A DNA stretch of 56,950 nt from Candidatus Zixiibacteriota bacterium. Its GTDB lineage: Bacteria; Zixibacteria; MSB-5A5; DG-27. Each line of letters opens with the position of its first letter. The stretch's first letter is position 1. The DNA is taken from the NCBI GenBank assembly GCA_030605835.1, contig JAUWHO010000005.1, positions 1-56,950 on the forward strand. Reading direction: 5' to 3'. Shown piece after piece: positions 1 to 56,950 of the stretch. The translations under genes and the position numbers were made by a program. The notes under the pieces were generated by a model. That model made no database searches and was not told the DNA's origin. It saw only the letters and a program-made list of their open reading frames with translations.

Positions 1-146
1 ATTTTGGCAAAACCCAGGTCATCCGAAACCTCGACGTCGGTCACGGTGACGAAGCCGAGGTGAGGATCTTTGAAATTCCTCTGAAGGATGTCGGAGAGTT
101 CTCTTTTCATTTGGTCTCCGACCCGATCGGATCTTTTGAAGCTCAT
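1..146 (-). CDS. rbfA: Ribosome-binding factor A (N-terminal part, runs off the left edge)
   Basis: This is the first 48 codons of RbfA, which binds the 30S subunit and helps mature the 5' end of 16S rRNA. Translation of the reverse strand begins [20 protein letters not shown] and continues to a [15 protein letters not shown] stretch. That matches the RbfA pattern of an R-V-x-x-x-I/M-x-x-E-L-S start followed by [15 protein letters not shown]. The KH-like domain and the C-terminus lie outside the window. It is the last visible gene of the rimP-nusA-infB-DUF503-rbfA cluster, 32 bases after the DUF503 gene, which is its usual neighbour. The identification is firm; only completeness is unknown. 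Confidence 0.9.
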
Positions 147-178
147 TGCCACGTCTGCATGCAAAGGGACCGCACCTG

Positions 179-460
179 TTAGAAAAACTCCATGGTAATG
201 TCTATAACTTCGGTGGCGTCTTCACGCTCTACGTTGTCAGCGATCCGGGACAGGACCCCGTTCGCATATCTCTGATCCTTGCTTACCACCGCCACGCCCA
301 GGGTGGCTCTCTGCCAGAGATCACCGTTGTCGACCTCCGAGATGGAGACGTTGAAGCGGCTGTGGGTGCGGTCTTTTATCCTCTTTAAGATTTGCCTTTT
401 GGATTTCAAGGAGCCGCTCTCCGGGAAATACAGCTCCAGTTTCAAGACGCCAATAACCAT
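179..460 (-). CDS. DUF503 (YlxP-like) small protein
   Basis: A 93-residue protein of the DUF503/YlxP family, a small ferredoxin-like fold protein of unclear biochemical role that is normally encoded between infB and rbfA. The N-terminal [19 protein letters not shown], the following K-S-K-R-Q segment and the later F-N-V-S-I-S-E-V-D and R-A-T-L-G-V-A-V-V patterns are the family hallmarks. It starts 8 bases after infB ends, so it is almost certainly co-transcribed and perhaps translationally coupled. Length is normal for the family. A role in ribosome assembly is suggested only by its constant neighbours, not by any catalytic residue. Confidence 0.9.
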
Positions 461-468
461 AGAAGCCC

Positions 469-2712
469 TTAAGTTTTGATCGACATTCCAGAATCGATGG
501 TGCGAGCGATCTCTTCCAACTGATAGGCTTCGATTTCGTCGTCGACTTTCAAATCCTGGAAGTTATCCAGCCCAATCCCGCACTCGAATCCGGCGCTCAC
601 CTCCTTGGCATCGTCCTTGAAGCGTTTCAAAGAGCCGATCACCCCCTCATAGATCACTTCCCCATTCCTTATGACCCTGGCCTTAGAACCTCTTCTTATC
701 ACCCCGGCACGAACATAGCTACCGGCCACCAATCCCAGCTTGGAGATTTTGAAGATATTTCTGACTTCGGCACTGCCGGTGGAGATCTCCTTGATTTCCG
801 GTTCGAGCATACCCTCAAGAGCCTTTCTTATGTCAGCTTCAGCTTCATAGATGACGTTGTAGAGACGGATATCGACCTCTTCCTGCTCCGCAAGTTGCCG
901 GGCGCGAAAATCAGGGCGAACGTGAAAGCCTATTATGACGGCCTGAGAGGCGGTGGCCAACAGAACGTCGCTTTCGTTTATGGAGCCGACCCCACGATGG
1001 ATTATGTTCAACCGCACCTCCTGGGAGGGGATTTTCTGCAGGGTGTCGGAGAGGGCCTCGGTGGAGCCGTCTACATCGCCCTTGATGATCAACCTGAGTT
1101 CTTTCATCTGACCCTCCTTGATTTGCTCGTAAACTTGAGAGAGGGTCAGTCCCTCGGGGGCGCGATACTCCTTTTCCCGACGCAACCTCTGGCGCTTCAG
1201 ACTTATCTCGCGAGCCTCGCTCTCACCGCCAACCACTCTGAAGCTGTCCCCCGCGGTGGGCAGCCCGGAGAAACCGAGCACCAATGTGGGGGTGGAGGGA
1301 CCGGCGCGAGAGGCGATTCGATTTCTCTCGTCGAACATCGCCCGCACCCGTCCGTGAAAATCCCCGCTGACGAATGGGTCTCCCACCCGCAAAGCTCCCT
1401 TCTGCACCAGAACCGTGGCCACCCGGCCTCGCCCTCGGTCCATCCTGGACTCAATGACTACGCCGGAGGCTGGAGCCTGAGAATCGGCCTTAAGCTCTAA
1501 CACCTCCGCCTGGAGAAGAATCATCTCCAGGAGGTGCTTGACCCCGGCACCGGTTTTAGCGGACATCTCAATAGTGATGGTCTTACCCCCCCACTCCTCC
1601 GGGGCTAAATTGTGTTTGGCCAACTGGGTCTTCACCGCCTCGCTGTCGGTATTGGGCAGGTCCATTTTGTTGATGGCAACAATTATGGGAACACCGGCGG
1701 CTCTGGCGTGGTCGATGGCCTCTATCGTCTGAGGCATAACCCCGTCGTCGGCGGCGACGATCAAGACCACAATGTCAGTCACCTGTACCCCGCGGGATCT
1801 CATGGCGGTGAAGGCCTCGTGTCCCGGGGTGTCTATGAACGTGATTTTTCCACCTTCTTCGGTTTCAACCTCGTATGCACCGAGATGTTGAGTAATGCCA
1901 CCATGCTCTCCGGCGATGATGGTGGAGTTTCGAATAAAGTCCAAAAGAGAGGTCTTGCCGTGGTCGACATGTCCCATGATGGTCACCACCGGAGGCCGAG
2001 GCTCCAACCTCTCCGGCTGCTCCGGGACCTCTTCTGCCAATCCAACTTCCTTCTCCTCTTCGATGTTGAAGCCGAACTCCAGCGCCACCGTGGAGATGGT
2101 GTCCAGATCCAATCTCTGGTTGACAGTCGCCATTACCCCCAGTTCCATGCATTTGGCGATGATCCGAGTGGGATTGAGCCCTATCGCCTGTGCGAGCTCC
2201 GCCACCGACATATATTCCGTCACCTTGAGGAGCTTTTCAGGTGCGACTGCCTCCGTCTCGACCGCCTCGCGAGTGCGATGTCTCCTAGGTCTCTTTACCC
2301 CCTCCATCCGGGAGATGGTCCTCTTGACGCTTTCCTTGACCTCCTTCTGGTATGAAAGCCTGTCGACTTCCCTCCTCGCCCCCCTTTTGATGCGTTTTTG
2401 AGGCTCTTCAGGCTTTCTTTTGGCCTCCAAAGCGACCGCTTTTTTTCCTGGTCGCTCCCTGACGGCTTCAGGTTTCCTTTTGAGGGCCGCGGTCGCCTTT
2501 CGCTCCTCCAGCCTCCTTTTCTTGATCTCTATTTCCTTTTTGACCTCAGCACGCTCTTTGGCGAATTTCTCTTCAACCGCGGTATGCATCTCCGGGGTGA
2601 TGGTGCTCATGTGGCTCTTCACCGGAAAACCGAGCTCCCGAAGGATATTTACCAGAGCCTCACTAGAGATCTTATGTTCCCTGGCGGCTTCGTATATTCT
2701 CTTTTTCGCCAA
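469..2712 (-). CDS. infB: Translation initiation factor IF-2
   Basis: The GTPase that brings initiator fMet-tRNA to the 30S subunit and promotes subunit joining. The 747 residues show an IF2_N helical domain at about 3-55, then a highly charged K/R/E linker (about 50-165), a second IF2_N-like motif (168-215), and the G domain. The G domain has G1 GHVDHGKT at 247-254, a DTPGH G3 motif and an NKMD G4 motif. EF-Tu-like beta-barrel domains and the C-terminal fMet-tRNA-binding domain follow. The start is a TTG at 2712, supported by an AGGAGG seven bases upstream; the next residues AKKRIYEAA are the classic IF-2 beginning. It lies 97 bases after nusA, with no ylxR or L7Ae-like gene between them, unlike many Firmicutes. 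Confidence 0.98.
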
Positions 2713-2809
2713 TCTTTTTCCTCCTCACGACCGGAAATCAGAAGAGCTTGAAATCTCCGCCCCCAGCTTGTCAGTTGACTCCAACACAGTTTCCATCTGC
2801 AGAGAGGGA

Positions 2810-4126
2810 CTAAGCCTCCTGAGCTTGCTTTCCAGTCTCCGCAGGAGCTTTTCCTTGCTCCTCCTTCTCGTTCTCCGCCTGTCTTGTTTTCATAAGATTC
2901 TCTGCCCCTTTCAGCAGTTTATCGAGGGTTTTGGGGCCAATCCCCTCAATGGCCAGAAGTTCCTCCTTGGACTTCTGGAGCAATTCCTGCACCGTCTCAA
3001 TCCCCTCTTCGATGAGCTTGGACTTGATCTTTTTGCCCACCGTGGTCATCTCCTCGATGTCGATCTTTTCCTCCTCCTCTGCCTTCTTGATGGCTTTATA
3101 CTCGGTTTCGGAGAGGATGTTGATTTTCCAGGAGGTCAGTTTAGCAGCCAGGCGCGCGTTCTGCCCGGCTTTTCCTATGGCCAAGGAGAGCTTCTCGTCG
3201 TCCACCACCACCGTCATCCGATTCTCCTCCGGGAAAAGATCGATGTCGACTATCTTGGAAGGAGCCAAAGCCTTGGTAACGAAGATGGTGGGCTGGGGGC
3301 TCCATTGAACGATGTCGATACGTTCATTGGAGAGCTCTCTGACGATGTTCTGTACTCGCATCCCCTTCACTCCGACACAGGCTCCAACCGGGTCAACCCG
3401 GCTGTCCAGGGAGCTCACCGCTACCTTTGAACGCTCGCCGGGCTCCCTGGCCACGGCTTTGACCTCGATGATCTTCTCGGCTATCTCGGGCACCTCCAGT
3501 TCGAAGAGCTTCAACAAAAACTCCGGACTGGCTCTGGAGAGGGTGATCTGAGGACCTTTAGCGGTTCTCTGGGCGTCCGTGATTATCGCCCGGACACGTT
3601 CACCCTGACGATATTTCTCCCTTCGGATCTGCTCCTTCAAGGGTATTATTCCCTCACCTCGACCCAGATTCACGATGATGTTACCCTTATCGATCTGCTG
3701 GACAGTGCCGGTTACCAGTTCGCCGAGGCGGCCCTCATATTCCTCGTAGATCTTTTCTCTTTCGGCCTCTCGCACTTTCTGCGTCATCATCTGTTTGGCG
3801 GCAATTATGGCGTTGCGTCCGAAGTCCTCAAACGGGATGTCTATTTCCATCTCATCATCGGCCTCGGCCTTCTCGTCGTATTTTTTGGCCTCCTCCACGC
3901 TCACCTCCGTGGTCGGGTCTTCCACCTTCTCCACCACCTTCTTGATGGCGGTAACGGTTATCTCCCCGGTGCGCTGGTCGAGCTCAACCTGGAGGTTCTC
4001 GCCAGTTCCAAATTTCTTCCTGGCCGCCACCAGCAGGGCGGATTTTAAGGTCTCGATGACGTAATCCAACTCCAGGTTTTTCTCTCGGGCGATCTGATTT
4101 AAGGTTTCCAGTACTTCAAAACTCAT
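2810..4126 (-). CDS. nusA: Transcription termination/antitermination factor NusA
   Basis: NusA binds RNA polymerase and nascent RNA and modulates pausing, termination and antitermination. The 438 residues contain an N-terminal RNAP-binding domain that includes an acidic stretch with E-I-D-I-P-F-E-D-F-G-R. An S1 domain follows (about 133-200, GELVTGTVQQID then VNLGRGEGIIP), then KH domains with V-D-P-V-G-A-C-V-G and L-A-I-G-K-A-G-Q-N-A-R. A single helix-hairpin-helix-like motif (IEGIGPKTLDKLL) sits near residue 395, followed by a charged K/E/Q-rich tail. It lacks the two long acidic repeats of E. coli NusA, which is normal outside Proteobacteria. It sits 19 bases downstream of rimP, in the canonical order. 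Confidence 0.97.
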   Translation of the reverse strand: MSFEVLETLNQIAREKNLELDYVIETLKSALLVAARKKFGTGENLQVELDQRTGEITVTAIKKVVEKVEDPTTEVSVEEAKKYDEKAEADDEMEIDIPFEDFGRNAIIAAKQMMTQKVREAEREKIYEEYEGRLGELVTGTVQQIDKGNIIVNLGRGEGIIPLKEQIRREKYRQGERVRAIITDAQRTAKGPQITLSRASPEFLLKLFELEVPEIAEKIIEVKAVAREPGERSKVAVSSLDSRVDPVGACVGVKGMRVQNIVRELSNERIDIVQWSPQPTIFVTKALAPSKIVDIDLFPEENRMTVVVDDEKLSLAIGKAGQNARLAAKLTSWKINILSETEYKAIKKAEEEEKIDIEEMTTVGKKIKSKLIEEGIETVQELLQKSKEELLAIEGIGPKTLDKLLKGAENLMKTRQAENEKEEQGKAPAETGKQAQEA

Positions 4127-4145
4127 CAGGGATACCCTTTCCCGA

Positions 4146-4607
4146 CTAAGAGATTACTACCTTTGCCTTCTTAACAGCCGCAAGGGGAACGGTCTCGATT
4201 CCGGTCTCGGTTTCGATCAGGATCTGCTCTTCCTTACAATCTATGAGTTTTCCCTGGCTTTCGGTTTCCTCGCCGTCGGCCTTGAGGCAACGAACCCTTA
4301 TGATTTCTCCGATTCGTCGCCGGAAGTCCCTCGGTGTCACCAGAGGGCGGTTGAGTCCCGGCGAGGACACCTCCAGACTGTAACGATGCGGAATGAGGTC
4401 GGCATCGTCTAGAAGCGAAGAAAGCTGTCTGGAAACCGAGGCACACTCCTCTAACAGGATACCTCCCGGTCGATCCACGATGATTTTCACCACCGTTCTG
4501 GCCCCAAAACCGGTGACCTTCACGTCGACCAACTCGAAGCCGTCACCCTCCACCGCCGTGGAAGCCAAATCTCTAATTCTCTCTTCGGCGTCATCGCGCG
4601 TTTTCAC
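4146..4607 (-). CDS. rimP: Ribosome maturation factor RimP
   Basis: RimP is needed for 30S maturation. The family signature S-L-E-V-S-S-P-G-L-N-R-P-L sits in the middle of the protein, after an N-terminal alpha/beta domain containing V-V-K-I-I-V-D-R-P-G-G-I. The C-terminal SH3-like domain ends in V-P-L-A-A-V-K-K-A-K-V. The frame is open to a TTG at 4634, but a GGAGG at 4615-4619 lies seven bases before a GTG at 4607, so I chose the GTG; this gives about 153 residues, typical of the family. It is the first gene of the nusA operon and has its own upstream promoter. Confidence 0.93.
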   Translation of the reverse strand: MKTRDDAEERIRDLASTAVEGDGFELVDVKVTGFGARTVVKIIVDRPGGILLEECASVSRQLSSLLDDADLIPHRYSLEVSSPGLNRPLVTPRDFRRRIGEIIRVRCLKADGEETESQGKLIDCKEEQILIETETGIETVPLAAVKKAKVVIS

Positions 4608-4910
4608 GACGTAACCTCCAGACCACAAAATCAAACATTATAACAAAATTCCAACTCTTATGCAACCAAAATCTTTCCTCCCCACCCCTCCTCCCACTTC
4701 CCAACCATCCACAGCAGCAGCTCTCCAAGCGAAGAAACACTCCCTCACCTGCTCAACTGATTCACTTCTTTCCCTACCTCAATGTCGCCGCGCGATTGGA
4801 ATATGTACGAGAGATGATTCTGAACATCTCCTGGTGATTCTCCTGCTCTGCACCGGACGTTCGTGGAGCGGACCGCAAGTTGGACTTAGGACATCTCTCC
4901 GGGTCACTCC
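4608..4910. other. Intergenic region upstream of rimP
   Basis: About 300 bases without a convincing gene. The rimP promoter occupies the left end. The rest is pyrimidine-rich on the plus strand and has no conserved reading frame in any of the six frames. It may hold further decayed sequence of the dehydrogenase relic immediately to the right, but nothing in it could be aligned by eye. Confidence 0.5.
4637..4665 (-). promoter_or_regulatory. Sigma-A-type promoter of the rimP-nusA-infB operon
   Basis: Read on the minus strand there is a -35 box TTGCAT (4660-4665), a 17-base spacer and a perfect -10 box TATAAT (4637-4642). The predicted start of transcription is near 4630, leaving a short leader before the rimP ribosome-binding site. 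Confidence 0.75.
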
Positions 4911-5260
4911 TCACCACAGATGAACTCTCCTCTTCATCGCCGAAGTCTCTTCTTTGGCGACAAGATTCCTTTCAAGCTCCAGATCCTCGGGCGTGGCCTC
5001 GATTACTATACCAACCTCGGCGGCATGGTTCATGTCGATGGAGCCTCGCACCCGGGAGAGTATCGCTCTCTTTTCCGCCTCCGTCAGCCCCCACTTCTCG
5101 ATCTTTTTATCCATCTCTTCGGAGAGGATTCTCATAGCCTTCTCCACCAATTCATCGGTCCTATCGATAAGTATCACCTCCGTGCCGGTGGAGGCAACTA
5201 CCCAGGAGATCCCCTCCCCACGTTGCCGGCTCCGACCGTCACGATTTTCTTAAACACCAT
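4911..5260 (-). pseudogene. Frameshifted, truncated relic of a 3-hydroxyacyl-CoA dehydrogenase (N-terminal NAD domain)
   Basis: Read from an ATG at 5260, the minus strand encodes MVFKKIVTVGAGNVGRG, a Rossmann G-x-G-x-x-G start, then hits a TAG. A +1 change of frame near 5210-5218 restores I-S-W-V-V-A-S-T-G-T-E-V-I-L-I-D-R. This runs on for 88 codons through L-T-E-A-E-K-R-A-I-L-S-R-V and the V-I-E-A-T-P-E-D-L-E-L motif of 3-hydroxybutyryl/3-hydroxyacyl-CoA dehydrogenases. The family then expects a catalytic domain, but the frame drifts into an unrelated tail and stops at 4911. So there is one missing base and loss of roughly two thirds of the gene. A sequencing error could explain the frameshift but not the missing C-terminus. 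Confidence 0.75.
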
Positions 5261-5413
5261 ACATATCCCAAAATTGAAGTTCGATTATAACAAGAATTCT
5301 ACCTGATTGCAAATGATATTGGGTCTTCCGACGAAAACGAAAAGGGGTTGATTCTGGACAGGTTGGCTGGAGCAACCCGGCTATCGGTGCGGAGAAAAGA
5401 CCTCGGTAGTCTC

Positions 5414-5944
5414 TCAGAGCGGCTGGGCTTCTGGTCCGGAGGCCAGGCCGTCGAGCTGCCCCAGAAAGTCCTCCTTGGTGTTGACGTTGTCCGGGAAGGA
5501 GACAATCGTGAAAGAGACCTTCCAGTCTTCCTCCGAGGCAACATTCGAGAGCAGAAAATTCTGAATGTTTTCCTGAAGTCTGTTCGACAAAGCCTTGGCA
5601 CCGTTTCTGGGGGTCTCGACTAAAAGCAGGGCGATCCGGTTCTCGTCGAAGCCAGAAGCAACGTCGGTCTGTCGAATCGACCTCTTGATGACTCGCCGCA
5701 GACCCTCCAGCATCTCCTGTTGGTTGTGATAGTTGAGAATCTCGGCGGCTTCGCTAATCCTGCCACTGCTGGTCATGGTGATGGTGAGACAGGAGAGATA
5801 TTCGCAATATCTTTCGGCACGTGTCAACTCTTGTCTGGCCCTGAGACCGAAATGCTTGAAGGACCTGAAAAAATCATCCAGGTTATCCTCGGAGCAATAT
5901 CGCTCCGGGACTTCCCCGAAAGAGAGGTTTTCCCTTTCTTCCAT
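5414..5944 (-). CDS. Degenerate GGDEF-domain protein
   Basis: A 176-residue protein that follows the diguanylate-cyclase (GGDEF) fold pattern but has lost its active site. After a 40-residue leader there is an R-A-E-R-Y-C-E-Y-L-S-C-L-T-I-T-M strand, then V-I-K-R-S-I-R-Q-T-D-V-A-S-G-F-D-E-N-R-I-A-L-L-L. The sequence G-F-D-E-N stands where G-G-D-E-F would be, followed by a helix and S-F-T-I-V-S-F-P. It therefore should not make cyclic-di-GMP; binding a nucleotide or a partner is possible. The frame is open to a TTG at 5959, but a GGGAGA five bases before the ATG at 5944 favours that start. It is divergent in sequence but co-oriented with the two-component genes just upstream and may be part of that signalling unit. 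Confidence 0.6.
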   Translation of the reverse strand: MEERENLSFGEVPERYCSEDNLDDFFRSFKHFGLRARQELTRAERYCEYLSCLTITMTSSGRISEAAEILNYHNQQEMLEGLRRVIKRSIRQTDVASGFDENRIALLLVETPRNGAKALSNRLQENIQNFLLSNVASEEDWKVSFTIVSFPDNVNTKEDFLGQLDGLASGPEAQPL

Positions 5945-6133
5945 GTTGTCTCCCTTCAACCTCTGTTTTCCGTTTTATCATTTTCACTTCCTGATACTGT
6001 AACAACAGACACCCTCAGCTCAGTTCCTCGACCAAGAACAGCTTAAGGGTCCGGACCGAGAGAAAAGAAACAAATTTTTCCAAATCTATAACCAAGATCA
6101 TCTTCTGTCAACTTCTCTGCGCCTCTTTCCGAC

Positions 6134-7522
6134 CTAACTGACGATTCCGTAGTCCTTAATCTTGTATAGCAGGGAACGATAGCTTATCTCCAAAAGCTTC
6201 GCAGCCTTGCGGCGATTCCAGTTGGTTCGCCTCAGGGCCTCTGAGATGACTTTCTTTTCCTCCTGGGTCACCAGAGCGCTTATCCTCCTCTTCAGCGAAA
6301 GCTCCCCTTCTGCTCTCGAAGAGGGCGGCTCCGGCCCTCCGGAAGAGGTTTCCGTTGCGATCCTCTCGGAAAGCTCGAAAACCATGCTTTCGTCGTTTCT
6401 AACCACAATCTGCTTTATGAGGTTCTCCAGCTGTCTCACATTTCCGGGCCAGCTATACTCTTTCAAAGCTTTCAGGGCCTGAGGGGATAAGCCCAGGAAG
6501 TCCCGTTCATACAGGATGCGATATCTCTGGAGGAAATGGTCGACCAGAAGCGGAATGTCTTCGCTCTTCTCCCGAAGCGGCGGCAACTGTATGGTTATCT
6601 CGTTGAGGCGGTAAAAGAGGTCTTCACGGATGATCCCCTTTTGTAGAGCTTCCTCCACGTTCTTGTTGGTGGCACAGACAATCCGGACGTCCACCCTGAC
6701 GGTCTGTAACCCTCCCACTCTGATGAACTCGTTTTGCTCCAGAACCTGCAGAAGTTTGGACTGCAGTTCCAGAGGCATGTCCCCGATCTCGTCTAAGAAG
6801 ATCGTGCCGGTGGAGGCGACCTCGAACCTGCCCGGTTTGTTCTTCACCGCGCCGGTGAAAGCTCCCTTCTCGTAACCGAAAAGCTCCGCCTCCAACAACT
6901 CCCTGGGGATGGCGGCACAGTTGACCTTGGTGAAAGGTTTCTGAGCTCGACTGGAGAGAGCGTGAAGCATCCGGGCGACAATTTCCTTGCCGGTGCCGGA
7001 TTCCCCCAGGATGAGAACCGTCAGCTCACTGTCGGCGACCTGTTCGATGACGTTTTTGACCGCGAGCATCTGGGGACTATCTCCGATAAGGGTGTCATAA
7101 GCGGACTTAGCCTCGAGCTTCGATTTCAGCCTAGTAACTTCCTTTTTGAGGCGGTTTTTCTCCAGGGCGGTGCGGATATGGATTTCCACCTCCTCGATGT
7201 TGAAAGGCTTGTTGATGAACTCGGAGGCGCCGCGACGGATCGACTCCACAACATTTTGAGTGTCCCCGTGTCCGGAAAGCATGATGACATCGAGATTGCC
7301 ATCGATGGTCTTGACCTTATCCAGGACTTCCATTCCCGATAGACCCGGCATCTTGATATCCAGGAGCACCAGCTCCGGCTTTTCTTTGGTCACCATCTGA
7401 ATCCCTTCCACCCCGTTGCGGGCGGAAATGATCTGGTAGTTCTCTCCCAGACCCTCCGAGAGAATCCAGGGGACCTTGGGGTCGTCGTCTATAACCAGAA
7501 CTTTAACGCTCTCTTTTCTCAT
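6134..7522 (-). CDS. NtrC-family sigma54-dependent response regulator
   Basis: A 462-residue transcription activator. The receiver domain (about 6-118) has the phosphoacceptor D55 in LLDIKMPG. The AAA+ domain (about 143-375) carries Walker A GESGTGKE at 173-180, the sigma54-contacting loop GAFTGA at 220-225, Walker B GTIFLDEIG at 239-247 and the R-E-D-L-F-Y-R-L-N sensor motif. A Fis-type helix-turn-helix (N-R-R-K-A-A-K-L-L-E-I-S) closes the protein. Its ATG overlaps the stop of the upstream kinase by four bases, so the pair is translationally coupled and surely a cognate system. It implies that the genome encodes RpoN. The target genes are not evident; no -24/-12 promoter was recognised by eye in the window. 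Confidence 0.95.
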   Translation of the reverse strand: MRKESVKVLVIDDDPKVPWILSEGLGENYQIISARNGVEGIQMVTKEKPELVLLDIKMPGLSGMEVLDKVKTIDGNLDVIMLSGHGDTQNVVESIRRGASEFINKPFNIEEVEIHIRTALEKNRLKKEVTRLKSKLEAKSAYDTLIGDSPQMLAVKNVIEQVADSELTVLILGESGTGKEIVARMLHALSSRAQKPFTKVNCAAIPRELLEAELFGYEKGAFTGAVKNKPGRFEVASTGTIFLDEIGDMPLELQSKLLQVLEQNEFIRVGGLQTVRVDVRIVCATNKNVEEALQKGIIREDLFYRLNEITIQLPPLREKSEDIPLLVDHFLQRYRILYERDFLGLSPQALKALKEYSWPGNVRQLENLIKQIVVRNDESMVFELSERIATETSSGGPEPPSSRAEGELSLKRRISALVTQEEKKVISEALRRTNWNRRKAAKLLEISYRSLLYKIKDYGIVS

Positions 7523-9666
7523 GGCCTTGGTCTCTCAAGCGGCAGATAAATCCTGAAGGCGGTTCCCACCCCGGGCTGGCTTTCCACTTCGGTGAATCCT
7601 CCGTGAGCGGTCATGGCTCTCTCCACCACGGCCAGCCCCAGACCGGTTCCTCCTTCCTTGGTGGTAAAATATCGTTCGAAGATGCGGTCGATATTCTCCG
7701 GCGGGATGCCAACGCCGGTGTCGGAAATCGAGATCTGAGAGAAACTCCCTCCCTTGTCTGCTCTATCCACCTTCTCCAACCGGATCTCAATTTTCCCCCC
7801 AACAGACACACTTTCCAGAGCGTTCAAGAGGATGTTCAGAATCGTCTCTAAGATTTCGCTTTCGTAAACCAGCACCTCCGGAAGGTCGGGCTGGTAATGA
7901 CGCTCAAGCTTGATCTTTTTCTCGGCGAAGTCCCTCTGCAACAGTGCCACCGCTTTTTCTATGAGCTGGGATAAGTCTTTAGAGACCAGACCGTATTTCT
8001 TGGGGTTGGAGAAGTCCAGAATCTCCCTGGTCAACTGCACCATTCTGTCGATTTCCGCCTGAGCGATGCTGCAGAACTCCTTAACCTCCGACTTGTCCCG
8101 GTTCCTCTTTTCCAAAATCTGAAGGCTCCCCTTCAGATTTGTCAGCGGTCTTTTCAAATCGTGGGAGATCTCCGCGACCATCTTTCCCATGGTGGCCAAC
8201 TTGGTGACATTGTTGATGCCTTCCTGCCTCTCATGAAAAGAGACCGCCTGGGAGGTGATGATGGAGAGGAGATGCTCGCTCTCCTGAGAGAAGCTGGGAT
8301 TCCCATAGCCGCCGAGGCACAAAAGACCCCGCAAATTCTCACCCGCTCCAACCGGAATTACCAAGATCTTCTCCCGGGATAGAGGCAGGGGGAGCGCCTC
8401 TGTGAAAAATCTATACACCCTCCTTTTCATCTCATCTATATCGGCATCCTGTTCAACAGCTGAACTTTCAGAGTCGAAGGAGATTCGAGCTTTCTTTAGA
8501 GAGTCGAAATTGTCATCATTTGAATCCTCACCGTAAGAGTATGTGAGTTCCCTGCTTTCCTTCTCCCGTGTCAGAAGGTAGAAGAAGTCAAGGTTGATTA
8601 TCTCTTTTAGGCCCCGATATATCGAACCGAACAGCTCCTGAATATTCTTGCTGGAATCCAGTTGACAGGCGATGTTGTAAAGGAAAGAGAGTTGCTGGAT
8701 CTTTCTTTGCCGGTCATCGAACAGCTGGGCATTGTCGATGGCAATGGCGGCCTGGTTGGCGAAGGTGACCAGAAGTTTTAAGTCTCTCTCGTCGAACCTA
8801 CCGCCTCTCTTCTTGTTGTTCAAATTGATGACCCCGAGAAGCCTTTCCTTCACCAAAAGCGGTGCAGAGATCAGAGATTTGGTCTCATACCTCTGACGAT
8901 TGGTGCGGCAGAAACGACGGTCCTTTTCGACATCTTTCACAATCAAAGGTTCGCCATGCTTGGCAACGTAACCAGCAATACTCTCTCCCAGTGGCAGACG
9001 GGTGTTCTTCACCACCTCGGGATCGATTCCGATGGCGTTGGAGATGCGCAGCTCTTTTCCGGCCTCATCGAGGAGCATGATGGAGCCAACTCTTGCCCCG
9101 ATCACCTTGGTTGCCAGCCCGATCATGGTGCCCAGAAGCTGCTCTAAATCTATGGTTGAGGCCATGACCACTGCCGCCTGGTGCAAAGCATTCAGATCCG
9201 AAATTCGAGCCTTCAGCTGACGATTCTTCTCCTTCCACAACGCCAGAACCTGCCTCTGGGAGAGCTCCTCTTTCCGCCTTTTGATGGCGGAGTTGACGGA
9301 GTCAAGCAGTTCCTGAGATTCAATGGGCTTGGTGAGATAATCAAAGGCTCCCTGGTTTATTGCCGCCTTCGCAGATTCTAAAGAACCGTATCCGGTTATC
9401 AGAATGACCATTAGATTGGGATCGAAGCTCTTAGCCTCCTTGAGAAGTTTTAGACCATCAAATTGAGGCATCTTTATGTCAGAAAGGAGCAGGTCGTAGC
9501 CTCCCCGCTTCAGCATCTCCAGAGCGCTGTCGCCCTTCTGGGAGGTCTCCACCGCATACCCCTTGATACCCAAGAGAGCCTTGAGGCTGAGACAGATCTT
9601 CTCCTCGTCGTCGACAACGAGGATTTTTCCTTTGCTCTCCTCAGAGATTTGCTTTGAGTTGCTCAT
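7519..9666 (-). CDS. Sensor histidine kinase with N-terminal receiver and GAF domains
   Basis: A 715-residue soluble signalling protein with no transmembrane segment. Domains in order: receiver (14-127, D63 in SDIKMP), a coiled linker, and a GAF domain (about 158-315) with S-L-I-S-A-P-L-L-V-K and L-G-V-I-N-L-N-N signatures. A second, more diverged GAF-like region (about 325-475) follows. The HisKA domain has phospho-His H502 in AEISHDLKRP, and the HATPase_c domain has N614, G1 DTGVG at 649-653 and G2 GGTGLGLA at 672-679. Having the receiver in front suggests that it both receives phosphate from another kinase and feeds the NtrC-type regulator with which it overlaps by four bases. The GAF domains suggest a cytoplasmic small-molecule or redox input that cannot be named from sequence. 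Confidence 0.93.
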   Translation of the reverse strand: MSNSKQISEESKGKILVVDDEEKICLSLKALLGIKGYAVETSQKGDSALEMLKRGGYDLLLSDIKMPQFDGLKLLKEAKSFDPNLMVILITGYGSLESAKAAINQGAFDYLTKPIESQELLDSVNSAIKRRKEELSQRQVLALWKEKNRQLKARISDLNALHQAAVVMASTIDLEQLLGTMIGLATKVIGARVGSIMLLDEAGKELRISNAIGIDPEVVKNTRLPLGESIAGYVAKHGEPLIVKDVEKDRRFCRTNRQRYETKSLISAPLLVKERLLGVINLNNKKRGGRFDERDLKLLVTFANQAAIAIDNAQLFDDRQRKIQQLSFLYNIACQLDSSKNIQELFGSIYRGLKEIINLDFFYLLTREKESRELTYSYGEDSNDDNFDSLKKARISFDSESSAVEQDADIDEMKRRVYRFFTEALPLPLSREKILVIPVGAGENLRGLLCLGGYGNPSFSQESEHLLSIITSQAVSFHERQEGINNVTKLATMGKMVAEISHDLKRPLTNLKGSLQILEKRNRDKSEVKEFCSIAQAEIDRMVQLTREILDFSNPKKYGLVSKDLSQLIEKAVALLQRDFAEKKIKLERHYQPDLPEVLVYESEILETILNILLNALESVSVGGKIEIRLEKVDRADKGGSFSQISISDTGVGIPPENIDRIFERYFTTKEGGTGLGLAVVERAMTAHGGFTEVESQPGVGTAFRIYLPLERPRP

Positions 9667-9947
9667 CTTTCATCACTGGCGATTCAACTCTCCAGGTGCC
9701 GCCTCCTATTCTCCCAACCGAGAGGGGTAGTTGTGGTGATATTCTTCACGTTCAACCAGAAAAGCTGGTCGGCGACTGAAGGTTCTCATACATATACAAC
9801 GTGAACAGCTTGTGAATCCGGGCCTGCTCGAAACGGGACCGTCATCTTCCTTGCTTGGTGAATGCGCCTCACATATCTTAATCGGTAAGAAGCGAGAGTT
9901 CGTTAAGAGCTTACAGGAAAAGCGCAAGTTTCCGGCAGCTTCGCACC

Positions 9948-11027
9948 ATGTTGAAAACCTTGATAGCTCTGCTTATCGTCGCGTTCGCCTCCTTGACCCT
10001 GTGCTCGCTCCTGGAGTGCGGAGGTGGTCTGAGTGATCGGGGGGTTCAGGGGCTCTTCGAGGGCCTCGTAGCGGGACAAGATCTGTACCCGTATCGGATG
10101 CGGTTGACACGGAACGTCATCGTCGATAGCTGCCCAGTTTTCGTCCAGGGCGGGAAAAGCCTTGTCTATGCTGCCGAAATGGAAATGGAGATGGAAGATG
10201 ACGGCCTTTTCAGAAAGAGAAAAACCCTGTGCGGTCAGCTTTTCGTGCTCGACTTGGAAACTGGAGAGAAAAGGAGGCTTTCCCAAAAGAGATGCTTTGA
10301 CCAATTTCCGAAAACCTCCTGGAATGGCGACAAGGTGATCTTTCAGAGCCAGAAGGAGAACACTGACTCTCCTGCGGAACTGTTTTGCATCGATTTGGCC
10401 TCTAAGAGAAGATACGGTCTGGCCAGTTACTCCCTCCATGGAGCAACGCCTGCCTTCGCCCCGGGGGATTCCCTCTGCGTTTTCATTTCGCGTCGAGAAG
10501 GAATTTGCCTATTAGACTTGCCAAGCGGTAGAAAAAAAAGTATTTACTATCGATCGGGGTTATTCCGCTGGAGGAGACTGCCGGTGTCGCCGGATATGCC
10601 CTCCTTCTCTCCCGACGGGCGAAAAATCGTCTTCGAGTCGGGATTGACGAGGAAGTGTATATTCATGATGAATTCCGATGGCCGCAACATCAGGCTATTG
10701 ACCCCCCACGGGGAGAACTGTTTTCACCCGACCTTCTCCCCGGAGGGGGAAGGAGTGCTCTTTGTCTCCGACTATGATGGTAATGATAATCTCTATCTTG
10801 TGGGCCTGTCAGACATGAGCCTAGCGCAGATAACATTCGATGATAGTGACAAAGCTTACCCCTCCTTTTCTCCGAACGGCGCTAAGATCGTCTTCACCTC
10901 CAAGCCGAAGGAGTCTGACGACTACTACTACGACATATCCATTATCTCTAAAGAGCCGCTGAACCTCTCTCCAGCGATGGAGGATTTCCAAGCTTCTGCC
11001 GAGAAACAAGCAAACCTGAAGAGCTGA
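9948..11027 (+). CDS. TolB-like beta-propeller (PD40/WD40-like) exported protein
   Basis: 359 residues with a hydrophobic N-terminal export signal (about 1-23). C24 in L-L-E-C-G-G-G could be a lipid attachment site, but the residue before it is unusual, so lipoprotein status is uncertain. The body contains repeated PD40 motifs typical of the TolB propeller: P-S-F-S-P-D-G-R-K-I-V-F-E-S, H-P-T-F-S-P-E-G-E-G-V-L-F and Y-P-S-F-S-P-N-G-A-K-I-V-F-T-S. These are combined with L-Y-L-V-type strands, so it probably folds as a propeller that binds a protein partner in the periplasm. The stop codon shares one base with the start of the site-2 protease gene, a strong sign of coupled expression. No Shine-Dalgarno is obvious before the ATG. 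Confidence 0.75.
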   Translation: MLKTLIALLIVAFASLTLCSLLECGGGLSDRGVQGLFEGLVAGQDLYPYRMRLTRNVIVDSCPVFVQGGKSLVYAAEMEMEMEDDGLFRKRKTLCGQLFVLDLETGEKRRLSQKRCFDQFPKTSWNGDKVIFQSQKENTDSPAELFCIDLASKRRYGLASYSLHGATPAFAPGDSLCVFISRREGICLLDLPSGRKKSIYYRSGLFRWRRLPVSPDMPSFSPDGRKIVFESGLTRKCIFMMNSDGRNIRLLTPHGENCFHPTFSPEGEGVLFVSDYDGNDNLYLVGLSDMSLAQITFDDSDKAYPSFSPNGAKIVFTSKPKESDDYYYDISIISKEPLNLSPAMEDFQASAEKQANLKS

Positions 11028-12097
11028 TGGTTGACAAAGAAACCGCAAACAGAGTGAAGAGCTTCTGCAGAAGCTTGAGTGAGTTCTTCGAGATAAAGGG
11101 AATTTTCCGGGATGAAAGCGACTTCCTGGTGAAGTGTCGCCCCTTCTTCTCTCTGGTGGAGCCGAGAGAGTTCATCTCTCAGAAAGCAGAGGCGCATGAC
11201 TTCACAGTGAAGATAGAAGATGCGGGAGAGGACCTCCTTGTGACTCTGCGCAGCTATCATCTGGTGGCCAAGCCCGAGAAGAAGATTCCCTGGTTGAATG
11301 TTATACTCTTCGTGGCCACGGTGATCTCCACCATGCTGGTGGGGGCGATGATGGAAGGATACAATCCCCTCAACGGACTCGATATCCTGAAGGGCGGGAG
11401 TTTCTCGGTGGCGATTCTCGGTATCCTCCTCTGCCACGAGTTCGGGCACTATGTGGTCTCCCGCAAAAACAAAGTCAAGGTTTCACTTCCTTACTTTATT
11501 CCCGCGCCCACCATCATCGGGACCATGGGAGCGGTGATTAAATCCAGCTCCCCCTTCAGGAACCGTCGGCAGCTCCTGGAGGTGGGAGTGGCTGGACCTA
11601 TCGCTGGATTTGTAGTCACCATAATTGTCATTATCATCGGCTTGGGAAACTCCGAAGTTGTCCCAGCAGTTGAAGAGCAAATGGGAATCTACCTGGGCGA
11701 TTCTCTGCTATTCAAGTTCTTAACCTGGCTGGTGGTGGGCAACATCGCCGAGGGCCATACCGTCTATCTCAACTCAGTTGCTTTCGCCGGATGGGTGGGG
11801 CTGTTCGTGACGATGCTCAACCTCCTCCCTATCGGACAGCTAGACGGTGGACACATCGGCTATGCCCTCTTCGGGAAGGCTCAGCAACTCATCGCCAAAC
11901 TAATCTGGGTGGGGTTAATAGTCCTGGGTTTCTTCTGGCCGGGTTGGTTCGTGTGGGCTCTTCTGATTCTGCTTCTTAAGACTACTCATCCCCCGACGTT
12001 GAACGATACCACTCCTCTGACCAAAACGCACTTCGCCCTGGGGATTATCTCTTACATCATCTTCATAATCTGCTTCATCCCGATACCCTTCAGCTAG
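11027..12097 (+). CDS. Site-2 protease family (M50) membrane metalloprotease
   Basis: A 356-residue intramembrane zinc protease. A soluble N-terminal domain (about 1-85) precedes a set of hydrophobic helices. The zinc site is HEFGH at 137-141, and the third ligand motif L-D-G-G-H is at 272-276 after N-L-L-P-I-G-Q, as in the S2P/RseP/EGY1 superfamily. The segment G-T-M-G-A-V-I near 166-171 and the G-V-A-G-P-I-A-G motif near 187-194 are also typical of the plant EGY1-like branch. There is no PDZ domain, so it is not RseP-like in architecture. It is translationally coupled to the propeller protein before it, which could present or regulate substrates. Confidence 0.9.
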   Translation: MVDKETANRVKSFCRSLSEFFEIKGIFRDESDFLVKCRPFFSLVEPREFISQKAEAHDFTVKIEDAGEDLLVTLRSYHLVAKPEKKIPWLNVILFVATVISTMLVGAMMEGYNPLNGLDILKGGSFSVAILGILLCHEFGHYVVSRKNKVKVSLPYFIPAPTIIGTMGAVIKSSSPFRNRRQLLEVGVAGPIAGFVVTIIVIIIGLGNSEVVPAVEEQMGIYLGDSLLFKFLTWLVVGNIAEGHTVYLNSVAFAGWVGLFVTMLNLLPIGQLDGGHIGYALFGKAQQLIAKLIWVGLIVLGFFWPGWFVWALLILLLKTTHPPTLNDTTPLTKTHFALGIISYIIFIICFIPIPFS

Positions 12098-12152
12098 AGC
12101 CCTTCGGGCTGGTTAATGGTTAATGGTTCATGGTTAATAGTTGATGGTTGAT
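12098..12152. repeat. Hairpin followed by six-unit GGTTAAT heptamer array
   Basis: A perfect 5-bp stem AGCCC/GGGCT (12098-12110) starts directly after the stop codon of the protease gene. It is followed by six 7-base units (12111-12152): GGTTAAT, GGTTAAT, GGTTCAT, GGTTAAT, AGTTGAT, GGTTGAT. This is the clearest of the nine heptamer arrays in the window. There is no T-run, so it is not a standard intrinsic terminator. Confidence 0.85.
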
Positions 12153-12252
12153 AAGCTTTGCGGTTCATTCCCGAGGCGGATGAGATCGGCGTTGACAATC
12201 CCTCGACTTTCCACTTTCTTTAACGGGAAAAGCTGAAGGAACCGTCAGGCCT

Positions 12253-14250
12253 ATGTCTTTTTTTCCTCTGAGAAGAATCTGTTACCTTCTCTTGCTTCCG
12301 CTTCTTTTTTTGCCTCGATCTTTATTCAGCGAGGATAATGAAATCGACATTGCGGTCAGGGAGGCCTTGAAGTGCATAAAGATGACGCCTCGGGACCTCT
12401 GTTTCCGAAACGATTATCTGGAGATAGACCCCTTCAGGTTGGAGGCCGTCGACCGTCTGATGAAGAATCCGTTGAAGATGATTCCGTACTCCCGGGAGCT
12501 GTCGTTGTCCCTGTGGGAATCGTCGGATGCTGTCAGTCTGCTCAGAATCGCCGCCCGGGAAATTTCAATTGTTGACACGACCCAGGGAGAGATAGTCGAT
12601 ATAATAAGCCAATGCCAGTCCGGGGGTGACCCCGAAAAAGTGGCCGCAATCCTGTTTCGACAGCAGCCGAAGGAACGTTTCTGGAAAAGGAGACACAAGG
12701 AGTTCGTAAAAGACCTGAAAGGATTGCCTCCGAAGTTGAGAGAGAGCCTGGTCACTTTTCTCGATGGTATCAACCTTTTACATCTGGCCTCGGAACGGAA
12801 CTTCAAAGCTCTGGGTGAGGCGGAATATGACTCCCTCCGTTACGGCATGGCCTTGCTTTTGAGCGAAGACGAATTTGATGAATTCAAGACTGTCGAGGAA
12901 CTTGACAGTCTGGAGAAGTTGGGAGAGCGGTGGGCCGAGAACATCATTCACCTGGCTCTAAAAATAGAAATCTCATCGGCGTTCAGTTACGCATTCGCCG
13001 GGATTGAGAAAATCGAAGAAGGAATCGAGCAATTTCGAAAGCTGCCACCTGAAGAGTTTGAAAAAGCGAAAAAGAAGGATGGCTTCCTGTTCCGGTCGTT
13101 GACGCCTCTGGGAGCGGTTGTAATTGGCGACTACGCCTCCCAAAACTACTCAGGTGAGGTCTTGTTGGGACTCGATTGGGGGGGAGATGACTGCTACAAT
13201 CTGAGATTCAAACGGGACCGAAACGTCACCATCATTATTGACTTAGGTGGTAACGACATCTACAAGGTTGACAAGGATAACAATTACATCTATACCGGAT
13301 ATTCGAGAGAGCTTGTCCCAAAACCGGTGGGGATCTGTGGATACGAATTCATCTACGATGAAGAGGGTGATGACATTTACTACAGCTCGAACTTCTCTTT
13401 AGGTGCGGGGCTTCTGGGAATCGGGCTTCTGTGGGACAGAAAGGGAAATGACGCTTACTTCGGGGACACCTTTTGCATGGGTGCCGGCTGTTTTGGAATC
13501 GGCATCCTTCGAGATGACCAGGGAGATGATCACTATAACGGCGCTCTTTTCTCTCAAGGCTTCGGCTTCATCGGTGGCTTCGGGGCTTTGGTGGACAGCG
13601 ATGGAAACGACAGCTATTTCACCGGCAACAAGTACAAGGATGTATTGCGATACCAAGATCACTATCTCACCTTGTCTCAAGGTTTCGCTTACGGGATAAG
13701 ACCGCTGATGTCGGGCGGAATTGGGCTCTTGGCAGATTTAGGGGGGAACGACACTTACATCTCCGACATCTTCGGACAGGGTTCATCCTATTGGTGGGGT
13801 TTCGGGGGCTTGGTCGATTTCTCCGGCAATGACCGCTATCTCTCGTTTCAATACGCTCAAGGCGTGGGGACTCATATGACCGTGGGAATCTTGCTTGATG
13901 AAGAGGGAGATGACATCTATTATTCCAAGGGAGTTTCGCAGGGTTGTGGGCATGACCTGGCCGCTGGGCTACTGTATGACCTCTCCGGAAACGATAATTA
14001 TAACGCCTATGACCTCTCTCAGGCGGCAGGCTCTGCAAACGGATTGGGAATGTTGATCGACCTCAAGGGGAATGACGGTTACTACGTCAAGTCTTCCCGT
14101 AACACTCAGGGTTATGGCAATCCTCGCCGTGATTACGGTTCTATCGGGATTTTTCTGGACTTGGGGGGAGAAGATCATTATGAGGGGGGGAAAGGTGAAG
14201 ACGAATCTTACTGGAACTACTCGAAATGGGGCATAGGCATCGACAAGTAG
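12253..14250 (+). CDS. Secreted protein with 27-residue G-[N/D]-D-x-Y repeats
   Basis: 665 residues of unrecognised function. An N-terminal signal peptide (about 1-27, hydrophobic L-rich core ending S-L-F-S-E-D) is followed by a helical, charged domain (about 30-285). The C-terminal half has twelve G-[N/D/E]-D-x-Y motifs at about 311, 333, 372, 398, 424, 451, 498, 525, 552, 579, 606 and 639. From 372 to 606 the spacing is almost always 26-27 residues. A glycine-rich G-x-G/S-Q-G strand and an L-x-D turn lie between motifs. This looks like a beta-solenoid with one turn per repeat and acidic, probably cation-binding turns, loosely like RTX proteins but with a different period. It is probably periplasmic or cell-surface. 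The ATG at 12253 lacks a well-placed Shine-Dalgarno. Confidence 0.8.
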   Translation: MSFFPLRRICYLLLLPLLFLPRSLFSEDNEIDIAVREALKCIKMTPRDLCFRNDYLEIDPFRLEAVDRLMKNPLKMIPYSRELSLSLWESSDAVSLLRIAAREISIVDTTQGEIVDIISQCQSGGDPEKVAAILFRQQPKERFWKRRHKEFVKDLKGLPPKLRESLVTFLDGINLLHLASERNFKALGEAEYDSLRYGMALLLSEDEFDEFKTVEELDSLEKLGERWAENIIHLALKIEISSAFSYAFAGIEKIEEGIEQFRKLPPEEFEKAKKKDGFLFRSLTPLGAVVIGDYASQNYSGEVLLGLDWGGDDCYNLRFKRDRNVTIIIDLGGNDIYKVDKDNNYIYTGYSRELVPKPVGICGYEFIYDEEGDDIYYSSNFSLGAGLLGIGLLWDRKGNDAYFGDTFCMGAGCFGIGILRDDQGDDHYNGALFSQGFGFIGGFGALVDSDGNDSYFTGNKYKDVLRYQDHYLTLSQGFAYGIRPLMSGGIGLLADLGGNDTYISDIFGQGSSYWWGFGGLVDFSGNDRYLSFQYAQGVGTHMTVGILLDEEGDDIYYSKGVSQGCGHDLAAGLLYDLSGNDNYNAYDLSQAAGSANGLGMLIDLKGNDGYYVKSSRNTQGYGNPRRDYGSIGIFLDLGGEDHYEGGKGEDESYWNYSKWGIGIDK

Positions 14251-14271
14251 TTCATCGTCTTTGCGGAAACA

Positions 14272-14299
14272 ATGTAGCGGAAACTTTTAAGTTTCCACC
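14272..14299. repeat. REP-like palindrome, left copy beside the HEAT gene
   Basis: A TGTAGC box followed by the palindrome GGAAACTT-TT-AAGTTTCC (14279-14296). A related palindrome in the opposite orientation lies on the other side of the HEAT-repeat gene at 15346-15376. The T-run expected of a terminator is missing. Confidence 0.6.
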
Positions 14300-14331
14300 C
14301 AGGAAAGGTAGCTTAATCGAGAAGAGCCTCC

Positions 14332-15324
14332 ATGGCAGCAACCCGGCGCGAGAATTGTAGAGTACTCCTGCGGATTCTCATCCTTTTCTTGACCGCTTTA
14401 GTTGTGGCCTCTCCAGTTTTCGGAGAGCAAGTGGAACAGGCGGTTTTGGATTCCCTCTGGATTAGAGCTTCCTCCGGGGAACTCAAATATCGGGATCTGG
14501 TTGAACCTTCGAAGAAAGCGTTGGCGGAGATGCCGGAACAATCTGTTCCCTACCTGGTGGGAAAGTTGGACACCAGAAGTGCCCGGGAGATGCATACGTT
14601 GGTTGACATCTTCAAGAGGATTGGGCCGGCGGCGGTTGAGCCTTTGGTGGAAGCTTTGTCTTCTGACAACCACGATATAGTGCGTTTGGCCTGTCGCTGT
14701 TTGGGGCCGATCGAAGATAAGAGGGCAACGCCACCTCTTCTGAACCTGTTCCTTGAGGAGGATTTCAGGGTGCGCTCTGCGGCGGTTAAAGCCGTTGGTG
14801 AAATCGGAGACACTATTGCCACCGAGGAGGTCATTCAGATGCTCTCCGACAGCACCGAGACAGTTCGCAAATCGGCCTCTGTTGCTCTGGGCAAGATTGG
14901 GCACAGAAAAGCGATCAAACCGCTCGTAGTTGCTCTGGGGGATAAGCATTTCAGTGTGAGATACACAGCGGTCAACTCTCTGGGGAGCCTCTCTCCGGAG
15001 GCGAATGAACAACTGCTCCGGGAACTAGAGAATCTGTTACAGAAGAAACAGAGTGAGAGCCTGACGGAGGAGGAGAGCTTCCACCTATATTTTGTAGTAC
15101 AAGCCTTGGGAGAATTGAAGGAGAAAAAAGCAGTCGGATTTCTTCTGAAGCTCCTGCGGGTGGATGATGATTGGGCTTGTCGAGCTTTTGCTGCTGAGGC
15201 TTTGGGTGAGATTGGTGAGATTACTGTAGTGTCTTCATTAGAGGAGGCTAGAGAGAAGGAAAGAAATCCGTTTGCGCTGACTAAGATCGAGAGTGCGATT
15301 GACAAATTGAGGGAGGAATTCTGA
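14332..15324 (+). CDS. Exported HEAT-repeat protein
   Basis: 330 residues with a basic start and hydrophobic export signal (about 1-31, ending V-V-A-S-P-V-F-G-E-Q). The rest consists of HEAT/PBS-lyase-type helical repeats of about 30 residues. Recurring motifs are A-V-E-P-L-V-E-A-L, R-S-A-A-V-K-A-V-G-E-I-G-D, R-K-S-A-S-V-A-L-G-K-I-G and A-F-A-A-E-A-L-G-E-I-G-E. HEAT solenoids are protein-binding scaffolds; no catalytic residues are seen. Located in the periplasm if the signal is cleaved. It follows the repeat-rich secreted protein in the same direction, but each has its own intergenic space holding REP-like palindromes, so co-transcription is uncertain. Confidence 0.85.
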   Translation: MAATRRENCRVLLRILILFLTALVVASPVFGEQVEQAVLDSLWIRASSGELKYRDLVEPSKKALAEMPEQSVPYLVGKLDTRSAREMHTLVDIFKRIGPAAVEPLVEALSSDNHDIVRLACRCLGPIEDKRATPPLLNLFLEEDFRVRSAAVKAVGEIGDTIATEEVIQMLSDSTETVRKSASVALGKIGHRKAIKPLVVALGDKHFSVRYTAVNSLGSLSPEANEQLLRELENLLQKKQSESLTEEESFHLYFVVQALGELKEKKAVGFLLKLLRVDDDWACRAFAAEALGEIGEITVVSSLEEAREKERNPFALTKIESAIDKLREEF

Positions 15325-15345
15325 AGAGCCCAGAAGGCTCACCTG

Positions 15346-15376
15346 TATTGTGGAAACCTGAAGGTTTCCGCTACAA
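15346..15376. repeat. REP-like palindrome, right copy (inverted) beside the HEAT gene
   Basis: The palindrome GGAAACCT-GA-AGGTTTCC (15352-15369) followed by GCTACA. It is the inverse orientation of the copy at 14272-14299, whose flank reads TGTAGC, so the two bracket the HEAT gene as inverted repeats. Confidence 0.6.
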
Positions 15377-15446
15377 CAATTGTGTGAGGCATCAGCTTCA
15401 TATTATTGCGGTGTGAGACCTTGGAGCCAGTTCGGGAACACTATCC

Positions 15447-16688
15447 ATGGATCTGAGGGAGAAGTTAGAGAGAATGGATCCACACTCGGGCGTGAGAACC
15501 TCTGCGGAGGTTTCGATGCCTCCAGGGAGACGTTTGAGTGACTATCTGCCGGGCGGGGAGGTATCTACACCCTATGGTCCTTGCTTTTCAGTTAGATGGG
15601 AATATGATCTCGATCACTATCATGGCAGCTTTCAGCTTCAGAATCTTTTGACCCTGTCGGGGAAAGAGGTTCAGACTCTGACCTTCGACCAGAGCTTATC
15701 TGGATTCGATTTTAAGAGGGCAGCCTTCATTGATGTTGAGACCTCCAGCCTCTCAGGCGGGGTCGGCACTTTCGCTTTTCTAATTGGAGTTGCCTATCTG
15801 GAGAACGACAGCTTATGCGTCGAGCAATACCTGATGCGCGACTTCATCGAGGAACCAAATCTTCTCCACCTCCTTTCAGAGAGACTCAAGAGCTTCTCCT
15901 ATCTGGTCACATATAACGGGAAATGCTTCGACACCTCCATCCTGTCGGCTCGCTACCTTTTGAATCGTTTGAAGTCACCACTGGATTATCTTCCACACCT
16001 GGATCTGCTTTTCCCCGCTAGACGATTGTGGAGGAGGCGCTTTAAGGATTGTTCCTTAACGCACCTCGAGCTTGCGCTTTTAGACTTTCAGAGAGTAGAG
16101 GACATACCCTCACATCTAATTCCGCACATCTATTTCGACTATCTGCGAGATAACGATCCCGAGATGCTGGTGCCGGTGTTTAACCATAACCGTGATGATT
16201 TGGTCTCCCTTGTAGCTCTGACGGCAACTGCCTGCGAGCTTGTTCGGGAAGATCGGCCCTACTTCCTGACCCATCCTGTGGACTTGCTGAGTCTCGGTCG
16301 TCATTTCTACAACGCCGGAGAGTATCAGAAAACCGCCTCTATTCTGGAGGAGACTCCAGAGGGACAACTGTCCGCAGAGTTCAGAAGAGAATATCACTTC
16401 CTTCTCGGGGATTGCTGCAAGAAACTCTCTCTGTGGGACAAGGCCGAGGAGATCTGGAGTGCGTATTTAGAATCTGGTCAAACGTTTTGCCTGCATTTTC
16501 ATTTAGAGCTTGCAAAATTGTATGAACATCGTATCAAGGATTTATCCAGAGCCCGGCAGATGACCTTGATGGCGCTGTCAGGCTTTGAGAACTTGACGTC
16601 TGATTTGGGACAACGGTTTGTCAGGCTCCAGAGAGAGAAACTGCTGCATCGCCTCAATAGAATCGAGCGCAAACAGTTGAGGAATTGA
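15447..16688 (+). CDS. YprB-like RNase H-fold nuclease with C-terminal TPR-like region
   Basis: 413 residues. The middle part is the RNase_H_2 (YprB) fold related to DEDD exonucleases. D96 and E98 lie in F-I-D-V-E-T-S, a second motif Y-N-G-K-C-F-D-T follows about 65 residues later, and a third motif H-N-R-D-D-L-V-S closes the domain near 247. These give the acidic residues needed for two-metal catalysis on nucleic acid. The C-terminal about 150 residues form helix pairs resembling TPRs (for example L-S-L-G-R-H-F-Y-N-A-G-E-Y-Q-K). YprB-like proteins are widespread, often beside a DEAD-box helicase; here no helicase is adjacent. The last four bases overlap the frame of the DUF362 gene. Confidence 0.8.
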   Translation: MDLREKLERMDPHSGVRTSAEVSMPPGRRLSDYLPGGEVSTPYGPCFSVRWEYDLDHYHGSFQLQNLLTLSGKEVQTLTFDQSLSGFDFKRAAFIDVETSSLSGGVGTFAFLIGVAYLENDSLCVEQYLMRDFIEEPNLLHLLSERLKSFSYLVTYNGKCFDTSILSARYLLNRLKSPLDYLPHLDLLFPARRLWRRRFKDCSLTHLELALLDFQRVEDIPSHLIPHIYFDYLRDNDPEMLVPVFNHNRDDLVSLVALTATACELVREDRPYFLTHPVDLLSLGRHFYNAGEYQKTASILEETPEGQLSAEFRREYHFLLGDCCKKLSLWDKAEEIWSAYLESGQTFCLHFHLELAKLYEHRIKDLSRARQMTLMALSGFENLTSDLGQRFVRLQREKLLHRLNRIERKQLRN

Positions 16689-16750
16689 TCTATTGGGTCT
16701 TATTCCTCCTCGCAAGGTCGGTTGAGTTTCTCCTGATAGCCAGCGAAGAG

Positions 16751-17884
16751 ATGTCGGAAATGAAGTCACAGGTCTCCCTTCTCAGATGCAAAGACTACCG
16801 CCTCGAGGATGTTCACGAGGTAGTGAAACGGTCTTTCGATAACCTGGGTGGATTGGGGACATTTGCTAAGTCGGGTCAGAGAGTTTTGTTGAACCCGAAT
16901 CTACTCTCCGCCAAGGGACCGGAGCGGGCGATAACTACCCACCCTACAATTGTGATTGCGGTTGCCAGACAGCTCCAGGAGCTCGGATGTGAAGTCTTCA
17001 TCGGCGATTCGCCCGGAGGTGCCACTCAGGGGGTGAAGCGGGTCTGGAATAACACCCAGATGAGCGACGCCGCCACCACCGTGGGAGCAACGTTGATAAA
17101 CTTCGAGACGAGCGGTGTCTACGATAAAAGCGTGAACGGCAATCTCTACAGGCTGTCTAAACCCCTTTTCGACTTCGACCTTGTGATCAGCCTCCCGAAG
17201 CTGAAAACCCACGTTTTGACCTTGATGACCGGAGCAGTAAAGAACAACTTCGGTGCCGTCCCCGGGGTGCGCAAGGCGGAATATCATAAGAACTTTCCCA
17301 AGGCGAACGATTTTTCAGCCGTGCTGGTTGACATTTTCAGTGTGGTTAAACCCGCGCTCTATCTGATGGATGCAATTCTGTCCATGGAGGGAGACGGTCC
17401 TTCTTCCGGAGAGCCAAAGACTCTCGGGCTGATTCTGGCTTCAACGGATGGAGTGGCAATGGATGCCGTTGCCGCCGGCATAATGGGATTCAAGCCGGGG
17501 CAGATTCCAACGACCACAATTGCCAGCGAGCGAGGATTAGGAACCGGTGATTTAGACCAGATTGAAATCATCGGCGAGAGACTATCAGAGGTCAAGCCAA
17601 AAGATTTCAAAACCCCCTCCAATAAGTTCTGGAAATTAACGCCGAGATTCATCATAAGATTAATAGAACCCTACTTCTGGATCCGTCCTGCTATCAATCA
17701 AGAGCTATGCACCAATTGTAACACCTGCGTGGAGAACTGCCCGATGAATACAATTTCGGCAGATTCGGAGATTCCCACCTTTGACTACGAGAAGTGTATC
17801 AATTGTCTCTGCTGCCACGAGCTGTGTCCGGAGGGGGCGGTCTTTTTGGAGAAAAGTTGGCTGGCAAGAAGGATTGGACGATAA
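16751..17884 (+). CDS. DUF362 protein with two C-terminal 4Fe-4S clusters
   Basis: About 377 residues. The N-terminal DUF362 domain begins with the family-like V-S-L-L-R-C-K-D-Y and contains N-P-N-L-L-S, the D-S-P-G-G turn, S-L-P-K-L-K-T-H and the K-N-N-F-G-A-V-P-G motif. A bacterial ferredoxin module follows with C-x2-C-x2-C-x3-C-P twice (CTNCNTCVENCP and CINCLCCHELCP), so it binds two 4Fe-4S clusters and probably handles electrons. The substrate is not known for the family. The frame is open to a TTG at 16685, overlapping the previous stop. I prefer the ATG at 16751 (or 16760) because the family starts just before the V-x-L-x-R-C motif. Confidence 0.85.
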   Translation: MSEMKSQVSLLRCKDYRLEDVHEVVKRSFDNLGGLGTFAKSGQRVLLNPNLLSAKGPERAITTHPTIVIAVARQLQELGCEVFIGDSPGGATQGVKRVWNNTQMSDAATTVGATLINFETSGVYDKSVNGNLYRLSKPLFDFDLVISLPKLKTHVLTLMTGAVKNNFGAVPGVRKAEYHKNFPKANDFSAVLVDIFSVVKPALYLMDAILSMEGDGPSSGEPKTLGLILASTDGVAMDAVAAGIMGFKPGQIPTTTIASERGLGTGDLDQIEIIGERLSEVKPKDFKTPSNKFWKLTPRFIIRLIEPYFWIRPAINQELCTNCNTCVENCPMNTISADSEIPTFDYEKCINCLCCHELCPEGAVFLEKSWLARRIGR

Positions 17885-17956
17885 GAGGTCAGGCAAAGAT
17901 TAGACTTGATATACTGAAGCTGAAGTCTATATTTCCTCTTGTCAGCATCTGTGTTC

Positions 17957-18040
17957 GGAGGGCTAGTCCTAATTGGTAAGGCAGCGGACTTGAAATCCGC
18001 CTCCCGTAAGGGATTGGGGGTTCGAATCCCTCGCCCTCCG
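17957..18040 (+). tRNA. tRNA-Ser (anticodon UGA)
   Basis: 84 bases folding as a class II tRNA. The acceptor stem GGAGGGC (17957-17963) pairs with GCCCTCC (18033-18039), with discriminator G at 18040. The anticodon stem GCGGA/TCCGC (17984-17988, 17996-18000) encloses the loop CTTGAAA with anticodon TGA at 17991-17993. There is a long variable arm CTCCCGTAAGGGA and a T-loop GGTTCGAATCC. The CCA end is not encoded. It reads UCA (and other UCN) serine codons. Confidence 0.95.
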
Positions 18041-18091
18041 TCTTTCCGCCGAAGGCGGAAAGAGGTTAATGGTTCATGGTTAATAGTCAAT
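18041..18091. repeat. Perfect hairpin plus four heptamer units after tRNA-Ser
   Basis: A perfect 10-bp stem TCTTTCCGCC/GGCGGAAAGA with a GAA loop (18041-18063) directly follows the tRNA. The heptamers GGTTAAT, GGTTCAT, GGTTAAT and AGTCAAT (18064-18091) come next. The layout is the same as at 12098 and 19965. The hairpin may stop tRNA transcription, but it has no T-run. Confidence 0.85.
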
Positions 18092-18145
18092 AGAAGCTCC
18101 CCATACAGTGCAGGGATTTAGGGTCAAAAGTCGGAGGCGGGGGAC

Positions 18146-18850
18146 ATGACTGGTCAATCCTCGGAAGAGCAGAATGAAGTGCGTGAAACAAAGACCCCAA
18201 AATCTGTTGCTCGTATTAAAGCAAAGTTGCAGAGACTCCATCTTTGGATAGAGAAATACCACCGCTCCCTTGACCTCGCAATTAAGATAGTCGGTGTCGT
18301 GGCTGCGGTCGCGGCTGCGATCTTCGTCCTTTGCCAAATCGACCAAATAACGAGGCAAACCAAGGCGATATGGTATTCAAACAGGCCAGTACTGAGGATT
18401 GCCCCCATAGATCCCTCAAGAGATATTCAACCATTTAAGGGAGAAATCACAAGGTCAGGTGGAACATTTTTCGACAGCACCCACTATTCCAAGCTTAGCT
18501 TCACAATCGAAAATGTAGGGAATACACCGGCTTCAGTTGATAAGATCTATTACGAGCTTGTGACGAGAGATACAGTAGTGTGTCACACTTCGAGCTACGG
18601 AGACTTACCTTCACTTCCAAAAGACAGGGCCGTTGCGCCTATGTATCTGCTGTTGCCAAAAGGCGAGACAAATATATTTAAGATAGAAATCACATATAAT
18701 TGGGAACGACCTGTGGATGTCGATGAGAAGTTCATACTTGAAAAACACTTTGTTGCAGACTATGCACAGGAATCTTGGCAACTAAAAATCTTGTCATCAG
18801 AACAATATAGGGCTGAAAAAGAGCAATTCTGCCAAGGAAAAGATTTTTGA
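18146..18850 (+). CDS. Unknown protein with one transmembrane helix
   Basis: 234 residues, family not recognised. A charged N-terminal cytoplasmic stretch (1-42) is followed by one membrane helix at about 45-65 (an A/V-rich core). A soluble domain of about 165 residues follows, with L-S-F-T-I-E-N-V-G-N-T-P-A near 125-140, a pattern seen in Ig-like or immunoglobulin-fold accessory proteins with an 'N-x-G-N-x-P-A' strand. A purine-rich GGGGGAC just before the ATG can serve as ribosome-binding site. The gene is more A+T-rich in feel than its neighbours. It sits alone between tRNA-Ser and a gene-poor stretch with relics, a usual place for recently acquired genes; this origin is an inference. Confidence 0.65.
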   Translation: MTGQSSEEQNEVRETKTPKSVARIKAKLQRLHLWIEKYHRSLDLAIKIVGVVAAVAAAIFVLCQIDQITRQTKAIWYSNRPVLRIAPIDPSRDIQPFKGEITRSGGTFFDSTHYSKLSFTIENVGNTPASVDKIYYELVTRDTVVCHTSSYGDLPSLPKDRAVAPMYLLLPKGETNIFKIEITYNWERPVDVDEKFILEKHFVADYAQESWQLKILSSEQYRAEKEQFCQGKDF

Positions 18851-19197
18851 TCCCTCGTAGGCTTCAAAACTGAGAAACCATACAATGAATCTCGGTGGGA
18901 TCTGGCGATATTAATTAGAATTGTTCATCAATCTTCAGACCGCTATAACAGTTCTAATGTTGTCCCAGATACCCCGTTTTGATTGGTAGCCAGGTATAAA
19001 TCTGAAATGCAGAACAGAATCAGCGGGGCAATTCCGATAGTTATTGGCATTTTCGCCATCTTTTTGGGGCGGAGAATTCCATGGCTGTTACCTACTTCCT
19101 TATAGTTCAACAGATTAGAAGTAAGTATTCGAAGGCAGGGAATTTGCTGATCAAGGGACTGAGAATTAAGCAGAGTATGAAAGGGGGCGAACGAAAA
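18851..19197. other. Intergenic region between the membrane protein and the lipoprotein
   Basis: About 350 bases without a supported gene. A 32-codon hydrophobic frame from an ATG at 19007 to the TAG at 19103 (begins MQNRISGAIPIVIGIFAI) could be a small membrane peptide or a relic. It has no clear ribosome-binding site, so it is not called. Confidence 0.4.
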
Positions 19198-19758
19198 ATG
19201 AGCAAAAACTCAAAAGGCTTATTTCTAATCGGTTTGGCACTCGCGATTTTATCGTTGCTGGTTCTTTCTGTCTCTTGCATCGAGAGTCCCTTCGCGACCG
19301 ATGAAGAAGAGGATACACCACCCACTACTGAATTCCTGGAGGGCCTCGACGAGGACGGACCAAATGCTCCTTCATCTTTGATATCCCAGAGTGCTTCCAC
19401 TACAATTACTGCGGAGTATGGAGGGGAGTTGCTACTTACTGAATTTGGCAGCAATACTGGTCTGTTCGTTCCAGCAAACAGCCTTACGAGCGACTGTCGT
19501 ATCAGTGTCCTGGCCAAATTGTGGTACAATCAAGGCAAGTACATCATCACCCTGGATTTCTCTCCTGACAGCCTCGTCTTCGAGGCCGCGGCAGCGCTGC
19601 GAGTGGATGGTAAACATTTCAGTTCGGCTGGCGAACTCAATCTCTTTTGGTACGACCAACAGTTGGAGAAATGGGCGTTTCAGGCGACAGGCGAGATTCA
19701 AGAGGGTTTGGCAGAGTTTGAGCTTGACCATTTCAGCAAATATGCGATAAGCAATTAG
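19198..19758 (+). CDS. Probable outer-surface or periplasmic lipoprotein, ZU5-like domain
   Basis: 186 residues. The frame extends upstream to 19081, but the signal sequence MSKNSKGLFLIGLALA begins at 19198, with an AGGGGG about ten bases upstream, so that start is used. A lipobox-like L-S-V-S-C puts the lipidated cysteine at residue 27. An acidic, P/T-rich linker (about 33-50) follows. The folded part has T-E-F-G-S-N-T-G-L-F-V-P-A-N-S-L, L-D-F-S-P-D-S-L-V-F and L-D-H-F-S-K-Y-A-I strands. These recall ZU5/GAIN-type beta domains that are common in exported proteins of FCB and related candidate phyla. No enzyme residues are seen. It is followed by a hairpin terminator. Confidence 0.75.
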   Translation: MSKNSKGLFLIGLALAILSLLVLSVSCIESPFATDEEEDTPPTTEFLEGLDEDGPNAPSSLISQSASTTITAEYGGELLLTEFGSNTGLFVPANSLTSDCRISVLAKLWYNQGKYIITLDFSPDSLVFEAAAALRVDGKHFSSAGELNLFWYDQQLEKWAFQATGEIQEGLAEFELDHFSKYAISN

Positions 19759-19783
19759 GCGCACAACAATTAACTCGGGAAAA

Positions 19784-19819
19784 GGGGCTAGGCGAATGCC
19801 CGGCCCCTCTTGTTGTTTC
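19784..19819 (+). terminator. Intrinsic terminator after the lipoprotein gene
   Basis: A stem of about 10 bp, GGGGCTAGGC/GCCCGGCCCC with one mismatch and a GAAT loop (19784-19807). It is followed by the T-rich TCTTGTTGTTT. Confidence 0.7.
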
Positions 19820-19964
19820 GTTTGCCTGGAGAGTGTCAGTCTCGACAGATATGCTGATTCCTGATTTCATTCCGACGCACTGATACACGACTTCCACGGT
19901 ATTGCCCGAGATTCAAGTTACTAAGCGCAATAGAGTTCTAAAGCTGCCCCAAATTCGCCCGTTT

Positions 19965-20014
19965 CCTTCCGCCGAGGGCGGAAGGAGATTAATAGTTCAT
20001 GGTTAATAGTAAAT
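19965..20014. repeat. Perfect hairpin plus four heptamer units
   Basis: A perfect 9-bp stem CCTTCCGCC/GGCGGAAGG with a GAG loop (19965-19985), then the heptamers GATTAAT, AGTTCAT, GGTTAAT and AGTAAAT (19987-20014). It is almost a copy of the element at 18041-18091. Confidence 0.85.
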
Positions 20015-20102
20015 GGTACCTCTCCCCCTCCTGAATTTCCTTGCGAAAACAGCGTTTAGTGGCTGCTGATAACGGGGCACAATGCGTCAGCTCCTCACTC
20101 AT

Positions 20103-20270
20103 CAACATGTAGCCGGTGACCTTCGGCACTCTAATAAGATGAGCAAGCTTCCCACCAATGATCCCTGAGAGAATCATCCCCCCGATGCTCAAAAGCTCAT
20201 TTGCCTCGATCACAGGCAGTTCGTCAGTAAATGGTTCGGCCAAGCTAATCTCACTCAGGTGTAAAGTCAC
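20103..20270 (-). pseudogene. N-terminal relic of a CPA2-type cation/proton antiporter
   Basis: The minus-strand frame starting at 20270 encodes, at residues 24-56, L-L-S-I-G-G-M-I-L-S-G-I-I-G-G-K-L-A followed by R-V-P-K-V-T-G-Y-M-L. This is the first-helix signature of KefB/NhaS-type exchangers (G-x-L-A-x-x-L-x-x-P-x-V-x-G-Y). After that the frame runs into unrelated sequence and stops at 19989, and no further antiporter helices are present. About 35 of some 400 residues remain. The truncated end faces a heptamer array. Confidence 0.6.
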
Positions 20271-20391
20271 AAATCGCTCAACTCGGGGAAACCGGAGAGG
20301 GAGTGCGTAGATTATTGCGGAATGAGAAAATAAGGAGGCCGTTGAATGAAGTTTGTTCTGGCCTTACGGATTCACTTTCTGCCAGTAAGAG

Positions 20392-20529
20392 CTAAAGCAT
20401 CCCTTTCCTGAAGGCGGAACCGAGATAGAGTATCGGCAGATAGATTGCTACCACAATGAAGAGGATCACCCCGGCGGTCAGAACTATCAATACCGGGGTT
20501 ATCAGAGAGGTGAGTCGGGTGAGGATGGT
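20392..20529 (-). pseudogene. C-terminal relic of a type II secretion/pilus F protein (GspF/PilC)
   Basis: 45 codons ending at the TAG at 20392 read T-I-L-T-R-L-T-S-L-I-T-P-V-L-I, then a V/I/L-rich membrane helix, then V-V-A-I-Y-L-P-I-L-Y-L. This matches the last transmembrane segment of GspF/PilC (L-I-E-P-x-L-I-V...A-x-Y-L-P-I). No start codon or upstream GspF sequence exists: the fragment begins where a heptamer array begins (20527). It is a decayed or recombination-truncated gene end. Confidence 0.65.
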
Positions 20530-20568
20530 GAGTGGTCAGTAGTAAGTAGTCGGCAGTCGGTGGCTCAT
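20527..20568. repeat. Heptamer array, about six units
   Basis: 7-base units GGTGAGT, GGTCAGT, AGTAAGT, AGTCGGC, AGTCGGT and GGCTCAT. The array abuts the GspF relic on one side and lies before the epimerase gene end on the other. Confidence 0.75.
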
Positions 20569-20612
20569 GCTGGCTGATGGGTGATTCTCGGTAACACTAT
20601 ATCCACCGGGGA

Positions 20613-21587
20613 TTATCGATCACTAATGCTGATTGCGGTTTGCAGGGCCGGTTTTTCCACCTTGCTGACCAGATGTTCTACAGTGAGCCTCAACCCCTGA
20701 TGGAAGTTCACCTCGGGATGGTAGCCCAGCAACTGTTGAGCTTTAGTTATTTCCGCCAGGGATTGCCTCACATCTCCTGGCTTTGGAGGGGCGTATTTGG
20801 GTTTGACATTGGTTCCCATTATCTGGTTTAACATTGCCGCCAACTGATTCAAGTTGAAGCTGGCCCCACAGGCCACGTTTATGATCTGGCCGGCGACCCC
20901 CTCGGATTCACAGGCCAACAGGTTGGCCTCGACCACGTTGGAAACGTATGTGAAATCCCGAGATTGTCCTCCGTCTCCGTAGATCACCGGAGCATCTCCC
21001 CGAGAGAGCTGCATAATGAACTTCGGAATGACGGCGGCGTATTGGGAGCTGGGATTCTGCTTTGGGCCGAAGACGTTAAAATACCTCAAACAGACTGTCT
21101 CCAATCCGTAAAGACGATGATAGGTAATACAGTATTCCTCCCCAGCCAGTTTGGTGATGGCGTATGGCGAAAGCGGCTCAGGCTTCATCTGCTCTCGTCT
21201 CGCAACGCTGCTGCTGTTGCCATAAATGGATGAAGAGGAAGCATAGATGAACCTTCTGACTTTGTTTCTCCTGGCGGCTTCCAGCAGGTTTAAGGTCCCG
21301 TTTATGTTTACCTCGTTGGAGGTCAAAGGATTGTCAACAGACCTTTCCACGGAGGGCAAGGCCGCCTGGTGAAGGACGATATCCACACCCTCCATGGCAT
21401 TAGTGACCGTCCAGTAATCACGGATGTCGCCCTCGAAAACCTCTATTCTATCTTCAAGACCGGCCAAATTCCCTCGGCGGCCGGAGGAGAAATTATCCAG
21501 AACGCGCACCCTCAGGCCGCGGTTGACCAGGACCTCCACGATGTTGGAGCCGATAAACCCGGCCCCTCCAGGGACAAGATAAAGCAT
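20613..21587 (-). CDS. NAD-dependent nucleotide-sugar epimerase (extended SDR)
   Basis: 324 residues of the GalE/WbpP type, probably a UDP-hexose or UDP-N-acetylhexosamine 4-epimerase making sugars for surface polysaccharide. The NAD-binding G-G-A-G-F-I-G is at 7-13; the residue before it is P where T is usual. D31 can bind the adenosine ribose. The catalytic set is S118-S120 and Y142-x3-K146 (YAITK). R-Y-F-N-V-F-G-P and the G-D-G-x-Q-S-R-D-F-T-Y-V motif are present. A GGAGAAGG just before the ATG supports the start. It shares direction with ugd 200 bases upstream, fitting a nucleotide-sugar pathway. The exact substrate cannot be told. Confidence 0.88.
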   Translation of the reverse strand: MLYLVPGGAGFIGSNIVEVLVNRGLRVRVLDNFSSGRRGNLAGLEDRIEVFEGDIRDYWTVTNAMEGVDIVLHQAALPSVERSVDNPLTSNEVNINGTLNLLEAARRNKVRRFIYASSSSIYGNSSSVARREQMKPEPLSPYAITKLAGEEYCITYHRLYGLETVCLRYFNVFGPKQNPSSQYAAVIPKFIMQLSRGDAPVIYGDGGQSRDFTYVSNVVEANLLACESEGVAGQIINVACGASFNLNQLAAMLNQIMGTNVKPKYAPPKPGDVRQSLAEITKAQQLLGYHPEVNFHQGLRLTVEHLVSKVEKPALQTAISISDR

Positions 21588-21790
21588 CCTTCTCCCCTCT
21601 TCAAGATTGCATCTCTCTGAAGCGGTATATCGGAAACTTTTGGGGGAAGTTCAAGCGGAGAGTGCAAAATAACCTTTGGCCAAAGTTCGAGCGAATTGGA
21701 CAGACAGAAAAACCCCAAGATAACGAACCCCAGTCACCTGTCAGGTTCAGGGGGTTTTCAATAGTGCTCAGTTCTGGAGATGTTAAGAAC

Positions 21791-23101
21791 TCAGTCTGAG
21801 AGGTTTCTGCCGACGCCGACGTAGTTGAACCCCAATGCCTTCATCCTGGCCGGAGAGTAGATATTACGCCCATCGACGACATTGGGTTGTCGCATCAGAC
21901 TTTTGAGTCTCTGCAGATCCAGCTCCCGGAACTCATTCCACTCCGTTATCACCACTATGCAGTCGACGCCCTCGGCGGCGGCGTAAACATCCTTGACGTA
22001 AATGATATCGTTGAGGTGTTTCGATGCCTCCTTGGAGGCGATGGGGTCGTAAGCTCTTATTCTTGCTCCCTTCTGCAGCAACTTCGGAATAATCGTTAAG
22101 GAGGGAGCCTCCCTGACATCGTCGGTATTAGGCTTGAACGACAAGCCGAGAATGCCGATCTCTTTATCCTTCAGATCACCGACGAGCTTTTCGGTTTTCT
22201 CCACGATAGAAAGCATCTGAAGCCTATTTACCTCCTCCGCGGCCCGTCCGATTTTGAAATCATAGTCAGCCTTTTTGGCGATGTGAATCAGGGCCTGCAG
22301 GTCCTTCGGGAAGCAGCTTCCCCCATACCCCGGTCCCGGGGAGAGGAAGCGCGGACCGATGCGCCGATCCAAGCCAATACCCTTCGCCACCTCCTCCACG
22401 TCCGCACCCACCCGCTCGCAGATGTTTGCAATCTCGTTGATGAAGGAGACCTTGGTGGCCAAAAGAGAGTTGGAGGCATATTTTATCATCTCCGCGGTCT
22501 CGTTGGAGGTCACCAGAATTGGGGTGTCGATCAGCTCCAGAGGCCGATACATCTCCTTCATTACTTCAATCGCTCGCTGGGAACTGGCGCCTATAACGAC
22601 GCGGTCTGGCCGCATGAAGTCTTCCACCGCCGAGCCCTCTCGCAGGAATTCAGGGTTGGAGACGATGTCGAAGTCGAGCTGGCGACTCTGGCTTTCCTCG
22701 ATCAAGGAGACCGCCTTCTGGGCGGTGCCGACCGGGACAGTGCTTTTGATGACCACCACCTTGTAGCCGTTCATGGACTTGCCGATGTCCTTGCACACCT
22801 GCACGAAGGCGGAGAGGTCGGTCCAGCCGTCATCTCTCGGAGGGGTACCGACAGCGATGAAAACCACAGAGCTGTTTTCTACGGCCTCACCTAAATCGTC
22901 GGTGAAATGAAGCCTCTCCCTTTCGATGTTTCGGTGGATGAGATCGTTCAATCCGATCTCGTAAATTGGAACCAAACCCTTTCTCAGTAACTTAATCTTT
23001 TGGTCGTCGTTATCGACGCAGGTCACATTTAAGCCAAAATCGGAGAGGCAGGTACCGACTACCAGGCCCACATATCCAACGCCGACTACAGTTATCTCCA
23101 T
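21791..23101 (-). CDS. ugd: UDP-glucose 6-dehydrogenase
   Basis: 436 residues. It oxidises UDP-glucose to UDP-glucuronate with two NAD+, feeding uronic acid or pentose synthesis for envelope polysaccharides. The N-terminal Rossmann motif G-V-G-Y-V-G-L is at 7-13, with the conserved E-I-G-L near 48 and S-T-V-P-V-G-T near 120. The catalytic C263 lies in the G-Y-G-G-S-C-F-P-K-D loop. L-S-F-K-P-N-T-D-D-V-R-E-A begins the C-terminal domain. Length is normal. GDP-mannose dehydrogenases look similar, but the family details favour UDP-glucose. It lies near the epimerase and the deacetylase, all on the minus strand. Confidence 0.92.
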   Translation of the reverse strand: MEITVVGVGYVGLVVGTCLSDFGLNVTCVDNDDQKIKLLRKGLVPIYEIGLNDLIHRNIERERLHFTDDLGEAVENSSVVFIAVGTPPRDDGWTDLSAFVQVCKDIGKSMNGYKVVVIKSTVPVGTAQKAVSLIEESQSRQLDFDIVSNPEFLREGSAVEDFMRPDRVVIGASSQRAIEVMKEMYRPLELIDTPILVTSNETAEMIKYASNSLLATKVSFINEIANICERVGADVEEVAKGIGLDRRIGPRFLSPGPGYGGSCFPKDLQALIHIAKKADYDFKIGRAAEEVNRLQMLSIVEKTEKLVGDLKDKEIGILGLSFKPNTDDVREAPSLTIIPKLLQKGARIRAYDPIASKEASKHLNDIIYVKDVYAAAEGVDCIVVITEWNEFRELDLQRLKSLMRQPNVVDGRNIYSPARMKALGFNYVGVGRNLSD

Positions 23102-23245
23102 TTGAGGTTACCTTTCCAAATTTCCACTAAGCCAAAAGTGTCACCCAAAACCTTGAGGAAGTTAGTCTATATTCATACACAATTAGGTCTTATAAAGCAA
23201 TCGAAATATCAGGTTTTTTGAGTCTTTCCCCTTTTTTTAGCTTTG

Positions 23246-24160
23246 TCATAAGGAGAGCTTCTTAGTCGCTATCCTCTCCAATTGAGGCTGCTCAAGCTCC
23301 AAGAACTCACAGATGGGAAGAAACTGGAAAGTCCGCAAGAGCCTTTCGAGCTTTCTTTCAACTATCTTCAAGTTGGAGTAATGCCTGAATGTCTCCCAGA
23401 AACCGATTTTTAAGGCTGGTTGCTCCGGGTCCAACTCCCACGGATGCAGATAGAATACGACCGGCAATCCCCGCCGGTTTATCCTCCGCAAGCTCCAGTT
23501 GGTGAACCAGAGGGGGAAGAGCCGGAAATAGCCGCCCCCACCAAATGGCAGATTCTGTCCCAGGATTCGGATCGAAGAGGGAGGCAGCTCTATGATTTCG
23601 CCTCCATGGTCGGTTCTTATCTTGAATTTCTCACGCGGCGTCCGGGGCATCCCGTAGCGATCGTGAAATATCGGAAAAATGCTGGAATCGTATCTTATTC
23701 CCATCTCCGCTAGAATCTCGAATGCCCATAAGGTGTCTTCCTTAATGGAGAAACTCGGAGCCCTGAAACCGAGGATCTTCTTCCCCGTCAGCCCCTGCAA
23801 GATATCGACGGACCTCGTCAGTTGCTTACGGAAATCCTCCGGGCTCATCTCGTGGATGAGTCGGTGGTCGTGGCCGTGACAGGCGACCTCATGCCCGAAA
23901 CCTGCGATCTTTTTGACCACCCAAGGGTGGTGTTCTCCAATCCAGCCCAGGACGAAGAAAGTCGCCCTCACCTGATATCGCTCAAGGAGATCCAGGATTC
24001 TCTCCACGTTTCCCTCTACCCGGCTCTCAAGTTGTGGCCACTGGTCGGGAGTCACGACCTTCTCGAAAATGCTGGCGTGGAAATACTCCTCCACGTCAAA
24101 GGTCAGGATATTCCTTACGCCTCCGGAGGTTAAATCCTTTTGGGGTCTTGGGGCTGTCAT
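23246..24160 (-). CDS. XrtA-type polysaccharide deacetylase (NodB domain with DUF3473-like tail)
   Basis: 304 residues. The NodB/CE4 metal site is D22 in L-T-F-D-V-E-E-Y-F-H with the H-G-H-D-H cluster at 95-99. R133 lies in the G-F-R-A-P-S-F-S motif. The second half contains G-G-G-G-Y-F-R-L-F and V-F-Y-L-H-P-W-E-L-D-P, characteristic of the deacetylase subfamily (TIGR03006) found in exosortase/PEP-CTERM exopolysaccharide clusters. It would remove N-acetyl groups from an exported polysaccharide. There is no signal peptide, as is usual in that subfamily. No exosortase or chain-length genes are in the window, so the rest of the cluster must be elsewhere. Confidence 0.88.
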   Translation of the reverse strand: MTAPRPQKDLTSGGVRNILTFDVEEYFHASIFEKVVTPDQWPQLESRVEGNVERILDLLERYQVRATFFVLGWIGEHHPWVVKKIAGFGHEVACHGHDHRLIHEMSPEDFRKQLTRSVDILQGLTGKKILGFRAPSFSIKEDTLWAFEILAEMGIRYDSSIFPIFHDRYGMPRTPREKFKIRTDHGGEIIELPPSSIRILGQNLPFGGGGYFRLFPLWFTNWSLRRINRRGLPVVFYLHPWELDPEQPALKIGFWETFRHYSNLKIVERKLERLLRTFQFLPICEFLELEQPQLERIATKKLSL

Positions 24161-24213
24161 TTTCTATTAAATCGGCGATGCGACTTCGCAGCTTTAAGGA
24201 AATTCTGCTGGTC

Positions 24214-24627
24214 TCACTCTCCCATTATCTTGATGATGACCCTCTTTCTCCTCTGACCGTCAAATTCGGCATAATAAACCTGTTGCCAGGGGCCGAGATC
24301 CAGAGCTCCATCAGTTATTGGAATTATTACCTGATGGTGCATCAGAAGATTCTTGAGATGAGCATCTCCGTTGGTCTCCCCGGTGCGATGATGACGATAA
24401 TCGACCCCTTCGGGGGCCAACTTCCCCAACCATTCGTCGATGTCGCCGATTAACCCCGGTTCGGCATCGTTGACATAGACTGAGGCCGTAATGTGCATGG
24501 CCGAAACCAGACAGAAGCCCTCCTTCACTCCCGATTCAGCCAATGCTTCTTCCACCTCAGAGGTGATGTTGACATACTCACGGTGACGCTTGGTATTGAA
24601 CGTGACGTACTTAGTGTGGAATTTCAT
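24214..24627 (-). CDS. YjbQ/UPF0047 family protein
   Basis: 137 residues, full length for the family, which has been described as having weak secondary thiamine-phosphate synthase activity and otherwise has no firm role. Signature stretches are [27 protein letters not shown] and [14 protein letters not shown]. The conserved H residues lie in the metal-binding position. A GAGGAG lies seven bases before the ATG. It is transcribed toward the deacetylase gene, 53 bases away, but a functional link is unlikely. Confidence 0.93.
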
Positions 24628-24697
24628 GTCTCGCTCCTCTTGAATTGAAATCCATCAGAAGATAGCGAAATCTCAAAGCCGTTTCAAGCTGGCTTTT

Positions 24698-24732
24698 GGG
24701 TTGTAGTTAGTGGTGAGTAGTGAAAGGTCGAT
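24698..24732. repeat. Heptamer array, five units
   Basis: Units GGGTTGT, AGTTAGT, GGTGAGT, AGTGAAA and GGTCGAT in the gap between the divergent YjbQ and reductase genes. Confidence 0.7.
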
Positions 24733-24816
24733 GTTCCTCTGTCATATTTCGAAACCCTTGCTCTGGCGTGCACCGGATTGTAAATTGTCTCTGAATTTGA
24801 GTCCAGCATTTCAGAA

Positions 24817-25731
24817 ATGGATGCAGGAAAGAAAACCAAAGTCCTTTTGACCGGCGCGAGTGGGTTCTTGGGATTCAATTTGATGAGTCTCTTGAAAACT
24901 GAATTCGAGTTGTACGGGACTTATTGTGCAAATCCGCCTCCGATTGAAGGGTATCGCTTCATCAAATTAGATGTGACTTCTCAAGAAAGTGTAAGAGAGG
25001 TATTGGAGACTGTTCACCCGGAAGTCATAATCCACGCCGCCGCCAAAGCAGATGTCGATTTCTGTGAGAGCAACCATGATGTCTCCTTCGGAGTAAACGT
25101 GCGCGGGAGTGAGAATCTGGTAAAACAAGCGGAGCTGATAGGTGCTCGTTTCATATATCTCTCCACTGATCTGGTCTTTGATGGCGAAGAGGGAGACTAC
25201 TCAGAGGACGATAATCCTAACCCCACGAGCTTCTATGGTGCCACTAAGCTGGAGGCGGAGGAGCGGGTGCTGAACCTCTCACAGAAAGCACTGGTGCTTC
25301 GTCTCTCGTTACTGTACGGTAACAGGGGGCACAGCAATGTTGGCTTTGTTTATAGGTTGCTCGAATCTCTGAAGACCGGGAAGTCTTTTAGGCTTTTCAC
25401 CGACCAGTACCGCACTCCCCTTTACCTTGAGGATGTCGCCGAGGCGTTTAAGGGAATTGTCCTGGATATGAATTTTCGGGGATTATATCATCTCGGAGGA
25501 CCGGAGATGGTCTCACGCTGGCAGTTCGGACAAATTCTGGCAGAGGTCTTTGGCTTCTCAGAGAAGCTACTGTTGCCGATTAAGATGGAGGATTTGCCGG
25601 AAATGCTGACTCGCCCTCGAGACTGTTCCCTGAATTCCAGCAGGTTGTGTAAACAAATGAATTTGCAACCCCTATCTGTCAAAGAGGGACTGCAGAAGCT
25701 GAAACAAGTGATGTCAGTCAACCAGCAGTAA
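24817..25731 (+). CDS. RmlD-like NAD(P)-dependent sugar reductase
   Basis: 304 residues of the dTDP-4-dehydrorhamnose reductase family (extended SDR). The cofactor motif T-G-A-S-G-F-L-G is at about 12-19. Further motifs are V-I-I-H-A-A-A-K-A-D-V-D-F-C-E and the S-T-D-L-V-F-D-G motif, which is diagnostic for RmlD-like proteins. The catalytic Y-x3-K is in F-Y-G-A-T-K. No rmlA, rmlB or rmlC is in the window, so the true substrate may not be dTDP-4-keto-rhamnose; some paralogues act on other keto-sugars or are MAT2B-like. It is followed, across a heptamer array, by a MurG-like glycosyltransferase in the same direction. Confidence 0.82.
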   Translation: MDAGKKTKVLLTGASGFLGFNLMSLLKTEFELYGTYCANPPPIEGYRFIKLDVTSQESVREVLETVHPEVIIHAAAKADVDFCESNHDVSFGVNVRGSENLVKQAELIGARFIYLSTDLVFDGEEGDYSEDDNPNPTSFYGATKLEAEERVLNLSQKALVLRLSLLYGNRGHSNVGFVYRLLESLKTGKSFRLFTDQYRTPLYLEDVAEAFKGIVLDMNFRGLYHLGGPEMVSRWQFGQILAEVFGFSEKLLLPIKMEDLPEMLTRPRDCSLNSSRLCKQMNLQPLSVKEGLQKLKQVMSVNQQ

Positions 25732-25758
25732 TACCAGAAGTAGACAATGGAAACCTCC

Positions 25759-25793
25759 ACCCACTACTCAACGCTAACCACTAGCAAATTACC
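25759..25793. repeat. Heptamer array on the opposite strand, five units
   Basis: Units ACCCACT, ACTCAAC, GCTAACC, ACTAGCA and AATTACC, which read as AGTGGGT-, GGTTAGC- and GGTAATT-like on the minus strand. They fill the gap before the glycosyltransferase gene. Confidence 0.6.
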
Positions 25794-25799
25794 AGCAAG

Positions 25800-26897
25800 A
25801 TGAAATCGCCGAAAGTGGTCTTTTACATCAGCGGGCACGGTTACGGACACGCCACTCGCCAGATCACGATCATGAATCGCCTCAAGCAACGACTGCCCGA
25901 AATCACGATAATGATCCGCAGTAGTGCTCCGCGGTGGCTGTTTGAGAATAATCTCAAATGTGAATTTCAGTTTCATGCGGTCAGAACAGATGTTGGGGTT
26001 GTGCAGAAAGACAGCCTCCATCTGGACAAGAAGGAGACGCTTCGCCAGGCGGCAGATTTCTTTAGCAACGTGGAAGAGCTGATCGAAGGCGAAGTTGAAG
26101 TTCTCAGAAGGACGAGGGTTGACCTCGTTGTTGGAGACATTCCCCCTCTGGCTTTCGAGGTTGCGTCGCGATTGAAGATCGCCGGAGTGGCGATCTCGAA
26201 TTTCTCCTGGGATTGGATATATGCACCTTACGTGGAAGAATATCCTGAGTATGCCTCTATCATCAAGCTCACCAGGGGTGGATACAGTCGCGCGGAGCTT
26301 CTCCTGCGTCTCCCCTTCCACGGTGATACTTCAGCTTTCAGGCAGGTCCAGGACATCCCTCTGGTCGGAAGGAAATCGACCGTCAGTCGAGAGGAGACTC
26401 AGAGGAGATACAACTTGCCTTCCGGCAAAAAATGTGTTCTCTTATCCTTTGGCACATACGGACTCAAGGAGTTCAATTTCGACGAGATAGAAAAGCTGAA
26501 CGATTACTTTTTCATTGCGACTTTTATGCTGGAGACCTCTTATAAAAACCTCCTTTGTCTGCGAGGACACGACTTAGTTCACGAGGATTTGGTGGCAGCC
26601 TGTGATGTGGTAATAACCAAACCAGGGTATGGAATCGTCGCCGAGAGCTTGATCAACCGTACCCCAATTTTGTATACCTCCAGAGGGGATTTCGCAGAGT
26701 ATCCAGAACTCCTAAAAGGTCTCGGGCAGTATGGGCACTCTCTTTTTATCCCCAAGCGAGATTTCCTCAACGGCAACTGGGGAGATTATCTCAAGACGCT
26801 TCTGGAGAAGGAGTTCCAATGGCCCGAGATCGATTTCTCTGGCGATGCGAAGGCGGCAGATTTGCTCTTGGAGAAGCTGAAGGAGAAAGATCAGTAA
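25800..26897 (+). CDS. MurG-like (GT-B) glycosyltransferase family protein
   Basis: 365 residues. The N-terminal V-V-F-Y-I-S-G-H-G-Y-G-H-A-T-R loop is the nucleotide-sugar transferase start seen in MurG-like proteins and in the N-terminal domain of L-arabinokinases. The C-terminal half has L-L-S-F-G-T-Y-G-L near 221-229 and the V-I-T-K-P-G-Y-G-I-V-A-E-S donor-binding motif (compare I-S-R-x-G-x-x-T-x-x-E in MurG). There is no transmembrane helix, so it works in the cytosol or at the inner membrane face. The substrate is unknown; the RmlD-like gene just before it suggests a sugar pathway. Confidence 0.75.
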   Translation: MKSPKVVFYISGHGYGHATRQITIMNRLKQRLPEITIMIRSSAPRWLFENNLKCEFQFHAVRTDVGVVQKDSLHLDKKETLRQAADFFSNVEELIEGEVEVLRRTRVDLVVGDIPPLAFEVASRLKIAGVAISNFSWDWIYAPYVEEYPEYASIIKLTRGGYSRAELLLRLPFHGDTSAFRQVQDIPLVGRKSTVSREETQRRYNLPSGKKCVLLSFGTYGLKEFNFDEIEKLNDYFFIATFMLETSYKNLLCLRGHDLVHEDLVAACDVVITKPGYGIVAESLINRTPILYTSRGDFAEYPELLKGLGQYGHSLFIPKRDFLNGNWGDYLKTLLEKEFQWPEIDFSGDAKAADLLLEKLKEKDQ

Positions 26898-26946
26898 GCG
26901 TAATAGCATAAACCGCTCACCCTTTTTGATTCTTGAGGAGGTAGTC

Positions 26947-27354
26947 ATGTTTTGGAGAGTCTTAGGTACTATCGGCGTAATTGTGTTGTTGGGTGCAACC
27001 CCCCTGTTAGCACAAGAGGCAATGACTGCGGGGGAGTTGGTGGTTGAAGAGATGACCTTCTGCACCGGGGTCGAAGACCGTGAGCCGATTGGCGAGGCCA
27101 CCGAATTCACCACCGAGGTTGGCAGAGTCTGGTGCTGGACGGAAATTGTAGGCGCAAGCGATACCACCTTTGTCACTCACAAGTGGTATTGGGACGGGGA
27201 AAATGTCGCCAACGTTGAACTGGAGGTTAGATATCCTCGTATGCGCACCTGGAGCTACAAGACCATCACCTCGGAGATGGCCGGCGACTGGAAGGTTGAA
27301 GTTGTCGATGCCGGCGGGGAGGTTTTGAGGGAGCTGAGCTTCGAGATCAAGTAA
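26947..27354 (+). CDS. Exported DUF2914 protein
   Basis: 135 residues. A GGAGG five bases before the ATG at 26947 fixes the start. A signal peptide (MFWRVLGTIGVIVLLGATPL, then cleavage near A-Q-E) precedes a single DUF2914 domain. The domain has F-C-T-G-V-E-D-R-E-P, V-W-C-W-T-E-I, T-H-K-W-Y-W-D-G and the closing G-D-W-K-V-E-V-V-D strand. DUF2914 is a small beta domain of unknown function in exported proteins, presumably binding or structural. It follows the glycosyltransferase by 49 bases and may share its transcript. Confidence 0.85.
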   Translation: MFWRVLGTIGVIVLLGATPLLAQEAMTAGELVVEEMTFCTGVEDREPIGEATEFTTEVGRVWCWTEIVGASDTTFVTHKWYWDGENVANVELEVRYPRMRTWSYKTITSEMAGDWKVEVVDAGGEVLRELSFEIK

Positions 27355-27568
27355 GTTCAGAGCACAGGACGCGCCCTCCGACGGAGAACTTCTGTCTTGC
27401 AGGGGTTCACATAATCTTCAGGCGGCTGTGACGGGATTTCGGTCCTCGATTCTCTTCTCTAAGAGTTTTTCCTTAGGTTTCAGCGTCGTTGGCATTCTTG
27501 TCTTCAGCGGTTGTATTTGACAATCAAGGGCTGAGTGGATAGAGATCAACGAGTGTGACGAGGTTACA

Positions 27569-28153
27569 ATGTACTTTAGCTCTTCGATGATAAAAGAGGT
27601 GGAGGCAAGATACGGCGTTCCCAGAGAGCTTGCGATGCAGCTCGAGACCTCTCTGGAGGAGTTCACGAGCATAAGAGAAAGCCAGAAGGATGGGCGCTCA
27701 CACGATTTGACCTTTTTCATCTTCAAGGGTAAGGAGCTCATCTTCATCGCCAAGCACTGGTATCCCCCGGGGATGTACCGCGCCCCCTCAGGGGGACTTC
27801 ACCGCGGTGAGAGCTTCGAAGAGGGGGCAAAGAGGGAGATTTACGAGGAGACCGGAGTCGATGTCGAGATTGAGAAATACCTCTTGAGGATTAATGTTAC
27901 CTTCACCTGTGGTGACGACAGAATCGATTGGAAAACGCATATATTTAAGGTCAAATATCTCCGTGGCGAGCCTCATCCCATAGATACCGAAGAGATAAAG
28001 GAAGTGAAGCTGGTCAAAATCTCCGACATCCCCGACATAAAGAGAATCATGCTTTCTCTGAATTCGACCGGTCTTGGCTATAGAGCCAGACTGACGGATG
28101 AAGTGTTGAAGATTCTGAGAGAGGATCCGGACAGTTCAAACCTTTTTCTGTAG
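27569..28153 (+). CDS. Nudix hydrolase
   Basis: 194 residues. The Nudix box G-x5-E-x7-R-E-x-x-E-E-x-G is complete at about 73-95 (G-G-L-H-R-G-E-S-F-E-E-G-A-K, then R-E-I-Y-E-E-T-G-V-D). It therefore hydrolyses a nucleoside diphosphate linked to another group with Mg2+ help. The substrate is not predictable. The first 60 residues are an unusual N-terminal extension with no known motif. Its 3' end overlaps the end of the convergent MATE gene by 18 bases. Confidence 0.9.
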   Translation: MYFSSSMIKEVEARYGVPRELAMQLETSLEEFTSIRESQKDGRSHDLTFFIFKGKELIFIAKHWYPPGMYRAPSGGLHRGESFEEGAKREIYEETGVDVEIEKYLLRINVTFTCGDDRIDWKTHIFKVKYLRGEPHPIDTEEIKEVKLVKISDIPDIKRIMLSLNSTGLGYRARLTDEVLKILREDPDSSNLFL

Positions 28154-29521
28154 CCATCCCCCTCGTCGGAACCAGAGATAGAAAAGCAAAGCGCTGAGGA
28201 TGGAGGCCACCGTTAATGCCCACCAGACCCCGTTCTGATCCACCATAAACAGTCTTGTCAAAGCCAGTGCCATCGGGATTTCCAGAATCCAGGAGTGAAT
28301 GAGACTGAAAACCATCGCAGGCTTGTTCTCGCCGGCGCCGGTGTAAATCTCCTCCATTGCTATGAAGAGACCGACGAAGGGGAAACAGACGGCGATGATC
28401 CTGAGAATCGCAGTCCCTAAGGAGAGCATCTCCGGGGTCTTGAAGAAGAGCCAGACAATCTGGGGAGCGAAGATCAGATTTACGATGGAGAAAAACGCCA
28501 TAATCCCCATACTCAAGAGGATCGACTGTCGTGCAGTCTCTTTGGCTCTCTCGAACTTTTTTGCACCCAGGTTATGTCCGATAAGAGAGGAGACGCCTAG
28601 TCCCAGCCCGACTATAATCATAATTCCTAAAGCGGAAACCCGCATCCCCACGCCGTAGATGGCCACCACCGAGGTTCCGAAGATCGCGATTATCGGCATG
28701 ATTGCAACCCGGGAGAGTGACCAGGAGATTGAGTTTATCCCCGCAGGAATGCCAATTGTGAAAATCTCGAGTATGGACCTTAGCCTCATACCCACCTCGC
28801 CCTTCAATCTCAAGCGGATGTTGGTCTTACCTCCGAAGAAGATGTAGAGGCCCACGATGAAGATCACGGCATAGGAGACGACCGAAGCGACGGCCGCTCC
28901 GACGAGCCCCATCTCCGGGAAAATCCACCACCCAAAGATCAGAAAGGGATCCAAAACCATATTCAGCAGCGCTCCCCCCACCATTATGAACATGGCCTTG
29001 TTGGGATCGGCGACACTCCGCAGGGCAGTGTAGATAGTGTATGCGGAAAAACAGAAACCCAATCCCAAAAACTGAATCCGCCCATAGCTGACGCCGAGTG
29101 CTGCGACCTCCGGCTCGGCCCCCAGGATCAGGAGGATTTGGTGGAGGAAGGGATAAGCGAGAGCCCCGAAAAAGATCGCCAAAGTCCATTTCAAAATAAA
29201 GGTTTCTTTTATGACCGCAGCGGTTTTAGCGTAATCCTTCTCTCCGTAACGGCGAGAGATCACCGCCACGGATCCAGTCCCGGCAATCATGTTGGCAGCT
29301 CCAATGACCCAGTAGAAAGCCGTAAAGATCGTCACGGCTGCTACGTGCTTAGCTCCTAACCTCGCAACCCAGAACATATCGGCGATGTCGTAGATGTTGC
29401 CGGAGGCAAAACCTATCATAGAGGGAAGGCTCATCCGCAGGATGCTGCCGATAATACTCCCTTCGGTGTGATCGCGGGTTTTTCTTTTGGCAGCTATCGT
29501 AGTCTCAATGTCTCTAGTCAT
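28136..29521 (-). CDS. MATE family multidrug/sodium (or proton) antiporter
   Basis: 461 residues with about twelve hydrophobic helices in two six-helix halves, the NorM/DinF-like MATE layout. The start of helix 1 has S-L-P-S-M-I-G-F-A-S-G-N-I-Y-D-I-A-D-M-F-W-V-A-R-L-G, the usual 'P-x-x-x...D-x-x-F-v-g-x-l-G' pattern. It would export cationic or hydrophobic compounds across the inner membrane. Length is typical. It is convergent with the Nudix gene; the upstream gap holds REP-like palindromes. Confidence 0.92.
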   Translation of the reverse strand: MTRDIETTIAAKRKTRDHTEGSIIGSILRMSLPSMIGFASGNIYDIADMFWVARLGAKHVAAVTIFTAFYWVIGAANMIAGTGSVAVISRRYGEKDYAKTAAVIKETFILKWTLAIFFGALAYPFLHQILLILGAEPEVAALGVSYGRIQFLGLGFCFSAYTIYTALRSVADPNKAMFIMVGGALLNMVLDPFLIFGWWIFPEMGLVGAAVASVVSYAVIFIVGLYIFFGGKTNIRLRLKGEVGMRLRSILEIFTIGIPAGINSISWSLSRVAIMPIIAIFGTSVVAIYGVGMRVSALGIMIIVGLGLGVSSLIGHNLGAKKFERAKETARQSILLSMGIMAFFSIVNLIFAPQIVWLFFKTPEMLSLGTAILRIIAVCFPFVGLFIAMEEIYTGAGENKPAMVFSLIHSWILEIPMALALTRLFMVDQNGVWWALTVASILSALLFYLWFRRGGWLQKKV

Positions 29522-29539
29522 TTTTGAAGACGGTCGTTC

Positions 29540-29568
29540 GTAGCGGGAGCCTTCTGGCTTCCAATGTA
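29540..29568. repeat. REP-like palindrome with GTAGC box
   Basis: GTAGC followed by the imperfect stem GGGAGCC-TTCT-GGCTTCC and an AATGTAG end. Its layout resembles the GTAGC plus GGAAAC palindromes around the HEAT gene. Confidence 0.5.
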
Positions 29569-29723
29569 GTCAGGAGGGTGATTAGCAGAGGCAGTATAAT
29601 CCTCGGTTACGGGATTCGGCGAAAACCTGTAATTTTGAAAAGTCCCTTGAAAGAGGCATACAAATCGACAGGTCTATGAATACATATGAGTCGCTTGAGC
29701 ACACTTATCTATTTTAAGGTTCC

Positions 29724-29763
29724 GTAGGTCAAAACAACAAGCTCTGCTGGTCGTTAAGCCTGC
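29724..29763. repeat. Imperfect palindrome, REP-like
   Basis: Outer arms GTAGG/CCTGC (29724-29728, 29759-29763) and inner arms AACAACAAGC/GCTGGTCGTT around a TCT loop. It has no T-run. It may belong to the same broad class as the other GTAG-starting palindromes. Confidence 0.4.
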
Positions 29764-29858
29764 AGGTGGAAATATAAACCCTTGTCTTGAAGCTGGAAAG
29801 CTGAAGCTCTACGAGTCGTCCGGTACCGATCCGTATGGATATGACTTTCCACTACATG

Positions 29859-30869
29859 CTACTTTCCGAGGGCCTCCTTTACCTTCTTAGCGAGAGCCGG
29901 AACGATCTCAAAGAGGTCTCCCACGATGCCGTAGGTAGCGACGTTGAAGATGGGAGCCTCCGGGTCCCTGTTTATGGCGACGATGACTTTCGAGGATTGC
30001 ATCCCTGCTAAGTGCTGAATAGCTCCAGCGATACCACAGGCAATGTAAAGCTTTGGATTAACAGTCTTGCCGGTCTGTCCGACCTGATGAGCATAAGGAA
30101 TCCAGTCGGCGTCAACGGCAGCACGGGAGGCCCCCAAAGCCCCGCTGAAGGCATCCGCAAGCTCCTGAACCAGCGGGAAATTCTTGGTGTCCTTGACTCC
30201 CCTCCCTCCGGAGACGATGATGTCGGCTTCGGTGAGAGAAATTTGCTGACCGCCCGCCTTGACCGCTTCCGTCACCCTGGAGCCATGCTCGAGGCTGTCC
30301 AAATCGTAGTTTTTTGTGACGACCTCCCCACTTCCACCCTCCTCCACCTCGGCCTCGGAAAAGGCCTTAGGTCTAAGCGTCACTAACTGAGGCCGGGAAT
30401 TCGGGCAGGAGACCTGCAGCATCACATTGCCTCCGTGGGTGGGACGGGTGGCAATAATGCTTCCATTCTCACCGCCGGACTCCAGACCGGTCACATCCGA
30501 AGCCAGGGCGGTATTGAGCTTTGCCGCCAGGCGAGGGAATAATGCCTTGCCGTAAAACGAGGCTATTCCGATCAAAGCCTCCGGCTTGTGCTCCTTGATC
30601 AAGTCTGCCAGAATCTGGACGTGAACCTGGTCAACAAAAGCGGTGAGACCTAAGACTTCGGCACAGATGACTCTGTTGGCGCCTCTTTTGATTAGCTCCT
30701 GAGCCTGCTCGCATAGTCCCTCGCCAATGAGAACAGAAGAGACCTCTGTTCCCTTTTCGCTCGCCAGTTTCTGGGCCTGCCCCAGGGCCTCGTAACTGAC
30801 CGGAGTGATCCTCCCCTCCTTCACCTCCGCATAGGACCAAAAACCTTTATAGTCGGAAAGTTCTGCCAT
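29859..30869 (-). CDS. etfA: Electron transfer flavoprotein alpha subunit
   Basis: 336 residues, normal length. EtfA binds FAD and with EtfB passes electrons from acyl-CoA dehydrogenases or similar enzymes to the quinone pool. The N-terminal ETF domain contains A-S-D-V-T-G and R-P-T-H-G-G-N-V-M. The C-terminal FAD domain has I-V-S-G-G-R-G-V-K, the G-Q-T-G-K-T-V-N-P-K-L-Y-I-A-C-G-I-A-G-A-I-Q-H signature split over two strands, and A-I-N-R-D-P-E-A-P-I-F. Its usual partner etfB is not beside it: upstream is secA, downstream a repeat-bearing gap. An acyl-CoA dehydrogenase is not in the window either. Confidence 0.95.
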   Translation of the reverse strand: MAELSDYKGFWSYAEVKEGRITPVSYEALGQAQKLASEKGTEVSSVLIGEGLCEQAQELIKRGANRVICAEVLGLTAFVDQVHVQILADLIKEHKPEALIGIASFYGKALFPRLAAKLNTALASDVTGLESGGENGSIIATRPTHGGNVMLQVSCPNSRPQLVTLRPKAFSEAEVEEGGSGEVVTKNYDLDSLEHGSRVTEAVKAGGQQISLTEADIIVSGGRGVKDTKNFPLVQELADAFSGALGASRAAVDADWIPYAHQVGQTGKTVNPKLYIACGIAGAIQHLAGMQSSKVIVAINRDPEAPIFNVATYGIVGDLFEIVPALAKKVKEALGK

Positions 30870-31000
30870 CTATACTCCTTCAAAGAGGTTTAGCTGCTTC
30901 TTCATCCACTTGAATCTGACCCGAAGGTTTTTCAATCCCTTTTGAAGTGCGGTCATTAGCCATCGGAATGCAGATTCGGCCGCAGTTGTTCCCACCGAGC

Positions 31001-34000
31001 TCATGCGCCGCAGCACTTCTTATATTTCTTGCCGCTGCCACAAGGACAGGGATCATTACGCCCAACTTTTGGTCCAACTTTCACGGGAGCTTTCCTGACC
31101 TTCTCGGGAGTCGCAGAGGCTTGGTCGACACGCAACAGATTCAAACCAGATTCCTTTACCTCAACTAGATGTAGTTCTTCGGATCTCTTGGCCACCCCGG
31201 GACGGGAACCCTCCGGAGTAACGGCGTTCAAAATATTGAACACCACCGCCTCGCCGATTTTGTCCAGCATCTCCGTGAAGATGTCGAACGATTCCCGCTT
31301 GTACTCCACCAGAGGATCCCTCTGCCCATAGGCTCGGAGTCCGGCACCGGCCTTGAGCTCATCCATCTCGTAAAGGTGGGACTTCCAGTAGTAGTCGAGG
31401 GTCTGGAGCATGTATACCCTCTCCCGCTCTCGCATCTTCTCCGGCGTCAGCTCTCTTTCCAGGCGGTCGTAAGTTTCCCCTGCCAGCTGGGCGAACTTTT
31501 CGTATAATCCTTCCTTGGTGAGCCTGGGAATCTCCTCCCTCGGGAAGGTGACGAACATCTTGAAAATCCTGGAGAGCTGAAAGCTCAGACCCTGTAAGTC
31601 CCACTCCTCCGGTTCCTGGTCTCCGGGACAGTGGCTGTCCAGCTGTCTTTCCAGCACCTTTTCGATCATCTCCCGAACCTCTTCCCGGAGATTTTCTCCC
31701 TCCAGGGCTGCGGTGCGCCGGTCGTATATGACCTCTCGCTGGCGGTTCATAACGTCGTCATACTCCAAAAGCCTCTTGCGCATGGCGAAGTTTTGAGCCT
31801 CCACCCTCCTCTGGGCTCGCTCGATGGCTTTGGTGATCATGGGATGCTGGATTACGTCCCCCTCCTTCACCCCCAGTCGGTCCATGACGGCGGCAATTCT
31901 ATCGGAGCCGAAAAGCCGCATGAGGTCATCCTCCAATGAGATAAAGAAGCCGGAGGAACCAGGATCACCCTGTCTGGCGGCACGCCCTCTCAACTGCAGG
32001 TCAATCCTGCGGGACTCGTGGCGTTCGGTGCCGACGATGTGCAGGCCACAGGGGACCTCCTGGTAGCAGTTGAGCTCCTCTAAGTGGGGACAGTTATCTC
32101 CGTTCTCCCACGGGGCGATCAGGCGACAGCGTGGATGCTTCACAACCGCGGGGCCGAGTTTTATGTCGGTGCCTCTCCCCGCCATATTCGTAGCGATAGT
32201 GATGGCACCTTCAAAGCCGGCCTCGGCGACAATCCTCGACTCCCACTCCCCCATGATCTGTCCCTTGCGTCTCTGGTAGCGCCGATCCTTGGTGCTGACC
32301 TGGTATTTGAGGTTCTCTATTTTCTCTTTGAGATAGCTCTTTCTATCCTCGTCGGTTTCACTCTGCATCTTCTGTTGAAGGCCCCGCAATTCTCTCTGAA
32401 CCTCCTTGTAGTAGTCGGCCCAGCCCTTGCGGCTGGTGGCGTCTATCTCTCTGGCGGCAGCCTGTTCCATCTGCCCGGCGTTGACCACGGTTCCCTTGTA
32501 GCCCTTGGATCTGAGCATGTGCGCAATCAACTCCGAGACCTCCACCGAGGTAGTCCCCACCAGGACCGGCCGTCCTTGCTCGTGAACTCTTATGACCTCT
32601 TCAACGACAGCGGCATATTTCTCCTTCTTGGTTCTATAAATCATGTCGTCGTCATCAATCCGTCTCACCGGTCGATTGGTGGGAACTTTGACCACGTCGA
32701 ACTTGTAGATTTCATAGAGCTCGGCGGCCTCGCTCTCGGCAGTGCCGGTCATTCCTGAAAGTTTGTCATACATTCGGAAGTAGTTCTGCAGGGTGATGGT
32801 GGCGTAGGTTTGAGTTTCCCTTTCGATCCTCACCCGCCCGTAGTGTTTGGCCTCAATGGCCTGATGCAACCCCTCCGAAAAGCGCCTTCCCGGGAGAGGA
32901 CGTCCGGTGAACTGGTCGACGATAATCACTCTCCCGCTTTTGCCCCTCTCCCCGTCATCTCCGGCGACGATGTAATCGACGTCCTCTTTGAAAAGGCAAT
33001 AGGCTTTCAGAAGCTGATTGATATAGTGAGATCTCTCGGTGAGATCATAATACAGTTTCTCGATTTCTTTCTTGCGCTCGTATTTCTCCTCCGACTCCAG
33101 ACTCTTGTCGTGATCGATTATCTCGAATTCCGCCTCCAGATCGGGTATCTCAAAGGGGTCGCGGTAACGTGCTTGTTGCTCTCTGTCTTCTGGAGTATCC
33201 AGTAGCGTGGTCTTGGGGGCGCTGGAGGAGAAAAAGCCCCGTCCCTTTTCCTGGAAGTAGACAGAATGTTCCTTCTCCTCCACAACGAAGTAAAGCTGGT
33301 CATCGATCTCAGGAAGTCTTTTGTCCCGAAGGAAGCCCAGCTCGGCGTCGGTCACAAGTTTCCTGATCCCTTTCTCCTTATACAGCTTCAAAAGCTCGTC
33401 ATCCTTGGGTGCGCCGCGCTGAGCCACTAGGAGTTTCTCGGCGGCCTCCTCTACCCGGTCCTCTTTCAGGAGCCTTGTGCCCTCATGGACGAAGTCACGG
33501 ACCAAGCGGTTTTGAGCCTTGACCACCTTTTCGACCAGCGGTTTGAGCTTCAATAGTTCCCCGGTTCGGTCGGCGACCGCCACCGGTCCAGAGATGATTA
33601 AGGGAGTTCGGGCCTCGTCGATGAGGATGCTGTCGGCCTCGTCAACTATGGCGAAATTGAAACCTCTCTGCACCAGGCTGTCGGGGTGAAAGGCCATGTT
33701 GTCGCGGAGATAATCGAAACCGAACTCGTTGTTAGTGCCGTATGTAATGTCGCAATTGTATTGCTCTTTCCTTTCCTCATTGTCCATGTCATGCTGGATG
33801 CAGCCGACGGAGAGACCTAAAAACCTGTAGATCTCCCCCATCCATTCCGAGTCTCTCAAAGCCAGATAGTCATTGACGGTGACGATGTGAACCCCTTTGC
33901 CGGTGAGGGTGTTGAGGTAAGCGGGCATTGTGGCCACCAGAGTCTTCCCCTCCCCGGTGGACATCTCCGCAACCTTCCCCTGGTGGATAACGATCGCGCC

Positions 34001-34312
34001 AACGAGCTGGACGTCAAAGGGGATCATGTTCCACTCGGTTTTGATGCCGCAGACGTACCAGGAGGCTTGCCTCTCCACCAAGCGCCTGCAGACCTCTTTC
34101 ACCACCGCAAAAGCCTCCGGCAGGATATCCTCGATGTTTTCATTCTCCTTCAAGCGCTCTTTGAACTCCCCGGTTTTGGCTCTGAGCTCGAAATCCGAAA
34201 GAGTATGAAGCGTCTCGTAAACGCGATTTATCTCCTCGACCAGCGGCCTCGTTCTCTTTACGTCCCGTTCGTGCTTGGTCCCGAAGATCTTGGTAACGGT
34301 TTTCTTAAACAT
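31001..34312 (-). CDS. secA: Preprotein translocase ATPase SecA (long FCB type)
   Basis: SecA drives unfolded preproteins through SecYEG by ATP hydrolysis. Walker A MSTGEGKT is at 117-124 and the DEAD box at 224-227. The helicase-like motifs V-L-V-G-T-T-S-V-E and [13 protein letters not shown] are present. The C-terminal zinc motif [16 protein letters not shown] is complete and also binds SecB in other species. At 1103 residues it is about 200 longer than E. coli SecA. The extra length lies mainly between about 250 and 420, in the preprotein cross-linking region, as in Bacteroidetes and relatives. A strong promoter lies upstream. Confidence 0.97.
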
Positions 34313-34349
34313 CGCTCACCGTAAGAAAAGACCCCCTCAATTGCTTTAT

Positions 34350-34378
34350 ATGATAGAATATCGGAAAGGTTTTGGCAA
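34350..34378 (-). promoter_or_regulatory. Sigma-A-type promoter of secA
   Basis: On the minus strand: -35 TTGCCA (34373-34378), a 17-base spacer and -10 TATCAT (34350-34355). Each box has one mismatch to consensus. It lies about 40 bases before the secA ATG. Confidence 0.7.
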
Positions 34379-34478
34379 GAGAAAGGGGACGGTCACTGTT
34401 TTCAGTTCATACTTCAGAGTTGGGGAGGTTGGTATCGTCTAGGTGGAGCAGCTGGTCACCCCTGTCCGTCACCGACTA

Positions 34479-34910
34479 CTAATAGAAATAGATGATCTTC
34501 CAGCCTTCTTCCGTCTCCCTGAGTTGCATCTTAGTGTAATTCTGCCTGCCGGTCTCCTTGTCGATGAATGAGACTTCCACCTCTGCGAGATTATCCCGAA
34601 TCTCCTCAGCACCTAGAACGATTTGACTCTTAAGCCAGGTGATGCGACGATGGCCATCGCCCAGAAGAGTCCCCAATATCTTTCCCTTGTGAAGGCCGAG
34701 GACCAAGAGACTATCCTCTGGCGAGGTCGTCTTCAGGCTTCTTCTGACGATGGCATCCAAATCCAGACAGCTCACAATGGTTGCGGAGTCGGAATCCTGA
34801 ACCGCCCAGATGAAATCCTTGACCACCCCTTTGGGATTTTTCTCTCCGCCACAGGAAATGAAGAAGAGTAGAAGCAGAAAGATCGAAAGCGACAAAGCTC
34901 TTGTAGTCAT
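34479..34910 (-). CDS. Small lipoprotein, DUF4878/NTF2-like
   Basis: 143 residues. A signal sequence (about 1-19) ends in the lipobox F-I-S-C, giving a lipidated C20 followed by G-G-E. The mature part begins P-K-G-V-V-K-D-F-I-W-A-V-Q-D-S-D. This resembles the opening helix of NTF2-like/DUF4878 lipoproteins (P-x-x-V-V-x-x-F-x-x-A-x-x-x-G-D), and the last strand is E-G-W-K-I-I-Y-F. It is presumably a periplasmic binding or structural protein; nothing catalytic is seen. It is transcribed divergently from the dihydrouridine synthase gene. Confidence 0.75.
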   Translation of the reverse strand: MTTRALSLSIFLLLLFFISCGGEKNPKGVVKDFIWAVQDSDSATIVSCLDLDAIVRRSLKTTSPEDSLLVLGLHKGKILGTLLGDGHRRITWLKSQIVLGAEEIRDNLAEVEVSFIDKETGRQNYTKMQLRETEEGWKIIYFY

Positions 34911-35088
34911 TGTGTCTTTCCAGAGAATGTTTTATCGACGCCAGCAGTCCAAATATGTTACAACTTCAGAGAAAGTCAACTACCTGGCCGGTTTTCATTC
35001 TTCGGAAGCGAGATGAAAGACCTCGTCCGTCCAACCCCGAGCCCGAAAATGGTTGCGAACTTGCGATTTTCCCTTATCTTTTGAGGAA

Positions 35089-36675
35089 ATGAGAATCGAT
35101 AGAATGACAATTGAGAGCAAGACGGTGCTGGCCCCACTCGCGGGGATTTCAGATTCGCCGTTCCGAAGACTGGCCAGATCGTTCGGTGCCGGTTTAGTCT
35201 TCACTGAAATGGTGAGTGTCGAGGGCTTGTTGAGAAGGAATCGGCCCAGTCTACAACTTCTGAATTTCACGGAGGAGGAGCGGCCCATCGGAGCCCAACT
35301 GTTTGGGTCACGTCCTGAAAGTGCAGAGGTAGCAGTGAGAGTCGCGGAGGAGTTCAGGCCCGATTTCATAGACTTCAACGCCGGCTGTCCGGTCAGAAAG
35401 GTCGTGAGAAAAGAGGGCGGAGCCGCTCTGTTGAAGGACTTGAAGCTGCTCGAAGAGATCCTGAGAAGAATGATCGAAGCTACGGAGTTACCGGTCACCC
35501 TGAAACTGCGCTCCGGTTGGGATGAAGATTCGGTGGTAGTGGTCGAAGCCTCTCAGATGGCAGAGTCGCTCGGCTGCAGGGCGGTGACAGTCCATCCCCG
35601 AACTCAGAGGCAGGGTTTCTCGGGAAATGCCGACTGGGAGCTGATCGCAAAGGTGAAAGAAGCCGTCAAAATACCTGTGATCGGCAACGGAGACGTCAAA
35701 ACCCCTCAGGACGCCAAAAGGATGCTCGACGAAACCGGATGCGATGCCGTGATGATCGGGAGAGCCGCACTGGGGAACCCCTGGATTTTCGCAAAAACCA
35801 ATCATTATCTGAATACCGGGGAACTGCTGCCGGAGCCGGCCATCGAAGAGAGAATGGAAGTCTTTTTGAAGCATGTCCGATTCATGCGAGAAGAGATTGG
35901 CGAGGATAGAGCGATGAAGAGGATGCGTTCCCACATCGGCTGGTATATTAAAGGACTGCTGTATGCCAACAGGCTGAGGCAGAGAATCATTAGAATCGAC
36001 AGATATGATGAGCTGGAGCAGGTGCTGCAAGAGTATGTCAACCCGGCGAGCTTCAGGGAGCAGATCAGAAACAGCAATGTTTTCGGTCCGGTGACGGAAG
36101 GCTCGACAGCCTTTGGGGTGGACTTGTCTAAAGACGAAAGAGGGGCGGGCACGATCCTCCAGAGGAGGCCAGAAACGTACCAGGGAGCCTGGTCAAAGCA
36201 CGAGAGGGAAGCCGAGGTCAAGGCATTCATGAGTCCTCGTTACCAGGAGATGCTGAACAGATGGCTCGAGTACCGTTACTTAATCTTAGAGCACTCCCCC
36301 AAGATCTATGAAGGGATACAGAGGCTTCTGCAGACTCCGATGACCAACGAGATTATTATGCGAATCTTTTCTGAGATCGAAAGCGCCTTGTCTCAAACCC
36401 CGGGGGACGGCTGCAGGGTCAGTGCCGCCTTGCACATCTGGGGTAAACTGAAAGGGAAGGGAAAAAACGGGGACAAGCTGCACTTCTTCTATTTTCTGGA
36501 TGCATTCAGAAGGGGAAGAATCACCATAAGAGGCGCGAAGAGAATCCTGTATAGGTTAGCTCAAAAACAAAGAAACGAAGAGCTGCTGAGTTCCAGATAT
36601 TTCGATGAAATAAGACTAGGCTGCCGAGAGCAGGAGCAGACTACCTCAAAAGCAGCATCTTGCGCTGAGAAGTAG
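35089..36675 (+). CDS. tRNA-dihydrouridine synthase (DusB-like) fused to a DUF1722-like domain
   Basis: 528 residues from the ATG at 35089, chosen because MRIDRMTIESK aligns with the DusB start; the frame is open back to 35053. Residues 1-320 are a complete FMN-dependent Dus that reduces uridines in tRNA. It has A-P-L-A-G-I-S-D-S-P-F-R, the catalytic C100 in F-N-A-G-C-P, K-L-R-S-G-W-D, V-I-G-N-G-D-V and M-I-G-R-A-A-L-G-N-P-W-I-F. Normal Dus ends near 330. Here about 200 more residues follow; residues 368-510 fit DUF1722 (the YbgA domain). They have S-P-R-Y-Q-E-M-L-N-R-W, Y-L-I-L-E-H-S-P-K-I-Y, A-L-H-I-W-G-K-L-K, F-R-R-G-R-I and L-L-S-S-R-Y-F. The 3' end overlaps the convergent FG-GAP gene by 35 bases. 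Confidence 0.88.
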   Translation: MRIDRMTIESKTVLAPLAGISDSPFRRLARSFGAGLVFTEMVSVEGLLRRNRPSLQLLNFTEEERPIGAQLFGSRPESAEVAVRVAEEFRPDFIDFNAGCPVRKVVRKEGGAALLKDLKLLEEILRRMIEATELPVTLKLRSGWDEDSVVVVEASQMAESLGCRAVTVHPRTQRQGFSGNADWELIAKVKEAVKIPVIGNGDVKTPQDAKRMLDETGCDAVMIGRAALGNPWIFAKTNHYLNTGELLPEPAIEERMEVFLKHVRFMREEIGEDRAMKRMRSHIGWYIKGLLYANRLRQRIIRIDRYDELEQVLQEYVNPASFREQIRNSNVFGPVTEGSTAFGVDLSKDERGAGTILQRRPETYQGAWSKHEREAEVKAFMSPRYQEMLNRWLEYRYLILEHSPKIYEGIQRLLQTPMTNEIIMRIFSEIESALSQTPGDGCRVSAALHIWGKLKGKGKNGDKLHFFYFLDAFRRGRITIRGAKRILYRLAQKQRNEELLSSRYFDEIRLGCREQEQTTSKAASCAEK

Positions 36676-38365
36676 CCCCGTCTCCGAGACTTAGACGATA
36701 TATGTAAATGCCTGAGGAAACCTCCTCCCCTCCGTTATTGCATCCATCCCAGGTGATAAAATAGCTCCCCGTGGATTGGGCCTTATCGACCAGTTCTCTC
36801 ACTTCCTGGCCTGCGATGTTGAAGATCTTCAGCTTGACCTGAACCGGATAGCTTGCCTTGACTGAATACCTGATAGTGGTGTTGGAGTTGAAGGGATTGG
36901 GGTAATTCTGGTCTAAGCTGAATTTCTCCGGGGTTAACTGTGATCGGAAGTCATCCACCCAGGTCGGTCTTTTGAAGGTGGCGTTGTTGGTGCGCTGGGG
37001 ATCATGCCCGGACATGGGCCAGACCATGAGGTGGGGATTATAAGGAGTGTGTAGCTTGTAAATGGCGACGCGGTTGTATCTCCGGTAAAAGCCTACATCG
37101 TAATGCGACATCACCACCATCTCCAGGATGCCGTCGTTGTCGACATCTCCAACGGCCGGCACTGCTGCGAGAGTAGTGCCCCTCACTCGCAATGGGAAAT
37201 GATCCACCGAAGAGCCATCGACATTGAATGCCCACACATAGCCAACTACGCCGGTGTCGGTTTGCTCCCCGCCTGAATAGTCAAAAACCACCTCCAACTC
37301 TTGGTCACCGTCGATGTCACCGATTACAGGTGAATCCCAGGTGCTGGAAGGCCCGGGGGTATAATAGGGCCAACCCGGCATTACCACACCTTCAGAATTC
37401 ACGAGGTAGTATTCACCTGCTGTCCTGGTGCCGAAAGCAACCTCGAGGGATGGTGTTTCGTAGTCAAACTGCCCCGCGGTAGGCGTACAATGAGCATTTC
37501 CTGGGAAAACCCTCGGCCAACCCCAGTAGTGCTCGCCCCTTCCACTGAGCACGTGGACGCGAGTCTCGTAGTAAGGAAAAGGGTGAATCAACTGAGTCAG
37601 CAATATATCTAAAGTGTCATTACCATTGAAATCATAGAGAGAGGGAGGCAGCGTAAAACACCCGTGGTCAAAGGTCAAGTCTATCGGATATCCCTCTACC
37701 GGTTCTCCATTATCATGCCAGGCATGCACGTAACCATCGTGGTCAAGGAAGATTATCTCCGGGTCCCCGTCACCATCTATGTCTCCAACTGCAGGCTCCA
37801 TAGCCGATTTAATGCCGTATTTGGGCCAGCCGGGGTAATAACTGCCATCCCCTCGCCAGACGTATATCAGGGAACTGTCGTCGAAGGCCATGATTATTTC
37901 GTCTGCTCCGTCCCCGTCAAGATCATACAGGCAGGGCGACTGCTGCAGAAAATCAGTCTCTATGGGATAGTTAGGCTTCAACTCACCATCCAAAGACCAG
38001 GCGAAAAGCTTCCCTGTTCTGACCTTGTCACACTGAGCGACAATATCGCATTCTCCATCACCATCTATGTCACCGACTGCCAATTGCTTCATAACAATAT
38101 AACCGTTCGCGCTTGCTTGAGGCCAGTTGGCAAAGGGGGTGCCGTCGTGATGATAGATATAAATCGTATCCAGAGAGGGAAAGAGCAGCTCCAGGTCACC
38201 ATCACCGTCAAGGTCGACGATGGGCGGTCCGCCTGCAGGATTAGCAAATGTCACGTCGGCGGGAAAATCCTTCGGCCACCCCGGCATGATTTCGGGAGGC
38301 TGGGCGAGAGACGCAGCAGCCAGCAATATCGGTACTGAAATAACAATGTGAAGGAACTTAAGCAT
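36641..38365 (-). CDS. Secreted FG-GAP/VCBS repeat protein with C-terminal FlgD-like sorting domain
   Basis: 574 residues. A signal peptide (about 1-21) is followed by FG-GAP-type repeats with calcium-loop patterns V-D-L-D-G-D-G-D-L-E, V-G-D-I-D-G-D-G-D-P-E, L-Y-D-F-N-G-N-D-T-L-D and V-G-D-V-D-N-D-G-I-L-E. These form a beta-propeller. The last about 85 residues begin L-D-Q-N-Y-P-N-P-F-N-S and end R-K-M-L-L-L-R, with G-Q-E-V and G-I-Y-I-Y-R-L between. This is the FlgD-Ig / type IX secretion C-terminal domain that is very common in FCB bacteria. It is probably exported to the cell surface or medium. A GAGGAG lies eight bases before the ATG. Confidence 0.9.
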   Translation of the reverse strand: MLKFLHIVISVPILLAAASLAQPPEIMPGWPKDFPADVTFANPAGGPPIVDLDGDGDLELLFPSLDTIYIYHHDGTPFANWPQASANGYIVMKQLAVGDIDGDGECDIVAQCDKVRTGKLFAWSLDGELKPNYPIETDFLQQSPCLYDLDGDGADEIIMAFDDSSLIYVWRGDGSYYPGWPKYGIKSAMEPAVGDIDGDGDPEIIFLDHDGYVHAWHDNGEPVEGYPIDLTFDHGCFTLPPSLYDFNGNDTLDILLTQLIHPFPYYETRVHVLSGRGEHYWGWPRVFPGNAHCTPTAGQFDYETPSLEVAFGTRTAGEYYLVNSEGVVMPGWPYYTPGPSSTWDSPVIGDIDGDQELEVVFDYSGGEQTDTGVVGYVWAFNVDGSSVDHFPLRVRGTTLAAVPAVGDVDNDGILEMVVMSHYDVGFYRRYNRVAIYKLHTPYNPHLMVWPMSGHDPQRTNNATFKRPTWVDDFRSQLTPEKFSLDQNYPNPFNSNTTIRYSVKASYPVQVKLKIFNIAGQEVRELVDKAQSTGSYFITWDGCNNGGEEVSSGIYIYRLSLGDGATSQRKMLLLR

Positions 38366-38482
38366 AATGCAGTCTCCTCATAGAAGGGACAGGGACTTCT
38401 GTGGGCTGCCCCTGCTATTAGAATCTTTTCTCTTATGAAAACAAAATAGCCCCACGATCTATCCCCTCTCTTATTCATTTAT

Positions 38483-38511
38483 AAGATAGGAATAGAGCGG
38501 GACTCTGTCAA
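38483..38511 (-). promoter_or_regulatory. Promoter of the FG-GAP protein gene
   Basis: On the minus strand: consensus -35 TTGACA (38506-38511), a 17-base spacer and -10 TATCTT (38483-38488). The leader before the ATG would be about 110 bases. Confidence 0.7.
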
Positions 38512-38543
38512 GAGAAAAATGAAGAATTTTCTCTCAGAGGAGA

Positions 38544-39824
38544 CTATGCTGGAGCCGTCGCTGGCTCCGGAATCTTTTCAGCGGGACGCAATAGACTATG
38601 ACCTGCCAGCAAGACTGCTCCCAATCCCCAGATCAAGGCGACCAGCGTAATCAAGAATCCCACGAAATAGGGAATCAATCCCAAAAGCAGAAGCAGCAGA
38701 ACTCCAAGAAGAGTCGAAACTGCACGGGAGGGGGTCTTCCCCGCGGAGATGAACCTCAATATGCGTTCACCGAAGAGGTAAGCAGAGAAAATCCAACCTA
38801 AGAGAGCCGATAAGACGAAGAATAACAGTGCCAGTATCCCCAAAGGCAATCCCAAAAACGTCACCATGAGGATAAGGAGTACTATGGGAGCGATGATAAG
38901 AATCAACAGTCCCAAACTCAGACTTTTCAGGCTCTGACAATAAGCTTTATTCCTGACGGCCTCCGTGAATTGACGAGAAAGCGTTACCGCCACCAAAGCG
39001 GCAATCATAATGGCGATTATGAGCAGTATCGGGATGAAGATCCCGATTCCCACAGCGGAGAAGATCCCAGAGTAGGCTAGCCCCGTCAAAAGTGAGAGAC
39101 CTCCCATCGCAATCTGGAAGACTATCAGGTTGGTGGGCAATCCCGGCAGAATTGCGAAGAGGTTTTTGCCCTCCTTTTTGTCTTTCTCCTCCACCTCTTT
39201 CCAGTCGGTTACGCCGAGAATCGTAGCTCCGGACTCTATCTTGGCAGGCTGAGGGCTTTTGTAGGTCAGATTCCCCTTGATCGATGCGGTGGGGAGCAGA
39301 TAGATCCTGTCGGCCTCGAGATCGACGTCCCCGTCAATGGTGCCGCCAATGGTCACCTTCTTACACCCAACGGTCAGGTCTCCCTCGATATTGCCATCCA
39401 GTATAGCTTGATTGCAGAATATCAAGGCGTCATTCTTGACCGTCCCCGCGGGACCCAAATTCACCCTGTAACCAAAAGCGATGAGATCCCTCCCCACCAG
39501 AGAGTTCACATCGACCTCATAACAGAAACACCGCAGAGAGTTCTCTATCTCCCCAAACACCACCGTCTGATAGGAGAAAACATTCATCGCCCCCGTGAGC
39601 TTCCCCTCAAAGACCAGGGAGCGACAGAAACCGACCAAGTCGCCGTCGACGGTGGCATCCATCTTGATTTTGTCACCGGTGAGATAGACATCCTCGGTTA
39701 TGACAGAATCTGAAGGCAGCTTAATGTTCGGGCTGGAATACGACTTGAATGCGTGGCTCTCACTGAAAAACAGCAAAAGAAAGGCAAAGAAAAGGAGTGC
39801 CGGGGTTGTCAATTTCCTAAACAT
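38544..39824 (-). CDS. Membrane protein with exported bactofilin-like (polymer-forming) domain
   Basis: 426 residues. After a signal peptide (about 1-25) comes a beta-helical region (about 35-205). It has short repeating strands such as V-D-G-D-L-V-G-F, L-T-G-A-M-N-V-F, I-E-G-D-L-T-V-G and I-D-G-D-V-D-L-E, the pattern of polymer-forming bactofilin-like proteins. A charged linker (E-E-K-D-K-K-E-G-K) leads to about six hydrophobic helices (about 230-410). The signal and topology put the beta-helix outside the cytoplasm, unlike true cytoplasmic bactofilins. A scaffold role in the envelope is a guess. A GGAGG six bases before the ATG and a promoter upstream support the start. Confidence 0.8.
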   Translation of the reverse strand: MFRKLTTPALLFFAFLLLFFSESHAFKSYSSPNIKLPSDSVITEDVYLTGDKIKMDATVDGDLVGFCRSLVFEGKLTGAMNVFSYQTVVFGEIENSLRCFCYEVDVNSLVGRDLIAFGYRVNLGPAGTVKNDALIFCNQAILDGNIEGDLTVGCKKVTIGGTIDGDVDLEADRIYLLPTASIKGNLTYKSPQPAKIESGATILGVTDWKEVEEKDKKEGKNLFAILPGLPTNLIVFQIAMGGLSLLTGLAYSGIFSAVGIGIFIPILLIIAIMIAALVAVTLSRQFTEAVRNKAYCQSLKSLSLGLLILIIAPIVLLILMVTFLGLPLGILALLFFVLSALLGWIFSAYLFGERILRFISAGKTPSRAVSTLLGVLLLLLLGLIPYFVGFLITLVALIWGLGAVLLAGHSLLRPAEKIPEPATAPA

Positions 39825-39877
39825 ATCTCTCCTCCTTCCGAGACCTCCTTATCATGGTTACGCAACTCGGTAGCGAT

Positions 39878-39906
39878 TAGTTACATCTTTGATGGCAATT
39901 TGTCAA
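39878..39906 (-). promoter_or_regulatory. Promoter of the bactofilin-like gene
   Basis: On the minus strand: consensus -35 TTGACA (39901-39906), a 17-base spacer and a weak -10 TAACTA (39878-39883). Confidence 0.5.
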
Positions 39907-40054
39907 GAAAAACAGAGCTGAGAGGTCTCGGGTGCTCTCGGCTCAGCATGGCGGGCTCGGGGTACCAAGGGAGAGAGACTCATAGCCGAGGATCAATCAG
40001 GAGTCGATGTTCGATTCGGGGCTCTGACTGTCGATAATAGAGATAAGATTTGTG

Positions 40055-40082
40055 TTGACATTTGGGCAAATCGTAGTATAAT
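40055..40082 (+). promoter_or_regulatory. Consensus promoter of the sulfate cluster
   Basis: -35 TTGACA (40055-40060), a 16-base spacer and -10 TATAAT (40077-40082): both boxes are perfect. Transcription should start near 40089 and read into the RHH protein and the sulfate permease. Confidence 0.85.
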
Positions 40083-40125
40083 AGCACTCCTATTAGGCTA
40101 AAAGAATGACGCTGATGAGGTACTG

Positions 40126-40365
40126 GTGACAATGGAAAAGAGCAGAAATAAGGACCCCAAAGTCACAATCAAGATTCCACGGCCGCTTTACAACAATCTC
40201 AAGGAGATCATCGCCGGGAGCGGATTCGACTCAGCCACCGACTTTATTGTTTATGTCTTGAGGGACATAATCTCCCACGAGCTCTACCGCGGGAAAGAAT
40301 CCCTCTCGGCGGGAGAGATTGACATCATCCGCAAGCGACTCAAAGCCTTAGGGTATTTTAGTTAA
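40126..40365 (+). CDS. Small ribbon-helix-helix-like protein heading the sulfate cluster
   Basis: 79 residues. Residues 10-55 (K-V-T-I-K-I-P-R-P-L-Y-N-N-L-K-E-I-I) fit a CopG/Arc-type ribbon-helix-helix: one basic strand with alternating residues, then two helices ending F-I-V-Y-V-L-R-D. It probably binds DNA as a dimer. The C-terminal tail E-I-D-I-I-R-K-R-L-K-A-L-G-Y-F resembles the tail of the APS kinase in this cluster. GTG at 40126 is five bases from a GAGG, ATG at 40132 is eleven, so the GTG is favoured. It is followed seven bases later by the permease gene. It may regulate the cluster; this is inferred from position only. Confidence 0.7.
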   Translation: MTMEKSRNKDPKVTIKIPRPLYNNLKEIIAGSGFDSATDFIVYVLRDIISHELYRGKESLSAGEIDIIRKRLKALGYFS

Positions 40366-40371
40366 AGTCTT

Positions 40372-41754
40372 ATGCAAAGGCTGGTGAAAAGGTCCTTCCT
40401 CTTCTGTGGCGTTGCTCTCTCCATAATTCTGGTGGCCCTGCCCACCATGGCGGGTTTGTCAAGACCGGGGCAAAACTGTCTGGCGGTGTTCTGTTTCAGC
40501 ATCACCATGTGGATCACGCAGTTTCTGCCTCTGCCGGTCACTGGCTTTTTGGTTTTCGCCCTCTTGCCGATTTTGGGTGTTCTCCCCTCTTCTGAAGCCT
40601 TCTCCCTTCTCGGAAGTAACGCTGTCTTCTTCATTTTGGGGGCATTTGTGATAGCGGCGGCGATGATGTCTTCGGGACTGTCGAAGAGGCTGGCACTCCT
40701 GTTTGTTAGCCGCTTCGATAAGAGTCCCTCCAGACTTCTGGCAGGGGTGTTGATCAGCTCTGCCGCCCTGGCTTTATTGATGCCGGAGCACGTGGTGGCG
40801 GCGATGATGTTTCCAATAGTGCTGGAGTTGGCTCAGTGCTTGAAACTGACCCCTCGCCAGAGCAACTACGGTAGAGTTCTATTTCTCTCCATGGCCTACG
40901 GCTCCGTAATCGGTGGCGTCGGGACCTTTTTGGGGGGAGCCAGGAATCCCTTGGCGGTGGGAATGCTGAAGGACAGTTACGGGATACAGATAGACTTCCT
41001 GCAGTGGATGATTGCCGCCGGGCCTTTTGTCATCGTGATGCTGTTGTTAGCATTCCTGATGCTAAAGCTGCTTTTCAGGATTGAGTTCGTCTCCGTCCGG
41101 GAAGCGCACGAACACCTCAGGGCAGACATAAAAAGACTGGGGCCGCTCTCCGTTCAGGAGAAAAAGATCGCCTCGATATTCACATTGGCAGTCATCTGTT
41201 GGATCTTCTTCAGCAACCAATTGGGTTTGGCGACCATAGCGGTTTTGGCCTCCGGGGCCCTCTTCGTGACGAAAGCCATCAGCTGGAAGGAGGTCGAGGA
41301 AAACGTCAACTGGGGGATCATCTTGATGTATGGTGGTGCCATTGCCATCGGGGTAGCGCTTTCGGTCACCCAGGCCAGCGATTGGCTGGCCTTGAGGTTG
41401 ATCGCTCCTTTCTCAGGAAGTGACTTCAGCTTGATAGCAGCCCTGTCTCTGGGGACCAAGCTTCTGACAGAGGGGATTTCAAACGTAGCTGCGGTGGCAA
41501 TTCTTCTCCCCATCTCTTTTGGCTTTGTGGACGTCAGTGGGCTCTCCCCGGTGGTGATGCTGTATGCTGTCACCATCCCGGCGGGGTTAGCCTTTGCCCT
41601 GCCGATCGGCACCCCTCCCAACGCTATCGCTTTCTCCTCCGGCTACTACTCAATTGGCGATTCCATCAAGGGAGGGATCATACTTAACATCCTCTCTTGG
41701 CTCTTGGTGTTGGTGGTGGCAAAAGTCTATTGGCCGCTTTTGAAGATTATGTAG
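40372..41754 (+). CDS. SLC13/DASS family sodium:sulfate (or dicarboxylate) symporter
   Basis: 460 residues with about twelve hydrophobic helices. The family features S-I-T-M-W-I-T-Q-F-L-P-L-P-V-T, L-L-G-S-N-A-V-F-F-I-L-G-A, N-W-G-I-I-L-M-Y-G-G-A and the C-terminal signature P-I-G-T-P-P-N-A-I-A-F-S are present. The last is the second sodium/substrate hairpin of DASS carriers. By sequence alone, sulfate, dicarboxylates or phosphate are possible; the neighbouring ATP sulfurylase and APS kinase argue for sulfate. It is located in the inner membrane and co-transcribed with the RHH gene before it and the stress protein after it. Confidence 0.88.
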   Translation: MQRLVKRSFLFCGVALSIILVALPTMAGLSRPGQNCLAVFCFSITMWITQFLPLPVTGFLVFALLPILGVLPSSEAFSLLGSNAVFFILGAFVIAAAMMSSGLSKRLALLFVSRFDKSPSRLLAGVLISSAALALLMPEHVVAAMMFPIVLELAQCLKLTPRQSNYGRVLFLSMAYGSVIGGVGTFLGGARNPLAVGMLKDSYGIQIDFLQWMIAAGPFVIVMLLLAFLMLKLLFRIEFVSVREAHEHLRADIKRLGPLSVQEKKIASIFTLAVICWIFFSNQLGLATIAVLASGALFVTKAISWKEVEENVNWGIILMYGGAIAIGVALSVTQASDWLALRLIAPFSGSDFSLIAALSLGTKLLTEGISNVAAVAILLPISFGFVDVSGLSPVVMLYAVTIPAGLAFALPIGTPPNAIAFSSGYYSIGDSIKGGIILNILSWLLVLVVAKVYWPLLKIM

Positions 41755-41792
41755 AAGGTAATGACAGAGTCGTTTAAAGAGGAACATTTGGA

Positions 41793-42257
41793 GTGAAAAA
41801 AATACTCTTGCTTTTGTCCAATACCGGTTTCTCTCAGAAAACCGTGGAGACCGCCTTCGAACTGGCCAAAGAGCAGAAGGCGGAGTTGATCTCATGCTAT
41901 GTGGTCGATGAGCGCCTCCCGGAGTCGGTCTCCTCCTGGATGATCTACATTGGATTTATGGGAGATAAACCCTCTGAAGAGTACCGCAAAGTGATCCTGA
42001 AGGAATACCGAAAGAGAGCTGAAACCGACATCGAGGAGGTCGAAAAGATGGCATCCAAGGAAGGAATCGAAATCCGTTCCTTCCTCAAGGAGGGGAGTTG
42101 GGCCGAAGAGACCGTCAAACTGGTCGAAGCGGAGATGGTCGAACTGATCGTCACCTCCAAACCCAAGGAAGGTCAGATGGGAAAGCTCTTCTTCGGGTCA
42201 GCACTGGAGGAACTCATGAAAAAAGCACCCTGCGACGTCAGGGTGGTGGAAGGTTAA
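41793..42257 (+). CDS. Universal stress protein (UspA family)
   Basis: 154 residues with the alpha/beta UspA fold. It begins K-K-I-L-L-L-L-S-N-T-G-F, has the helix A-F-E-L-A-K-E-Q-K-A-E-L-I-S-C-Y-V, and ends with the G-S-A-L-E-E-L-M-K-K-A-P-C-D-V-R-V-V pattern. The nucleotide-binding G-x2-G-x9-G-S motif is partly present (G-Q-M-G-K-L-F-F-G-S). It starts with GTG. Usp proteins beside transporters often modulate them by nucleotide binding; such a role for the sulfate permease just upstream is plausible but inferred. Confidence 0.85.
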   Translation: MKKILLLLSNTGFSQKTVETAFELAKEQKAELISCYVVDERLPESVSSWMIYIGFMGDKPSEEYRKVILKEYRKRAETDIEEVEKMASKEGIEIRSFLKEGSWAEETVKLVEAEMVELIVTSKPKEGQMGKLFFGSALEELMKKAPCDVRVVEG

Positions 42258-42378
42258 CGACAGATGACAAGGTCAAATCAACCGTAAGAGATGAATTGAG
42301 TTTAAACTTGGTGAATCCATAGTTGATTGCGAATGACCACACAAGTCAGCGAAACTAGCGAAACTTAGGAGAAATAAG

Positions 42379-43542
42379 ATGCCCATTAAACCCCACGGTG
42401 GAAAGCTTATAGATCGAGTTGCCAAAGGTGACGATCGTGAGAGACTGCTGAAGGAAGCTGAGAATCTGCAAAAAATCCCTGTTACCGTGAGAGACCGCTT
42501 CGATTTGGAGATGATCGCCATAGGAGGCTTTTCCCCCTTGGAGGGATTCATAGGCGAGGATGACTATCACTCCGTTATCGACCGCATGAGACTGTCCGAC
42601 GGTGTCCCGTTTTCGATCCCCATCACGCTCTCAGCCCGTAAAGGGGATGCCGACAAAATCGGCACTGACGGCAGAGTTGTACTGGTATCAGAGGACGGGG
42701 AAGTGTGTGCCCTCATGGAGGTAAAAGAGAAATACAGATACGACAAAAAAGACCGCACCCAGAAGGTTTTCAAGACCACCGACGAAGCTCACCCCGGGGT
42801 GGCTGCCACCTATCGAATGAAGGAGGTCTTGCTGGGGGGTCCAATCACCCTTTTGAATCGTATGAAGCACGATAAATTCAACGAATATCGCAAGGACCCC
42901 GCCGAGACTCGTCAGATGTTCGAGGAACTGGGTTGGAAGACTGTCATCGCCTTCCAGACCAGAAACCCGGTGCACCGCGCTCACGAATACTTGCAGAAAT
43001 GTGCCATGGAGATGGTGGATGGGTTACTGTTACACCCCATAGTAGGCGAGACCCGGGAGGAAGATATTCCCGTGGAGGTGCGGATGCAGTGTTACATTGA
43101 TCTGTTGAACGGTTACTATCCGAAGGATCGCGCCAAGCTGGTGGTCCTGCCCACTTCGATGCGATATGCCGGTCCGAAGGAAGCAATATTCCACTCTATC
43201 ATGAGAAAGAATTTCGGCTGTACCCATTTCATCGTTGGACGGGATCACGCCGGGGTGGGAAACTACTACGGCACTTATGATGCCCATTACATCTTCAATG
43301 AATTTGAACCCGGAGAGCTGGAGATCCAGCCAATATTCTTTGAGCACGCCTTCTTTTGCAAGAAGTGCGGGAACATGGCCTCCACCAAGACCTGTTGTCA
43401 CGACAAATCCGAGCACGTCTTTCTCTCCGGGACGATGGTTCGACAGATGCTCCGAGAGGGGAAGTGTCCGCCTCCGGAGTTCACCAGACCGGAGGTGGCA
43501 CAGATTCTTCTGGATGCGGTCAAGACCGGGAAGTGGAAATGA
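42379..43542 (+). CDS. sat: ATP sulfurylase (sulfate adenylyltransferase)
   Basis: 387 residues. It makes adenosine 5'-phosphosulfate (APS) from sulfate and ATP. The single-chain Sat type is shown by the PP-loop-like Q-T-R-N-P-V-H-R-A-H at 193-202 and the G-R-D-H-A-G motif at 287-292. A cysteine cluster C327-x2-C330...C339-C340 is likely the zinc site found in archaeal and dissimilatory-type enzymes. An AGGAG seven bases before the ATG supports the start. There is no kinase domain; APS kinase is a separate gene 2 kb downstream. No AprAB, QmoABC or CysH is in the window, so assimilation or PAPS production is more likely than sulfate respiration, though not proven. Confidence 0.96.
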   Translation: MPIKPHGGKLIDRVAKGDDRERLLKEAENLQKIPVTVRDRFDLEMIAIGGFSPLEGFIGEDDYHSVIDRMRLSDGVPFSIPITLSARKGDADKIGTDGRVVLVSEDGEVCALMEVKEKYRYDKKDRTQKVFKTTDEAHPGVAATYRMKEVLLGGPITLLNRMKHDKFNEYRKDPAETRQMFEELGWKTVIAFQTRNPVHRAHEYLQKCAMEMVDGLLLHPIVGETREEDIPVEVRMQCYIDLLNGYYPKDRAKLVVLPTSMRYAGPKEAIFHSIMRKNFGCTHFIVGRDHAGVGNYYGTYDAHYIFNEFEPGELEIQPIFFEHAFFCKKCGNMASTKTCCHDKSEHVFLSGTMVRQMLREGKCPPPEFTRPEVAQILLDAVKTGKWK

Positions 43543-43605
43543 TCAGCGAGGAACTTCGCTCGAAGTTGAATCGTTGAAGAGATCCAAAGAGATGAGGAAA
43601 ATCGA

Positions 43606-44994
43606 ATGCCAAGCGATAGAAAGGTATTAGTAATCGGCCTGGATTGCGCCACCCCGCAGCTGGTCTTCGACCGGTGGAAGGAAAAACTACCGAATCTGAA
43701 GAAGCTGATTGACGGTGGCTCATACGGGCTTTTAGAGAGCACCATTCCCCCTATCACCGTCCCCGCCTGGATGTCGATGATGACCTCCAAAGACCCGGGG
43801 ACTTTAGGATTCTACGGTTTCAGGAACCGAAAGAATTACTCCTACGACGAGATGTTCTTTGCCACCTCAACAGTAGTCAAAGAAAAGACCGTCTGGGACA
43901 TTCTCTCCGAACAGGGCAAGAAATCGATCGTTGTTGGAGTGCCGCCGGCCTATCCCCCAAAACCACTCAACGGGAATCTGCTCTCCTGCTTTCTAACCCC
44001 GGGACCGGAGAGCGATTATACCTATCCCAAAGAGCTGAAAAGTGAGATCGTCACCAACTGTGGCGGTTACATCTTCGATGTGATGAACTTCCGCACTGAC
44101 GACAAGGAGAAGCTTCTGAGGGATATCGATGAGCTGGCGGAGAACCGCTTCGGAGTCACGAAATATCTTATGCAGAACAAGGAATGGGATTTCTGCATGT
44201 TCGTGGAGATGGGGGTGGACAGGATCCATCACGGCTACTGGAAGTATTTCGACAAAGAGCACGTCCTCTATGAACCCAACAGCAAATACGAAAACGCCAT
44301 CCAGGATTTCTACATAAAGATCGACCAGATGATCGGGGAGCTTCTTTCTGTCGCTGGCGACGATACCATCGTCCTGGTGGTCTCCGACCACGGAGCTAAG
44401 AGAATGGACGGAGGACTCTGCTTCAACGAATGGCTGATGCAGGAAGGTTACCTGACTCTGAAGCAGAAGCCGGAAGGTCGAACGCAGGTCAAACACGACA
44501 ACATCGATTGGTCCAAAACTAAGGCCTGGGGCTCCGGAGGCTACTACGGGCGGTTGTTCATGAACGTCAAAGGTCGGGAACCCAACGGCATTATACCGAA
44601 GGAGGATTACGAAAAGGTTCGCAGCGAACTGGTGGAGAAGTTAGAGGCTTTAACCGACATGCAGGGAAAGGTGATGGGCACCCGTGCCTATCGTCCGGAG
44701 GAGATCTATTCTACCGTAAACAACATCGCGCCGGATCTGATCGTCCTCTTTGGAGACCTCTACTGGCGCTCGGTCGGCACTGTCGGTTTCGGCAGCATTC
44801 ACACTCTCGAGAACGACACCGGGCCAGACGATGCCAATCACGCCCAGCACGGGATTTTCATAATGTACGATCCCAGGGGACAGCAGAAGAAAGGCAAGCT
44901 CGAAGGGACGAACATAATGGATGTTGGTCCAACCATCCTGAACCTGTTCGGGATTGAGCCGCCCAGGGATATGAGGGGGAAAATCGTTAAATAA
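43606..44994 (+). CDS. Alkaline phosphatase superfamily phosphodiesterase (first paralogue)
   Basis: 462 residues. It fits the type I phosphodiesterase/nucleotide pyrophosphatase branch. The first metal aspartate is in V-I-G-L-D-C-A-T and the Thr nucleophile is probably in P-P-I-T-V-P-A-W. G-F-Y-G-F and the second metal motif V-V-S-D-H-G-A-K follow. A late H in the N-H-A-Q-H-G-I-F segment is the third ligand. There is no signal peptide, so it is cytosolic. It lies 63 bases after sat with a good GAGG site. The substrate could be a nucleotide such as PAP or PAPS or a phospho-ester; nothing in the sequence decides. It has a paralogue after cysC. Confidence 0.85.
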   Translation: MPSDRKVLVIGLDCATPQLVFDRWKEKLPNLKKLIDGGSYGLLESTIPPITVPAWMSMMTSKDPGTLGFYGFRNRKNYSYDEMFFATSTVVKEKTVWDILSEQGKKSIVVGVPPAYPPKPLNGNLLSCFLTPGPESDYTYPKELKSEIVTNCGGYIFDVMNFRTDDKEKLLRDIDELAENRFGVTKYLMQNKEWDFCMFVEMGVDRIHHGYWKYFDKEHVLYEPNSKYENAIQDFYIKIDQMIGELLSVAGDDTIVLVVSDHGAKRMDGGLCFNEWLMQEGYLTLKQKPEGRTQVKHDNIDWSKTKAWGSGGYYGRLFMNVKGREPNGIIPKEDYEKVRSELVEKLEALTDMQGKVMGTRAYRPEEIYSTVNNIAPDLIVLFGDLYWRSVGTVGFGSIHTLENDTGPDDANHAQHGIFIMYDPRGQQKKGKLEGTNIMDVGPTILNLFGIEPPRDMRGKIVK

Positions 44995-45019
44995 CGGTGA
45001 CCTCAAAACCCCGTAGACC

Positions 45020-45108
45020 CTGTAGACCAAGTTGTCTCAACTTGGTCTTGGTCGCAAGGTTGAGACAACCTTGCCTACGGTTTGCTGGTTGAGACAACCT
45101 TGCCTACG
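45020..45108. repeat. Composite palindromic element, first copy, upstream of the Mth938 gene
   Basis: TGTAGACC followed by two perfect hairpins, CCAAGTTG-TCT-CAACTTGG (45027-45045) and CAAGGTTG-AGA-CAACCTTG (45055-45073), then CCTACG. A further half-copy GGTTG-AGA-CAACC-TTGCCTACG (45087-45108) runs straight up to the ATG of the next gene. Confidence 0.85.
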
Positions 45109-45453
45109 ATGATGAAGATTGACTCTTACAGCTTTGGACAAATTGTGATTGACGGTGAGAGCTACACCGAAGATGTGGTTGTCTTCCCGGACCGGGTCAG
45201 GAGCAACTGGTGGAGAAAGAGTGGACATGAAGTCCGCATTGAGGATTTGAAGGATGTCTTAGAAGAAAGACCGAAAACATTGATAATTGGCAGCGGTGCT
45301 TATGGTGCGGTTAAGGTTCTGCCGGAGACCGAAGAGCGTCTGCAAGCTGAGGAAATAAAACTCATCACTCAGAGGACCGAAGAGGCAGTTAGAACCTTCA
45401 ACGAGCTGGTGAAAACGGAAAGGGTCGCTGCCGGCCTGCATTTGACCTGTTAA
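45109..45453 (+). CDS. Mth938-like domain protein
   Basis: 114 residues. The Mth938/NDUFAF3 domain is recognised by S-Y-S-F-G-Q-I-V-I-D-G, V-V-F-P-D-R-V-R-S-N-W-W-R-K-S-G-H and the core I-I-G-S-G-A-Y-G-A-V-K-V. The family has no firm enzymatic role; the eukaryotic relative is a complex I assembly factor. The frame is open to a TTG at 45082, but that part is repeat sequence, so the ATG at 45109 (or 45112) is used. There is no Shine-Dalgarno: the repeat element ends exactly at the start codon. It is flanked on both sides by copies of the composite palindrome. Confidence 0.82.
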   Translation: MMKIDSYSFGQIVIDGESYTEDVVVFPDRVRSNWWRKSGHEVRIEDLKDVLEERPKTLIIGSGAYGAVKVLPETEERLQAEEIKLITQRTEEAVRTFNELVKTERVAAGLHLTC

Positions 45454-45460
45454 TTCGTGA

Positions 45461-45513
45461 TGTAGACCGGGTCGTCTCAACCCGGTTGCAAGGTTGAGAC
45501 AACCTTGCCTACG
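45461..45513. repeat. Composite palindromic element, second copy, downstream of the Mth938 gene
   Basis: The same layout and orientation as at 45020: TGTAGACC, the hairpin CCGGGTCG-TCT-CAACCCGG (45467-45485, one mismatch), the perfect hairpin CAAGGTTG-AGA-CAACCTTG (45489-45507), then CCTACG. The second hairpin is identical in both copies; the first differs but keeps its pairing, so the structure looks selected. Confidence 0.85.
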
Positions 45514-45559
45514 ACATTTTCGTGAAAACGTTAATTTGAGAATAAAAGGAGAGTGACTA

Positions 45560-46180
45560 GTGGGAAAAGGTTTCACAGTGTGGTTCACGGGGCTTTCAGG
45601 TTCTGGTAAGACGGCCATCTCCAAGTTCGTTGAAAAGGAGATTCTAAAACAGGGTCGAGAAGTCGAGGTCCTCGATGGGGACGTGGTACGGACTCACATC
45701 TCCAAAGGCCTGGGATTCTCCAAAGAGGACAGAGATGCTCATATCTCGAGATTGGGTTGGCTGGCCTCTCGCTTCAGCCATTACGGAGTGCCGGTCATCA
45801 CAGCCGCCATCTCCCCCTATAAGGATATTCGCAATAACTGTCGGCAGATGATAACCTCCGCCGGCGGAATTATGGTGGAGGTATACTGCGAGTGCGATCT
45901 GGACACTCTGATCAAACGGGACGTCAAGGGACTGTACAAGAAGGCTATTGCCGGAGAGATCAAGAATTTCACCGGCGTCTCCGACCCTTACGAAGCCCCC
46001 GATAATCCCGAAGTAGTTTGCGACACAGCAAAGGAGACTGTGGAGGAATCTGCGCAGAAGGTAATTGATAAGCTCTACGAGCTGGGTTGTCTGAAGAAGG
46101 AAGGCGAAACCGAGGAGCCTTACTCTGAGGCGGAAAAAAAGGAGATAGACAAGCGTCTGGAGGCCTTGGGCTATCTTTAG
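45560..46180 (+). CDS. cysC: Adenylylsulfate (APS) kinase
   Basis: 206 residues. It phosphorylates APS to PAPS. The P-loop G-L-S-G-S-G-K-T is at 11-18, then L-D-G-D-V-V-R-T-H, the D-R-D-A-H-I-S-R-L-G segment and the serine loop A-A-I-S-P-Y-K-D-I-R. The substrate lid contains G-L-Y-K-K-A-I-A-G-E-I-K-N-F-T-G, with D-P-Y-E-A-P and N-P-E-V after it. An extra C-terminal tail of about 20 residues ends E-I-D-K-R-L-E-A-L-G-Y-L. GTG start, with GGAG eight bases upstream. With Sat in the same cluster it completes PAPS synthesis; no sulfotransferase or PAPS reductase is nearby. Confidence 0.95.
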   Translation: MGKGFTVWFTGLSGSGKTAISKFVEKEILKQGREVEVLDGDVVRTHISKGLGFSKEDRDAHISRLGWLASRFSHYGVPVITAAISPYKDIRNNCRQMITSAGGIMVEVYCECDLDTLIKRDVKGLYKKAIAGEIKNFTGVSDPYEAPDNPEVVCDTAKETVEESAQKVIDKLYELGCLKKEGETEEPYSEAEKKEIDKRLEALGYL

Positions 46181-46261
46181 GTTGACATTTCTGCAGTGAC
46201 AAGCTCATCCGGAGGGCTTGAGTAACTGAAACGACGCTGGCAGCTTTGCTGAGGAAATACT

Positions 46262-47602
46262 GTGGCTCTATTCTCGAAAAAGAAGAAAAAAAGAGTAGTA
46301 GTTATCGGCATCGACGGGGTGCCATATACATTCATAAGAAAACACATCGATTCTGGTGATTTCCCCAACTTCAAAGCCCTTCTGGAAAAGGGTGATTTCC
46401 GCCGGATGAACTCGGTGATGCCGTGTATATCCTCAGTGGCCTGGTCGAGCTATATGACCGGCTGCAATCCCGCCAAACACAACATCTACGGCTTCATCGA
46501 CAGGAAACCGAACCCCTTTGATATGTTCATACCGACCAGTGTGAACATGAAGGCGCCTACCCTGTGGCAGATTCTGAGCGAAAACAAGCTCCGAGTAGTG
46601 GTGATAAACGTGCCGGTGACATATCCACCCAAGGAGGTAAACGGAGTTCTCATAGCCGATTTCCTGGCTACCGATTTGCGCAAGGCAGTATATCCGCAGT
46701 CGGTGTTCGACAAACTCGATTCCATCGGGTATCGCATAGATGTCGATGCCTGGGCCGGGAGAAAGGATAAGGACAAGTTCCTCGAGGATATCAACTACAC
46801 CATTGACAAGCGCATTGAGACCGCATACTGGCTTTTCGAATCCCAGAAGTGGGACTTCTTTCAACTGCACATTATGTCCACCGATCGGATAAACCACTTC
46901 CTGTGGGAGGAATACGAAGCTGACGACCCCAAATACGCACCTCAGTTTCTGGCATTCTACAAGAAGATCGACAGCTTCCTGGGAGAGATGGAGAAGAAGG
47001 TCAGCGAGAATAGCGAGTTCATCGTCCTCTCTGACCACGGTTTCTGTTCCATTAAAAAGGAGGTGTTCACTAACTACTGGCTGGAAAAAGAAGGGTACTT
47101 GAAGTTCAGCAAAGAGAAGCGGTCCGGCCTAAAGGACATGAGTCCGGAGACTAAGGTGTATAGCCTCATACCGGGGAGGTTTTTTGTCAATCTCAAAGGG
47201 CGGGAGCAATTCGGCTCCGTTGAGCCCGGTGCCGAATACGAAAAGGTGCGTGATGAATTGATAGAGAAGCTTCCCACTATGACTGACCCTGAAACCGGTA
47301 ATAAGATCATCCGCAGGGTGTATAAGCGTGAGGAGATTTACAGCGGTCCCCATTTCGAGCAAGCTGCCGACATCATTGCTGACCCTCAGAACGGTTATGA
47401 CCTGAAGGCAAATCTGAATCAGGATCAGTTGGCACTCAAAGGGTCGCTCGAGGGTATGCACACATATGATGATGCCTCTTTATATATACGCAGTCGGCAG
47501 ATAATAGGCGACTCTCTTTGGATAGCGGATTTGATGCCGACGATTCTCCATCTGCTGGGCGTAAATATCCCCGAGCACGTGGATGGTAAGGTAGCAGTCT
47601 AA
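46262..47602 (+). CDS. Alkaline phosphatase superfamily phosphodiesterase (second paralogue)
   Basis: 446 residues, clearly homologous to the protein at 43606-44994. It begins with a basic K-K-K-K-K-R stretch, then V-V-V-I-G-I-D-G-V-P with the first metal aspartate. The nucleophile position holds S in P-C-I-S-S-V-A-W where the other paralogue has T. I-Y-G-F, V-L-S-D-H-G-F-C-S and a late H in the G-M-H-T-Y segment follow. It is cytosolic. The GTG start is seven bases from a GAGG. The Thr/Ser difference suggests that the two act on different substrates. It is followed by the FabL-like gene. Confidence 0.85.
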   Translation: MALFSKKKKKRVVVIGIDGVPYTFIRKHIDSGDFPNFKALLEKGDFRRMNSVMPCISSVAWSSYMTGCNPAKHNIYGFIDRKPNPFDMFIPTSVNMKAPTLWQILSENKLRVVVINVPVTYPPKEVNGVLIADFLATDLRKAVYPQSVFDKLDSIGYRIDVDAWAGRKDKDKFLEDINYTIDKRIETAYWLFESQKWDFFQLHIMSTDRINHFLWEEYEADDPKYAPQFLAFYKKIDSFLGEMEKKVSENSEFIVLSDHGFCSIKKEVFTNYWLEKEGYLKFSKEKRSGLKDMSPETKVYSLIPGRFFVNLKGREQFGSVEPGAEYEKVRDELIEKLPTMTDPETGNKIIRRVYKREEIYSGPHFEQAADIIADPQNGYDLKANLNQDQLALKGSLEGMHTYDDASLYIRSRQIIGDSLWIADLMPTILHLLGVNIPEHVDGKVAV

Positions 47603-47679
47603 TACCTTGACTTGCCTCCCCTCATCACTATTTTGACGTCTGTTAAGAGAAGCACATTGAGTATCAGCGAGGTACTGGA

Positions 47680-48426
47680 ATGCGGTTCAAGGGAAAAGTT
47701 GCCTTGGTAACCGGGGGCTCTCGCGGAATCGGAAGAGCGATATCGCTACGCCTGGCTTCAGAAGGCGCAAATGTGGTCGTCAATTTCTTCAGGAATCGAA
47801 ATGCCGCGGAGGCCACTATCACAGAGATAAAATCCAAGGGGGTTGAGGTCTTAGAGGCTCGAGGCAACATCGGCAACCCTAAGACGGTCGACAAGATCTT
47901 CACGAAAATAAAAGAGCGCTTCGGGAAATTAGACATACTGGTGTCCAATGCCGCTCTGGGGAGTTTCTCCCCTGCCTTGGACATCGACGATGAGGCCTGG
48001 GATTTGGCGATGGAGGTGAACGCCAAGGCATATCTGCGTTGCGTCCAGAAGGCTAAAGACATGATGCCCTCAGGGAGCAAGATCGTCGCGATTACAAGTC
48101 TGGGGTCACAGCGACATATAAAGGGATATGCTTCCATAGCAGTCTCGAAAGCTGCTCTGGAGACCCTAACGAGATACCTAGCAGTGGAATTGGCTCCAAG
48201 AGGAATCAACGCCAATACCGTCTGTGGGGGTTTCATAGATACTGAAGCCTTGAGGGGCTTGCCCGATTTCGAGAGTCTCAAGCAGCAAGTCATCACCCGG
48301 ACACCAGGTGAACGCATGGGTCGACCGGAGGACGTCGCCGATGTGGTTGCCTTCCTCTGCTCTGAGGACTCGCGCTGGATCACCGGACAGACTATTATTG
48401 TCGACGGAGGATTCTCCCTCACGTGA
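47680..48426 (+). CDS. fabL: FabL-like enoyl-ACP reductase (SDR family)
   Basis: 248 residues. An NADP-type Rossmann start G-K-V-A-L-V-T-G-G-S-R-G-I-G is followed by N-A-A-L-G. The active-site region is T-S-L-G-S-Q-R...Y-A-S-I-A-V-S-K-A-A-L-E, then T-R-Y-L-A-V-E-L-A-P-R-G-I and G-Q-T-I-I-V-D-G-G. The S-L-G-S-x-R and V-S-K-A-A-L-E-x-L-T-R-Y-L-A-V-E-L pattern is that of Bacillus FabL (enoyl-ACP reductase III) rather than FabG. It would do the last reduction in fatty-acid elongation. A link with the sulfate cluster upstream is not obvious; a sugar or steroid SDR function cannot be excluded. Confidence 0.75.
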   Translation: MRFKGKVALVTGGSRGIGRAISLRLASEGANVVVNFFRNRNAAEATITEIKSKGVEVLEARGNIGNPKTVDKIFTKIKERFGKLDILVSNAALGSFSPALDIDDEAWDLAMEVNAKAYLRCVQKAKDMMPSGSKIVAITSLGSQRHIKGYASIAVSKAALETLTRYLAVELAPRGINANTVCGGFIDTEALRGLPDFESLKQQVITRTPGERMGRPEDVADVVAFLCSEDSRWITGQTIIVDGGFSLT

Positions 48427-48592
48427 CTGTTTTAGCCAGCACCACCATTACATACATTGTCAGTGTCAGAAATATAATTTGGGTGAAAGGACGCCGGCAG
48501 TGGGCAGTGCGATATCGGATGATCGCTATTAGCTTGTAACCGGATGGCACAAACAGGACATGGAAAGTTAGAGGGAAGAGGTCACAAAAGAT

Positions 48593-48621
48593 TTGACATC
48601 TTCTTCTCGGTTCTTTATACT
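48593..48621 (+). promoter_or_regulatory. Strong promoter of the HARE-HTH gene
   Basis: Consensus -35 TTGACA (48593-48598), a 17-base spacer and -10 TATACT (48616-48621). The predicted leader to the ATG is about 65 bases and carries an AGGAGG. Confidence 0.8.
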
Positions 48622-48693
48622 GAAGTTGCTCGACCTGTTTGGTCGACACAGTTAGCAATAGTGATTGTCTGTCAAAAGTAAGGAGGTTGACAA

Positions 48694-49164
48694 ATGGCAA
48701 AGGCTGGCAGAAGCGGAATAAGAGGAAGGATTGACTCCGCAAAGAAAAAGGTCAAGGACTTAGAAGCAAAGAAGCTTCAGATAGACAAGGAGATCGACAT
48801 TCTTGATAAGTATGTTGAGGCTTGTCAGTTCATCCAGGCGACGGAGAGAGGCGGCAGCAGACGGATGGCGGCGCGAAAAGCGGCCAGACCCTCGAGAGCA
48901 AGGGTCGCTAAGCGCTTAAAGGCACCAAGAAAAGCGGCCGCCGGAGAACGCTTCAAGGGCATGAAAATTGCGGAAGCGGTCGAGATTCTGCTGAAGCGAT
49001 CGGGGGTGCCACTGAAAGTCTCCGAGATGGTCAAGCGTCTCCGGGCCGGAGGAATAAAGATCTCCTCCAAGGTGCCCGGTGCCAGCGTTACCGCGGCACT
49101 GAGAAGGCATCCCGGCAAATTCAAAATGACCAAGCCGGGCTTTTATGCCCATGTCAAGAAATAG
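48694..49164 (+). CDS. Small basic DNA-binding protein: coiled coil plus HARE-HTH winged helix
   Basis: 156 residues, strongly basic. Residues 12-45 form a likely coiled coil (K-K-K-V-K-D-L-E-A-K-K-L-Q-I-D-K-E-I). Residues 52-85 are an Arg/Lys/Ala-rich, histone-H1-like linker. Residues 87-155 fit the HARE-HTH winged-helix domain: M-K-I-A-E-A-V-E-I-L-L, P-L-K-V-S-E-M-V-K-R-L, then V-T-A-A-L-R-R-H-P-G-K-F and G-F-Y-A. HARE-HTH occurs in RNA polymerase delta subunits, restriction-system proteins and eukaryotic ASXL proteins. A nucleoid or transcription-linked role is inferred. A near-consensus promoter and a perfect AGGAGG seven bases from the ATG suggest high expression. Confidence 0.78.
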   Translation: MAKAGRSGIRGRIDSAKKKVKDLEAKKLQIDKEIDILDKYVEACQFIQATERGGSRRMAARKAARPSRARVAKRLKAPRKAAAGERFKGMKIAEAVEILLKRSGVPLKVSEMVKRLRAGGIKISSKVPGASVTAALRRHPGKFKMTKPGFYAHVKK

Positions 49165-49210
49165 GATCTGAGAGGATTGATGGAGAGTTCGGGGGATAGG
49201 GTTCGAAAGC

Positions 49211-50221
49211 CTATCTGAATTCCCCACTCTTCTCAAGCATTTCCAGCTTTCGCACCTCCCCGAAGATTATCAGAATATCTCCGGGTTGAATCATGGTGTC
49301 AGGGGGAGGATTGAAAAGGACCTCCTTCGTGGCCTTCTTTATTCCTATGAGGTTGAAACCGGTCTCTTCCCAAAGGGCAGAATCTTTCAAGGTTTTTCCG
49401 GCAATGGGACTGCCGGGAGCGATCTGAACTTCCTCAATGGTTAACCCGGTATCCTTGTCCAACTCCCCCAGCCTCAGAAAATCCCCCACATAGGGCTGTA
49501 AGGTCGCAATTGCCATGCGATTTCCCCCGATGATGTATGGGGAAACCACCTTGTTGGCCTCGGCACGGTAGATTTTTTTCTCCGCGGAGGGTGAATCTGC
49601 CCTGGCGGTGATGAAGAGCTCGGGGTTCAAGTGCCGTGCGGTCAGGGTGACAAAAACGTTGTCAGCCTCAGAGGCGATCGTCAAAACCAACCCCTTCGCC
49701 CGCTCTATGCCGGCCTCGATGAGAGTGTGGTCCTCGGTGGAATCTCCCTGAAGATAAATGACGCCCTCACAGGTCAGCTCCTCCAAGAGAGCCGGATCCT
49801 TTTCCACAACGACAAAAGGCACGCGGCGTTGCCTAAACTCTCTACAGACCTGCTTGCCCACTCGACCGTATCCGCAAATAATGTAGTGATCTCTGATTTT
49901 CTGCAGCTGTTTTTCCATCTTTCTCCTCCCCAGTAATTCCTGAAGCTCTCCCTCGATCAAAAGCTGGGCCAGGGTTCCTATAGTATATATAACTCCTCCG
50001 ACCCCGAAGATTATGAGCAGGACGGTGAAGACCTGTCCCAGGGGCGTAAGTTGGTGAACCTCTCGAAAACCGACGGTGGCTAAGGTTATCACCGTCATAT
50101 AGAGGGCGTCCAAGACTTCCCAATCCTCGATGAGCATGTACCCGAAGGTGCCCAATCCGATGATCAACACCAGCAGCACGAGCATAAAACGGAATCTGGT
50201 CTGGGTGCGTAGCGTTACCAT
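49211..50221 (-). CDS. Two-TM potassium channel with RCK (TrkA-N/TrkA-C) domain
   Basis: 336 residues, the MthK-like architecture. Helix 1 (about 12-30), a pore loop with T-L-A-T-V-G-F-R-E-V at 46-55, and helix 2 (about 62-90) come first. The cytosolic RCK domain follows with I-I-C-G-Y-G-R-V-G-K-Q-V, a D/E at the end of strand 2 (V-V-V-E-K-D), and a C-terminal TrkA-C region with I-A-P-G-S-P-I-A-G-K-T-L. The filter T-V-G-F-R-E departs from the canonical T-V-G-Y-G-D after the invariant T-V-G, so ion selectivity may be altered. The ligand is probably a nucleotide or Ca2+. Confidence 0.88.
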   Translation of the reverse strand: MVTLRTQTRFRFMLVLLVLIIGLGTFGYMLIEDWEVLDALYMTVITLATVGFREVHQLTPLGQVFTVLLIIFGVGGVIYTIGTLAQLLIEGELQELLGRRKMEKQLQKIRDHYIICGYGRVGKQVCREFRQRRVPFVVVEKDPALLEELTCEGVIYLQGDSTEDHTLIEAGIERAKGLVLTIASEADNVFVTLTARHLNPELFITARADSPSAEKKIYRAEANKVVSPYIIGGNRMAIATLQPYVGDFLRLGELDKDTGLTIEEVQIAPGSPIAGKTLKDSALWEETGFNLIGIKKATKEVLFNPPPDTMIQPGDILIIFGEVRKLEMLEKSGEFR

Positions 50222-50335
50222 CAGGATTCACCGCCGGTGAGACTCAGATTCAGGCTGAAGAGGTGGACCGTCCCCACGATCTCGACCTCTTCCCCGGCAA
50301 GCATTATCCTCGGGAATGGGAAGAGCCAAAGCGTT

Positions 50336-51295
50336 CTAGAAATCTCCCCGATCTTTCAGGATCTTGTAATACTCCGGGTACTCCTCCCTGAGGACACGCT
50401 CATAAGTCCTGGCGGAAGCGGGTTGCTGCGTTGCTTGGTAGCACTTTAACAGGTAGCGATATGCCTCCTCCAACAAGAGGAAATCTCCGGCATATACCAT
50501 GAGCCTGCTGGCGGCGGCGATCGACTTGCGTGGTTGCCCGGCCTTGAAATATCCCTTCATGAGGCCGAATTTGATGTAGGGGGTGAGCTTATTTTTCTGG
50601 AAGGTGATGTCAATCTCCTCAAAGGACTGATACGCCGCTCGGTGCTGGATGAATGAAGCGAAAGGTTCATCTCCCTTGACCTCGAATTCGGCGGCCTTCT
50701 GGGCCACACTTCCCTCCCGAAGATGATGGTCGAAGCTCTCCGGATCGATGAGCTCCAGGATCTCTCTCTCGGTCGGAGGTGTCGGTCTGACCAGAAGAGT
50801 GACAAAGTTCGACTCCAGTCTCTTCGACGTAAGAGTCTCTCCGAGCTTGTAGTCGACCTCCAGGACCGCCTTTAAGGTGTAAAAATCGGGCTGAGAAAAG
50901 GGGTAGCTTTGCAGCTCGGGATTGTAGTCGAAGTAGATGATGCCTTTTATTTTCTTCACTTCCCCCTTCTTGAAGGGCGTATAGTCCGTAGTGACAACGC
51001 CGGACGATTTCGGTGGCCAGAAGATTTTCCGAGGCTCCTGGGCACCTCTGTTGTAGTAAACGGAGGCGACAGTCGAGGTTGGCTCAAAGGGGATTTCACC
51101 CAGAAGAATCTCCCCCCCTTTGTTCTCCAACCTCACCGAATAGAAGACCGGTTCCCCGGCAATAATCTGCTCTTTGGCCAGTTTCAATTCCAGGAGGAGC
51201 TCAACTCCCTCCCGAGAGAAAGCCATGACCGTCAGTGTCAGAGCCAAGAGAAGTGCTGGCAGAGCAATCCTCCTTATATCAAAGAGTGAAGTCAT
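50336..51295 (-). CDS. Exported protein with Ig-like N-terminal and helical-repeat C-terminal parts
   Basis: 319 residues, not a named family. A signal peptide (about 1-27) is followed by a beta-rich region. It contains L-E-L-K-L-A-K-E-Q-I-I-A-G-E-P-V-F-Y-S-V-R-L-E-N-K-G in separate strands, the pattern 'E-P-V-x-x-x-V-x-L-x-N-x-G' of bacterial Ig/CARDB-like domains. From about residue 175 on, it is helical and looks TPR-like, with Y-I-K-F-G-L-M-K-G-Y-F-K-A-G-Q and Y-R-Y-L-L-K-C-Y-Q-A. It is presumably periplasmic and protein-binding. It lies 36 bases after the HtrA lipoprotein gene on the same strand, so the two may be one transcript. Confidence 0.7.
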   Translation of the reverse strand: MTSLFDIRRIALPALLLALTLTVMAFSREGVELLLELKLAKEQIIAGEPVFYSVRLENKGGEILLGEIPFEPTSTVASVYYNRGAQEPRKIFWPPKSSGVVTTDYTPFKKGEVKKIKGIIYFDYNPELQSYPFSQPDFYTLKAVLEVDYKLGETLTSKRLESNFVTLLVRPTPPTEREILELIDPESFDHHLREGSVAQKAAEFEVKGDEPFASFIQHRAAYQSFEEIDITFQKNKLTPYIKFGLMKGYFKAGQPRKSIAAASRLMVYAGDFLLLEEAYRYLLKCYQATQQPASARTYERVLREEYPEYYKILKDRGDF

Positions 51296-51331
51296 GAAAA
51301 CGCTCCAGAGCCACGCGACCTTGTGCCTCTT

Positions 51332-52681
51332 TTATTTCAGAGTTGTCTCTTCCCGATTCAAAAGCACCCAACGGTAGGCCTTGCCTCTTTTAACCTTGAG
51401 CAGGATCAGTCTTTTATGTTGGCTCGCATCCAGAACTTCCTTAAAACTCCCCAAATCGGTGACCTCCTGGTCCTCCAGAAACTTGATGATGTCACTCTCC
51501 CTGAGGTGCCCAGTTCTAGCCACTCCCCCAACCTCAACATAGGAGACGAAAACACCCCTCTTGTCCTCGAGCATGTACCGTCTGAATATCTGATCAGTGA
51601 TCTCCTGCACCGTGAAGCCCAAATCCTCCAATTCCAGTTCTTCCGGCTTGATCTTGGGCTGTAGTCCCACGCCGACCTTGACCCTTGCTTCTTTCCCCTC
51701 CCTGATTATGTCCAGGGAGACCTCGCTCCCCACCGTTGTGGAGGATACCAGAAGCTGAAACTGATTTAGATCCTCCCCCTTCTCTGCGGAGACCACCTGG
51801 CCATTGAAGGAGGTGATAATGTCTCCAGGTAGAAGTCCGGCCCTCCCGGCCGGGGAGTCGGGCATCAGATCCGAGACCAATATGCCCTGCAAGGATTTGT
51901 CTCCGAAATACTCCGCGAACTCTCGGGACAGAGGCTGCATGAAAATCCCCAGCCAACCGCGATCGATGTTCCCGGTGGCAAGCAGTTTTTCCTTGACCTC
52001 AATGGCGATGTTGATCGGCACCGTGAACCCCTGGCCGCGACCATAGCCGATTGAATTGATTCCGATTACCTCTCCCCTCAAATTCACCAGAGGTCCACCG
52101 GAGGAGCCGGGGTCGATGGCAGCGTCGGTCTGTAAAAAATTACTCAGAAACGGGGTCTGAGTCGGGAGCTGAAGCACTCGCCCCTTGCCGGAGACGATTC
52201 CAAAGGAGACGGTGCGGTCGAAACCGTAAGGATTGCCGACCGCAATTACCCACTCCCCCACCTGAACCTTGTCGGAGTCACCTAATCTGGCGACCTTCAA
52301 TCTCTCCGGGCAGTCGATCTTAATCAGTGCCAGATCGGTCTGCTTGTCCACCCCCACCACAACTGCCGGATACTCCATTTTGCTCTGCAGGGTTACCTTG
52401 ATCGACTGAGCCTTGTCGACCACGTGGTCGTTTGTCAGGATGTGTCCCTGCTCATCAACTATCAAGCCGGAACCCAAAATCTCAAACTTCTGAGCGTCGC
52501 GCTTCTGAACGACCTCAATATGCACCACCGAGGGTTTTATCTCCTCAGAGACAGAAATTATCAAATTCTTCAGAGCCTCGAAGGTCTTTAAGACCTCCCG
52601 GTCGCCTCCGATAGAACAGGAGGGGACTATCAGGAAGCCGACGGCCATAGCTGCTAACAGCACGAATCTAATGGCTTGCAT
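51332..52681 (-). CDS. HtrA-family serine protease, lipoprotein form, two PDZ domains
   Basis: 449 residues from the ATG at 52681, preceded by AAAGGA; the frame extends to 52735, but that part overlaps the promoter. The signal ends in the lipobox I-V-P-S-C, giving lipidated C22. The catalytic triad is H86 (T-N-D-H-V-V), D116 (Q-T-D-L-A-L-I) and S194 (P-G-S-S-G-G-P). PDZ1 covers about 240-335 (W-L-G-I-F-M, A-G-L-L-P-G-D-I-I). PDZ2, about 355-440, is more diverged. Lipidation implies a membrane-anchored periplasmic protease or chaperone for misfolded proteins. It is divergent from a second HtrA gene. Confidence 0.9.
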   Translation of the reverse strand: MQAIRFVLLAAMAVGFLIVPSCSIGGDREVLKTFEALKNLIISVSEEIKPSVVHIEVVQKRDAQKFEILGSGLIVDEQGHILTNDHVVDKAQSIKVTLQSKMEYPAVVVGVDKQTDLALIKIDCPERLKVARLGDSDKVQVGEWVIAVGNPYGFDRTVSFGIVSGKGRVLQLPTQTPFLSNFLQTDAAIDPGSSGGPLVNLRGEVIGINSIGYGRGQGFTVPINIAIEVKEKLLATGNIDRGWLGIFMQPLSREFAEYFGDKSLQGILVSDLMPDSPAGRAGLLPGDIITSFNGQVVSAEKGEDLNQFQLLVSSTTVGSEVSLDIIREGKEARVKVGVGLQPKIKPEELELEDLGFTVQEITDQIFRRYMLEDKRGVFVSYVEVGGVARTGHLRESDIIKFLEDQEVTDLGSFKEVLDASQHKRLILLKVKRGKAYRWVLLNREETTLK

Positions 52682-52706
52682 CCTATCCTTTCCCATTTTG
52701 ACAGAT

Positions 52707-52735
52707 ATATTAAGGAAAGGTGGGGGGATGGTCAA
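52707..52735 (-). promoter_or_regulatory. Promoter of the HtrA lipoprotein gene
   Basis: On the minus strand: -35 TTGACC (52730-52735), a 17-base spacer and -10 TAATAT (52707-52712), about 26 bases before the ATG. Confidence 0.7.
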
Positions 52736-52798
52736 GCAAATAATTTTCCGTAATAGATACGAGCACGACCCGTGGCTTCAGGTATTGCGGACTCATCT

Positions 52799-52826
52799 GT
52801 CAGTGATAAGTGATTGCCAGTTACCA
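52799..52826. repeat. Heptamer array, four units
   Basis: Units TGTCAGT, GATAAGT, GATTGCC and AGTTACC, between the two divergent HtrA genes. Confidence 0.55.
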
Positions 52827-52978
52827 CGATTTCTCGACGAAGAAAGGAACAAAGTGCTGGGATCTAACGTAACAGTAAACCTGAAGAGTAGAAAATTAGG
52901 TGGCGAGCTTGATTTCTCTGAAAAATACAGTATGTTGCCTTGTTGCATGAGGAAGTCAGACTCCGAGGATCGCCGAGA

Positions 52979-54493
52979 GTGAGGAATTCTGGAGCTACGA
53001 TCAAGAATCTGCTAGTGCTTTCCACACTGGCGGTGTTTTTCATAGCTGTTGGCATATTTGTGGCCTCCAATCTGAACCTCCCGGGAGAAACCGAGGCCGA
53101 GATTGGAGAAGGACAACCACCATTCCGCGACAGCTTCCTTTATGGACAACACAGCCCCTTTGCCACCATCGCCGAGAGGGTGAAGCCAGCAGTGGTGAAC
53201 ATCTCCGCGGAGAGCGTTCGGGAGAGACCCTATCATGGACTCTTTCCGTACAACGATGAGTTTTACCGGCGCTTCTTCGGCATTCCTCCGGAGCGATTCC
53301 GGACTCCACAGAAGAGTAGATCCTTGGGGAGTGGTTTTATCATCACCGAAGATGGTTACATCGTCACCAATAATCACGTGGTTAAGGGTGCTACCAAGAT
53401 AACAGTGAAGCTTTCCGACCAAAGCCAGTTCCGGGCGGAATGGGTGGGGACCGACCCGGAGACAGATTTGGCGGTCTTGAAAGTGGAGGCTGACCATAGG
53501 TTGCCGACAGTTCAACTCGGGGATTCCGACTCCATCCGGGTGGGCGATTGGGCAATGGCGATCGGCAATCCCTTTCCGGAGCTGGGGCTCGATCGCACCG
53601 TGACCGTTGGAGTCATATCGGCACTGGGGAGAAAAGGGTTTTCGTTCGGAGGCGAAAGTCCCTCCTACCAAGATTACATTCAGACTGACGCCTCCATCAA
53701 CCCCGGCAATTCCGGCGGGCCCTTGGTTGGGATCAGCGGTGAGGTGATCGGGATCAATTCCGCAATCATTAGCCCCTCCGGAGGCAACATCGGCATCGGT
53801 TTCGCCATCCCCATAAACTTGGCCAAGCCGGTTATCGAACAACTGATCTCTTCCGGGACGGTGGCGAGGGGCTACCTGGGGATTATGCCTCAACAGATAG
53901 ACAGGGACATGGCCGAGGCGCTGAGCTTGACCACCACGGAGGGAGTTCTGGTATCAGAGGTGACCGAAGACTCCCCGGCGGAGAAGGCTGGCTTTGAAGT
54001 TGGGGACGTGATCTTGAACTTCGGAGGTAGCAAGATAACGGATTTGACCCAATTCCGGTTCCTGGTAGCCTCCAAGAAGCCGGGCGAGCGGGTGGGGGTC
54101 GAGGTTCTGAGAGATGAGAAAACAAAAGCTCTCAAGGTCAAGCTCGGGGATCGGGCTGAGTACTTGGGGTTGGCCTCCACTGAGAGGCAGGGTGACAAAG
54201 GGGAGAGATATTGGCTCGGACTTGAGGTCGTTACCATGACTCGGGAGTTGGCTCGGCAATATAATATCAAGTATGTTCACGGGGTTCTCATTGTCGGTGT
54301 CTATCCCGGGAGTGCCGCTGACGATTCCGAACTCCAAAGACTGGATATCATCTTGGAGATAGACGGGAGGCGCATAGAGACTGAGAAAGACTACAATAAG
54401 GTGGCTAACTCGTTGAAGGGCCGCAAGAAAGCCGTCTCCTTCTTTGTGAACCGGGGAGGAATCAATCAGTTTGTGGCAGTCAGACCAGAATGA
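52979..54493 (+). CDS. HtrA/DegP-type serine protease with N-terminal membrane anchor
   Basis: 504 residues from a GTG at 52979, ten bases after a GAGG; the frame continues to a TTG at 52940 without a better site. A hydrophobic helix (about 9-30) acts as anchor or uncleaved signal. The catalytic triad is H133 (T-N-N-H-V-V), D163 (E-T-D-L-A-V-L-K) and S245 (P-G-N-S-G-G-P). PDZ1 (about 290-375) has Y-L-G-I-M-P and A-G-F-E-V-G-D-V-I-L. PDZ2 (about 395-500) has V-G-V-Y-P-G-S-A-A and the I-I-L-E-I-D-G-R-R-I strand. Full-length DegP-like periplasmic quality-control protease. Together with the divergent lipoprotein form it gives two differently anchored HtrA enzymes. Confidence 0.93.
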   Translation: MRNSGATIKNLLVLSTLAVFFIAVGIFVASNLNLPGETEAEIGEGQPPFRDSFLYGQHSPFATIAERVKPAVVNISAESVRERPYHGLFPYNDEFYRRFFGIPPERFRTPQKSRSLGSGFIITEDGYIVTNNHVVKGATKITVKLSDQSQFRAEWVGTDPETDLAVLKVEADHRLPTVQLGDSDSIRVGDWAMAIGNPFPELGLDRTVTVGVISALGRKGFSFGGESPSYQDYIQTDASINPGNSGGPLVGISGEVIGINSAIISPSGGNIGIGFAIPINLAKPVIEQLISSGTVARGYLGIMPQQIDRDMAEALSLTTTEGVLVSEVTEDSPAEKAGFEVGDVILNFGGSKITDLTQFRFLVASKKPGERVGVEVLRDEKTKALKVKLGDRAEYLGLASTERQGDKGERYWLGLEVVTMTRELARQYNIKYVHGVLIVGVYPGSAADDSELQRLDIILEIDGRRIETEKDYNKVANSLKGRKKAVSFFVNRGGINQFVAVRPE

Positions 54494-54645
54494 GCTGGAG
54501 AAGGGAATCTAGGTGTATCAAATCCAGGCAGGAAAAAAACTGGGAACCTTTTTTGCACTAATTCGTTTATATCTTGGATGGGTATAAGCATCAAACACCT
54601 GTGACACGGTGATTTAAGCCAGCTTTTAAGGAGCGTGGTAGTAAA

Positions 54646-55500
54646 TTGGCAAAACCTTCCAGAAGATATCGTGATGAGGACCGTTCTCTGGATCTCTACC
54701 TGAGGGAGATCGGAAAAACCCCCCTCATTACCGCTGAAAGAGAAGTAGAGTTAGCTAAGAGAATCAAGCTGGGCGACCACGATGCCCTGGAGAAGTTGAC
54801 CAAGGCGAACTTGCGCTTCGTAGTTTCAGTGGCAAAGCAATACCAGAACCAAGGATTGTCACTCGCCGACCTCATTAACGAGGGGAACATCGGTCTTATA
54901 AAGGCCGCCAAGAGGTTCGACGAGACCCGTGGTTTTAAGTTCATCTCCTACGCCGTCTGGTGGATTCGGCAGGCGATTCTGCAAGCACTTGCAGAACAGT
55001 CACGCATCGTACGCCTGCCGCTGAATCGAGTGGGAACTTTGCACAAGATCGGGAAAGTCTCTTCCAGCTTAGAGCAGGAGTACGGTCGGGAACCCTCCCC
55101 GAATGAGATCGCCAAGGAGCTGGAGCTCTCTGAGTTGGAGGTCTCTGACACCCTCAAGATCTCTAACTCTCACCTATCCCTAGATGCTCCCTTCTCGGTC
55201 TCGGAGGACAACAGCCTGATCGACGTCTTAGAGGATGAGTTCCAACCCTCCCCGGATGAGAATCTCCTGGACGACTCCCTGAGGATTGAGATCGAGAGAG
55301 CTCTGGATACCCTCACCCCGAGAGAGGCGGAGGTGATCAACCTCTACTTCGGTCTAAACGGCGAGAAGGCTCTGACATTAGAGGAGATTGGAGCCAGGTT
55401 CGGGTTGACTCGCGAGAGGGTTCGGCAGATCAAGGAGAAGGCTATCAGGAGACTCAGGCACACCTCCCGCTCGAAGTCCCTCCGTGCCTACCTGAACTAG
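54646..55500 (+). CDS. rpoD: Primary RNA polymerase sigma factor, short sigma-70 type
   Basis: 284 residues. Region 1.2 ([17 protein letters not shown]) is followed directly by region 2 with [12 protein letters not shown] and L-I-N-E-G-N-I-G-L. The promoter-melting and -10 helix is [16 protein letters not shown]. Regions 3 and 4 come next, ending with the -35 helix-turn-helix [20 protein letters not shown]. It lacks region 1.1 and the large non-conserved insert of E. coli RpoD, as in Bacteroidetes-type housekeeping sigma factors. The many TTGACA/TATAAT promoters in the window fit this protein. TTG start, GGAG about 12 bases upstream. Confidence 0.93.
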
Positions 55501-55523
55501 TTATCACGACACCAACGAATTGA

Positions 55524-55557
55524 GGGCGAAGCCGATTGGCTTTGCCCTTTGTTTTTT
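55524..55557 (+). terminator. Intrinsic terminator after the sigma factor gene
   Basis: A fully paired 10-bp stem GGGCGAAGCC/GGCTTTGCCC (one G-T pair) with a GATT loop, followed by TTTGTTTTTT. Confidence 0.92.
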
Positions 55558-55593
55558 GATGCTGGGCTCAACGTGAAAAATGAGGAGGCTGGC

Positions 55594-56205
55594 TCATCTC
55601 TTCTCGGTGATGTTTTTCTGCACCAGAAGCTCCCCAAGTTCGAAAGCCTTCTTCAGGATCTCTGGTTCTGCTGCAACCTTCCCCTTTCCCCAGGATTTGC
55701 TGACGTAGAAAATCTGTCCGACGCTCTCGATACTTGCCCAGGCGAAGAAGCCGGCAATTACTTTGCGAGCACATTCAAACTCCTGTCTCTCTCCTCCCAC
55801 CAAAACCATCGCTCCCGACCTCTTCTTGTGAATCAGCTCTTTCAAATAGAAATCGCCCCCTTGGTTCTCTTTAGGAGTCTGTGGACGTAGACAGTTACAG
55901 CGGTCAATGAAAAGCTTCATCTGGGCGGAGACGGTGTCGAAATAGATCGGGGAGCCGAGCACAAAGCCATCATACTCTCTCAACCGTTGGTAAATGCGAT
56001 CCATGTCGTCACGCAGAAAGCATAGCTCCGGCTCAGGGCTTTTCCCACAGGATTGGCATGGCTTTATGACCAGCTCATTCAGAACAACATGCTTGCACTC
56101 GGCCCCGGCGCTCTCGGCGCCTCTCAGAATCTCACTCGTCAGTATCTCGGTGTTGCCGCCTCCGATCGGAGAACCATTCAAACCCAAGATCTTCAGTGCT
56201 GACAT
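55594..56205 (-). CDS. NADPH-dependent FMN reductase-type iron-sulfur flavoprotein
   Basis: 203 residues with the flavodoxin fold. The FMN-phosphate loop is L-G-L-N-G-S-P-I-G-G-G-N-T near 7-19. A C-x2-C motif P-C-Q-S-C-G near 49-54 and a further C in E-L-C-F give the compact cysteine set of iron-sulfur flavoproteins. G-S-P-I-Y-F-D-T-V-S-A-Q-M-K is the second flavin-contact segment. It would shuttle electrons or reduce quinone- or nitro-type substrates; the true partner is unknown. It is convergent with the sigma factor gene, with the terminator between them. Confidence 0.88.
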   Translation of the reverse strand: MSALKILGLNGSPIGGGNTEILTSEILRGAESAGAECKHVVLNELVIKPCQSCGKSPEPELCFLRDDMDRIYQRLREYDGFVLGSPIYFDTVSAQMKLFIDRCNCLRPQTPKENQGGDFYLKELIHKKRSGAMVLVGGERQEFECARKVIAGFFAWASIESVGQIFYVSKSWGKGKVAAEPEILKKAFELGELLVQKNITEKR

Positions 56206-56376
56206 CTTACTTCTCCAACGCGAAGCCGAATTCCTCCGAATATATCCTTTCCCGAGCAGACAAGCAACTGCAACACTCCTCCCTGACCAGCCTAAGCCGG
56301 GTTAGCGGTTGTTGGATCCACTGGACTCTTCAACAAGAAGGAATTAGGAATCGGTATATGGGAAACGGGGAAAGCG

Positions 56377-56411
56377 ATTTACCATCTGCTATTCACTATT
56401 CATCACTGGTA
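56377..56411. repeat. Heptamer array on the opposite strand, five units
   Basis: Units ATTTACC, ATCTGCT, ATTCACT, ATTCATC and ACTGGTA. On the minus strand they read as AGTGAAT-, GATGAAT- and GGTAAAT-like, i.e. the same family as the other arrays. Confidence 0.7.
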
Positions 56412-56460
56412 GTGCCAGTTTTCGGCTTGACTTCCATCACTTTATGCATATTTTATCGCC

Positions 56461-56950
56461 GTGCAGAAAGGCTTTGGAAGAACGGCCATACAGGCTTTCC
56501 TCATAATACTCCTTTCCGGAGTGGTGGGAATCGTTTACAATGCCACCTCCTCAAGAGGCATCTCCCTGATTGGGCACTGGGTTGAGACCGATTCGACCGG
56601 ATTTCTAATCCCCCTCTCATATCAAAAAGGGGATTCCTTGATCACGCTGGCGGAGGCCATCACCAAATACCAGTCCCAGAACACCATCTTCTTGGATGCT
56701 CGCTATAAGGAGGATTACGAGCTGGGACACGTTCGGGGGGCGATAAACCTCTCCTTCGATGATTTCTACGGGCTGTTGCCGGAGGTGGAAGAAAGGCTAT
56801 CCAAAGAGAAAGAAATAGTCACCTATTGTGGCGAGATCGATTGTGACATCTCCCACGTTTTGGGAAGGATATTGAAGGAAGAGGGTTACGAAAGGGTGAT
56901 GGTGATGGTTCAGGGATGGGAAGGGTGGGTGAACGCCGGTATGCCCACTT
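56461..56950 (+). CDS. Membrane-anchored rhodanese-like protein (runs off the right edge)
   Basis: At least 163 residues from a GTG at 56461, the first start after two in-frame stops (56410, 56425); the gene continues past the window end. One N-terminal membrane helix (about 8-25: A-I-Q-A-F-L-I-I-L-L-S-G-V-V-G) is followed by an about 30-residue linker and a rhodanese domain. The domain has F-L-D-A-R, Y-E-L-G-H-V-R-G-A-I-N-L-S and the active-site loop T-Y-C-G, with the persulfide-accepting Cys, and ends Q-G-W-E-G-W-V-N-A-G-M-P. It carries or transfers sulfane sulfur, or acts as a binding domain, at the membrane. In related genomes this arrangement often precedes a MauE/DoxX-like membrane protein. 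Confidence 0.8.
   Translation, partial: MQKGFGRTAIQAFLIILLSGVVGIVYNATSSRGISLIGHWVETDSTGFLIPLSYQKGDSLITLAEAITKYQSQNTIFLDARYKEDYELGHVRGAINLSFDDFYGLLPEVEERLSKEKEIVTYCGEIDCDISHVLGRILKEEGYERVMVMVQGWEGWVNAGMPT

Follow-up and report, generated by a model that had tools for sequence, protein, structure and literature searches.

The window (the whole stretch of 56,950 nucleotides of Candidatus Zixiibacteriota DNA that was analysed) contains, at 35089-36675 on the forward strand, a gene whose product is, to judge from its profile matches, a DusB-type dihydrouridine synthase followed by a C-terminal DUF1722 domain. One single open frame spans both domains. According to the translation and the ORF list of the window, the frame opens with an ATG at 35089 and closes with a stop codon ending at 36675 (528 codons plus stop), giving a product of 528 residues. 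A TTG at 35053 provides an alternative start upstream; the ATG is preferred because the alignment with the orthologue from Zixibacteria bacterium DG_27, described below, begins at the same place.

The first part of the protein matches the Pfam dihydrouridine synthase family PF01207 over residues 14-314 (299.7 bits, E 2.8e-89) and the NCBIfam DusB model TIGR00737 over residues 3-318 (391 bits, above the cut-off of 293.3). It comprises the predicted catalytic TIM barrel (residues about 1-240; 35089-35808), with the presumptive catalytic Cys100 in an NAGCP motif (codon at 35386-35388), and the C-terminal helical domain expected to bind tRNA (residues about 241-318; 35809-36042), which lies inside both matches. 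Residues C100, K139, H169 and R171 are invariant in an alignment of this Dus part with five relatives. A weakly conserved linker (residues about 319-388; 36043-36252) leads to the DUF1722 domain (residues about 389-510; 36253-36618), which has a net charge of +9 and which Pfam recognises as PF08349 at residues 397-506 (profile positions 2-114 of 117, 53.6 bits, E 3.2e-14, gathering cut-off 22.5 bits). Residues 511-528 and the stop codon (36619-36675) form a variable end. The 3′ end of the gene overlaps a convergent gene (36641-38365, reverse strand) by 35 bases (36641-36675), and this overlap may account for an odd substitution pattern in the last codons. Searches found neither a Pfam match to TudS (PF04463) in the fusion protein nor a RudS gene in the genome.

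These matches bear out the sequence-only reading of this DNA, which had recognised a complete Dus in the first 320 residues, a catalytic cysteine at the same position of NAGCP, and a DUF1722 tail on a tRNA-modifying flavoenzyme. The motifs it had listed for the tail (EHSP, H-x-W-G-K-L-K, DKL, FRRGRI and LLSSRYF) are all present. Its span for the domain, 368-510, proved slightly generous, as the Pfam match is shorter and the linker comes before it.

Structure prediction, suggested by the same reading, returned a helical domain for the tail. The AlphaFold2 model of the tail alone (alignment of eight rows) is all helical, with nine helical elements, a pLDDT of 82.5 and a pTM of 0.73. Confidence in this predicted fold is moderate since the mean pLDDT of the five models spreads widely (82.5, 76.8, 58.8, 51.2 and 50.2). 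Foldseek returned no significant hit for the tail model among either PDB or viral models; the authors of the RudS study likewise found no structural relative by Dali (PMC11417400). Hits of the tail to HigB and NSD2 among PDB sequences were disregarded (E 0.07 or worse). In the full-length model (alignment of three rows, mean pLDDT 61.9), pLDDT drops below 50 at residues 320-366 and the placement of the domains is not given by the model.

Conservation and distribution of the fusion

A 528-residue orthologue is encoded on contig LIZU01000097 (L002) of Zixibacteria bacterium DG_27, an independent assembly identified as the second member of the genus by coinciding match coordinates. The two proteins are 78% identical over their full length and align without gaps, and genes for ETF alpha, SecA and a lipoprotein neighbour the fusion in both genomes. 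By the Nei-Gojobori method, dN/dS between the two genes is lowest in the barrel (0.09), followed by the helical domain (0.14), DUF1722 (about 0.19) and the linker (0.34; 63% identity); the last 18 residues diverge (44% identity). These values point to purifying selection on the DUF1722 tail. The gap-free DG_27 protein, the conserved synteny and the selection on the tail establish that the fusion is maintained and is not an artefact: that two genes were joined by an error of assembly or annotation has next to no probability when the same protein, in the same setting, appears in a second assembly and the whole lies in a single open frame.

About 587 genomes of many families (G000-G586), including 133 from the window's phylum, were scanned using either PF08349 or a profile built from the tails. 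Dus-DUF1722 fusions were found in two of them, the window genome and DG_27. The sampled genomes amount to ~0.6% of 97,973 species, and the fusion is likely to be rare outside the sample as well. DUF1722 matches occur in 60 of the 133 Zixibacteria genomes, and only the two from the window's genus lie in frames of about 550 residues; most of the others are in frames of 315-406 residues, which proved to be RudS wherever one was inspected, or are fragments. Long frames at DUF1722 hits in G200, G306, G303, G269 and G503 were rejected as further fusions, being really RudS with long upstream frames in G+C-rich DNA. Also set aside were G270:C209 and G219:C40, where the matches are weak and the long frames do not read as Dus. 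The DUF1722 survey further gave a 22-bit match in a 3983-residue frame (G359:C40). No relatives of the tail were found in viral contigs with the tail profile, nor in plasmids and phages by tblastn with the tail. In eight other Dus proteins of the phylum the chain continues for just 5-34 residues beyond the helical domain, as against 210 in the fusion, so the tail was either gained in or near the window's genus or lost in all other sampled lineages. Both families are known; no paper pairing DUF1722 with a dihydrouridine synthase was found in the open-access literature searched, and an uncommented InterPro entry may exist.

The window genome encodes one DUF1722 and one strong Dus, the second Dus hit being weak (19.5 bits over 71 positions). 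With a single strong Dus in the genome, the fusion enzyme probably supplies every dihydrouridine (D) site in its organism. DusB1 of M. capricolum serves several positions (PMC11162810).

Regarding 4-thiouridine (s4U), the genome encodes a canonical ThiI (TIGR00342, 402 bits; G000:C46, L164:1134-2333, forward strand), so this nucleoside is probably present in the tRNA of the organism. A stand-alone TudS lies on a different contig from the fusion (G000:C33, L163:3045-3500, reverse strand); none was found in the DG_27 assembly, which is 52% complete. Among the 133 Zixibacteria genomes, canonical ThiI occurs in only two, those with the fusion, a coincidence that concerns one lineage and carries no statistical weight. 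Zixibacteria without canonical ThiI have a protein of about 343 residues (L160:432-1460, reverse strand; L161, L162, L165), which in L160 combines a ThiI-like PP-loop with NFACT-R_2 (PF18297). This protein is a candidate for the s4U synthase that groups A and B of the RudS study lack (PMC11417400). Outside the window's genus, ThiI matches (E 1e-6 or better) are present in 52 of 58 genomes that have DUF1722 and in 47 of 73 that do not (Fisher p 9e-4, in a test that ignores relatedness).

Relatives of the DUF1722 tail

RudS, a TudS-DUF1722 protein, erases s4U from tRNA (Jamontas et al. 2024; PMC11417400). Its three Fe-S cysteines and its catalytic Glu, Ser and Arg all lie in the TudS half, and a stand-alone DUF1722 protein, E. 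coli YbgA, left s4U unchanged (PMC11417400). The DUF1722 half is reported to help TudS bind tRNA; docking and mutants placed it at the anticodon arm, S243M and R244M having the strongest effects in that half (PMC11417400). With this support for tRNA binding, the designation of DUF1722 as an orphan domain in the sequence-only reading is outdated. RudS genes occur in light-responsive operons (PMC11417400). A RudS gene at L049:1293-2510 (forward strand) lies, by eye, beside a photolyase-like gene and a gene that seems to encode a MerR-type regulator containing a B12-like part, a neighbourhood that fits the reported light-response link.

When all collected frames were ranked against the tail by phmmer, the Dus fusions were followed by L047 (38 bits) and L056 (31 bits), every RudS scoring 18 bits or less. 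L047 joins UvdE (226 bits) to DUF1722 (47.6 bits), and L056 joins Pyr_excise (31.6 bits) to a DUF1722 match of 22.0 bits, just below the gathering cut-off. In a tree of 66 DUF1722 domains, which is unrooted and carries a long-branch warning, the RudS and YbgA domains part from the tails of Dus, UvdE and the glycosylases with support of 100/99. Leaving out UvdE or the glycosylases hardly alters this support (100/99 and 100/98). Since the tree is unrooted, the one safe statement is that the Dus tail falls outside the RudS/YbgA clade. Profile alignment by hhalign (96.5%, E 8e-10 against RudS DUF1722; 96.7% against the glycosylase fusion) shows that the Dus tail is homologous to both, without ranking the two. 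Alignments of RudS tails with the full-length fusion protein were misaligned and were discarded.

The place of Ser243-Arg244 (RudS_KT numbering), the pair in contact with the anticodon in models of RudS, was mapped through the RudS of phage 1H12 (S240-R241) by numbering offset and is occupied by Gly-Asp or Glu-Asp in the Dus tails. These tails also lack the P-x-P...L-x-L-R motif that RudS has at its C-terminal end. The His-Ser turn and several other positions of RudS DUF1722 are kept. The net charge of the Dus tails is +7 to +9, that of RudS DUF1722 +9.1 on average and that of the glycosylase-type tails -5 to -13. Given these acidic tails, the DUF1722 fold would not always be a charge-based binder of nucleic acids.

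The UvdE fusion (L047/L066; L047:1238-2488, forward strand, genome G351) carries DUF1722 at the C-terminal end of a UV-damage endonuclease; in the other six genomes of that phylum the DUF1722 match lies instead in a frame of 316-345 residues. In the Pyr_excise-DUF1722 proteins (L065, L067, L068, L148-L153; phylum of G375) the DUF1722 tail is acidic and follows a pyrimidine-dimer DNA glycosylase (PF03013). Of the 12 genomes of this small phylum, 11 match the tail profile, and all nine aligned members match both families with E <0.001. A DUF1722 protein without the Pfam TudS half (L045:1591-3012, reverse strand, G367) is possibly a degenerate RudS. As for photolyase, with which the sequence-only reading had associated DUF1722, the link holds as gene neighbourhood (ybgA beside phr in E. 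coli), and there are also UV-repair enzymes to which DUF1722 is fused directly.

Possible roles of the tail

We favour, with middling confidence, the explanation that a working DusB-type enzyme acquired DUF1722 in one genus and that the tail serves as an extra tRNA-docking module; enzyme activity, tRNA binding by the tail and an effect on site choice are all three inferred. The Dus part would work as usual, its barrel and helical domain holding the tRNA at the elbow and reducing uridines of the D-loop with FMN. A linker of about 70 residues would let the basic, all-helical DUF1722 make a second contact with the same tRNA. This contact might raise affinity, or widen or tune the choice of tRNAs and positions to be reduced, making the tail a bacterial counterpart of the double-stranded RNA-binding domain (dsRBD) on animal Dus2. 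Consistent with docking are the two domains passing curated cut-offs, the gap-free DG_27 copy, the lower dN/dS of the tail (0.19 vs 0.34 for the linker), the RudS precedent for tRNA binding, the profile homology to RudS DUF1722, the RudS-like basic charge, the helical fold predicted for the tail, the dsRBD of Dus2 as a precedent, and the presence of just one strong Dus in the genome. Against it stand the absence of the RudS Ser-Arg pair, the position of the tail outside the RudS/YbgA clade, the acidity of the glycosylase-type tails and a helical domain that, unlike that of human Dus2, keeps its basic residues. The best reading is a role in substrate selection, one of the functions offered by the sequence-only reading, or in binding. 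Its other suggestion, sulfur removal, is not supported; the Dus tail has no TudS half.

The main rival to docking, possible though less probable, is a general helical appendage that binds a protein partner or stabilises the enzyme and makes no contact with tRNA. That the same subgroup tails such unrelated DNA enzymes as UvdE and the pyrimidine-dimer glycosylase, that the glycosylase-type copies are acidic and that the RudS contact residues are not conserved would all suit such a module; yet nucleic acids or their bases are the substrates of every DUF1722 host identified, the tail on Dus has a basic charge, and RudS sets a precedent for binding tRNA. The presence of canonical ThiI only in the window's genus among the 133 Zixibacteria genomes, together with the lack of RudS in that genus and the stand-alone TudS of the window genome, raises the rather improbable alternative that the tail is a sensor of s4U at position 8 or of the tRNA's UV state, or recruits TudS in trans, and so couples D formation to s4U metabolism like a RudS split over two proteins. 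However, a single lineage gives that pattern no statistical weight, the incomplete DG_27 assembly (52%) showed no TudS, the TudS gene is on another contig (C33) and YbgA alone had no effect on s4U (PMC11417400). Removal of sulfur by the tail, or any other catalysis on thiouridine, is recommended by the name association with DUF523/TudS only; it is unlikely because the Dus tail has no desulfidase parts, and the location of all RudS catalytic and Fe-S residues in the TudS half, the inactivity of stand-alone DUF1722 on s4U (PMC11417400) and the missing PF04463 match reduce it to a very slim chance.

Ultraviolet light is a theme common to DUF1722 hosts: TudS acts on the photosensitive s4U, ybgA is paired with phr in E. 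coli, RudS genes sit in light-responsive operons (PMC11417400), and the nearest tails are those on UvdE and on the pyrimidine-dimer glycosylase. A part for the fusion in the response to UV or light damage is nevertheless quite improbable, as the ORF list of the window, inspected by eye, has no photolyase or repair gene beside it. To our knowledge, moreover, no UV role of dihydrouridine is established. Hardly more probable is the broader idea that DUF1722 comprises two subfamilies, the RudS/YbgA type and a second type tailing UvdE, pyrimidine-dimer glycosylase and Dus, the second being a shared accessory module whose targets are pyrimidine sites of nucleic acids, distorted or photochemically sensitive, and which, on Dus, redirects D formation or couples it to that state of the tRNA. 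The similarity of the Dus tail to the DUF1722 of two UV-repair enzymes widens the range of purposes that the domain may have, and brings together three enzymes that are easily assayed. If the tail binds tRNA, as we favour, the fusion would join RudS as a second example of a tRNA-docking DUF1722 and would have its parallel in the Dus2-dsRBD of animals.

Comparison with known systems sets these readings in context. Like the fusion, RudS carries a C-terminal DUF1722 of similar net charge on a tRNA-acting enzyme; unlike it, RudS has TudS as catalytic partner, the Ser-Arg pair and the P-x-P...L-x-L-R motif, and belongs to a clade that excludes the Dus tail. YbgA of E. coli is also of the DUF1722 family but falls within the RudS clade and is a separate gene beside phr. 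The UvdE-DUF1722 (L047/L066) and Pyr_excise-DUF1722 proteins have the tails closest to the Dus tail by phmmer and tree, whereas their catalytic parts act, by family, on UV-damaged DNA and the glycosylase tails are acidic where the Dus tail is basic. With DusB (TIGR00737) the fusion shares the full-length match, Cys100, the FMN barrel and the helical domain, and it differs from the eight relatives of the phylum in the about 210 residues that follow this domain in place of their 5-34. Elsewhere, Dus enzymes have gained RNA-binding tails such as the Dus2 dsRBD and zinc fingers (PMC9775027). Animal Dus2 likewise joins Dus to a C-terminal module on a linker, and its dsRBD, a different fold from DUF1722, was shown to bind tRNA (PMC9775027). 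The helical domain of Dus2 has lost positive charge. Such a loss, as in human Dus2, was looked for in the fusion and not seen: its helical domain has 14 K/R and is not depleted relative to tail-less relatives. Because this domain kept its basic residues, the DUF1722 tail would not replace it.
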